Shown here in pieces: positions 1 through 33,063 of a DNA stretch of 33,063 bases (position 1 is the stretch's first letter; every line of letters starts with the position of its first letter). The notes beneath the pieces were generated by a model. It saw only the letters and a list, made by a program, of their open reading frames with translations. It searched no databases and was not told the DNA's origin. Origin of the DNA: Elusimicrobiota bacterium (GTDB lineage Bacteria > Elusimicrobiota > Elusimicrobia > UBA1565 > JACRDR01); contig JACQPK010000488.1 of assembly GCA_016207565.1 (NCBI GenBank), forward strand, positions 1 to 33,063, in the 5' to 3' direction. The position numbers and the translations under genes are program-made.

Positions 1-19
1 GATTGCTGAAGTACTCTGT

Positions 20-67
20 CCTTTGCGTACCTTTTCGTGACTTCCTCTGCGTACCTCTGCGTTGCTC
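20..67. repeat. CT-rich 24-nt direct repeat, two units
   Basis: Two imperfect 24-nt units lie head to tail (20-43 and 44-67). Each holds two copies of a 9-mer of the form CCTYTKCGT, at 20-28, 30-38, 44-52 and 54-62. Short repeats of this ACGCAGAGG type occur in intergenic regions of many environmental genomes, but I cannot assign this one to a named family. No gene is visible in 1-121. The repeat lies downstream of the minus-strand gene ending at 122 and may continue beyond the window edge. Confidence 0.6.
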
Positions 68-121
68 CGTCTGAGTTAACTTAGGAGCATTGGGCTTAAG
101 TGACTGGCATTGGGGCTAGCG

Positions 122-559
122 CTAACGGCTCGCCGGCCCGCGGCGGCCGTCCAGGTGGTTCGGCAGATTCGCCGCCACGACCGCCACCCCCACGGCCTCG
201 AGCCACCCCACGGCGGCGATCAGCTCCCAGCCCGAGAGGGCCCAAGCGCCGACGTGCCAAACCCCGAGATCCGTCCCGAAGAGCGAGGTCTGGCCTCCGC
301 TTCCCCCATGGGCGGGAGAGCCGAAGGCGAGGGCGCACTGCGCGAAGATCGCCCATGCCCAGCTCGCCAGCATCACCTTCACGAAGGCGACCTTGACCGG
401 GTTCGGCGGGGCGCCGGCCTCCGCTTCCGCGCGGGGATGGTCGCAGCCGGCGGTGCAGCGCACGAGCCCTCCGCCGGAGAGCCAGGACGAGGCTACGACG
501 AGCCCCCCGCAGCGCAGCGGCGCCGCCTTCGGGATCGCGAACCGGTCGAGGAGGCCCAC
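122..559 (-). CDS. Small membrane protein, unknown function
   Basis: This is a 145-residue protein read from a GTG at 557-559, chosen because the reading frame becomes clearly GC3-rich from there and the trmJ-like stop lies just upstream. It has no family I recognise. Two hydrophobic stretches, about residues 54-75 and 95-125, suggest two membrane segments. An N-terminal part contains three cysteines (RC, RCTAGC). The gene follows the RNA methyltransferase by 38 nt on the same strand, so it is probably co-transcribed. The start is uncertain: a TTG or an in-frame upstream codon is possible. A long overlapping plus-strand frame is a GC-driven shadow. Confidence 0.6.
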   Translation of the reverse strand: MGLLDRFAIPKAAPLRCGGLVVASSWLSGGGLVRCTAGCDHPRAEAEAGAPPNPVKVAFVKVMLASWAWAIFAQCALAFGSPAHGGSGGQTSLFGTDLGVWHVGAWALSGWELIAAVGWLEAVGVAVVAANLPNHLDGRRGPASR

Positions 560-597
560 GCGCCCAGGATACGCCCGGAGCCGAACCCGGTCAAGAG

Positions 598-1272
598 CTA
601 CCGTCGGCTGAGGCGTCGCAGGAGCTCGAGCGCCATCCCGGCGTCGGCGGCCGTGAGGTTGGAGCGGAACACCGCGGCCTTGAGACGCCGTGTCCGCGTC
701 CCCTCCGGCCAGCCGGCGGCCTTCGCCAAAGACTCGACGAGCCCCCAGAGGCGGGACTTCAGGGCCGCGTCGGCGGCGGCGGGGCCTTCGACCGGGGCGG
801 CGCGGAGGCCGGCCCGGCTCCACTCGTACGCGACCACCCCGACGGAGGCGGCGAGGTTCATGGAAGGCTGCCGGACGGACGTGGGCACGCGCAAGACCGC
901 CGAGGCGAAGGCCAGGTCCTCGGCGGTGAGGCCTGTCTTCTCCGGCCCGAATAAGACGGCGACCTCGCCGGAGGGCCACCGCGCCTCCGGAAGGTCGATC
1001 ACCGGAACCTCGGCCCGCCGCGCCTTCAGCGCGGACGTCGCCCAGACCGTCCGGCAGCCGGCGACGGCCTCCTCGATCGCGGCCGCCTCCGTCGCGGCGC
1101 GCAGCAACCCCTCGGCTCCGACCGCGCTCTTGGCCTCCCGCCAGACCGGCGGGTGCGGCGCCACGACGCGCAGGTCCGTCAGTCCGAAGTTCGCCATGGC
1201 GCGAGCCGCGGCCCCGATGTTGTTGGGATCGCGGGGCCGCACGAGGATGATCCTGAGCCTTGCCGGTCTCAT
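598..1272 (-). CDS. trmJ: TrmJ/TrmH-family RNA 2'-O-methyltransferase (SPOUT)
   Basis: The 224-residue protein shows the SPOUT (TrmH group 1) signatures: PRDPNNIGAAARAMANFG near residues 13-30, LFGPEKTGL in the middle, and PSMNLAASVGVVAYEW at the SAM-binding knot. Family members methylate the 2'-hydroxyl of a tRNA anticodon-loop nucleotide (TrmJ: position 32) using S-adenosylmethionine, in the cytoplasm. Length is close to that of TrmJ homologues, though a C-terminal extension is short. The ATG at 1272 lies 8 nt after a TATAAT hexamer (1281-1286 on the complement), so the mRNA probably has almost no leader. The gene is divergent from the zinc-ribbon gene at 1298 and shares its -10 region. TrmJ versus another group 1 member cannot be settled by eye. 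Confidence 0.85.
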   Translation of the reverse strand: MRPARLRIILVRPRDPNNIGAAARAMANFGLTDLRVVAPHPPVWREAKSAVGAEGLLRAATEAAAIEEAVAGCRTVWATSALKARRAEVPVIDLPEARWPSGEVAVLFGPEKTGLTAEDLAFASAVLRVPTSVRQPSMNLAASVGVVAYEWSRAGLRAAPVEGPAAADAALKSRLWGLVESLAKAAGWPEGTRTRRLKAAVFRSNLTAADAGMALELLRRLSRR

Positions 1273-1280
1273 GGATGGGG

Positions 1281-1288
1281 ATTATACT
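1281..1288. promoter_or_regulatory. Shared divergent -10 element (TATAAT / TATACT)
   Basis: The 8 bp ATTATACT read TATACT on the plus strand (1283-1288, 9 nt before the ATG at 1298) and TATAAT on the minus strand (1286-1281, 8 nt before the ATG at 1272). The plus reading has a TTGCCG 17 nt upstream (1260-1265), a partial -35 match. One nearly symmetric element therefore serves both divergent genes and places both start sites at or next to the start codons. Confidence 0.65.
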
Positions 1289-1297
1289 ACGGGGAGC

Positions 1298-1492
1298 ATG
1301 AAAGACGGCCGCTGGCTGGAGCCGCGCTACACCGATCGGACGGTGTTCGAAAAGGACTTTCCCGTGATCGATCTCAACGGCCTGGACGTCTACTGTCCCG
1401 GCTGCCGCAAGGTCGTGCGCCTGCTCCGGAAGTCGCCGAACACCAAGATCGGGGCCTGGTGCAAGGGGTGCAGCCGGGCCGTCACGGCATGA
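1298..1492 (+). CDS. Small zinc-ribbon protein (CPGC / CKGC)
   Basis: A 64-residue protein with two CxxC knuckles, CPGC at residues 33-36 and CKGC at 55-58, spaced as in a minimal zinc ribbon. The N-terminal half is acidic and aromatic (WLEPRYTDRTVFEKDF). Proteins like this bind zinc and often bind nucleic acid or a partner protein, but no specific family is recognisable. The ATG at 1298 follows TATACT by 9 nt, so the transcript is likely leaderless. It overlaps the next gene by 4 nt (ATGA), which indicates translational coupling. Confidence 0.75.
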   Translation: MKDGRWLEPRYTDRTVFEKDFPVIDLNGLDVYCPGCRKVVRLLRKSPNTKIGAWCKGCSRAVTA

Positions 1493-2136
1493 CGTCGCCG
1501 GTCGACATCACCCACCAGTTCGTGATCGTCGCCCGCCTGGGCGACGTGTGCCGCTTCAGCGGGGCCGTCTCGCGCTACGAGTCCGACCCCTGGTTTTACA
1601 TGCGCACGAAGCTGCGCGAGATCGAGGCCCCGCTGCAAGCGCTCAAGCAGCAGCAGCTGGCGTCGGCGAGGGGCCGCTTCCTCAAGGAACTGGCCGCGGG
1701 AACTCCGAGCGACGCCGCGCTGGCCGACTTCCGCGCCGTGCTCGACCGCTACCTCGGCCCCGGGGACTACGCGGACGTCGCCATCCACCTGGACCCGCGG
1801 GACCTCGCTCTCCCGAGCTCCCGAGCGCTCCTCACCGACGCGCTCAACCAGGCGAAGCCTCACAACCTCTTCCAGGACCCGAAGCCGCACGAGCGCCTCA
1901 TCGCCGAGCTGTGGTCGCGGCTGGGACTCGACCGCCTGGAGGCCGCGCTCACGCGCAAGCCGAAGACCGCCCGCCGCAAGGCGATGGTCCTGCGCCGCCT
2001 GCGGCGGAACGTGGCCGAGTATTGCAGCGTCCTCCATGTCCCGACGCACGCGGAGGACACGTTCAGCCCCTTCATGCTGCACCGGGTGGAGGCGCTCGCG
2101 GTGGCTTGCCTGCGCCTCCTCGACCGCTGCCGATAG
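1489..2136 (+). CDS. Unrecognised 215-residue soluble protein
   Basis: The protein has no signal peptide, no membrane segment and no motif I can assign. Its C-terminal half is basic and helical (TRKPKTARRKAMVLRRLRRN, about residues 155-174), which could bind nucleic acid or an acidic partner. It starts at the ATG overlapping the zinc-ribbon stop codon (ATGA, 1489-1492), so the two are probably expressed together. It is flanked on both sides by small cysteine-knuckle proteins. The frame is strongly GC3-biased, which supports a real gene. Confidence 0.75.
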   Translation: MTSPVDITHQFVIVARLGDVCRFSGAVSRYESDPWFYMRTKLREIEAPLQALKQQQLASARGRFLKELAAGTPSDAALADFRAVLDRYLGPGDYADVAIHLDPRDLALPSSRALLTDALNQAKPHNLFQDPKPHERLIAELWSRLGLDRLEAALTRKPKTARRKAMVLRRLRRNVAEYCSVLHVPTHAEDTFSPFMLHRVEALAVACLRLLDRCR

Positions 2137-2145
2137 TGGTATAAT
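2137..2145 (+). promoter_or_regulatory. Extended -10 promoter TGGTATAAT
   Basis: A perfect extended -10 (TG-n-TATAAT) sits directly after the stop of the preceding gene and 7 nt before the ATG at 2153. The expected transcription start falls on or next to that ATG. This decides the start of the next gene: the in-frame ATG at 2144 overlaps the -10 itself and is unlikely to be used. Confidence 0.7.
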
Positions 2146-2152
2146 GCTCGCA

Positions 2153-2449
2153 ATGGAAACCCTCACCGAATCTCCCGTCGAGGAAGCCCCGCTCGACACC
2201 GAGCTCGACAAAACCGAGGAGCTCGAGGAACGCGACCCCGCCAAGCTCAAGCAGCGCAAGCCCCCGGAATCGGGGCTGTGCCGCCGCTGCGGCGGGAACA
2301 AGCCGGTGAACCAGCTCATGCTCTGCTATCCCTGCTGGGTGAAGAGCGTGCTGGAAGAGAAAGGCGGCTGGCGCGAGGGGATGCCCCATCCGGATTGGTG
2401 CTCCTGCACCGGCCTCACGGAGCATGCCCGCCGCTCCGACGGCAACTAG
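2153..2449 (+). CDS. Small acidic zinc-ribbon protein
   Basis: A 98-residue protein. The first 40 residues are very acidic and then basic-proline (EELEERDPAKLKQRKPP), likely disordered. The C-terminal half carries cysteine pairs CRRC and CYPC followed by CSC, forming a probable zinc-binding module. No family is recognised. The ATG at 2153 is preferred because TGGTATAAT ends 7 nt before it. It is followed 7 nt later by the YdcF-like gene, with which it may form an operon. Confidence 0.75.
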   Translation: METLTESPVEEAPLDTELDKTEELEERDPAKLKQRKPPESGLCRRCGGNKPVNQLMLCYPCWVKSVLEEKGGWREGMPHPDWCSCTGLTEHARRSDGN

Positions 2450-2456
2450 ACCCTAG

Positions 2457-3119
2457 TTGGGAACGATCTTTTTCCGCCAGCGCAGCAGGCCGTGGCGCTG
2501 GGCAGGCTACGCCCTGGCGTTCGTTTCGATCGCCGGGGCGTTGGCTTACGCGGGCCTGCGCGCGCTCGGCTGGTGGGTCGATTTCTCCGACGAGCCCTTC
2601 AAGGCCGACGCGCTGGTCGTGCTGGCGGGCGGCTACTCCCGGCCCTTTCACGGCGCCGACCTCTTCAAGCAAGGGCTCGCGCCCGAGGTCTGGCTGTGCC
2701 GCCCGAAGGCGCCGCCGGCCGAGGACCTGATCCGCAAGGCCGGCCTGCCGTTCCCGCGGGAGGAAGACGTGAATCGCGACATCCTCCTCAAGGCCGGAGT
2801 TCCCGCCGCGAAGGTGCGCTTCTACGGCCGCGAGGTGATGAGCACGGCGGACGAGGCCCTTTCGTTCGCCTCCGAGTTCGACGCGCGCGGCAAGAAGGTC
2901 CTCATCGTGACCTCACGCTTCCACGCCCGCCGCGCGAAGATGATCTTCCGCCGCCACCTCGAGGGCGCCGAGGTCCGCGTGACCGCGACGGGCTACGAGC
3001 CGATGCCCGCGCGCTGGTGGAGGGACAAGTTCATGGCCCAGTTCGTCGTCTTGGAGGCCCTGAAGACGCTGTACTACCTGCTGGGCGGGCGCTTCCTCGG
3101 CGCTACGCGCGTGGCTTGA
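2457..3119 (+). CDS. YdcF/SanA-like DUF218 membrane-anchored protein
   Basis: A 220-residue protein with a basic N-terminus and one membrane segment (about residues 16-36), then a DUF218 domain. Matching features are ADALVVLAGG at about 50-59, STADEAL in the middle and the VTSRFHARRAKMIF block. Family members (YdcF, SanA, ElyC) act at the envelope in peptidoglycan or undecaprenyl-phosphate homeostasis; the exact reaction is unclear. The start is a TTG at 2457, chosen because it supplies the basic residues before the membrane segment and no ATG or GTG lies nearby. Its 3' end overlaps the convergent oligoribonuclease gene by 17 nt. Confidence 0.8.
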   Translation: MGTIFFRQRSRPWRWAGYALAFVSIAGALAYAGLRALGWWVDFSDEPFKADALVVLAGGYSRPFHGADLFKQGLAPEVWLCRPKAPPAEDLIRKAGLPFPREEDVNRDILLKAGVPAAKVRFYGREVMSTADEALSFASEFDARGKKVLIVTSRFHARRAKMIFRRHLEGAEVRVTATGYEPMPARWWRDKFMAQFVVLEALKTLYYLLGGRFLGATRVA

Positions 3120-3651
3120 AGACGCGCTGCCGGTAGTAGGCCAGCTCCGCGATCGATTCGCGGACGTCGTCGAGCGCGAGGTGGGTGTGGGTCTTCGAGT
3201 TGGCGCGCACGTCGTCGGGGTACCAGCGCGCGACGAGCTCCTTCACCGAGGAGACGTCCACCATCCGGTAATGCAGGTAGCCGTTGATCCGCGGCATGTA
3301 GCGCACGAGGAAACGCCGGTCCTGGTGGATGGAGTTGCCGCAGAGCGGCGCCACCTTCTCCGGGCAGAACTTCTGGATCGCCTGCAGCGTGATGTCCTCC
3401 GCCTCCGCCATGGAGACCTTCGATTCCCGGACGCGCGCGGTGAGCCCGGAGGCGCCGTGATGGTCCACGCACCACGGATCCATGCGGACGAGGACCTCCT
3501 CGGGCTGGTGGATCGCCATGACCGGGGCCTCGCATAGGATGTTGAGGTCCGAGTCGGTGACGATCGTCGCGATCTCCAAGATGGTGTCCCGGTCCGGGTC
3601 GAGCCCGGTCATCTCGAGGTCCATCCACACCAGGTTCCGGGGATCGCGCAT
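3103..3651 (-). CDS. orn: Oligoribonuclease (DEDDh 3'-5' exonuclease)
   Basis: The 182-residue protein has the expected Orn length. It carries the DEDDh motifs: WMDLEMTGLDP (residues 9-19), DSDLN and the central Asp region, and HLALDDVRESI near the C-terminus. Orn degrades 2-5 nt RNAs to mononucleotides and clears pGpG from cyclic-di-GMP breakdown, in the cytoplasm. That fits the diguanylate cyclase and HD-GYP genes elsewhere in this window. The ATG at 3651 lies 8 nt after an extended -10, TGTTAGAAT, that forms the last codons of the upstream hydrolase gene. The gene can thus be transcribed alone as a leaderless mRNA. Confidence 0.95.
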   Translation of the reverse strand: MRDPRNLVWMDLEMTGLDPDRDTILEIATIVTDSDLNILCEAPVMAIHQPEEVLVRMDPWCVDHHGASGLTARVRESKVSMAEAEDITLQAIQKFCPEKVAPLCGNSIHQDRRFLVRYMPRINGYLHYRMVDVSSVKELVARWYPDDVRANSKTHTHLALDDVRESIAELAYYRQRVFKPRA

Positions 3652-3657
3652 CGCGAC

Positions 3658-4521
3658 TTATTCTAACAGCTTCCCGGCGGTCCCGCTAGGGAATTCCCCG
3701 ACCAGGAAGGCACGGAGCGCCTCCGCGCACGCGTGCGGAGCGTCGAGGATCACGTGGTGAAAGGCCCTCGGGACCTCGAGGCTCGCCGCGCTCGGGAGCG
3801 CTCGGAGGAACCGGTCGAACTGCGCCCGAGGCATGGTCGTCGAGCGTTCGCCGCGCAAGACGAAGACGGGAGCCGCCAGCCGCTCGAGCAGGGGCCAAAT
3901 CTCCCGGTAGCGCAGCGTGAAGGCCCGCCAATCGAAGCGCCAGGTCCACTTCCCGTCCTCGCGGCGGCGGATGCAGCGGCGCCCGAACTCGCGGACTTGG
4001 TCGACGGAGAGCAGCGTGCCCGGCGGCTGGAACCGGAACCGTTCCAGGATCACGTCTACGGACTCGAAGACCGGCGGCATGCGGGTGCGGAAACGCGCGA
4101 AGCGGTCGAGCTGCCCCGGCAGGACCTCGCACAGGAAATCGAGAACGGCGAGGCGCTCGAGGCCGGTCGGCCGGCGCGCGGCGTACTCCAAGGCGACGCG
4201 CGCCCCGAACGAGTGCGCGGCGATCGCCAGCCGCTCGAGCCCGAGCGCCCCCCGGGCGGCGGCGATGTCCTCGGCGAAGGCCTCGATCTCGTAGGCGGCG
4301 ACGTCTTCGGTCCAGCCGCTCTCCCCATGGCCCCGGAGGTCGAGGGCGATCGGCCTCAGCCCGGGAAGCCGAGGCGCGACCCCGTCCCACCAGTGCGTGT
4401 TGCCGCTCATCCCGTGGATCAGCAGCACGGGAAGGCCCTCCCCTCCCCAGTCCCGGCACGACAGCCGGCAGGCGGGTCCATCGAAGGTGATCGTCTGGGG
4501 GGCCGCCCGGCTTACCGGCAT
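3658..4521 (-). CDS. Alpha/beta-fold hydrolase
   Basis: A 287-residue alpha/beta hydrolase. Visible are the oxyanion segment LLIHGMSGNTHWW (about 40-52), DLRGHGESGW, the nucleophile elbow AHSFG (Ser near residue 103) and a C-terminal histidine in FHHVILDAPH. The acid residue usually found after strand 6 is not obvious (RGERSTTMP). The substrate is unknown; esters, epoxides or lactones are typical for the family. The ATG at 4521 is preferred over an upstream in-frame codon at 4551 because the latter lies inside the promoter: TATAGT ends 9 nt before 4521. The terminator of the preceding RNA runs directly into this -10. Confidence 0.85.
   Translation of the reverse strand: MPVSRAAPQTITFDGPACRLSCRDWGGEGLPVLLIHGMSGNTHWWDGVAPRLPGLRPIALDLRGHGESGWTEDVAAYEIEAFAEDIAAARGALGLERLAIAAHSFGARVALEYAARRPTGLERLAVLDFLCEVLPGQLDRFARFRTRMPPVFESVDVILERFRFQPPGTLLSVDQVREFGRRCIRRREDGKWTWRFDWRAFTLRYREIWPLLERLAAPVFVLRGERSTTMPRAQFDRFLRALPSAASLEVPRAFHHVILDAPHACAEALRAFLVGEFPSGTAGKLLE
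3660..3668 (-). promoter_or_regulatory. orn promoter TGTTAGAAT inside the hydrolase 3' end
   Basis: On the complement, TG-T-TAGAAT is a good extended -10 ending 8 nt before the orn ATG. The same bases encode the final Leu-Glu of the hydrolase and the first base of its TAA stop, including a TTA codon that is rare in so GC-rich a genome. The codon choice looks constrained by the promoter. Confidence 0.6.
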
Positions 4522-4530
4522 CGGAAATCC

Positions 4531-4536
4531 ACTATA
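4531..4536 (-). promoter_or_regulatory. Hydrolase -10 element TATAGT
   Basis: TATAGT on the complement ends 9 nt before the hydrolase ATG at 4521. It starts at the end of the upstream terminator U-tract (TTTTGTGTTT). No -35 is visible, because that position falls in the terminator hairpin. Transcription could also arrive by read-through from the strong promoter at 4614-4643. Confidence 0.45.
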
Positions 4537-4607
4537 AAACACAAAACCCACCTCGCGGTGGGTCTGGTCTGTCTATTTCTCGTCGACAGTTCGAAAACGT
4601 CGGCGTT
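4537..4607 (-). ncRNA. Candidate ~70-nt small RNA (or short attenuated leader)
   Basis: A near-consensus promoter (4614-4643) predicts a start near 4607, and an intrinsic terminator (4537-4563) ends the transcript about 70 nt later. The predicted RNA has a 5' hairpin at 4584-4602 (CGACGTT, TTCG loop, AACTGTCG with one bulged base), a purine-rich single-stranded linker, and the terminator hairpin. The only ATG-led frame would start inside the -10, so no peptide is expected. No known RNA family is recognisable. Alternatively it is the 5' leader of the hydrolase gene, with termination as a control point, but I see no complementary antiterminator segment. Confidence 0.5.
4546..4563 (-). terminator. 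Intrinsic terminator of the candidate small RNA
   Basis: On the complement, ACCCACC-GCGA-GGTGGGT forms a 7-bp perfect stem with a 4-nt loop and is followed by TTTGTGTTTT (4537-4545). On the plus strand no T-tract follows, so it acts in the minus direction. It would also stop transcripts coming from the 4650-5904 genes. Confidence 0.75.
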
Positions 4608-4613
4608 AACGAC

Positions 4614-4643
4614 ATTCTAGCATGAACGTTGCGCGCGTGTCAA
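4614..4643 (-). promoter_or_regulatory. Strong sigma70-type promoter: TTGACA-18-TAGAAT with TGC
   Basis: On the complement, a perfect TTGACA (4643-4638) is followed 18 nt later by TAGAAT (4619-4614), preceded by TGC, so it is also an extended -10. This is the closest match to a full housekeeping consensus I found in the window, and no coding region follows at leaderless distance. It begins right after the stop codon of the gene at 4650. Confidence 0.7.
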
Positions 4644-4649
4644 GCAAAA

Positions 4650-4964
4650 TCAGCGAAGGCCGCCGTAGCCGACCGGCTGAAGCCTCCGCCGGACCGTCGC
4701 CTTGCGGGGAGCCGGCACCGGGCCCTGCGGCACGGCGCTCCGCCGTGGGGCGGGAGCCGGATCGATCAACGTGACGGCCGGCGCCCCGAGCCTCTTCTTC
4801 CCGAGCTTGCCCGCTTCTCGGCAGAAGCCGGGATAGCTCCGGCGGGCCTGGCGGATGTACTCCGCGGAGTAGTTCACGAGCGGGCTCCCGCAGTTGGCCG
4901 CCGCGGCACCCGAGCCGGCCAGCACCAGCACGCCCGCAAGGACCGTCGTTATCGATCGATTCAT
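4650..4964 (-). CDS. Small secreted protein, unknown
   Basis: A 104-residue protein with a clear Sec signal peptide (MNRSITTVLAGVLVLAGSGAAAA, cleavage likely before NCG). The mature part has two cysteines (ANCG and GFCRE), a possible disulfide, a short tyrosine-rich region (NYSAEYIRQARRSYPGF) and a proline- and arginine-rich tail. No family is recognised. The start has a purine-rich GAGGGGGG Shine-Dalgarno 6 nt upstream, unlike the leaderless genes nearby. It lies 62 nt after another small secreted protein. Confidence 0.7.
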   Translation of the reverse strand: MNRSITTVLAGVLVLAGSGAAAANCGSPLVNYSAEYIRQARRSYPGFCREAGKLGKKRLGAPAVTLIDPAPAPRRSAVPQGPVPAPRKATVRRRLQPVGYGGLR

Positions 4965-5026
4965 GCCGTCCCCCCTCTCAAAGGTAGGATGGCCGATTCC
5001 GGCGCCCCCCTTCCACAAGATCGTCT

Positions 5027-5482
5027 CTATGGACTTTTCTGTCGGGATTTCCGTCTCTTTTTTGGCTCCGGGGACGCGCCTGAAGAACTCCCATAACCGG
5101 CGGCGGGTTCGCGGCGGCCGGTGACGGTCACGGCGGCGAGCGCCTCCCCCCGGAAAGCCTCGTCGCAAGCCCCGGCGCCGTAGAGGGTGAACACGTAGCG
5201 GTTTCCCGGCACGATCCAACCGACCTCCTGCCGCCCGCGGAGGCCGCAAGCGAGCGGGCGCTCCGGCCCCCGATTCGCCGAGAACGTCACGTGCGCCGTG
5301 GCCGACGAGGTCGCGGCGGTCCAGTCCAGGCGCGCGCGGCAGAATTGCTTCCCGGCCGGCACCGTACAGGGGTTGGGGGCCGCCTCGAGCCGGGACTTGG
5401 GCGCCGCCGCGGCCGTGGAGACCGTCACGGCCGGCTGGGCCCCGGCGCCGAGCGCCAGCGCGGCGAGCAGCGCGGCGATCAT
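5027..5482 (-). CDS. Small secreted protein, unknown
   Basis: A 151-residue protein with an N-terminal signal (MIAALLAALALGAGAQPA). The mature region contains CTVPAGKQFCRARLDW and a later cysteine pair (ACGLR, GACDEAF), suggesting two disulfides in a beta-rich extracellular domain. The C-terminus is strongly basic (KKRRKSRQK). No family is recognised. It overlaps the lipocalin-like gene by 4 nt (ATGA at 5479-5482), so it is translationally coupled to it. Confidence 0.7.
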   Translation of the reverse strand: MIAALLAALALGAGAQPAVTVSTAAAAPKSRLEAAPNPCTVPAGKQFCRARLDWTAATSSATAHVTFSANRGPERPLACGLRGRQEVGWIVPGNRYVFTLYGAGACDEAFRGEALAAVTVTGRREPAAGYGSSSGASPEPKKRRKSRQKSP

Positions 5483-5904
5483 CGCTCCCGCCTCCACGTC
5501 AGAGAGGCCGTCTGCCAGCGGCCCCGCACGGCGAAGCGACGGGTCCAAAACGTCACGCGATCCCCGGACAGGCGGTACGAGCGCAGTTGCGCGGTGCCGA
5601 CCCAGTTGGGAAACAGGCTCAGGTCGACCCGGTGGACCACGCGGTCCTTGGCCAGGTCGCAGCGGCCGCTGTAGGCCAAAAATCCCGCGGCCGCGGCGGC
5701 GCGCTCGGAGGACGTCGCCTCGAAGACTTGGCCGGACGCCGACCGCTTCCGCTCGGCGGTCATGAGCATGACCATCATGAACCCATCCGGGGTGTACACC
5801 AGCCGCCCGCGAGGCCGCGGGCCGAACGGCTGCCAGCGGGTGCCGTCCTCGAGCGCGTGCTCGCAGCGCACGAGCCGCCACGTGCCGACGAGGGGATGCC
5901 TCAC
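5479..5904 (-). CDS. Lipocalin-like domain protein
   Basis: A 141-residue protein beginning HPLVGTWRLV and continuing with GRLVYTPDGFMMVMLM. This is the pattern of the short bacterial lipocalin-like domain (Pfam Lipocalin_5), which begins with a GTW motif and forms a beta barrel for small hydrophobic ligands. There is no signal peptide, so it is probably cytoplasmic; the ligand is unknown. The start is GTG at 5904, chosen because TAGAAT (5917-5912 on the complement) ends 7 nt before it. It is divergent from the thiolase gene. Confidence 0.8.
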   Translation of the reverse strand: MRHPLVGTWRLVRCEHALEDGTRWQPFGPRPRGRLVYTPDGFMMVMLMTAERKRSASGQVFEATSSERAAAAAGFLAYSGRCDLAKDRVVHRVDLSLFPNWVGTAQLRSYRLSGDRVTFWTRRFAVRGRWQTASLTWRRER

Positions 5905-5911
5905 GCCCGGG

Positions 5912-5932
5912 ATTCTATGAAATTGCTATAAC
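5912..5932. promoter_or_regulatory. Divergent -10 elements for lipocalin-like and thiolase genes
   Basis: Minus strand: TAGAAT at 5917-5912, 7 nt before the GTG at 5904. Plus strand: TGC-TATAAC at 5924-5932, an extended -10 ending 9 nt before the ATG at 5942. The two elements are separate here, 9 bp apart. Both predict transcripts with leaders of a few nucleotides at most. Confidence 0.6.
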
Positions 5933-5941
5933 TCGGGCGCC

Positions 5942-7075
5942 ATGTGGGACCTCTGCATCCTGGGCGGCGCCCGAACGCCGTTCACGGTGTGGGCCGGCGG
6001 GAAGCGCCCGGACGGGGCTCCCGGCGGCGCGCTCAAGGAGGTCGACGTGTTCGACCTGGGCGCGATCGCGCTCCGAGGCGCGATCGAGCGCTCGGGCGTC
6101 CTGCCCGCGGAGGTGAACGCGGTCGCGTTCAGCAACGTGTACCCGACGAACCCGCAGACGGTCTACGGCGCGCGCTACGTCGGTCTCCAGGCCGGCCTCC
6201 CCGACTCCGTCCCGTGCCTGACGCCGAACATGGCGTGCGGCTCCGGCCTCTACGCGCTCGTGGCCGCCGCCCGCGAGCTCGAGCACGGCGCCGACATCGT
6301 CGTCGCCGGCGGCACGGAGAACATCAGCCAGATCCGGAAGGATTTCCTCCTTCGCTCCTTCCAGGACACCGCCGCCGGAGGCGCGATCGGGAAAGCGATC
6401 GAGGCGCTCGCCGGCCACCATGGGATCGGCCGGGAGGCGCAGGACCAGTGGGCGGCGGTCAGCCACCGCCGCGCCGCCGAGGCGGCCCGGGCGGGACGAG
6501 CCGCGGAGGAGATCGTCCCCGCCGCGGCCGCGGCCGCCGACGACGCCGTCCGGCCGGGCCCGGACGCCGCCGAGTTCAAGGACGCCAAGCCGACCTTCGG
6601 CGACGCGGGGACCGTCACGCGCGCGAACACCCACGCGATCGTCGACGGCGCCGCCGCGCTCGTGCTCGCGACGCCCGCGGCCGCCGCGAAGCGCGGCCGC
6701 AAGCCGCTCGGCCGCTTGCGATCCTCCGCCTACGCCGGCGTGCCCGCTTCGAAGATGGGCTGGGCCTCCGTCCCGGCGATCCGGCGGCTGCTCGGGCAGG
6801 CCGGGCTCGAGGCCAAGGACATCGACCTTTTCGAGATCAACGAGACCTTCGCCGCTCAGCTCCTGCTCGACCGAGCGGAGCTCGGCCTCGACGCCGGGCG
6901 GGTGAACGTCAACGGCGGGGCGGTGGCCCTCGGCCACCCGTTCGCCGCCACCGGCTGCCGGCAGGTGCTCAGCCTGCTCTTGGAGCTCCGGCGCCGCGGC
7001 GGCCGCTACGGCGTGGCGTCGATCTGCGTGGGCGGCGGGCAGGGGATCGCGGTACTGGTGGAGGCGGAACGCTGA
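5942..7075 (+). CDS. Thiolase (acetyl-CoA acetyltransferase family)
   Basis: A 377-residue thiolase. Visible are the acylated cysteine in NMACGSGLYAL (Cys99), the NETFAAQ motif, GGAVALGHPFAATGCRQ with the catalytic histidine, and the second cysteine in CVGGGQG near the C-terminus. These enzymes condense two acyl-CoA molecules or cleave 3-ketoacyl-CoA; biosynthetic (acetoacetyl-CoA forming) and degradative roles cannot be separated by eye. It is slightly short for the family (about 390). Transcription likely starts at the ATG (TGCTATAAC 9 nt upstream). It overlaps the next gene by one base (TGATG). Confidence 0.93.
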   Translation: MWDLCILGGARTPFTVWAGGKRPDGAPGGALKEVDVFDLGAIALRGAIERSGVLPAEVNAVAFSNVYPTNPQTVYGARYVGLQAGLPDSVPCLTPNMACGSGLYALVAAARELEHGADIVVAGGTENISQIRKDFLLRSFQDTAAGGAIGKAIEALAGHHGIGREAQDQWAAVSHRRAAEAARAGRAAEEIVPAAAAAADDAVRPGPDAAEFKDAKPTFGDAGTVTRANTHAIVDGAAALVLATPAAAAKRGRKPLGRLRSSAYAGVPASKMGWASVPAIRRLLGQAGLEAKDIDLFEINETFAAQLLLDRAELGLDAGRVNVNGGAVALGHPFAATGCRQVLSLLLELRRRGGRYGVASICVGGGQGIAVLVEAER

Positions 7076-7326
7076 TGGCCTGGAACGTGTACGAACTCGT
7101 CAACGAGGACCGGCGCGAGGTGTTCGTCGGCGTGACGGACAAAGACGTCGGCGCGGAGCTCGAGCTGGACCGCGCGGTCCCGCCGGCGCCGATCCGGCAC
7201 TGGGACTTCAAGAGCGAGCGCATCCGGGCGAACCGGTACAAGATCGGCCTGACCCGGTTCGACGCGCGGGAAGCGGTGCGCGACTACGAGGCGAAGGCCG
7301 GCTGGGTGCTCCGCCGCGGGCTCTAG
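7075..7326 (+). CDS. Small basic/acidic protein coupled to thiolase
   Basis: An 83-residue protein beginning WNVYELVNEDRREVFVGVT. The opening strand-turn-strand faintly recalls the start of a GIY-YIG domain, but the catalytic residues are not identifiable and I make no functional claim. It starts one base inside the thiolase stop codon (TGATG at 7073-7077), so it is translated by re-initiation. It ends 10 nt before a long palindrome. Confidence 0.7.
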   Translation: MAWNVYELVNEDRREVFVGVTDKDVGAELELDRAVPPAPIRHWDFKSERIRANRYKIGLTRFDAREAVRDYEAKAGWVLRRGL

Positions 7327-7335
7327 GCAACGCAC

Positions 7336-7368
7336 AACGCGACACGGTGCCTGGCACCGTGTCGCGTT
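7336..7368. repeat. 33-bp perfect palindrome (REP-like / bidirectional terminator)
   Basis: Two 16-nt arms, AACGCGACACGGTGCC and its exact reverse complement, flank a single T at 7352. The core GGTGCC-T-GGCACC is a widespread extragenic palindrome sequence, sometimes linked to REP-associated tyrosine transposases; no such transposase is in the window. It lies between two convergent genes and its right edge overlaps the TAA stop (7367-7369) of the minus-strand gene. It can serve as a bidirectional terminator; TTATTTG follows on the plus strand. Confidence 0.8.
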
Positions 7369-8053
7369 ATTTGCGGTTGCCGCAGATGCCTTGGATGAGG
7401 TGCTCGGCCTGCATCGAGATCCAGGCCGCGAAGGCGTCCACGGTCACGATCGCGTTCGGGACGGCGTCCCCGTCCAGCGCCCGATCCTGGGCGAGACGCT
7501 TGCAGAGATGCAGCAGGACGGTGCGCAGCGTCTCCATCGCGGTCTCCAGCTCCTTCCGGCACTCCTCGACCGCGCCTCGATGGCGCTTCAGCAGGCCCGC
7601 GACGAGGTGCTTGCCGAGCTCCTCGTTGGTGGCGAACGGCTGCAGCCCGGCCAATAACGGCTTGTAGCGCATCCCGACCGGGCAGCCGCTGGCGAAGACC
7701 GCGAGCTGCACGAACACGGCCCCGACCTTCTGCAGCGGCCAGGTCACGCGGAACGTCCGCTCGTCTCCGTCGACCGCGGACGCCTGGACCTCCTCGTAGG
7801 AGATCCGTCCCGCCAGCTTGTCCAGCGTCTGCTCCAGGGAAAGCGCGGCGGGACAGAAGCGGTCGGGGGCGGCCAGCGGGCAGCCCGGGCACTTGTGGTG
7901 CTCCAGCAAGGTCCACGGCGCCGGCTGGGCCCGCTTCGTCGGCCGGTGCGTGCCGCTGCGGCTGCGCTCGATGAAAAAGGCCTCGCGGGCCCCGTCCGGG
8001 AAACGGATGACGAGCTCCTGATACCACGAAGCCCGAGGCGCCGGTGTGTCCAT
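7367..8053 (-). CDS. Cysteine-motif protein resembling DUF6901, function unknown
   Basis: A 228-residue soluble protein. The pattern HHKCPGCPL, then CPAAL, then FASGCPVGMRYKPLLAGLQPF with ATNEE resembles a family of uncharacterised proteins in environmental bacteria that I recall as DUF6901. The three cysteine clusters could bind metal or an Fe-S cluster. I chose the ATG at 8053 because GGAGGG lies 9 nt upstream; an in-frame ATG at 8095 would add 14 residues and cannot be excluded. A strong hairpin (8067-8085) sits immediately before the Shine-Dalgarno sequence. Confidence 0.75.
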   Translation of the reverse strand: MDTPAPRASWYQELVIRFPDGAREAFFIERSRSGTHRPTKRAQPAPWTLLEHHKCPGCPLAAPDRFCPAALSLEQTLDKLAGRISYEEVQASAVDGDERTFRVTWPLQKVGAVFVQLAVFASGCPVGMRYKPLLAGLQPFATNEELGKHLVAGLLKRHRGAVEECRKELETAMETLRTVLLHLCKRLAQDRALDGDAVPNAIVTVDAFAAWISMQAEHLIQGICGNRK

Positions 8054-8066
8054 GCTAGAGTACCCT

Positions 8067-8085
8067 CCGGCCGCTTCGCGGCCGG
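8067..8085 (-). promoter_or_regulatory. Hairpin directly upstream of a ribosome binding site
   Basis: CCGGCCGC-GAA-GCGGCCGG (complement) is a perfect 8-bp stem with a GAA loop, its 3' arm abutting the GGAGGG that serves the gene at 8053. It lies in the 87-nt gap after arsM. It lacks a U-tract, so it is either a weak terminator for arsM or an RNA structure that affects initiation at the next gene. If the start at 8095 is used, it lies inside coding sequence. Confidence 0.45.
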
Positions 8086-8140
8086 GTGCCGCCATGAGCT
8101 TATCATGGACGCCCCGCGGTAACAAGGCGACAACGAGCGG

Positions 8141-8935
8141 TCAGAGCTTGACGGCCTGGATGCTCGCGGACACGACGTAGTCCTCGACCTTGCGGCCGGG
8201 GGCCCAGTCCTTGATGAAGGACCGGCTCTCTTCCTTGGGGGCGATCCGGATGTCGGTGAACCCGGCGCCTTTGAGCCACCGCTCCAGCTCGTCGGCGGCC
8301 GCCGCGCCGGAGATGCAGCCGCTCAGGAGCTTGAGGTCTTCGCGCATCTCCGCCGGCAGGGCGGCGCTCGCGACTACATCCGAGACGGCTAGGCGCCCTC
8401 CGCGCTTGAGCACGCGGAACGCCTCGCGGAAGACCTGCGGCTTGTCGGGCGAGAGGTTGATGACGCAGTTGGAGATGATCGCGTCGACCGTCGCGTCCGC
8501 GACGGGAAGATGCTCGATCTCGCCCAGGCGGAAATCCACGTTCGCGAACCCGGCCTTGGCCGCGTTCGCGCGAGCCTTCGACACCATCGCGGGGGTCATA
8601 TCCACGCCGATCACCCGGCCCTGGGGGCCGACGCGGCGGGCGGCGAGGAACGCGTCGAAGCCGCCTCCCGCGCCGAGGTCGAGGACCGTCTCGCCCGCCT
8701 CGAGCGCCGCGATCGCCTGGGGGTTGCCGCAGCCGAGCCCCATGTTCGCGCCCTCCGGGACGGCCGCGAGCTCCTCCGGGGAGTAGCCGAACTTCAGCGA
8801 GACCTCGGGGCCGGAGTCGCAGCAGCCCGTGGCGCTCGGCTCGCAGCAGCCGGACATGCCGCCGGCGCGCGCGACCTCCGTGTAGTCCTTGCGGACCGCG
8901 TCGCGGACGGCGTCTTCGGCGAGTTCTTTGTTCAT
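8141..8935 (-). CDS. arsM: Arsenite S-adenosylmethionine methyltransferase ArsM
   Basis: A 264-residue class I methyltransferase. The SAM motif is LDLGAGGGFDAFLAA (about 86-100). ArsM-type cysteines are present at about positions 69 (GLGCGNP), 157 (ISNCVINLS) and 207 (LSGCISGA), with the 50-residue spacing between the last two seen in characterised ArsM. The N-terminus carries two vicinal cysteine pairs (GCCEPSATGCCDSG). ArsM methylates As(III) stepwise to mono-, di- and trimethyl species in the cytoplasm. No arsR, arsB or arsC is nearby. The ATG at 8935 is 8 nt after TATAGG, which is fused to the terminator of the helicase gene. Confidence 0.93.
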   Translation of the reverse strand: MNKELAEDAVRDAVRKDYTEVARAGGMSGCCEPSATGCCDSGPEVSLKFGYSPEELAAVPEGANMGLGCGNPQAIAALEAGETVLDLGAGGGFDAFLAARRVGPQGRVIGVDMTPAMVSKARANAAKAGFANVDFRLGEIEHLPVADATVDAIISNCVINLSPDKPQVFREAFRVLKRGGRLAVSDVVASAALPAEMREDLKLLSGCISGAAAADELERWLKGAGFTDIRIAPKEESRSFIKDWAPGRKVEDYVVSASIQAVKL

Positions 8936-8948
8936 GCCCACATCCTAT

Positions 8949-8992
8949 AAAAAAAACCTTGGCCCCCGGACTCCCTCGGCCCCGCGGGGGCC
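8949..8992 (-). terminator. Intrinsic terminator of the helicase gene, fused to the arsM promoter
   Basis: On the complement, GGCCCCCG (8992-8985) pairs perfectly with CGGGGGCC (8968-8961) across a 16-nt loop. AAGG and then eight T (8956-8949) follow. The last T begins TATAGG (8949-8944), the likely arsM -10. The hairpin loop can form a competing inner hairpin (GGCCCC/GGGGCC). Confidence 0.7.
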
Positions 8993-9000
8993 TCGGGCGT

Positions 9001-10893
9001 CTACATCCACTCCCAGGCGGAGCGGTAGCGGCCGCGCTTCTCGGCGTACTCGAGGAAGGCGGAGTAGAAGGGATGGCGGCCGATCGTCGCGGAGTCGCCG
9101 AGCACGATCAGCAGGCGACGCGCGCGCGTGAGCGCGACGTTCATGCGGCGCGTGTCGCCGAGGAAGCCGATCTCCCCCTTCTCGTTGGAGCGCACGAGCG
9201 AGACGATCACGGCCTCCTTCTCGCGGCCCTGGAAGCCGTCGACCGAGCCGACCTCGACTCCCGACGCGCGCATCATCCCCTTGAGCCGCCGCGCCTGAGC
9301 GACGTACGGGGTGATCAGCGCGAGCTCTCGGGGCCTCAGGCCGGAGGCCAGGAGCGCCTCGGCGAGCGTCACCGCGAGCTCCGCCTCCTTGGCGTTCTCG
9401 CGGCTCTCGAGCATCTCGTTCCACGCCTCCTCGAAGCCCGCCCCGGCGGTGTCGACGTAGGTGAGCGGAGCGTCGGTGAGGTCCGTGATCCGGACCTCCG
9501 GCAACTGGCAGGCGAGATGCGAGCTCACGGACTCGTGCGCGATCAGCCGCCCGTCGTAGAACCGCTCCGACGAGAACCCCATCAGCGTCCGGTGCATGCG
9601 GTACTGCACGCGCAGGAGCGTCTGCGCCGAATCGGGGAGCGCCTTCTGCAACTCCTCGAAGAGCGTGACCGCCAGCCCTTCCTTCGCCGCGAGCGGGGAG
9701 TAGAGCGTGGGCGGCAGCTGCATCGGATCGCCCGCGAACACGGCCTTGTCCGCGACGGCGAGCGGGACCCACGACAGCGGCTCGGTCGCCTGCGACGCCT
9801 CGTCGAGGACGGCCACGTCGAAGCGCCCGCGCAGGCTCTTCGGGAGCCCGGCGTGCGTGGCGAGCACGACCTGCGCTCCCGCCAGTATCCGCCGCGAGAG
9901 GTCGTTCTCGAGATCCCTCGTCTGCTTCCACAGGCGCCGGATCTCCGCCTGGCGGGCGTGCTCCTCCTCCCTCGTCCCGCGGCGCCGCTGCGACTGCCGC
10001 GCGAGGCTTTCGCGCCAGGACTTGAGCTCCGCGATCTCCTTTTGCTCCGGGTGGTCGGCAACCTGCGCGGACAGCGTCGCGTGGCGCAGCGCCTCGAGCG
10101 TGCGCGCCGGGTGCCCGAGCCGGACGACCCGCAGGCCCGTCGCGACCAGCTTCTCCAGTATGTTGTCGACCGCGATGTTCGAGGGCGCCGTGGCCAGGAC
10201 CCGGCGCCCTCGGTTGACCTCCTGACGGATGATCTCGGCCAGCACGGTGGTCTTTCCCGTGCCGGGCGGGCCGTGCACCACCGCGAACCGCGGCGCGGCG
10301 AGGGCGCGGCGCACCGCCTGAGCCTGGAACTCGTTGAGTCCCGCGTCGAAGAGCGTCGGCTCCGGCAACGGCTCGGCGCCGGGCGGGCGCGCGAGGCCGA
10401 GGCGGATGTCCCTCAGCTCCGCCAAGGTCCCGGCGCGGGCGTCGCGCACCAGCGCGAGCGCGCGCTTCATGCGCTGGAACGTGGCGTCGGAGCCGAGGAG
10501 ATCGAGCCGGCACTTTCCGGCGGGCAGGGGATCGGGCGCGGGCCGGTTGAGCGCGACCGAGACGCGGTAGTCCTCGACCTCGTAGAGGACGCCGTCGACC
10601 GAGTCCTTCTCGGCCGCGCCGGGGAAATGAAGGAGGACGTTGTCGCCCCGGTCCATGGCGTGAAAAGGCGAGAGCTCCTCCGCGCCCTGCGCCCGGGAGA
10701 GGACGAGCAGCGGATGGCCCCCGACCCCGACGTCCTCCCGCTCCACGACGAGCCGGGTGACGGTCTTGCCGAGCGCCTCCCGCATCGCGGGCGGCAGGCG
10801 CTCGAGGTTCTTCCGGTTCTCCTCCTTCTCGGCCTCGCGCTCGATCTCGAGCAGACGCTCGAGGCGATCGAAGTGTTCGCGGGCCGCCGTCAC
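9001..10893 (-). CDS. SF1 DNA/RNA helicase, UPF1/IGHMBP2-like
   Basis: A 630-residue superfamily 1 helicase. After an N-terminal coiled and beta region, it shows Walker A GPPGTGKT (208-215), the Q-motif LNEFQAQAV just before it, Walker B VLDEASQ, motif III GDPMQLPPT, QYRMH, motif V VDGFQGREKEAVIVSLVRSN and motif VI NVALTRARR. This is the Upf1-like group, which unwinds DNA or RNA 5' to 3' using ATP; its bacterial role is not defined. I set the start at GTG 10893, 6 nt after TATACT. The longer open frame beyond it is antisense to the next gene and is a GC artefact. Confidence 0.92.
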   Translation of the reverse strand: MTAAREHFDRLERLLEIEREAEKEENRKNLERLPPAMREALGKTVTRLVVEREDVGVGGHPLLVLSRAQGAEELSPFHAMDRGDNVLLHFPGAAEKDSVDGVLYEVEDYRVSVALNRPAPDPLPAGKCRLDLLGSDATFQRMKRALALVRDARAGTLAELRDIRLGLARPPGAEPLPEPTLFDAGLNEFQAQAVRRALAAPRFAVVHGPPGTGKTTVLAEIIRQEVNRGRRVLATAPSNIAVDNILEKLVATGLRVVRLGHPARTLEALRHATLSAQVADHPEQKEIAELKSWRESLARQSQRRRGTREEEHARQAEIRRLWKQTRDLENDLSRRILAGAQVVLATHAGLPKSLRGRFDVAVLDEASQATEPLSWVPLAVADKAVFAGDPMQLPPTLYSPLAAKEGLAVTLFEELQKALPDSAQTLLRVQYRMHRTLMGFSSERFYDGRLIAHESVSSHLACQLPEVRITDLTDAPLTYVDTAGAGFEEAWNEMLESRENAKEAELAVTLAEALLASGLRPRELALITPYVAQARRLKGMMRASGVEVGSVDGFQGREKEAVIVSLVRSNEKGEIGFLGDTRRMNVALTRARRLLIVLGDSATIGRHPFYSAFLEYAEKRGRYRSAWEWM

Positions 10894-10899
10894 GCGTAT

Positions 10900-10907
10900 A
10901 GTATACT
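10900..10907. promoter_or_regulatory. Shared palindromic -10 AGTATACT for divergent genes
   Basis: The perfect 8-bp palindrome reads TATACT in both directions: plus at 10902-10907, 7 nt before the ATG at 10915; minus at 10905-10900, 6 nt before the GTG at 10893. One element is positioned to drive two divergent, apparently leaderless transcripts. No clear -35 is seen on either side. Confidence 0.65.
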
Positions 10908-10914
10908 CCGCGTC

Positions 10915-12084
10915 ATGGCCGTCTGGCGCGCGCTGTTTAGGCGCAAGCCCGCCCCGCACCAGGAGAGCTACTGCGACGCGCCGGACGAGTACACCCCGGG
11001 CAACCTCTGCAAGCTCCTCGTGGACGGCAAGCAGGCCTACCCGGAGATGTGCGAGGCGATCGCCAAGGCCAAGCACACCGTTCACCTCGAGAGCTACATC
11101 CTCCGCTCCGACAAGACCGGCTGGAAGTTCGCGAAGCTGATGGCCGAGCGCGCCCGGGCCGCGGTCCAAGTGCGGATCATCTTCGACGCGGTCGGCTCGT
11201 TGGACCTGTCGGCGGACTACATCCAGTACCTGCGCAACCACGGGGTCCAGTTCCTCGAGTATCACCCGGTCGCGCCCTGGCGCCCGCGATGGGCCTGGGG
11301 ACGGCGCGACCACCGCAAGATCCTGGTCGTCGACGGCAAGATCGGGTTCACCGGCGGCCTCAACATCGCCGACGACTACGCCGACCCGACCGACGGCGGC
11401 GGCGGCTGGCGGGACACCGCCGTGCGGATCGAGGGGCCCGCGGCCTACGAGCTGGACCACCTCTTCCGCGCGGTGTGGTACCGCGAGACGGGGCGGTGGT
11501 TCGGGCTCCCCGGCCATCCGGAGCACGGGGCCGGCGAGAGCCTGGTGCGCGTCTCCGCCAACCAAGAGTTCCTGCACCGCCACCGCATCCGCAAGGCCTA
11601 CCTGCACGCCCTGCGGCGGGCACGCGACCGCGTCTGCATCGCCAACGCCTACTACGTCCCGGACCGGGTGACCCGCCGCGCGCTCTATTCCGCCGCGCGG
11701 CGGGGGGTCGACGTCCGCGTCCTCGTCCAAGGCGAGTCCGACGTGCCCGCGGTCGCCTGGGCCGGGCGCTACCTCTTCGAGGAGCACCTGCGCCACGGCG
11801 TGAAGCTCTACATCTGGCCGGGGCCCGTGCTCCACGCCAAGACCGTGGCCATCGACGGGGTCTGGAGCGCCGCCGGCTCCTACAACATGGACCACCTCTC
11901 GTGGCTGCGCAACCTCGAGGTCAACCTCCACATCCTCGACGAGAAGTTCACGCGCGGCCTCGAGGACCAGTTCGAGCGCGACGTCGGCCAGTCGCAGCCG
12001 GTCTCTCTGACCGAGTGGCGCCTGAGGCCTTTCCAGGACAAGGTCCTCGAGCGGGCGTTCTACCTGCTCCGCTACTGGCTCTGA
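10915..12084 (+). CDS. Cardiolipin synthase-type phospholipase D family protein
   Basis: A 389-residue protein with two HKD half-sites: DHRKILVVDGKIGFTGG (about 129-145) and VLHAKTVAIDGVWSAAGSYN (about 304-323). Length and lack of N-terminal membrane helices match ClsB/ClsC-type enzymes, which join phosphatidylglycerol or phosphatidylethanolamine headgroups to make cardiolipin at the inner membrane. Another phosphatidyl transferase activity is possible. It starts 7 nt after the shared TATACT. Its TGA stop (12082-12084) forms the first base of a large inverted repeat. Confidence 0.9.
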   Translation: MAVWRALFRRKPAPHQESYCDAPDEYTPGNLCKLLVDGKQAYPEMCEAIAKAKHTVHLESYILRSDKTGWKFAKLMAERARAAVQVRIIFDAVGSLDLSADYIQYLRNHGVQFLEYHPVAPWRPRWAWGRRDHRKILVVDGKIGFTGGLNIADDYADPTDGGGGWRDTAVRIEGPAAYELDHLFRAVWYRETGRWFGLPGHPEHGAGESLVRVSANQEFLHRHRIRKAYLHALRRARDRVCIANAYYVPDRVTRRALYSAARRGVDVRVLVQGESDVPAVAWAGRYLFEEHLRHGVKLYIWPGPVLHAKTVAIDGVWSAAGSYNMDHLSWLRNLEVNLHILDEKFTRGLEDQFERDVGQSQPVSLTEWRLRPFQDKVLERAFYLLRYWL

Positions 12085-12187
12085 AAGGGGACAGTCCCTT
12101 TGTCAACATTCGTGTCAACATTCTCCCAAATGGGCTGCCGCGATGAGAATGTTGACGGGAATGTTGACAAAGGGACTGTCCCCTTTT
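12084..12187. repeat. 104-bp nested inverted repeat (MITE/REP-like)
   Basis: Two 42-nt arms (12084-12125 and 12145-12186) are reverse complements with two mismatches, around a 19-nt loop. Each arm contains the palindrome GGGACAGTCCC and a direct repeat of GTCAACATTC. The GGGGACAGTCCC core is a common extragenic palindrome of environmental bacteria. The right arm ends in CCCCTTTTAATTTT, so the element can terminate the upstream gene; it also supplies an outward TTGACA (12164-12169). No transposase is nearby, so it would be non-autonomous. Confidence 0.85.
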
Positions 12188-12209
12188 AATTTTGTAAGGT
12201 ACGCCCTCG

Positions 12210-12668
12210 ATGAAGTTCTTCGTGCTCCGGCACGGCAAGAGCCCCTCCGCCGCCGAGGCGGGCGTCCGCCACGACGCGGAGCGGCCCCTCGGCGAGCAGG
12301 GCCGCGAGGACGTCCGCGCCGCCTCCCGCGAGATCCTCGCCAAGGGCGGCGCGCCCGCGCTCATCCTGCACAGCCCGCTGCGGCGGGCGGTCCAGACCGC
12401 CGCGGAGGCGGCCGGGATCCTCAAGCCGGCCGGGGGCGTGCGGGCCTTCGAGCCTCTCGCCAACCAGATGACGGGCGAGGCGCTGTTCGACCACCTGCTC
12501 CGCGAGTGCGGCGACCAGGAGTTCCTCGCCGTCGGCCACCAGCCCCAGCTCGGCGAGATGATCGCCTACGTGACGGGGCAGGTCGTGGAGCTCCGGCCCG
12601 GAGGGCTCGTCGCCCTCTCGACCGACGACAAAGGGAAGGCCGTGCTGCTGTGGTCCAAAAACCCGTAG
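12210..12668 (+). CDS. sixA: SixA-type phosphohistidine phosphatase
   Basis: A 152-residue histidine phosphatase of the short SixA type. The catalytic LRHGKS lies at residues 6-11, LHSPLRRAVQTA at about 54-65, and the second histidine is in VGHQPQLGEM (about 110-119). SixA removes phosphate from histidine residues of phosphotransfer proteins such as HPt or PTS domains, in the cytoplasm. The start lies 23 nt after the inverted repeat and has a weak AAGGT upstream. The 3' end overlaps the beta-barrel gene by 19 nt. Confidence 0.9.
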   Translation: MKFFVLRHGKSPSAAEAGVRHDAERPLGEQGREDVRAASREILAKGGAPALILHSPLRRAVQTAAEAAGILKPAGGVRAFEPLANQMTGEALFDHLLRECGDQEFLAVGHQPQLGEMIAYVTGQVVELRPGGLVALSTDDKGKAVLLWSKNP

Positions 12669-13885
12669 CCCGTCTCCTCCTGTCGCTCGCCTGCCTCGCC
12701 GCCGCCGTCCCCGCGCGCGCCGTGTTCATCCGCAGCGAGATGGACGTGATCGAGGCGGAGCCGCTGTTCGACTCCGAGTACTTCGTCGACCTGCTCGCCT
12801 TCTCGCCCCCCCTGGAGTGGGAGTGGGACTGGGACGCGGCGCTCTCCACGCGCCCCACGGCGGCCTACCGGATCAACGGCGCGAGCCTCGACTGCTGCAG
12901 CCTGCTCCTCGAGCAGGAGGCGTCGCTGCGGCGGCGCGTCGCCGACTGGCTCGATTTCCGCTACGACCTCCGCCAGCGCGGCGACAAGGACCTCGACGAC
13001 TTCCACCAGTGGCTCGCCTTCGAGGCCGGGCCCTGGGCGGGGCTCTCCTTCGGGGCCTTCGGCGAGCCGACCTTCGCCAAGCAGGACGCGGACATCGGCG
13101 GGCTGATCCGCTGGCGCCCGGTCGACGTGCTCATGGTCTACGGCTCGCGGAACGCCGTGGACTGGAACTTCAACTCGCGAGGCTTCGGCAACGAATCGTA
13201 CCAGGCGAAGCCCACCACCTACGAGGCCGGCATCGAGGCGTGGACCCCCGTCGGGCTGCTGCGGCCCCGCGTGGAGGTCGACGCCCCGCTGCGCCGCGCC
13301 GATCCGACCGTCGCCCGCGTTTACCACTATCGCCGCACGAGCGCGCAGCTCCGCTGGGACCTGCCCGCGGGCGAGCGGCGGCGGGGATTTTCGCTCCGCT
13401 ACCGCTACGAGCTCAAGCAGGAGGGCGCCCGCTTCGACCCGGCCGCCGCGGGAAGCTCCCTCGCGCACGCGCGCGTCGCCCACGACGTCCGGCTCGCGGG
13501 GCTCGTCCCGGCGGGCTCCCGCGGCTCCTTGGAGGCGGGGGCCGAGGGCCTTTGGCGCGCGGCCCACAGCGCGACCCCGGGCGCGGCCGAGCCGACGGCG
13601 AGGTTCTGGCGCTGGGAGGTGCACCCCTACGCGCGCTACCGGCTCAAGACGTCGGAGAAGCTCGTGTGGGAGGCCGCCACCTTCCTGAGCTACGGCGAGC
13701 TCCGCCGCACCTACGGATCGGCTCCGTCGCTCTACGCCAATCCCGTGGAGGCCAAGCTCGGGCTGGGCGTCGACTTCCTCTACTCCGCCAACGGGCGCGT
13801 CGGCCTCAATACGAACTTCGATCTCGACGACGCGACGCGCCACGCATGGGACGGCGGCAACGTCCGCGCGCAGCTGTTCTTCTAG
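12650..13885 (+). CDS. Probable outer-membrane beta-barrel protein
   Basis: A 411-residue protein with a signal peptide (KPVARLLLSLACLAAAVPARA, cleaved near residue 22). The mature part alternates polar and aromatic residues with repeated RY.Y, FSLRYRYELK and a C-terminal VRAQLFF ending in phenylalanine, the usual signal for outer-membrane barrel assembly. There are about 14-18 amphipathic strands by eye. No specific porin or transporter family is recognised. The GTG at 12650 lies inside sixA, giving a 19-nt overlap; it is the only start that retains the signal peptide. Downstream it nearly meets the convergent hpnR-like gene. Confidence 0.75.
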   Translation: MVQKPVARLLLSLACLAAAVPARAVFIRSEMDVIEAEPLFDSEYFVDLLAFSPPLEWEWDWDAALSTRPTAAYRINGASLDCCSLLLEQEASLRRRVADWLDFRYDLRQRGDKDLDDFHQWLAFEAGPWAGLSFGAFGEPTFAKQDADIGGLIRWRPVDVLMVYGSRNAVDWNFNSRGFGNESYQAKPTTYEAGIEAWTPVGLLRPRVEVDAPLRRADPTVARVYHYRRTSAQLRWDLPAGERRRGFSLRYRYELKQEGARFDPAAAGSSLAHARVAHDVRLAGLVPAGSRGSLEAGAEGLWRAAHSATPGAAEPTARFWRWEVHPYARYRLKTSEKLVWEAATFLSYGELRRTYGSAPSLYANPVEAKLGLGVDFLYSANGRVGLNTNFDLDDATRHAWDGGNVRAQLFF

Positions 13886-13887
13886 CT

Positions 13888-15369
13888 TTACGCCGGCGCG
13901 GGGCCGCGGTGGACGAACAGCGTGCCCGCGCCCGGCCGGCCGTGCTCCGGGGGCGGAGGCGACAGCAGGTAGCGGGAGTGGCGCAGGTGCTCGGCGGCCT
14001 GCCGGCGCGCGTTGTAGACGCTGTTGAACTTCCAGAGCATCCGCACGAAGTTCGTCTGTCCCCGGGAGGCGAGCCGCAGCGCCAGGCTCATCGTCTTGCG
14101 GATCGCCGCAAATCCCAGGTGCTTGCGGTTGAGCACCTGCTGCGTGTCCACCAGCTGCTCGTAGAACCGGTCCAGCGGCAGCCGCGTCGGCAAGACCGCG
14201 TGCTGCACGTCGAAGAGCCGGTAGTCCCGCGTGGTGAGCCGGCGCCGCTCGGTGTGCCAAGTCTCGGTCCCGGGGTACGGCGTATTGACGGTCAGGTGCA
14301 CGATCTCCGGGACCGAGGCGGCCCACTCGCGGATCACGCGAAAGCGCGCCTCGTCCCAGTCAGGGTCGGCGATGAGGTTGACCGCGGTGGTGATCCCGAG
14401 CTTGCGCGCGAGCTCCAGGGCCTCGAAGTTGCGTCCGGGGCTGACGCGCTTGCGGTGGAGCCTGAGTCCCTCCTCGTCGATCGCCTCGAGCCCCAGGAAC
14501 ATGTAGCGCAGGCCGAGCCGCTTCCAGCGCGCGAACACTTCCGGGTTCTTCAGCAGGACGTCGGCCCGAGTCTCGAGGTAGTACTCCTTGCGGATGCCGC
14601 GGCGCTCCACCTCGTCCGCCAGCGCCATCCCGTGCTCGGGGAAGATGAATGAGACGTCGTCGACGATGAAGACGTTCGGCTCCCGGATCGACGCGAGCTC
14701 CTCGCCTGCCGCCTGCGCGTCGCGGCGCCGGTAGCTCCGCCCGTAGAACGTCCACGCGCTGCAGAAGACGCAGTCCCACGGGCAGCCGCGCGCGAACTCG
14801 ATCGAGGCGCACGGGTCCAGCGCGCCGATGAAGTACTTCCGGCGCCGGCGCGAGAGATCGCGCGCCGGCGGCACCCCGTCGATCGAGTCGAGCAGCTTGG
14901 GCGGCGGCCCCGCGCCTTCCCGCGTGACCGCGCCGGGCACCAGCCGAAGCGCGTGAGGCCGCATGGTCGCCGCCTCGAGCAGAGCCGCGATCATCCCTTC
15001 CCCGTCGCCCCGCAGCACGCAGTCCAGGTCGCCGTTGCCGTGCTCGAGCAGCTCCGCGGCGACGAACGAGGCGCTGTGCCCTCCGGCGAAGAGGAACGCC
15101 CGGGGCAGCAACCCCCGCGTCTGCTCCGCGAGCTCCAGCACCTCCGGCACGTTCGCCAGATAGTTCAGCGAGTAACCGACGGCGTCCGGCCTAAAGCTCC
15201 CGAGCGCCGAGTAGTAGTGCCGGCGGCCATACACCTGGAGGTCCAGCAGCCGGACCTCGTGTCCGGCCTGCCTAGCGGCCTCCGCGACGATCTCGAGCCC
15301 CAAGGGCTCGAGGCGAAGGTATATCTCCGAGTACATCAACGGGCTCGGGTGGACGAGCAGGACTCTCAT
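13888..15369 (-). CDS. hpnR: B12-binding radical SAM protein, HpnR-like (hopanoid C-3 methylase)
   Basis: A 493-residue protein. The N-terminal cobalamin-binding domain begins VLLVHPSPLMYSEIYLRLEP and continues LNYLANVPEV and GGHSASFVA. The radical SAM cluster is C196-x3-C200-x2-C203 (GCPWDCVFC). The N-terminal wording closely matches what I know of HpnR, which adds a methyl group at C-3 of hopanoids. No squalene-hopene cyclase or other hpn gene is in the window, so a relative acting on another lipid remains possible. The ATG at 15369 is 8 nt after TATACT (15383-15378). Confidence 0.75.
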   Translation of the reverse strand: MRVLLVHPSPLMYSEIYLRLEPLGLEIVAEAARQAGHEVRLLDLQVYGRRHYYSALGSFRPDAVGYSLNYLANVPEVLELAEQTRGLLPRAFLFAGGHSASFVAAELLEHGNGDLDCVLRGDGEGMIAALLEAATMRPHALRLVPGAVTREGAGPPPKLLDSIDGVPPARDLSRRRRKYFIGALDPCASIEFARGCPWDCVFCSAWTFYGRSYRRRDAQAAGEELASIREPNVFIVDDVSFIFPEHGMALADEVERRGIRKEYYLETRADVLLKNPEVFARWKRLGLRYMFLGLEAIDEEGLRLHRKRVSPGRNFEALELARKLGITTAVNLIADPDWDEARFRVIREWAASVPEIVHLTVNTPYPGTETWHTERRRLTTRDYRLFDVQHAVLPTRLPLDRFYEQLVDTQQVLNRKHLGFAAIRKTMSLALRLASRGQTNFVRMLWKFNSVYNARRQAAEHLRHSRYLLSPPPPEHGRPGAGTLFVHRGPAPA

Positions 15370-15377
15370 GAGGCCCG

Positions 15378-15385
15378 AGTATACT
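15378..15385 (-). promoter_or_regulatory. hpnR-like gene promoter (AGTATACT palindrome)
   Basis: TATACT on the complement ends 8 nt before the ATG at 15369. The full 8 bp AGTATACT is a perfect palindrome, the same sequence as at 10900-10907. Here no gene starts on the plus side: the neighbouring DUF420 gene is on the same strand. Any plus-strand transcript would run antisense into the DUF420 3' end. Confidence 0.6.
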
Positions 15386-15434
15386 CCCCGGCCTCCGCCG
15401 GACCCGTGCAGTCCCGGCGTCGAAGCGTTGACGG

Positions 15435-15875
15435 TCAGCGGGAGGCGGCGCCGGGCCAGACGTAGAGCATCCCGTACACGACGACCCCGGTGACGGAGAC
15501 GTAGAGCCAGACGGGCAGCACGACGCGGCCCAAGCGGGCGTGGCGCGAGAAGTCGCCGCCCGGCCACTGCCGCCACGACAGCCAGAGCAGCCGCAGCGCC
15601 AGCGGCGGAACGAAGACGGCGAGGCTCGTATGCGTCAGGAGGATCGCGAGATAGAACGGACGCCCGGGGCCGGCGTAGCGCACCGAGCCGGCGTGGTAGT
15701 GGTAGTAGAGATACGACGCCAGGAAGACGGCCGAGCAGCCTAGGGCACCCGCCATCAGACGAAGGTGCAGCGCCAAGCGGCGCCGTTTGACGGCCCACCA
15801 GCCGGCCGCGAGCAGCGCCGCGCTCGAGGCGTTGAGCGCGGCGTTCAACGTCGGCAGATCGGACACGGCGAGCAT
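15435..15875 (-). CDS. DUF420 membrane protein (CtaM-like)
   Basis: A 146-residue protein with four membrane segments. The patterns ALHLRLMAGALGCSAVFLASY followed by LYYHYHAGSV, and then WLYVSVTGVVVYGMLY at the C-terminus, are characteristic of DUF420. Family members are associated with assembly of cytochrome oxidases (CtaM in Bacillus and Staphylococcus). The conserved histidines near the membrane could bind metal or haem. The ATG at 15875 is favoured because TATGAT (15887-15882 on the complement) ends 6 nt before it; an in-frame ATG at 15893 lies upstream of that -10. No oxidase genes are nearby. Confidence 0.85.
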   Translation of the reverse strand: MLAVSDLPTLNAALNASSAALLAAGWWAVKRRRLALHLRLMAGALGCSAVFLASYLYYHYHAGSVRYAGPGRPFYLAILLTHTSLAVFVPPLALRLLWLSWRQWPGGDFSRHARLGRVVLPVWLYVSVTGVVVYGMLYVWPGAASR

Positions 15876-15881
15876 CCCCCG

Positions 15882-15922
15882 ATCATAGGACATTCCCCGG
15901 TCCGGCCGCCAAACGCTATAAT
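15882..15922. promoter_or_regulatory. Divergent -10 elements for DUF420 and diguanylate cyclase
   Basis: Minus: TATGAT at 15887-15882, 6 nt before the ATG at 15875. Plus: TATAAT at 15917-15922, only 5 nt before the ATG at 15928. Both spacings place the likely transcription start at the start codon. The plus element is one of the clearest leaderless candidates. Confidence 0.6.
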
Positions 15923-15927
15923 GCGCC

Positions 15928-16764
15928 ATGGTCGAAGAGCGCCGCGACGAAGAGTCGCAGGCACCCACGGCGGGCCTGCCGCACACGGTCCTGTATCCGC
16001 TCCTCGGTTCTCTCGTCGGGCTCGGCTCGCCCGTGGGCGCCCTCGTCGTCCGCTGGCTGCTGGCCCGGCCCGACTCGCTCTGGCTGTGGCTCGCGCGAGA
16101 GCTCTCGGAGGAGAAGGTCTTCTACTGGTACATGGGCCTGGGCACCGTGCTGTCCTTCGCCGCCTTCGGCTGGGCCGTCGGCCGCCGCAGCGAGCGGCAG
16201 CGCGCGCGCAACGCGGCGCTGCGGGCCCGCATCCGGGAGCTCCACCTCACCTCGATCACGGACGGCCTCACGGGGGCTTACTCGCACGCCTACCTGCAGG
16301 AGGCGCTTCAGGTCGAGCTCGAGTCCTCCCGCGCGGACGGCCGATCCGTGTCGATCCTGATGCTCGACCTCGACGACTTCAAGAAGATCAACGACACGCA
16401 TGGGCACCTCTTCGGCGACCAGGTCCTGCGCGAGGTGACCGAGACGATCGCCGCGAACATCCGCCAGGCCGACGTGCTCGGCCGCTACGGCGGAGAGGAG
16501 TTCGTCGTCATCATGCCGGGCGCCGACGCGGCGACCGCTCTCCGGGTCGCCGAGCGCGTCCGCCTCGCGGTCTCCCGCTCGCCGGTCTCGCCGCCGCATT
16601 CCCAGCCCGTGCCCGTGCGCGTCAGCATCGGCTTCGCCACCTCGGCGGGAAGGGACATCGCCGCGCGCAGCCTCCTCCACGAGGCCGACGAGAACCTCTA
16701 CCGGGCCAAGAATGCCGGGAAGAACCGCACGGTGGGCGCGGGCGCCGAGACGGCCGTCAGCTAG
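15928..16764 (+). CDS. Membrane diguanylate cyclase (GGDEF)
   Basis: A 278-residue protein with two membrane helices (about 22-46 and 66-85), a short basic coiled linker, and a GGDEF domain from about 108 to 270. The active site is RYGGEEF (GGEEF at 188-192), with metal-binding aspartates in LMLDLDDFKKIND. An inhibitory I-site RxxD (R179, D182) sits five residues before the GGEEF. It should make cyclic di-GMP from two GTP at the inner face of the membrane, with product feedback. Its stop shares CTAG with the stop of the convergent gene. Confidence 0.93.
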   Translation: MVEERRDEESQAPTAGLPHTVLYPLLGSLVGLGSPVGALVVRWLLARPDSLWLWLARELSEEKVFYWYMGLGTVLSFAAFGWAVGRRSERQRARNAALRARIRELHLTSITDGLTGAYSHAYLQEALQVELESSRADGRSVSILMLDLDDFKKINDTHGHLFGDQVLREVTETIAANIRQADVLGRYGGEEFVVIMPGADAATALRVAERVRLAVSRSPVSPPHSQPVPVRVSIGFATSAGRDIAARSLLHEADENLYRAKNAGKNRTVGAGAETAVS

Positions 16765-18302
16765 TCGGCGCGCAGGAGCGCCGCGCAGATCTCGATCTGG
16801 ACGAAGCGGCTCGGCTCCGACGCGAGCCGCTCGATGAGCTTGTGGTCCTGCCCGCCGCGCAGCGAGCGCACCGCCAGGGCGCGGACCACCCAGTCCGGGT
16901 CCTCGAGCCAGGGCACGGCGGGGATGCGGCCGTGCGCGAGATAGAGGGCCAGCGCGTCGCTCGCGTCGGGCTGGAGCCTGCTGAAGGGATCGCCGAGCCG
17001 GCTCACCGCCCCCCACTTCCGGCACGCCTCGATGGCGCCCAGGCGCACCGCCGGCTCCTTGCTCGCGAGGCCGTCCTCCAAGAGAACGCGGTCCTTGGCG
17101 TCGCCCGAGTACGCCGCGGCGAGCATCGCCGCCGCCCGGATCGCCGGGTCGGCGGCGTTGCGGGCGACCTGCAGGACGCGCTCCCGGAGGATCAGATCCG
17201 ACGTTCCCGCCAGCCCTTCGGTCAGGAGGAGGCCGACCCGGCGGTAGCGCGTCTTGAGCTCGAGCCCCGCCGGAGAGACGAGCGCGGCGAGCGCGGCGAA
17301 CGAAGGGTCCCGGAGATCCTCGGGAGAGGGCCCGGTCTCCGCCTTACGCTCGAGGAGCCCTAGCAGCGTCGCGTTGATGCGGCCGTCGATGAGCGCGGTC
17401 TCGGGTATCTTGAGCCGCGGCGCGGTCACGACCAAGGCGTCGAGGTCGGACTCGTCGGGCGCCGGGGCGGCGCCCGAGCCTCCGCCGAAGAGCTGCCGCT
17501 GCTGCCGGGGGAACAGGCGAAGCGCGCCGATCGCGATCTCCGCCGTCACGAAGTCGTTGGCCTGCTCGCGCATCATCCGATCGAGCAGCAGCTGGTAGTC
17601 CTCCGGCGTGCCGAGCAGGCCGAGAGCGCGCGCCGCCATCGCGCGCGCGACCCAATCGCCGCCGTCGAGCTGCTTGAGCAGCTCGCCGCGGCCCTCGGCG
17701 CGCCCGCGCGTGAGCAGCGCCTGGGCGGCGTAGACCCGCGCGAGGTGAGAGCGCCCCTCGTTCATCACGCGGACGAGCAGGTCCCCCGCCTCGGGGCGCT
17801 CCCAGATCTCCAGGGCTTCGGCGAGGGCGAAATGGAGCACCGGGTCGACGCCGACGAGCGCCTCCTCGAACACGGCGCGGTCCTCTGAGCGGCCGCGCGC
17901 CGCCAGGGCCCGGAGCGCCGCCGAGCGGACCTCCGCGTGCCGCGACCAGCGCGCCGCCTCGACGATCCGGTTGTCGAGCATCGCGTCCTCGCCCGTCGCG
18001 AGCGCCTCCGCCAGCGGCGCGCCGGCGTGCGTGTAGCGGTTCCAGAGCCGGATGCCGGCCGGCGTCCCCATCGCGGCGAGACGGGCCAGCGCCGGGCTGT
18101 GCTCCTCGGCTCCCGCCCACCTCGCGCCGTCCGTCTCGCCGAGGAGGCGCAGCACCGCCGAGAGGACGAGCGGATCATGGGCCTTCGGTTTCGGGCGCTC
18201 CGGAGCCCGCGGCGGCGGCGGCGGCAGCGCCGGCTCCGGCGGCCGCGTGTCGAGCCCGCCGCAACCGGAGAAGAGAACGCACGCCAGGAGCACGCGGCGC
18301 AT
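16761..18302 (-). CDS. HEAT-like repeat lipoprotein
   Basis: A 513-residue protein. The signal peptide ends in a lipobox (LLACVLFSGC), followed by a proline-rich linker, then repeated helical pairs such as RSAALRALAARG, ARVYAAQALLTRG, ARAMAARALGLLG, IRAAAMLAAAY and VVRALAVRSLRGG. These alpha-solenoid repeats mediate protein contacts. It is likely anchored in the inner or outer membrane facing the periplasm. It starts at the TGATG overlap with the nuclease gene and is the third gene of the rsmD operon. Its stop overlaps that of the diguanylate cyclase gene. Confidence 0.85.
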   Translation of the reverse strand: MRRVLLACVLFSGCGGLDTRPPEPALPPPPPRAPERPKPKAHDPLVLSAVLRLLGETDGARWAGAEEHSPALARLAAMGTPAGIRLWNRYTHAGAPLAEALATGEDAMLDNRIVEAARWSRHAEVRSAALRALAARGRSEDRAVFEEALVGVDPVLHFALAEALEIWERPEAGDLLVRVMNEGRSHLARVYAAQALLTRGRAEGRGELLKQLDGGDWVARAMAARALGLLGTPEDYQLLLDRMMREQANDFVTAEIAIGALRLFPRQQRQLFGGGSGAAPAPDESDLDALVVTAPRLKIPETALIDGRINATLLGLLERKAETGPSPEDLRDPSFAALAALVSPAGLELKTRYRRVGLLLTEGLAGTSDLILRERVLQVARNAADPAIRAAAMLAAAYSGDAKDRVLLEDGLASKEPAVRLGAIEACRKWGAVSRLGDPFSRLQPDASDALALYLAHGRIPAVPWLEDPDWVVRALAVRSLRGGQDHKLIERLASEPSRFVQIEICAALLRAD

Positions 18303-19081
18303 CAGTCTCTCGCCACCGAAAACTGGCACGTCTTGCGGAAGACGCACGACGGGCAAAACGACGTGTCGGGCGGCAAGAGCTTGCCCGCCGCCATGAGATC
18401 GGCGGCGCGCCCAAGCAAGGCCTGGAGCTCACCCTCGCCGGACGCGTCGTACTCCCGCGTCTTCCGGTGGCCCGTGGCGACGTAGTACAGCGTAAGCAGC
18501 GCCGGATCGAAGCCGAGCGCCTCCTTGCAGCCTAGGCCGTAGATCCGGAGCTGCAGATCCTGGAAGAAGGAGCTCTCGCCGGCCTCCCCCTCCGCGCCCG
18601 TCTTATAGTCGATCACCTCGAAGCGGCCGTCGGGATGCTCGTCCACCCGGTCGATCATCCCCCGGACGGTGTGCGGGCCGAGTGGGAAGATGAACTCGCG
18701 CTCCATGTAGGCCGCGCGCGTGCGGCGGCCCTCCTCGTCCTTCCAATACCGGCGGAGCATCCCCTCCCCCTTCTTGTACCACTGCTCCTTGAGCCTGGGG
18801 TCGTCGAAGCCCGCGTGGTGGAAGTGGCGCTCGTAGAGCTCCAACAGGCGCCCGAGGTCCGGCGCCTCCTCGCGGTGGAAGGCCTCGAGGGCCTTGTGGA
18901 TCGTCATCCCGAGGGCGGAGGCCGGCGTGAAGGGCTGGCGCCGGCCGTCGACGAAACGGAGCTTGTACTCCCAAGGGCACTCGAGGTAGGCGCGCAGCCG
19001 CGAGAAGTTGATCTCGAAGGACCGCGGCCGCTTCTGGGCCGGCGGCGCCGGGTGGGCGGCGAGCCAGGCCGGCAGGTTCAT
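18302..19081 (-). CDS. PD-(D/E)XK nuclease with Fe-S-type cysteine cluster (RecB/Cas4-like)
   Basis: A 259-residue protein of the PDDEXK_1 / RecB-Cas4 type. Residues seen are His62 in GMTIHKALEAFH, Asp144 in GMIDRVD, the core EVIDYKTG (Asp158, Lys160) and QLRIYG. Cys35 plus C243-x2-C246-x5-C252 match the four-cysteine [4Fe-4S] staple of AddB, Cas4 and related exonucleases. It should be a DNA exonuclease or a DNA-end-processing protein. There are no cas genes or CRISPR nearby. It overlaps rsmD upstream (ATGA) and the HEAT lipoprotein downstream (TGATG). Confidence 0.88.
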   Translation of the reverse strand: MNLPAWLAAHPAPPAQKRPRSFEINFSRLRAYLECPWEYKLRFVDGRRQPFTPASALGMTIHKALEAFHREEAPDLGRLLELYERHFHHAGFDDPRLKEQWYKKGEGMLRRYWKDEEGRRTRAAYMEREFIFPLGPHTVRGMIDRVDEHPDGRFEVIDYKTGAEGEAGESSFFQDLQLRIYGLGCKEALGFDPALLTLYYVATGHRKTREYDASGEGELQALLGRAADLMAAGKLLPPDTSFCPSCVFRKTCQFSVARD

Positions 19082-19716
19082 TCCTCTTTGGCGGCGTCGG
19101 GGTCGGTCTCGGGGTCGGAGGAGAACGGAGAACGCGTCTCGCCGGCGTGGCGGACGAAGTCCAGGTGCGTGTCGCCGTAGCGCGCGCGGCGGAACAGCTC
19201 GTAGCCCGCGGGAGCCGAGGCCGGCTCCTTCTTGTGGTGCTGGAGGATCAGCCAGCCGTTGGGGGCGAGGAGCCTCGAGGCCGCGAGGTTGTCGAGCACC
19301 GGCTGGCTGAAGCGGAGCGGCCGCTTCTGTTCGTCGACGTACGGAGGGCCGGCGAAGATAAGGTCGAACTGCTCCACGCCCGCGCGGTAGTTCACCCACG
19401 ACAACGGCGAGAGGACGTTGCCTCGGTGCGCCTTCGCCTTGTCCTTGAAGCCGGCGCGCTCGATGTTCCTCTGGATGACCTTCACGCACCGGTCGTCCAT
19501 GTCCACGAAGAACACCTGCGAGGCGCCCCGGGACAGCGCCTCCATCCCGACCGCCCCGGTGCCGGCGAACAGGTCGAGGAACCGAGAGCCGAAGATCCGG
19601 GGCCGGAGGATATCGAACAGCGACTGCTTGATCCGCGACGAGATGGGCCGGACGGGCAGATCCTTCGAAACACTCAGGAGCTTGCGCCCGCGCGCGGACC
19701 CGGCGATAATTCTCAC
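19078..19716 (-). CDS. rsmD: 16S rRNA methyltransferase RsmD-like, altered catalytic motif
   Basis: A 212-residue protein with RIIAGSARGRKL at the N-terminus, RPISSRIKQSLFDIL and FLDLFAGTGAVGMEALSRGA, all diagnostic of RsmD. RsmD makes N2-methylguanosine 966 of 16S rRNA from SAM. The catalytic motif IV, normally DPPY, reads GPPY here (residues 123-126; codon GGC), so the usual Asp/Asn is missing. A 30-residue acidic tail is unusual. The GTG at 19716 is 8 nt after TATAAT. It heads an operon with the nuclease and HEAT lipoprotein. Confidence 0.88.
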   Translation of the reverse strand: MRIIAGSARGRKLLSVSKDLPVRPISSRIKQSLFDILRPRIFGSRFLDLFAGTGAVGMEALSRGASQVFFVDMDDRCVKVIQRNIERAGFKDKAKAHRGNVLSPLSWVNYRAGVEQFDLIFAGPPYVDEQKRPLRFSQPVLDNLAASRLLAPNGWLILQHHKKEPASAPAGYELFRRARYGDTHLDFVRHAGETRSPFSSDPETDPDAAKEE

Positions 19717-19724
19717 AGAGGGAT

Positions 19725-19734
19725 ATTATAGAAT
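19725..19734. promoter_or_regulatory. Overlapping divergent -10 elements (TATAAT / TAGAAT)
   Basis: The sequence ATTATAGAAT reads TATAAT on the minus strand (19730-19725, 8 nt before the rsmD GTG) and TAGAAT on the plus strand (19729-19734, 11 nt before the ATG at 19746). The two hexamers overlap by two bases. Confidence 0.6.
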
Positions 19735-19745
19735 AGCGCACGCGC

Positions 19746-20975
19746 ATGGGTATCGAAATCCTGATCGTCGATGACGATCCGATCGGCGGCTCCCTGACGA
19801 ACACGCTCCTCCAGGAGGCCGGCTACGACACGCAGCTCATCACGGACTCCAAGCTGGCCATGGACACCGTGAAGAACGAGCGGCCCGGCCTAGTCGTCTT
19901 GGACATCCTCATGCCGGGGATCGACGGCCTGACCCTCTGCCACATGATCAAGCAGGACCCGGGCATCCGGGACACGAAGATCATCATGGTCTCGGCCAAG
20001 ACCTTCCAGGCCGAGAAGCAGCGCGCGCTGCGCTACGGCGCCAACCTGTTCATCGAGAAGCCCTACAACATCGAGACGTTCGCCCACCAGGTGACCGAGG
20101 TCGTCGGCCCACCTAGGGGCGGCTCCGCGAGCGTGAAGCCGGTCGAGACGGCGCTCAACATCCAGATCTGGGGCTCCCGCTCGTCGGGAGGCCAAGGGCT
20201 GAAGACGCCCTGCGTCTCGGTCGAGACCCCGAAGCACCTCTTCATATTTGACGCGGGGACGGGGATCCTCGACGCGGGCTCCGAGATCACGCGGGCCGCG
20301 CGCCATAAGGACATCTGGGTGCTGCTGTCGCACTACCATCCGGCGCACATCGAGGCGCTCGGCCGCTTCGCCCCCTCCCGCCAGGGCGGCGTCCAGCTGC
20401 GGATCGGCGGACCCACCGATCCCGACAAGTCGCTCTCCGACGCGGTCCGGGACGCGTTCGAAGCCTCCTTCGACGCGCTCCCGCAGCCCGTCGCGGCGCA
20501 GATCCAACTCTACGAGCTGCAGGAGGGGCACTACGATCTCCTCCCCGAGGTGAAGCTCTCGGCGTTCTACGCGAACCACCCCAGCACGACGCTCGGCTTC
20601 GTGCTCGACGCGGAGGGCCGCCGCGTCGTGTACTGCCCGGACTGCGAGCTCTACGGGGAATCGGCGAGCGCGATGCAGGACTACGACGAGAAGGTCGGGC
20701 ACCTCTGCCACGGCGCGGACCTCCTGATCCAGGACGCCCGGTGGACGGACGCCGACTACGACGCGCACAAGAACGAGGGCCACTCCAGCGCCTCGAGCGC
20801 GATCGACTTCGCGGTGCGCCACGAGGTCGGCCACCTCCTCCTCTTCCACCAGGACGCCTCCTACTCCGACCCGGCCCTGGAGCAGATGGAGGCCGCGGCC
20901 CGCGAGACGCTCAAGAGCCGCGGCTCGCGCCTCGACTGCAGGATCGCCCGGCCGGGCCTGAAGCTCTCCGTCTAG
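19746..20975 (+). CDS. Response-regulator receiver fused to metallo-beta-lactamase-fold domain
   Basis: A 409-residue protein. Residues 1-120 form a complete receiver domain: acidic DDD at 9-11, phospho-acceptor Asp53 in VLDILMPGIDG, VSAK, and Lys105 in EKPY. Residues about 137-409 form an MBL-fold domain (WGSRSSGG, FDAGTGI, GHSSASSAIDF, LLFHQD) of the COG1235 / PhnP-like type. The metal motif HxHxDH reads HYHPAH (196-201), so the aspartate is an alanine. The domain may bind one metal or have lost hydrolase activity. No histidine kinase is adjacent. The start lies 11 nt after TAGAAT. Confidence 0.88.
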   Translation: MGIEILIVDDDPIGGSLTNTLLQEAGYDTQLITDSKLAMDTVKNERPGLVVLDILMPGIDGLTLCHMIKQDPGIRDTKIIMVSAKTFQAEKQRALRYGANLFIEKPYNIETFAHQVTEVVGPPRGGSASVKPVETALNIQIWGSRSSGGQGLKTPCVSVETPKHLFIFDAGTGILDAGSEITRAARHKDIWVLLSHYHPAHIEALGRFAPSRQGGVQLRIGGPTDPDKSLSDAVRDAFEASFDALPQPVAAQIQLYELQEGHYDLLPEVKLSAFYANHPSTTLGFVLDAEGRRVVYCPDCELYGESASAMQDYDEKVGHLCHGADLLIQDARWTDADYDAHKNEGHSSASSAIDFAVRHEVGHLLLFHQDASYSDPALEQMEAAARETLKSRGSRLDCRIARPGLKLSV

Positions 20976-21006
20976 TCTCATCTGGTGCGTCGCACGATTT
21001 GAGACT
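20974..21006. terminator. Interrupted hairpin between convergent genes
   Basis: AGTCTCA (20974-20980) pairs with TGAGACT (21000-21006). Inside, GTGC pairs with GCAC after an internal loop. The left arm starts within the plus-strand stop codon. There is no U-tract, so it is at best a weak bidirectional terminator in this 40-nt gap. Confidence 0.45.
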
Positions 21007-21015
21007 GTCTGAGCC

Positions 21016-23016
21016 CTAGAAAAGCGCGGGCAGCAGGCTCGCGCGGCGGTCCGTCCAGGGGCGCGCCCTCGGGCCCGCGAGGAGATCCTCCCAGCCGGCT
21101 CCCCGCAGCCCGTCGAGCGAGCGGGGATCGGCCGCAAGCGCCACCCAGGTCGACGCGTCCACGGTGCGTTCGTCCGGCGGAATCTGGGACGCCTCGAGCC
21201 TCCGCGTCGCGCCCGCCCAGCCGAGCTCCGCGCCCAGGCCGGCCAGCATCGGGCGGAGGTCGATGAGCCGGCTCGAGACGTGGATGAGGAGCACCCCCCC
21301 CGCCCCGAGTCTCCGGCCGTAGAGCTCGACGGCCTCGCGAGTCGCGAGATGCGTGGGCACCGCGCCGCTGTGGAAGGCGTCGATCACCAGGAGGTCGAAG
21401 GGGGCGCCGCCTTCCGCCAGCTCTACCCGCGCGTCTCCCACGCGGATGTCGAGGCCGGGCTCGCTCCGTGAGACGTAGCTGAAGTGCCGGGTCGCGATCG
21501 AGACGACCTCGGGGTCGAGCTCGAAGAAGACCCAGCGCTGGCCCGGCCTCCGGTAGACCGCCATCGTCCCGACGCCCAGCCCGACGACGCCGACGCGGCG
21601 AGGCTCCAGCACGCGGAACGTGTCGCCCAGCGGCCCTCGGTCCGAGAAGTACGAGACGGGCCGGCGCGCGCGGGCCGCGTCCAGGAACTGGACGCCGTGG
21701 CGCGTCGTGCCGTGGTAGAAGGCCCGGGCGCCGCCGCCCTCGGTCACCGTGTAGATGCCGTAGAACGTCCGCCGCGCGTCCACGACCCGCTCGGACGGCG
21801 GGAGCGTCCACAGCCGCGCGCCGACGGCGAAGGCGGCCAAAGCGCCGCCCGCGCCCGCGGCGAGCCGGCGCCCGCCGGCCGCGGCCGTCTTGGCCGCGAC
21901 GGCCGCGAGCGCCGCCGCGACCAGCCACTCGAGCGTGAGGACGCCGGAGTTGGGGGCGATGAGGGGCAGGAGCCAGGAGGCCGCCGCGCTCCCGGCCCAC
22001 GCGCCGGCGGCGACCCACGCGTAGAAGGCGGGCGCGCCGTCCGGGTCCGGCGGCTTGGCCGCGGCGAGGGCGCGGTGGCACGCCAGCCCCAGGAAGCACA
22101 GCGCGCCGAGGTCGAGACCGACCCGGCCCAGGGTAAGGACAGCGCGGGGCGCGTGCGCGGCCCACGCGGCGCCCGACAGCGCCGCGAGAGCCGCCGCGCC
22201 GAACGCGGCGGCCCACGCCAGCGCGAGCGCCCCCGAGAGCGCCGCGGCCCGCCCGAGGTCCGGCCCCGAGCCGCGGAACGCGAGCACGATCGTGAGGAGA
22301 TAGAGCCCTAGCGGCGCCGCCCACAGCAGCGGCCCCGACGCGAGATCGAGGCCCAGCGCGTTGGTGGCGGCCACAAGGCCCGCGGAGGGAGCCGCCGCGG
22401 CGGCCGCCCAGGCCCAGCCGCGGCCGGGCTCGGACGGCGGGGCAGCCGCCGTCCGCTCGCGCGAGGCTCCCGGGCGGCAAGACGCGAGCAGCCCGAACTC
22501 CAGGAGGTACAACCCCCACCACAGGTGCCGCTGCCGGTCGAGGGGGACCCACGGCTCGAGGACGAGCGGGAAGAGCCCGAGCGCCGCCAGCGCTCCGGCG
22601 TTGGAGGCGGCGTAGAGGCCGCGGGCCTCGGCGGCGCCCGCCCAGTCGTCGAGCACGGCGGTGGTCGCGGCCAGCGCGAAGAGAGCCGGCCCGGCGGCCA
22701 AGACCAGGGCGAGGGCCAGATCGACCCCGGGAGACCCGGCGACCCGGGTGTCCCTGGGCGCGATCGCGCCGAAGGCGCCGGCCGCGACGAAGGCGAGGTG
22801 GACCCCGTAGCGCGCCCGCCCCCCCCGGCGCGCGAGGACGGCGTAGAGCGCCGCCGCGAGGACGAGGCCCTGGAACACCGCGACCGAGGTCGTCCAGACG
22901 TAGGCCCCCCCTCCGTAGCGCGGGAGGAGCTCCTTGACGAGCACGAGCTCGAGGTGGAAGACGAGGAAGGAGGCCAAGCACGCCGCCGCGCGATGGCGCG
23001 GCGCAACGGACGTCAC
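21016..23016 (-). CDS. Polytopic membrane protein with spermidine synthase-like domain
   Basis: A 666-residue protein. The first 420 residues form about ten to twelve hydrophobic membrane segments. The C-terminal 240 residues are a spermidine-synthase fold: FYHGTTRHGVQFLD, SYFSDRGPLG, VGVVGLGVGTMAVY and LLVIDAFHSGAVPTHLAT. This membrane-fused architecture is widespread but its substrate is not known; true aminopropyl transfer is not assured. The GTG at 23016 overlaps the endonuclease IV stop (GTGA). It is the last gene of a four-gene operon. A second protein of this type is encoded at 31371. Confidence 0.88.
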   Translation of the reverse strand: MTSVAPRHRAAACLASFLVFHLELVLVKELLPRYGGGAYVWTTSVAVFQGLVLAAALYAVLARRGGRARYGVHLAFVAAGAFGAIAPRDTRVAGSPGVDLALALVLAAGPALFALAATTAVLDDWAGAAEARGLYAASNAGALAALGLFPLVLEPWVPLDRQRHLWWGLYLLEFGLLASCRPGASRERTAAAPPSEPGRGWAWAAAAAAPSAGLVAATNALGLDLASGPLLWAAPLGLYLLTIVLAFRGSGPDLGRAAALSGALALAWAAAFGAAALAALSGAAWAAHAPRAVLTLGRVGLDLGALCFLGLACHRALAAAKPPDPDGAPAFYAWVAAGAWAGSAAASWLLPLIAPNSGVLTLEWLVAAALAAVAAKTAAAGGRRLAAGAGGALAAFAVGARLWTLPPSERVVDARRTFYGIYTVTEGGGARAFYHGTTRHGVQFLDAARARRPVSYFSDRGPLGDTFRVLEPRRVGVVGLGVGTMAVYRRPGQRWVFFELDPEVVSIATRHFSYVSRSEPGLDIRVGDARVELAEGGAPFDLLVIDAFHSGAVPTHLATREAVELYGRRLGAGGVLLIHVSSRLIDLRPMLAGLGAELGWAGATRRLEASQIPPDERTVDASTWVALAADPRSLDGLRGAGWEDLLAGPRARPWTDRRASLLPALF

Positions 23017-23843
23017 GCGGTGACGGGCAGCAGCGCGCGCACCACGTCGAGGTTCTCCCGGTCGGCGCCGTAGGGCGTCTCGAGGATGCCGAGCGCCTCG
23101 GCGAACTCGGAGCGGGCGAGGAGAGCCTTCAGCCCTTCGAGGCCCAGATATCCTCGGCCCCAGTGCCAGTGGTGCTCGCGGTGAGACCCCAGGACGGCGC
23201 GCGAGTCGTTGAGGTGGAAGGCCTTGACCCGGTCGGCACCCAGCAGGCGGTTCACGCGGGCCGTGAAGCGCCAGACCGCCACGGACGTCGACAGGTCGTA
23301 GCCCTGCGCCCACGCGTGCGCCGTGTCGAGGCAGAAGCCGACGGGCACGCGGCGGCGGTCGAGCATGGCCCCGAGCTCGGCCAGATCCTCCAGCGGCCCC
23401 CCCAGACGGCGCCCCCCGCCGGGCACGTTCTCGAGCACGACCGGTACCGTCGAGCCGCCCGCGGCCAGCGAGCGGAGCACGCCCTCGGCGACGCGGGCCA
23501 GCCCCTTCTCCCGGTCCTCGCCGACGGCGTACGCGCCCGCGTGGAGGATCAACCCTTCGGCCCCCAGCGCGGCCGCGAGCTCGAGCTCGCGCCGGAGGAG
23601 GGAGACCGAATGGCCGTGCCGCTCGGCGTCGCGCGAGCCGAGGAACGGGACGTAGCGGGTATGCGCGATCACGCGCAGCCCGTGGGCGCGGGCCCCCTCG
23701 CGGAAGCCGGAGAGCTCCTCGGGCGAGGGCTCGTGATGCCGGCGGTAGCCGAAGATCTGCAGCGCCCGGCAGCCCAGAGCGCGCGCCGTCTCGAGGGCGG
23801 CCGGGTAGCCTGCGCGGATCGAGGCGTGGATGCCGAGGGTCAC
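23013..23843 (-). CDS. nfo: Endonuclease IV (AP endonuclease)
   Basis: A 276-residue TIM-barrel protein of the family's usual length. Zinc ligands are recognisable: IAHTRYVPFLGS, LILHAGAY, VVLENVPGG, FCLDTAHAW, AFHLNDS, SHREHHWHWGRG and ILETPYG. In the next-to-last site the usual Asp of DRH is Glu (REHH). The enzyme cuts DNA 5' to abasic sites and trims 3' blocking groups. It starts with GTG at 23843, overlapping the aldehyde dehydrogenase stop by 4 nt (GTGA). It sits between metabolic genes rather than with repair genes. Confidence 0.9.
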   Translation of the reverse strand: MTLGIHASIRAGYPAALETARALGCRALQIFGYRRHHEPSPEELSGFREGARAHGLRVIAHTRYVPFLGSRDAERHGHSVSLLRRELELAAALGAEGLILHAGAYAVGEDREKGLARVAEGVLRSLAAGGSTVPVVLENVPGGGRRLGGPLEDLAELGAMLDRRRVPVGFCLDTAHAWAQGYDLSTSVAVWRFTARVNRLLGADRVKAFHLNDSRAVLGSHREHHWHWGRGYLGLEGLKALLARSEFAEALGILETPYGADRENLDVVRALLPVTA

Positions 23844-25318
23844 GAGAGCCGAGTGAGCCAGGCGACGAGCTTGGCCTTCAGCTCGGTATAGGGGAACCAC
23901 CAAGGCTCGGGCGCGTTGGCCGGCCACTCGTGCGCGAGCACCGACTGCGATTGGCAGAACATCCGCAGCCCGTCGTCGGAGTGGCGACGGCCCACGCCCG
24001 ACTGCTTGAAGCCGCCGAACGGAAGCGAGCACACCGCGTAATGGCCCATGAGGTCGTTGACGCCGATGAGCCCCGCCTCGAGGTGCGCGGCGAGGGTCTC
24101 GGCCCGGACGAGGTCGCGGCTGAAGATCGACGCGGCGAGGCCGAGCTCGCTGTCGTTGGCGAGACGGACGGCCTCCTCGGGCGCTCGCACCGACATGATC
24201 GGGAGCACCGGGCCGAAGGTCTCCTCGCGCATGACGCGCATCTCCTGCTTCGCGTCCAAGACGAGCGCGGGCGAGATGACGAGGCGCTCGGGGTCGACGA
24301 GCTCGCCGCCGATCACGCGGGCGCCCTTCGCCTTGGCGTCGTCGATGAGGGCGAGCACGGTCTCGAGCTGGCGCGGATAGATCAGGCGGCCCAGGTCGAC
24401 GTCGTAGCCGGGCTCGAGCCCTTGCCGGAGCATCGCCACCTCGCCGGCGACCCGCTCGGTGAACGCCTCGTAGATCTCAGCCTCGACGTAGACCCGCTCC
24501 ACGCCGACGCACGTCTGCCCCGAGTTCGCGAAGCGGCCCCAGACCGCCGCCTTCGCGGCGCGGTCGAGCGGGGCGTCTTTCAGCACGATCATCGGGTGTT
24601 TGCCCCCCAGCTCGAGGACGCACGGGATGAGGCGCTCGGCCGCGGCCTGCGCGACCAGCCGGCCGGTCTTCGTCGAGCCGGTGAAGAGGATCATGTCGGA
24701 CTGCCGGATCACCTCCGAGCCGACGGTCCCGTCGCCGGGCGCGACGGACAAGAGGCCCTCGGGGAAGAGCCCCGTCGCCTTGAAGACCCCTTCGATGAAG
24801 AGGGCGGTATCGGTCGTCCACTCCGACGGCTTGAGCAGGACGGCGTTCCCGGCGATGAGCGCCGCGATCGCGTCGCCGAGCGGGATGAGGAGCGGGTAGT
24901 TCCACGGCGTGATCAGGCCGACGACGCCGCGAGGGACGTAGCGGACGTAGGCCTTCTTGTTCATCATGATCCACGGCCGGGACGCGGCCTGGTCCTTCAG
25001 GATGCGGTGGGCGTTCCGGGTGAAGTACTTGAGGATGAGCTCGACGCCGCACAGCTCCATGACCTCGATCTCGGTCGCGGGCTTCCCGGTCTCCCGCTGG
25101 ACCACGGCGACCAAGCGGTCCTTCGAGGCCTGGAGCTCGCGCCAGAACCCGCGCACGCGCTCGACGCGCTGCGTCAGCGTGTAGCGGCGCCAGAGCTTCT
25201 GCGCGTCCCGCGCGAGCCCCGCCTTCTCGCGAACGCTCTCGAGCGGGAGGTTCTTGGCCGGCGGCGGGAGCCTGGATCCGATCCGCGCCGCGCCTTCGGC
25301 CGGAGCCGCGCCGTTCAC
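23840..25318 (-). CDS. NAD(P)-dependent aldehyde dehydrogenase
   Basis: A 492-residue protein of the ALDH superfamily. Diagnostic motifs are TPWNYPLLIPLGDAIAAL, KPSEWT, FTGSTKTGR, the catalytic glutamate in LELGGKHP, the catalytic cysteine in SGQTCVGVERV and EETFGPVLP. It oxidises an aldehyde to an acid (or acyl-CoA) with NAD(P). Similarity looks closest to the succinate-semialdehyde / betaine-aldehyde group, but the substrate cannot be named. The GTG at 25318 overlaps the cyclic-nucleotide-binding-like gene (GTGA). It is the second gene of the operon. Confidence 0.93.
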   Translation of the reverse strand: MNGAAPAEGAARIGSRLPPPAKNLPLESVREKAGLARDAQKLWRRYTLTQRVERVRGFWRELQASKDRLVAVVQRETGKPATEIEVMELCGVELILKYFTRNAHRILKDQAASRPWIMMNKKAYVRYVPRGVVGLITPWNYPLLIPLGDAIAALIAGNAVLLKPSEWTTDTALFIEGVFKATGLFPEGLLSVAPGDGTVGSEVIRQSDMILFTGSTKTGRLVAQAAAERLIPCVLELGGKHPMIVLKDAPLDRAAKAAVWGRFANSGQTCVGVERVYVEAEIYEAFTERVAGEVAMLRQGLEPGYDVDLGRLIYPRQLETVLALIDDAKAKGARVIGGELVDPERLVISPALVLDAKQEMRVMREETFGPVLPIMSVRAPEEAVRLANDSELGLAASIFSRDLVRAETLAAHLEAGLIGVNDLMGHYAVCSLPFGGFKQSGVGRRHSDDGLRMFCQSQSVLAHEWPANAPEPWWFPYTELKAKLVAWLTRLS

Positions 25319-25740
25319 GCCTTCGGCTTGGCCTTGCGGGCGGCCGCCTTGTCGAGGAGCGTCTTCTTGAGGAGCGGCTGCATCTCGAGCAGCTTCTGGA
25401 AGGACTGCGACGGAATCATGAGGACCTCGGTTGGGGCCTCCGTCGCCTTCACGGTCGCGTCCATCGCGGAGTTGTCGAGGAGGGAGATCTCGCCGAAGAA
25501 GTCTCCGGCTTTCAGCTCGACGGAGAAGGGCCCCTCCTTCGTCTTCCCGGTCGCCAGCACCGCGCCCTTCTTGATGATGTAGAAGCCGCTCGAGATCTCT
25601 CCCTTCAGCATCACGACCTGGCCCCCCTCGTAGCTGGCGCGTTCGATGTCGGGCGTGACGCGGCGGAGCTGGTCCTCGTTGAAGAACGACAGCACGTCGA
25701 CCTGCGTCTTGAGGAAAATGGTGTCGCCGAATCCGGACAT
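25315..25740 (-). CDS. Cyclic-nucleotide-binding-like domain protein
   Basis: A 141-residue single-domain protein of the CRP beta-barrel type: GGQVVMLKGEISSGFYIIKKG, and GDFFGEISLLDNSAMDATVKA. The phosphate-binding cassette normally has Arg-Thr/Ser-Ala (GELALL....RSA); here the arginine is absent (DNSAMDATV), so cAMP or cGMP binding is doubtful. There is no DNA-binding domain, so it is not a CRP-type regulator by itself. The start is a conventional one: GGAGG 6 nt before the ATG, and TATAAT (25765-25760) 19 nt upstream. It heads the operon with ALDH, nfo and the membrane SpeE-like gene. Confidence 0.85.
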   Translation of the reverse strand: MSGFGDTIFLKTQVDVLSFFNEDQLRRVTPDIERASYEGGQVVMLKGEISSGFYIIKKGAVLATGKTKEGPFSVELKAGDFFGEISLLDNSAMDATVKATEAPTEVLMIPSQSFQKLLEMQPLLKKTLLDKAAARKAKPKA

Positions 25741-25759
25741 AGAGCCTCCGTGCCTACGG

Positions 25760-25765
25760 ATTATA
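25760..25765 (-). promoter_or_regulatory. Leadered promoter TATAAT of the four-gene operon
   Basis: TATAAT on the complement ends 19 nt before the ATG at 25740, leaving about a 12-nt leader that holds a GGAGG. This is the counter-example to the leaderless arrangement seen at most operon starts here. The 40-nt gap holds no terminator. Confidence 0.5.
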
Positions 25766-25780
25766 CCTATAAAGGAACGG

Positions 25781-26557
25781 TCAGCGACGGGAGGCGGCGG
25801 CCCCGATCTGGGCCAGCGGGATGCCCGCCAGGTGGACCCTGCCGATCGCGTCGGCCACCTTGCCGTCCTTCATGAAGGCGGCGGCGGACCGCGAGACGTC
25901 GGTCGAGGCCATCATGTCGCGGATGAAACCCTGGAAGTCGGCGCGGGCGGCGAAGGCGCCCAAGAGCGTCAGGAACTCGGGCGAGCGAACGGCGCCCAGC
26001 AAGAAGGCCGCCGCGTCGCGGTCTTGATGGTAGCGGTGGTTGAGCCGGCGGAGCTCCTTGTGCTTGACGAACTCCTCCGTCCAGGCCTTCGCCAGCGCGA
26101 CATACGCCGGCCGGCGCTTGAGCCGCCGGTAGAACTCGGTCGCGGCGGGCAGGCGCGCGCGCGCCTGCGGATCGATGGAAGCGGCGGACGGGGCCGAGGC
26201 GGCCGCGCGGACGACACGGCCGGCGGCCGGAGGCACGTAGAGCGAGGCGGAGGCTCCGGGCAACGGAGCCGAGCGCGCGACCGAGCGGACGGCGGAGCGG
26301 AGGTCGGTCTCCCCGCCGAAGGAGGTCTCCGGCGCGAGCGCGGCGATGTCGGCCTCAGGACTGACGGGGTCGCTCGGAGGAGGCAGGATCAAGAGCGGCC
26401 GCCCTTCCTCGGCGATCGTCTGCTCGATCTCGGGCCGCTGCTGCCAGCGCTGCCACACGAGCAACGCGAAGCCGGCGTTGACGAACACGAACGCCATCAC
26501 CACGAGCCGTCCCGTGCCGCCGTCGCTCGCTCGCTCCGGCGTGTCGTCGTCGATCAT
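25781..26557 (-). CDS. Single-pass membrane protein, unknown
   Basis: A 258-residue protein. The acidic N-terminus (MIDDDTPERASDGG) is followed by one membrane segment at about residues 17-36 (LVVMAFVFVNAGFALLVW). A long low-complexity linker rich in Ala, Ser, Pro and Arg follows. The C-terminal domain (about 145-250) is helical and basic (FYRRLKRRPAYVALAKAW), in the periplasm if the positive-inside rule holds. No family is recognised. It overlaps the knottin-like lipoprotein gene by 4 nt (ATGA at 26554-26557), so the two products may work together at the envelope. Confidence 0.7.
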   Translation of the reverse strand: MIDDDTPERASDGGTGRLVVMAFVFVNAGFALLVWQRWQQRPEIEQTIAEEGRPLLILPPPSDPVSPEADIAALAPETSFGGETDLRSAVRSVARSAPLPGASASLYVPPAAGRVVRAAASAPSAASIDPQARARLPAATEFYRRLKRRPAYVALAKAWTEEFVKHKELRRLNHRYHQDRDAAAFLLGAVRSPEFLTLLGAFAARADFQGFIRDMMASTDVSRSAAAFMKDGKVADAIGRVHLAGIPLAQIGAAASRR

Positions 26558-26928
26558 GGCTGGCACACGTTCGACCGGCAGATATCGGTCCCGCAGCAGG
26601 TGACGCCGCCCCCGCAGGCCTGCCCGCGGCTCGCGCACAGCCCGTCCGAGCAGACCCGGTTGTTGGGCGCGACCTCGGTGCAGCTCAGCGCGCCGCAGCA
26701 CGAGACGCCGGGGCCGCAGCGCTGGCCCTTGCCCTGGCAGGTGACCCTCGCGTCGCAGATCCCGTTTAGGCACGAGAGCGCGCCGCAGCACTGGCTGCTG
26801 TTCGTGCAGCTCCCTCCGAGTTGGCGGCAGGCCCCGCCGCCGCCCCCGTCGGGCTCCGGGGTGTCCTGCTCGCAGGCCGAGAACAGCACGAACGAGCCCA
26901 GGAGGGCCAAAAACAGCGTCCTACGCAT
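26554..26928 (-). CDS. Lipoprotein with three cystine-knot (knottin-like) repeats
   Basis: A 124-residue protein. The signal peptide RRTLFLALLGSFVLFSAC ends at a lipobox cysteine and is followed by an acidic Gly-rich linker. Three modules follow, each C-x6-C-x5-CC-x4-C-x(4 or 9)-C: CRQLGGSC...CCGALSC, CQGKGQRC...CCGALSC and CASRGQAC...CCGTDIC. This six-cysteine spacing with a CC is the inhibitor-cystine-knot consensus of toxins and protease inhibitors. It is probably an extracellular lipid-anchored binding or protection module. The ATG at 26928 is 7 nt after TACACT. It is first in an operon with the gene at 25781. Confidence 0.8.
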   Translation of the reverse strand: MRRTLFLALLGSFVLFSACEQDTPEPDGGGGGACRQLGGSCTNSSQCCGALSCLNGICDARVTCQGKGQRCGPGVSCCGALSCTEVAPNNRVCSDGLCASRGQACGGGVTCCGTDICRSNVCQP

Positions 26929-26935
26929 ATGGCGG

Positions 26936-26992
26936 AGTGTAAAGAGACGGCCTCCGTCGCGCAAGGGCCCTTCTTCCTGAAATTGATAGACT
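26936..26992. promoter_or_regulatory. Divergent -10 elements for lipoprotein and O-antigen-ligase-like genes
   Basis: Minus: TACACT at 26941-26936, 7 nt before the ATG at 26928. Plus: TGA-TAGACT at 26984-26992, an extended -10 ending 9 nt before the GTG at 27002. Both hexamers are weaker matches than elsewhere, but the spacing fits the leaderless pattern. Confidence 0.45.
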
Positions 26993-27001
26993 CCCCCTCT
27001 G

Positions 27002-28195
27002 GTGAAGCTCTCCCCGCTGGCGGCGGCCGTCGCGGCCTGCGCCCTCGCCTTCCCGGTCTCGATCGCCGCCGGCAACATCGCCCTCGGCCTCCTGGGCGCC
27101 GCGCTCGCCCACCGGGCCCTCTCCGAGCACCGCCGGGTCTGGGCCGCGTGGCGGGCCGAGCCGGCGGTCTGGGTGCTCCTCGCCTACGCCGCGGCGGGGC
27201 TGGTCAGCGCAGGGCTCTGCGACAGTCCGGCCGAGGCGGCCCGCTCCGCCTGGAAGGACTGGCACCGGCCGCTGGCCCAGCTCCTCTTCGTCGGCGCGAT
27301 CTCGCTCGAGCCGGCCGCGCCCGTCTTCGAGGCCTTCGCCCTCTCCTTCGCGTCGCTGGCGCTGTGGGGCTGCTCCCAGTCGATCCTCCAATCCGGGAGC
27401 GGGGCGCTGACGCGAGCTCACGGGTTCGTCCATCCGGTCGTGTTCGGCGAGATGATGGCGCTGGCGGCCCTCGGCGGACTCTGCGTGACGCTGCGGCCGG
27501 GAGAGCGCCACGCCGGCAGCCCCGGGCGGACGTGGGGATTTACCGCGTTGGCCCTCCTGGCGCTCCTCCTGAGCCAAACGCGGATGGCGGTGCTGGCCGC
27601 CGCCGCCGGATTCGCGCTCGTGGCGGTCCTGGAGCCGAAGGCGAGGCGCTGGTCCCTCCCCGCGGGAGGGCTCTTCGTCGCGGTCGCGGCCCTCTGGGAG
27701 CTGACCGCGCCCGAGGGACGCGCGATCCGCTCCTTCCTGGGCTTCGGCGACAACCCCCGCGGCTTCGGCCGCGAGCGCTGGAGCCTGTGGGGAGCCGCCT
27801 GGCGGATGTTCCGCGACCACCCCGCCACGGGCGTCGGCCCCGGCGGGTACCGGCGGTTCTTCCCCGCCTACCACCCGGGCTCGCTCGACAACGAGGCCCA
27901 GTGGGGGTCCGCGCACAACCAGTACCTCCACGTCCTGGCCGAGCGGGGCGCCCTGGGCGCGACGGCGCTCGCCGCCCTCTACGGCACGCTCTGGGTCCGG
28001 GCCGTGTGGGTCGCCCGCCGGCGCTCGGACGCCCGGTCCCTGTGGGCCGCGTCGGCCGCGACCGCGCTGCTCCTCATGAGCCTCACCGAGACGGCCTTCC
28101 AAAGCGAGCAGTTCGCCTCCATCTTCCTCCTGGTCTGGGCCTGGGGCGTGGCCCCGCCCGGAGGCGTGGAACATCCGGAAAAAGCCGGTGTCTGA
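27002..28195 (+). CDS. O-antigen ligase / polymerase-like membrane protein
   Basis: A 397-residue protein with about ten to twelve membrane helices. The large periplasmic loop carries WSLWGAAWRMFRDHPATGVG and GSAHNQYLHVLAERGALG, the conserved block of the Wzy_C/WaaL family (Pfam PF04932). Members join O-antigen or other glycans to lipid A or polymerise them at the periplasmic face of the inner membrane; glycosylation of proteins is also known. No other lipopolysaccharide genes are nearby. The GTG at 27002 is supported by the extended -10 9 nt upstream. Confidence 0.88.
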   Translation: MKLSPLAAAVAACALAFPVSIAAGNIALGLLGAALAHRALSEHRRVWAAWRAEPAVWVLLAYAAAGLVSAGLCDSPAEAARSAWKDWHRPLAQLLFVGAISLEPAAPVFEAFALSFASLALWGCSQSILQSGSGALTRAHGFVHPVVFGEMMALAALGGLCVTLRPGERHAGSPGRTWGFTALALLALLLSQTRMAVLAAAAGFALVAVLEPKARRWSLPAGGLFVAVAALWELTAPEGRAIRSFLGFGDNPRGFGRERWSLWGAAWRMFRDHPATGVGPGGYRRFFPAYHPGSLDNEAQWGSAHNQYLHVLAERGALGATALAALYGTLWVRAVWVARRRSDARSLWAASAATALLLMSLTETAFQSEQFASIFLLVWAWGVAPPGGVEHPEKAGV

Positions 28196-28199
28196 AGGC

Positions 28200-28228
28200 T
28201 TGCGTTCGTAACAGCCCCCTGTTAACGT
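28200..28228 (+). promoter_or_regulatory. Promoter with palindromic operator-like site
   Basis: TTGCGT (28200-28205), a 17-nt spacer and TG-T-TAACGT (28220-28228) form a plausible promoter. The perfect 16-bp palindrome TAACAG-CCCC-CTGTTA (28209-28224) lies in the spacer and reaches the -10. A wider GTAAC...GTTAC symmetry (28208-28231) surrounds it. The geometry suggests a repressor site; no regulator is identified. Shine-Dalgarno GGAGG follows before the ATG at 28255. Confidence 0.4.
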
Positions 28229-28254
28229 TACTGCCAGCGCCTGGAGGACACCCC

Positions 28255-29877
28255 ATGCCGAGATGGAAGACGGACGAGAAGTGGCTCAAGTCGCTGAAGC
28301 CGGTGGCCGGGATCGCCTCGACCGATTACGAGTACGCCGGCGACCGCAACGCCCTCAACGCGCTGCGCTCCCTCCCCGGGGCCAGTTGGATCTTCAAGAA
28401 GTGGCTCGAGTTCTGGCTCGAGTTCGACCGCATCCGCTATCTGGGCTCGGCGGTGAAGGTCTCCGATAAGCAGTTCCCCGAGGTCCACGCCCTCCATACG
28501 AAGGCGGCCGAGATCCTGGGCATCACCGCCCCGCCGCTGTTCATCATCGAGGCTCCCTACATCAACGCCTACACGCTGGGCACCGACGACGGGCGCTCCT
28601 TCGTCCTCGTGACCCGCGCGCTCCTGGACGTCGCGAGCGACCGGGAGCTCATGTTCATCATCGGCCACGAGCTTGGCCACGTGAAGTCGCAGCACGTGCT
28701 CTACGGGACGATGGCCATCTTCCTCGCGAACGCGGGGCTCTTCGCCGGCGCGGCCTTCCCGGGCATCCAGCTCCTCGCCTTGCCGATCCGCGTGGCCCTC
28801 AACGCCTGGTTCCGCCGCTCCGAGATCACCTGCGACCGCGCGGGCCTGATCTGCGCCCAGGACCTCGGCGCGGCGCAGAAGGCGCTCCTCCTCACGGGCT
28901 GCGGCTCACGCGAGCTGGCCGACCGCATCGACCTCGACGAGTTCGCCAAGCAAGGCGACGAGGCCTCGGCGAGCTACGGGAAGTGGGGCGAGCTCTGGAC
29001 GAGCCACCCCTACCTGCCGAAGCGCATCCGCGCGTGCGAGCTGTTCGCGCAGGGCCATTTCTACCTCCGGCAGGTCATGAAGGACAAGTCGAGCCGCTTC
29101 CTCGACAACCAGGACCTAGACCGCGCGGTCGGGGAGGTCTTGGGCGACGATCAGCCCGAGATCGAGAAGGTCGCAGAGAGCTCCGACGAGGACCGCCTCA
29201 AGGTCGCGCTCGCGCTCGCGGGGGCCTGGGCCGACGGCGACATGACCGGCCCCCGGCGCCGAGAGGTCGAGCGCCTTCTCGAGAGATCCGGCGGCTCGGC
29301 CGACGGCGCGCGAAGCCTCGAGGGCTTCCTCACGAAGCCGATCCCGAAGGCCAGGGTGCTGCGCGAGATCCGTCACTTCACCGGCCAGCGGCTGCGCGGC
29401 CTTCCGTACGCCTTCTCGATGTTCTTCGTCGACCCGAGGCGGGTCACCTTCTTGGAGGCCCGCTGGCTCGTGGAGCTCGGCGAGGCCTGCGGCCTGACCC
29501 GCGAGGAGGCCGAGGCCGTCGTGTACGACGCCTCCAAGCGCAAGGCGATCTTCAAGACGCGCTGCGGGACCGACATCTGCGCCCGCTGCGGCCGGCTCTT
29601 CAAGAGCACGGTCTCCGCCTGCCCCGCCTGCGAGGCCTCCGCCGCGGTGATCGACGAGCCGGACGGACGGAAGTTCAGGACGGTCGCGGAGCGCCTCGAG
29701 GGCGTGGGCGACGTCGCGAGCAAGGGCATCGCCGCCGCCGGCAGCGCCCTGTGGGGCCTCGCCCAGTCCGCCGCGAACGCGGCGGCCGCGCTCAGCCAGA
29801 AGGGTGAAGACGACGAGCCCCCGGCGGAGCCGCCCAAGAAGTCCCACCGGCCCCGGCGGAAGCCGCCCGGGGCCTAG
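28255..29877 (+). CDS. M48-type metallopeptidase fused to TerB-like region and zinc ribbon
   Basis: A 540-residue protein. Residues about 60-265 form an M48 (HtpX/Ste24-type) peptidase with zinc motif HELGH (138-142) and third ligand Glu190 in SEITCDRAG. A hydrophobic region at about 150-185 suggests membrane association. Residues about 311-425 contain a TerB-like helical region (LKVALALAGAWADGDM). A zinc ribbon follows (C442-x2-C445, C456-x2-C459), then a hydrophobic-alanine stretch and a basic tail. M48 enzymes degrade misfolded membrane proteins. This fusion resembles no named architecture I know. The ATG has a GGAGG 7 nt upstream. Confidence 0.85.
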   Translation: MPRWKTDEKWLKSLKPVAGIASTDYEYAGDRNALNALRSLPGASWIFKKWLEFWLEFDRIRYLGSAVKVSDKQFPEVHALHTKAAEILGITAPPLFIIEAPYINAYTLGTDDGRSFVLVTRALLDVASDRELMFIIGHELGHVKSQHVLYGTMAIFLANAGLFAGAAFPGIQLLALPIRVALNAWFRRSEITCDRAGLICAQDLGAAQKALLLTGCGSRELADRIDLDEFAKQGDEASASYGKWGELWTSHPYLPKRIRACELFAQGHFYLRQVMKDKSSRFLDNQDLDRAVGEVLGDDQPEIEKVAESSDEDRLKVALALAGAWADGDMTGPRRREVERLLERSGGSADGARSLEGFLTKPIPKARVLREIRHFTGQRLRGLPYAFSMFFVDPRRVTFLEARWLVELGEACGLTREEAEAVVYDASKRKAIFKTRCGTDICARCGRLFKSTVSACPACEASAAVIDEPDGRKFRTVAERLEGVGDVASKGIAAAGSALWGLAQSAANAAAALSQKGEDDEPPAEPPKKSHRPRRKPPGA

Positions 29878-29884
29878 GGCTCAT

Positions 29885-29935
29885 CTAGGCCGTCGGACCC
29901 GTGCCGCGGCGCGTACTACGCGCCACACTCGGGTG
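29885..29935 (+). other. Nested inverted repeats before the HD-GYP gene
   Basis: GGCGCGT-ACT-ACGCGCC (29908-29924) is a perfect 7-bp stem; an outer ACCCG...CGGGT pairs around it. There is no T-rich tail, so it is either a weak terminator for the M48 gene or a structured leader of the HD-GYP gene. No convincing -10 is visible in this 58-nt gap, so the HD-GYP gene may be co-transcribed with the M48 gene. Confidence 0.35.
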
Positions 29936-31342
29936 ATGGCATCCCGGCTCGCGCTCGCGCTGCTCTTGTCCGCCGCGCCCGTCCGGGCCGCCGTCATCGC
30001 GTCCCTCCCGGCCTCGAGCCTCGCCGCGCCCGTCGTGGGCCCCGCGGCGGGCGGCTGGGCGAGCGCTTTCGACGCCTTCGCGCAGTGGGGCAAGACGCCG
30101 GCGGGACGGTCGGTCATCGTCGCCGCCGATCCGGCCCTCGTCGCGCTCGTCGGCATCCACCCCGAGGCCCGCGCCATCGCGGTCGGCCCGCTCTCGGAGC
30201 GCCTGCCCGCCCAATGGGCGGGCCTGATCGCGGGAATCTCGGGGCTGCCCAAGGAGGAGCAGCTCGCGGCCGCCCAGGCCGTCTCCCAGGCCCGCTCCGA
30301 AGCCGCGCCGGAGGCCGAGCCGAAGGTCGTCATGGCCTGGGAGCTCGCCAAGGCGCGGGCCGTCGCGGCGGACATGGGGGAGTTCCGCGCCTTCACGGAG
30401 CAGCTCAAGGGGCTCGCGGTCTACGGGCCCCAGGCGCGCGCCGCCTACAAGGCCTCCAAACGCGTCTTCATCGAGCGGGCGATGCGCAACGCGCGGCGCG
30501 TCGCGCGCGAGCTCGAGCCGATCGACTGGGACTCCGGCCTCTACGGCTCGGCCCCGGCCGACGCCCCGTCGCAACCGCCGACCCTGGAGGCCGCCCGGCT
30601 CCTGTCCACGCGCGCGCTTCCCCCCGCCTCGTTCTACGACCCCGCGCACTGGCGCCCCGCCTCCGTGCCCGACCGGCGCTACGCGCGCCGGCTGGACGCG
30701 GCCTCCACGCTGCTCGGGATGGAGGACCGCCAGAACTCGCCCGAGCTCGCGCGCATCCATCAGGCCCGCATGCGCCTCCTCGACACGCTCCGCGCCAAGG
30801 ACGCCTCGGTCTACGCGCATCTCATGCGCGTCGGCCTGATGGCGGGCCTGATCGCCTGGCGAATGGGGTTCTCGATGGACTACGCGCAGCGGGTCGCCTG
30901 GGGAGCGCGCGCGCACGACATCGGCAAGCGCGACGACGAGATCCTGGCCGTGGTCAACAAGCCCGGCAGGCTCACGCCCGAGGAACGCAAGATCATGGAG
31001 CGCCACACGCTCGAAGGCGACCGCATCCTCCGCGAGGAGGCCGACCCGGAGCTCGACTCGCTCAGCCGCCGCGTCGGCCGCCGGGCGGCCGTCGCGCACC
31101 ACGAGACCCTGGACGGCCGGGGCTACCCCCACGGGCTCAAGGAAGGCGAGATCCCGATGGAGGCGCGCATCACGGCGGTCGTGGACTTCTTCGACGCGCT
31201 GATGGAGAACCGTCCCTACCGGCCGGGGATGACCGTCGAGAAGGCCCTGGCGATCATGGAGCCCAATCGGGACAAGTTCGATCCCTCCGTCTGGCGCGCC
31301 TTCCGCGAGGTCGTGGATCCCGCGCCGCCCGCTCCGCGCTGA
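29936..31342 (+). CDS. Exported HD-GYP domain protein
   Basis: A 468-residue protein with an N-terminal Sec-type signal (MASRLALALLLSAAPVRA, cleavage near 18). A 250-residue Ala-rich helical region of unknown function follows, then an HD-GYP domain at about 280-465: His295 in YAHLMRVG, HD at 327-328 (ARAHDIGKRD), His356, HHE at 388-390 and DGRGYP at 393-398, so it looks catalytically complete. HD-GYP proteins hydrolyse cyclic di-GMP, but this copy has a secretion signal while its substrate is cytoplasmic. It may act on another nucleotide, or the signal may be an anchor. The ATG at 29936 is preferred; GTG at 29933 is possible. Confidence 0.85.
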   Translation: MASRLALALLLSAAPVRAAVIASLPASSLAAPVVGPAAGGWASAFDAFAQWGKTPAGRSVIVAADPALVALVGIHPEARAIAVGPLSERLPAQWAGLIAGISGLPKEEQLAAAQAVSQARSEAAPEAEPKVVMAWELAKARAVAADMGEFRAFTEQLKGLAVYGPQARAAYKASKRVFIERAMRNARRVARELEPIDWDSGLYGSAPADAPSQPPTLEAARLLSTRALPPASFYDPAHWRPASVPDRRYARRLDAASTLLGMEDRQNSPELARIHQARMRLLDTLRAKDASVYAHLMRVGLMAGLIAWRMGFSMDYAQRVAWGARAHDIGKRDDEILAVVNKPGRLTPEERKIMERHTLEGDRILREEADPELDSLSRRVGRRAAVAHHETLDGRGYPHGLKEGEIPMEARITAVVDFFDALMENRPYRPGMTVEKALAIMEPNRDKFDPSVWRAFREVVDPAPPAPR

Positions 31343-31370
31343 CCCCTGGGCAAGCGCCCGGAGGTTTCGT

Positions 31371-33063
31371 ATGCTCGCGGGCATGCCGCGCCGCGCCGCC
31401 GCGGGGGTGGCCCTCCTTAGCTTCTCGGTCCTGCTGCTCGAGCTCGCGCTGACCCGGCTGTTCTCCGCGATCCTCTTCTACCACTTCGCCTTCCTCGCGA
31501 TCTCGATCGCGCTGCTGGGGCTCGGCGCCGGCGGGCTCTTCGCCCAGCTCGGCCGCGCGACGCTCGCCTCGCGGCCGCTCCCGCGGCTGGGAGGCGCCGC
31601 GGGAGCGGCGGGCGCCGTCCTCGTCGCGGCGATGCTGTGGGTGATCCTCCGTGTCCCCGTGACCCTTCAGGTCACGTGGGGCTCTTTCCTGCGCCTCTCG
31701 GTCATTTACCTCGCCGCCGCCGCGCCCTTCTTCCTCGCCGGCCTCGTCCTTTCGGTGGCGTTCGCTCGGGCCGGCGGGACGGTCCACCGGCTCTACGCCG
31801 CGGACCTCGCGGGCGGCGCCGCCGCCTGCCTCGCGGCGATCCCGCTGCTCGACGTCCTCGGGGCGCCGAACGTCGTCCTGCTGGCCGGCGCCGGGCTCGC
31901 CCTCTCGGCCGTCGCATGGTCGCAAGAGCCGGGGGGCCGCCGGCTCGGCCTCGCGCTCGCCGCCGCGTCCCTGGGGCTGATCGCCGCCAACGGGACCGGA
32001 GCGGTGTTCGATGTGGTCTACGCCAAGGGCCGCCGGGCGCCGCCGTCCGAGTTCAAGCGCTGGAACGCGCTGTCGCGCGTCGAGGTCGTCCGCTGGCCGG
32101 ACGGCGCGCGCGCGGCGATCATCGACGGCGACGCCGCGACCGGAATCATGAGCGCCGACCCGAGAGCCTTCTCGGGCAGCGCGCTGCAGCGCAAGATGAT
32201 GGTCGACGTCTCCGCCCTGCCGAACGCCCTCCGCCCGCGAGGCGAGATCGCGATCATCGGTCCCGGAGGAGGCGCGGAGGTGCTGCGAGCGGTCGGCGCC
32301 GGGAGCCCGCGCGTGGTCGGGATCGAGATCAATCCGCTCATCGCGACCACGGTGATGCGCGAGCGCTACGCCGAATATTCCCGGGGGCTCTACACGCTGC
32401 CGCAGGTCGACATCCACGTCGCCGACGGCCGGGCGTTCCTGCGCTCCTCGGGCCGGCGTTTCGACGTGATCCAGATGACGCTCGTCGACACGTGGGCCGC
32501 GACGTCGGCGGGCGCGTTCGCGTTGAGCGAGAACAACCTCTACACCGTCGAGGCCTTCCGGGAGTACCTCGAGCGCCTCGCCCCGGACGGGCTCCTCGCG
32601 GTGACGCGGTGGGAGTTCGAGCGCCCGCGCGAGGCGCTGCGCGTCGTCTCGGTGGCGCTCGAGGCGCTTCGGTCCGGCGGCGCCGCCGAGCCGTCGCGGC
32701 ACCTCGCGGTGGTCTCGCAGGGGCCGCTGAGCAACAGCGGCGTCGCGGTGACCGTGCTCGTGAAGCGGACGCCCTTCACGCCCGCCGATTCGGCGGGCGT
32801 GAAGGGCTTCCTCCGCGCCGCGGGCCGCGAGATCGCCGCGCTCGACTGGCGGCCCGGCCCGCCGCCCGGAGCGCCGGTCGCGCTCCATCTGCCCGGCGGC
32901 GTCGAGCGCCCCGCTCCCGGCTCCGAGCCTTTCGCCGCGCTCCTGACCGCGCGCGATCCCGAGTCGTTCGCCCGCGGCTACGAGTTCGACGTCTCCCCGG
33001 TCACCGACGACGCGCCGTTCTTCTTCTTCACGCTGAAGCTCGACCAGCTCGCCGACGCCGCGC
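31371..33063 (+). CDS. Polytopic membrane protein with spermidine synthase-like domain (truncated by window end)
   Basis: At least 564 residues, open to the window edge. About six membrane segments fill residues 15-205 (VALLSFSVLLLELALTRLF is typical for the family). A soluble spermidine-synthase-like domain follows, with AIIGPGGGAEVLRAV, VVGIEINPLI, VHVADGRAFL and SENNLYTVEAFREYLE. It shares its class with the protein at 21016 but differs in the number of helices and probably in substrate. The ATG at 31371 has GGAGG six bases upstream. A second ATG at 31383 sits 7 nt after a TATGCT, so a leaderless start there is possible. Confidence 0.85.
   Translation, partial: MLAGMPRRAAAGVALLSFSVLLLELALTRLFSAILFYHFAFLAISIALLGLGAGGLFAQLGRATLASRPLPRLGGAAGAAGAVLVAAMLWVILRVPVTLQVTWGSFLRLSVIYLAAAAPFFLAGLVLSVAFARAGGTVHRLYAADLAGGAAACLAAIPLLDVLGAPNVVLLAGAGLALSAVAWSQEPGGRRLGLALAAASLGLIAANGTGAVFDVVYAKGRRAPPSEFKRWNALSRVEVVRWPDGARAAIIDGDAATGIMSADPRAFSGSALQRKMMVDVSALPNALRPRGEIAIIGPGGGAEVLRAVGAGSPRVVGIEINPLIATTVMRERYAEYSRGLYTLPQVDIHVADGRAFLRSSGRRFDVIQMTLVDTWAATSAGAFALSENNLYTVEAFREYLERLAPDGLLAVTRWEFERPREALRVVSVALEALRSGGAAEPSRHLAVVSQGPLSNSGVAVTVLVKRTPFTPADSAGVKGFLRAAGREIAALDWRPGPPPGAPVALHLPGGVERPAPGSEPFAALLTARDPESFARGYEFDVSPVTDDAPFFFFTLKLDQLADAA

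Follow-up and report, generated by a model that had tools for sequence, protein, structure and literature searches.

The Qrr and PrrF RNAs are encoded in multiple copies and act in trans as Hfq-dependent antisense regulators, and RNAs of the CsrB/RsmY type titrate a protein. In E. coli, 3′ETS-leuZ is a sponge RNA that is derived from a tRNA precursor and acts on RyhB and RybB in a host that has Hfq, according to the account in PMC8383071 (citing Lalaouna 2015).

Like 3′ETS-leuZ as described in that account, the RNA that we analysed in a 33,063-nucleotide stretch of Elusimicrobiota DNA (hereafter the window) and in related genomes belongs to a family of short RNAs, some members of which lie 3′ of a tRNA and would be freed from its precursor; it differs in having promoter-driven paralogues, Hfq-free hosts and no visible sequence relation. 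With Qrr and PrrF the Elusimicrobia RNA shares the presence of several near-identical copies per genome under different promoters, although those RNAs act as Hfq-dependent antisense regulators whereas Hfq was detected in none of the 56 genomes of the order. With CsrB/RsmY-type RNAs it has in common a folded structure with a conserved loop to which a protein might bind, but it lacks repeated GGA loops, and CsrA was found in only one of the 56 genomes; the control genomes were positive in both searches. The family thus fits neither the definition of an Hfq-dependent base-pairing sRNA, with Hfq in its host, nor that of a CsrA/RsmA-titrating RNA, which combines GGA loops with CsrA in the host. No Rfam 15 family reached its gathering threshold anywhere in the window; sroH and rnk_pseudo, whose cut-offs of 80 and 55 bits are far above the 19.6–19.8 bits obtained, were rejected and share only a generic terminator hairpin with the Elusimicrobia RNA. 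An Elusimicrobiota-specific RNA family or small RNA was found neither in Rfam nor in the literature searched. The family is uncatalogued in these sources; small structured bacterial RNAs are already known as a kind, and what is new here is the link to the initiator tRNA, the promoter-driven paralogues and the Hfq-free host.

The features of the window copy are listed in the Table. Its promoter, with an 18-nt spacer that ends in the TGC, scores 11/12 and is the sole site scoring at least 10/12 within the 33 kb window; a promoter scan returned three sites in the first half of the window, where 0.5 would be expected, and none in the second. The original prediction described this promoter as the strongest in the window, and it is indeed the only near-perfect sigma70 promoter there; all the elements then described, from the promoter with its spacer and extended −10 to the hairpin and its tail, were found exactly at the places indicated. 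The −10 box ends 16 nt from the conserved element, the commonest distance among the promoter-bearing copies of the family being 10 nt. The covariance model matches positions 4597–4536 over all 61 model positions with a score of 72.7 bits. The terminator stem reads ACCCACC(GCGA)GGTGGGT (4563–4546, minus strand) and is followed by the tail TTTGTGTTTT, ending at 4536. Folding of a 74-nt stretch gave z = −2.9 relative to shuffled sequences, with 2 of 200 shuffles folding equally well. The window copy has several of the attributes of an independent bacterial sRNA gene, namely its own promoter, as judged by the match of its sequence to the consensus, an intrinsic terminator and a conserved structure with compensatory changes. 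The statement that no translatable frame starts inside the RNA needs a small correction, as a GTG at 4551, within the terminator, shares the reading frame of the downstream hydrolase gene. A small open reading frame (AUG UCA GGA) was rejected as a conserved feature: its AUG reads AUA in 30 of the 106 distinct copies and the linker lengths differ.

Table. Features of the window copy of the Elusimicrobia RNA and its neighbour gene
Feature	Position	Strand	Remarks
−35 box TTGACA	4638..4643	−	Perfect match
Extended −10, TGC TAGAAT	4614..4622	−	TGC 4622–4620, TAGAAT 4619–4614
Predicted RNA, ~72 nt	4536..4607	−	Start site inferred from the −10
Conserved 5′ segment UUUUCGAA	4590..4597	−	C, G, A, A in at least 101/106 copies
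Helix P2 CUGUC:GACAG	4569..4589	−	Both-side changes in 4/5 pairs
Conserved 11-nt loop of P2, GACGAGAAAUA	4584–4574	−	
Linker ACCAG	4564..4568	−	A, C, C in 99–103/106 copies
Helix P3, terminator hairpin with GNRA loop	4546..4563	−	98% of cells paired, both-side changes in 5 pairs
Terminator tail UUUGUGUUUU	4536..4545	−	Family form UUYGUGUUU, nine columns, near-invariant except Y
Alpha/beta hydrolase gene, neighbour outside the RNA	3658..4521	−	PF00561, E 2.4e-20

Analysis of covariation in the 106 distinct copies, with shuffles and slid helices as controls, showed that 96% of the cells are paired and that 205 cells are changed on both sides, compared with 64 in the shuffles; the slid helices all scored far lower than the true ones. 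P2 (columns 9–13 with 31–35) is paired in 91% of cells and P3 in 98%, and nine pairs in the two helices together have both-side changes, so that the covariance-model comparison suggested with the original prediction recovered two helices with compensatory changes across relatives. In the window copy, P2 is CUGUC:GACAG versus CCUGA:UCAGG or CCCGN:NCGGG in the family, four of the five pairs having changed together. This covariation contradicts the 5′ hairpin with a UUCG-type loop that had been predicted; it is not a conserved structure and was rejected, although single-sequence minimum-free-energy folding of the whole transcript favours it by ~1 kcal/mol. A GAC:GUC pairing inside the loop was also discarded, being broken wherever position 14 is A (51/106 copies). 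Three stretches are near-invariant in the family: the loop (RACNAGWAAUR), the ACC that follows P2 and the tail (UUYGUGUUU). Within the loop, positions 17 and 20 vary among the 106 copies and the neighbouring positions are fixed. The CGAA of the 5′ segment can pair with UUUG in the tail in 96.9% of cells, with zero both-side changes. Two unproven pairings vie for this tail: a CGAA:UUYG helix would close a three-way junction, and an ACC:GUGU alternative could extend the terminator. The data are compatible with both, with compensatory support for neither.

A 201-nt query gave short (60–70 nt), strong matches in relatives that were restricted to the RNA portion and had the common core TTCGAACCTGAGACGAGAAATGTCAGGACC..CACCCACCGAAAGGTGGGTTTTGTGTTT. 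The covariance model detected the element in 45 of the 56 genomes of the order, at 1–6 copies each, and it is also present in further families of the class Elusimicrobia (phylum Elusimicrobiota); a second model, used with strict filters that lose weak matches, recovered it from 67 of the 341 genomes of the phylum, each of them in the same class. There are ~110 family copies in total (111 in the count of promoters and contexts). No convincing match was obtained in 11 genomes of the order, even with laxer filters, and several of its genera are without the element, which indicates that the RNA is not universally needed. Among 51 sequence-pattern matches, 41 were labelled Elusimicrobia/Elusimicrobiota or unnamed bacteria, and just one of the other 10, on a Bacteroidetes-labelled contig, fits the covariance model. 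This is a good copy of the element (L080:275–339, WAS_Bin_9), likely the result of misbinning or transfer. The element was not found in viral contigs (pattern search) or in phage and plasmid records (BLAST). Across the ~110 copies, sequence, covariation and conserved promoters all support the prediction of a new small RNA that has a strong promoter to itself, and the copies almost certainly constitute a real, conserved, structured RNA family.

In 42 of the 111 cases (~40%), the element sits 3′ of the tRNA that begins every protein, the initiator tRNA-fMet, or of its 3′ half; the window copy does not, and a search of the incomplete genome from which the window comes returned no tRNA-fMet. The spacer ATTTAGACG of the tRNA-linked copies is semi-conserved, and G044, a closed genome, has its copies within ~85 kb of tRNA-fMet. 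At some copies the integration of islands into the tRNA has left only its 3′ half. tRNA-fMet is an integration hotspot in these Elusimicrobiota (L185, L188, L190–L192, L201, L075); the island ends have a palindrome, TTTCTCGWCGAGAAA, beside the tRNA 3′ half, and the islands bring their own trailer and terminator, the sRNA being pushed up to ~31 kb from the tRNA in G044. An upstream promoter scoring at least 9/12 is present in 32 of the 69 non-tRNA-linked copies, as against 1.6% of random background positions, and in none of the 42 tRNA-linked ones. Several g10 genomes contain a third context with a different conserved upstream box. This box (~GTCAAYCTTTGTTAKCC..GCGTGACGCGTCCGWCATGG; upstream of L107:4488, L109:2229, L116:6025, L119:3056, L163:1067, L114:3125) replaces the normal −35 upstream of one sRNA paralogue and is probably a regulator site.

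The hydrolase gene starts, as predicted, 25 nt from the terminator stem, with an ATG at 4521, and the RNA had alternatively been proposed to be an attenuated leader of this gene. A cis-acting leader or attenuator, in which the promoter, an aptamer-like hairpin and a leaky terminator govern the next gene, would account for the same-strand genes that begin 0–35 nt after many non-tRNA-linked copies (ABC-F, PPIase, DEAD helicase, aspartate-kinase-like protein, hydrolase). About two-thirds of these copies have a same-strand next gene, often no more than 35 nt away, so some of them may double as leaders via read-through. For the family as a whole, however, this explanation is unlikely. The hydrolase is an ordinary alpha/beta hydrolase, and nine orthologues fetched with their flanks from other genomes have no element nearby, several of those genomes having it at another place; the RNA is therefore not tied to the hydrolase gene. 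By approximate gene calls with a home-made codon model, the next gene is on the same strand for 68 of 102 copies and on the opposite strand for 34, which, together with the orthologues, argues against the hydrolase leader. The recurrence of the same gene or pathway downstream on the same strand, which marks a cis leader or riboswitch, was not observed: the functions of the downstream genes are unrelated, the ABC-F arrangement is common to few genera only, and no antiterminator backed by compensatory changes emerged. ABC-F ATPase genes begin 0–29 nt past the sRNA terminator in L073, L106, L117, L121, L149 and L154 (genera g7 and g10), an arrangement in which read-through is possible. A conserved 50-aa Cys-containing protein (MKMHLFEF..KCLCGW) is encoded 12–14 nt after an sRNA copy in L103, L060 and L102; a Pfam scan of the L103 version gave no match.

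The best explanation, which we regard as moderately likely (a grading that averages over the confidence in its components), is a structured RNA that acts in trans and is recognised by way of its conserved loop. The family would consist of small structured non-coding RNAs of ~70–80 nt in the class Elusimicrobia, whose ancestral gene likely lay just 3′ of the initiator tRNA-fMet, with the RNA released from that transcript; the duplicated copies, including that in the window, would have their own sigma70-type promoters and their own terminator. The RNA is presumably expressed and probably acts in trans as a stand-alone molecule. Recognition would proceed via the hairpin-1 loop RACNAGWAAUR and the adjoining ACC, and would more likely involve a protein or a structured RNA partner than a simple antisense seed, since two loop positions vary among fixed neighbours and there is no Hfq and almost no CsrA. 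That a protein or some other shaped partner reads the loop is a tentative proposal, about as likely as not to be correct. Direct support exists for the conservation, the two helices, the conservation of the loop, the promoter class, the copy number and the independence from the neighbour gene; no target or protein partner turned up for the RNA, which counts against the best explanation.

The main rival is a base-pairing sRNA or sponge comparable to 3′ETS-leuZ, whose loop or 5′ UUUCGAACC segment would pair either with mRNAs or with other sRNAs. The tRNA-linked origin, the terminator, the conserved unpaired segments and the paralogues under different promoters are all consistent with it, but it appears rather improbable given the lack of Hfq, the variable loop positions 17 and 20 and a low-power seed-target search of local loci, covering 555 kb of DNA from relatives, in which complements of the RNA were in no clear excess. 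The linkage of 42 of 111 copies to the tRNA or its 3′ end and the semi-conserved spacer would also be expected of a mere 3′ trailer and terminator that aids tRNA-fMet processing, the remaining copies being fossils; this is quite unlikely, as the full sequence is kept in stand-alone copies, many with strong promoters, and a tRNA followed by an island uses a different trailer and terminator. A DNA site for mobile elements that integrate into tRNA-fMet would agree with the hotspot and with the overlap in sequence between the island-end TTTCTCGWCGAGAAA and the loop; it is highly improbable, because compensatory changes and promoters indicate an RNA, the element stays with the host DNA at the break and it was not found in the phage, plasmid and viral collections.

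A more far-reaching version of the trans-acting structured RNA, which we consider speculative and on balance doubtful, is a phylum-specific regulatory RNA that is made together with the initiator tRNA and has been multiplied into paralogues with promoters of their own; its fixed 11-nt loop would bind either a protein peculiar to the lineage or the translation machinery, in a post-transcriptional system free of Hfq and CsrA. The covariance model and the coordinates make the family testable in existing metatranscriptomes. A poorly studied phylum appears to own a conserved regulatory RNA, and a multi-copy conserved RNA tied to the initiator tRNA, with no Hfq or CsrA, would give a handle on post-transcriptional regulation in such phyla.
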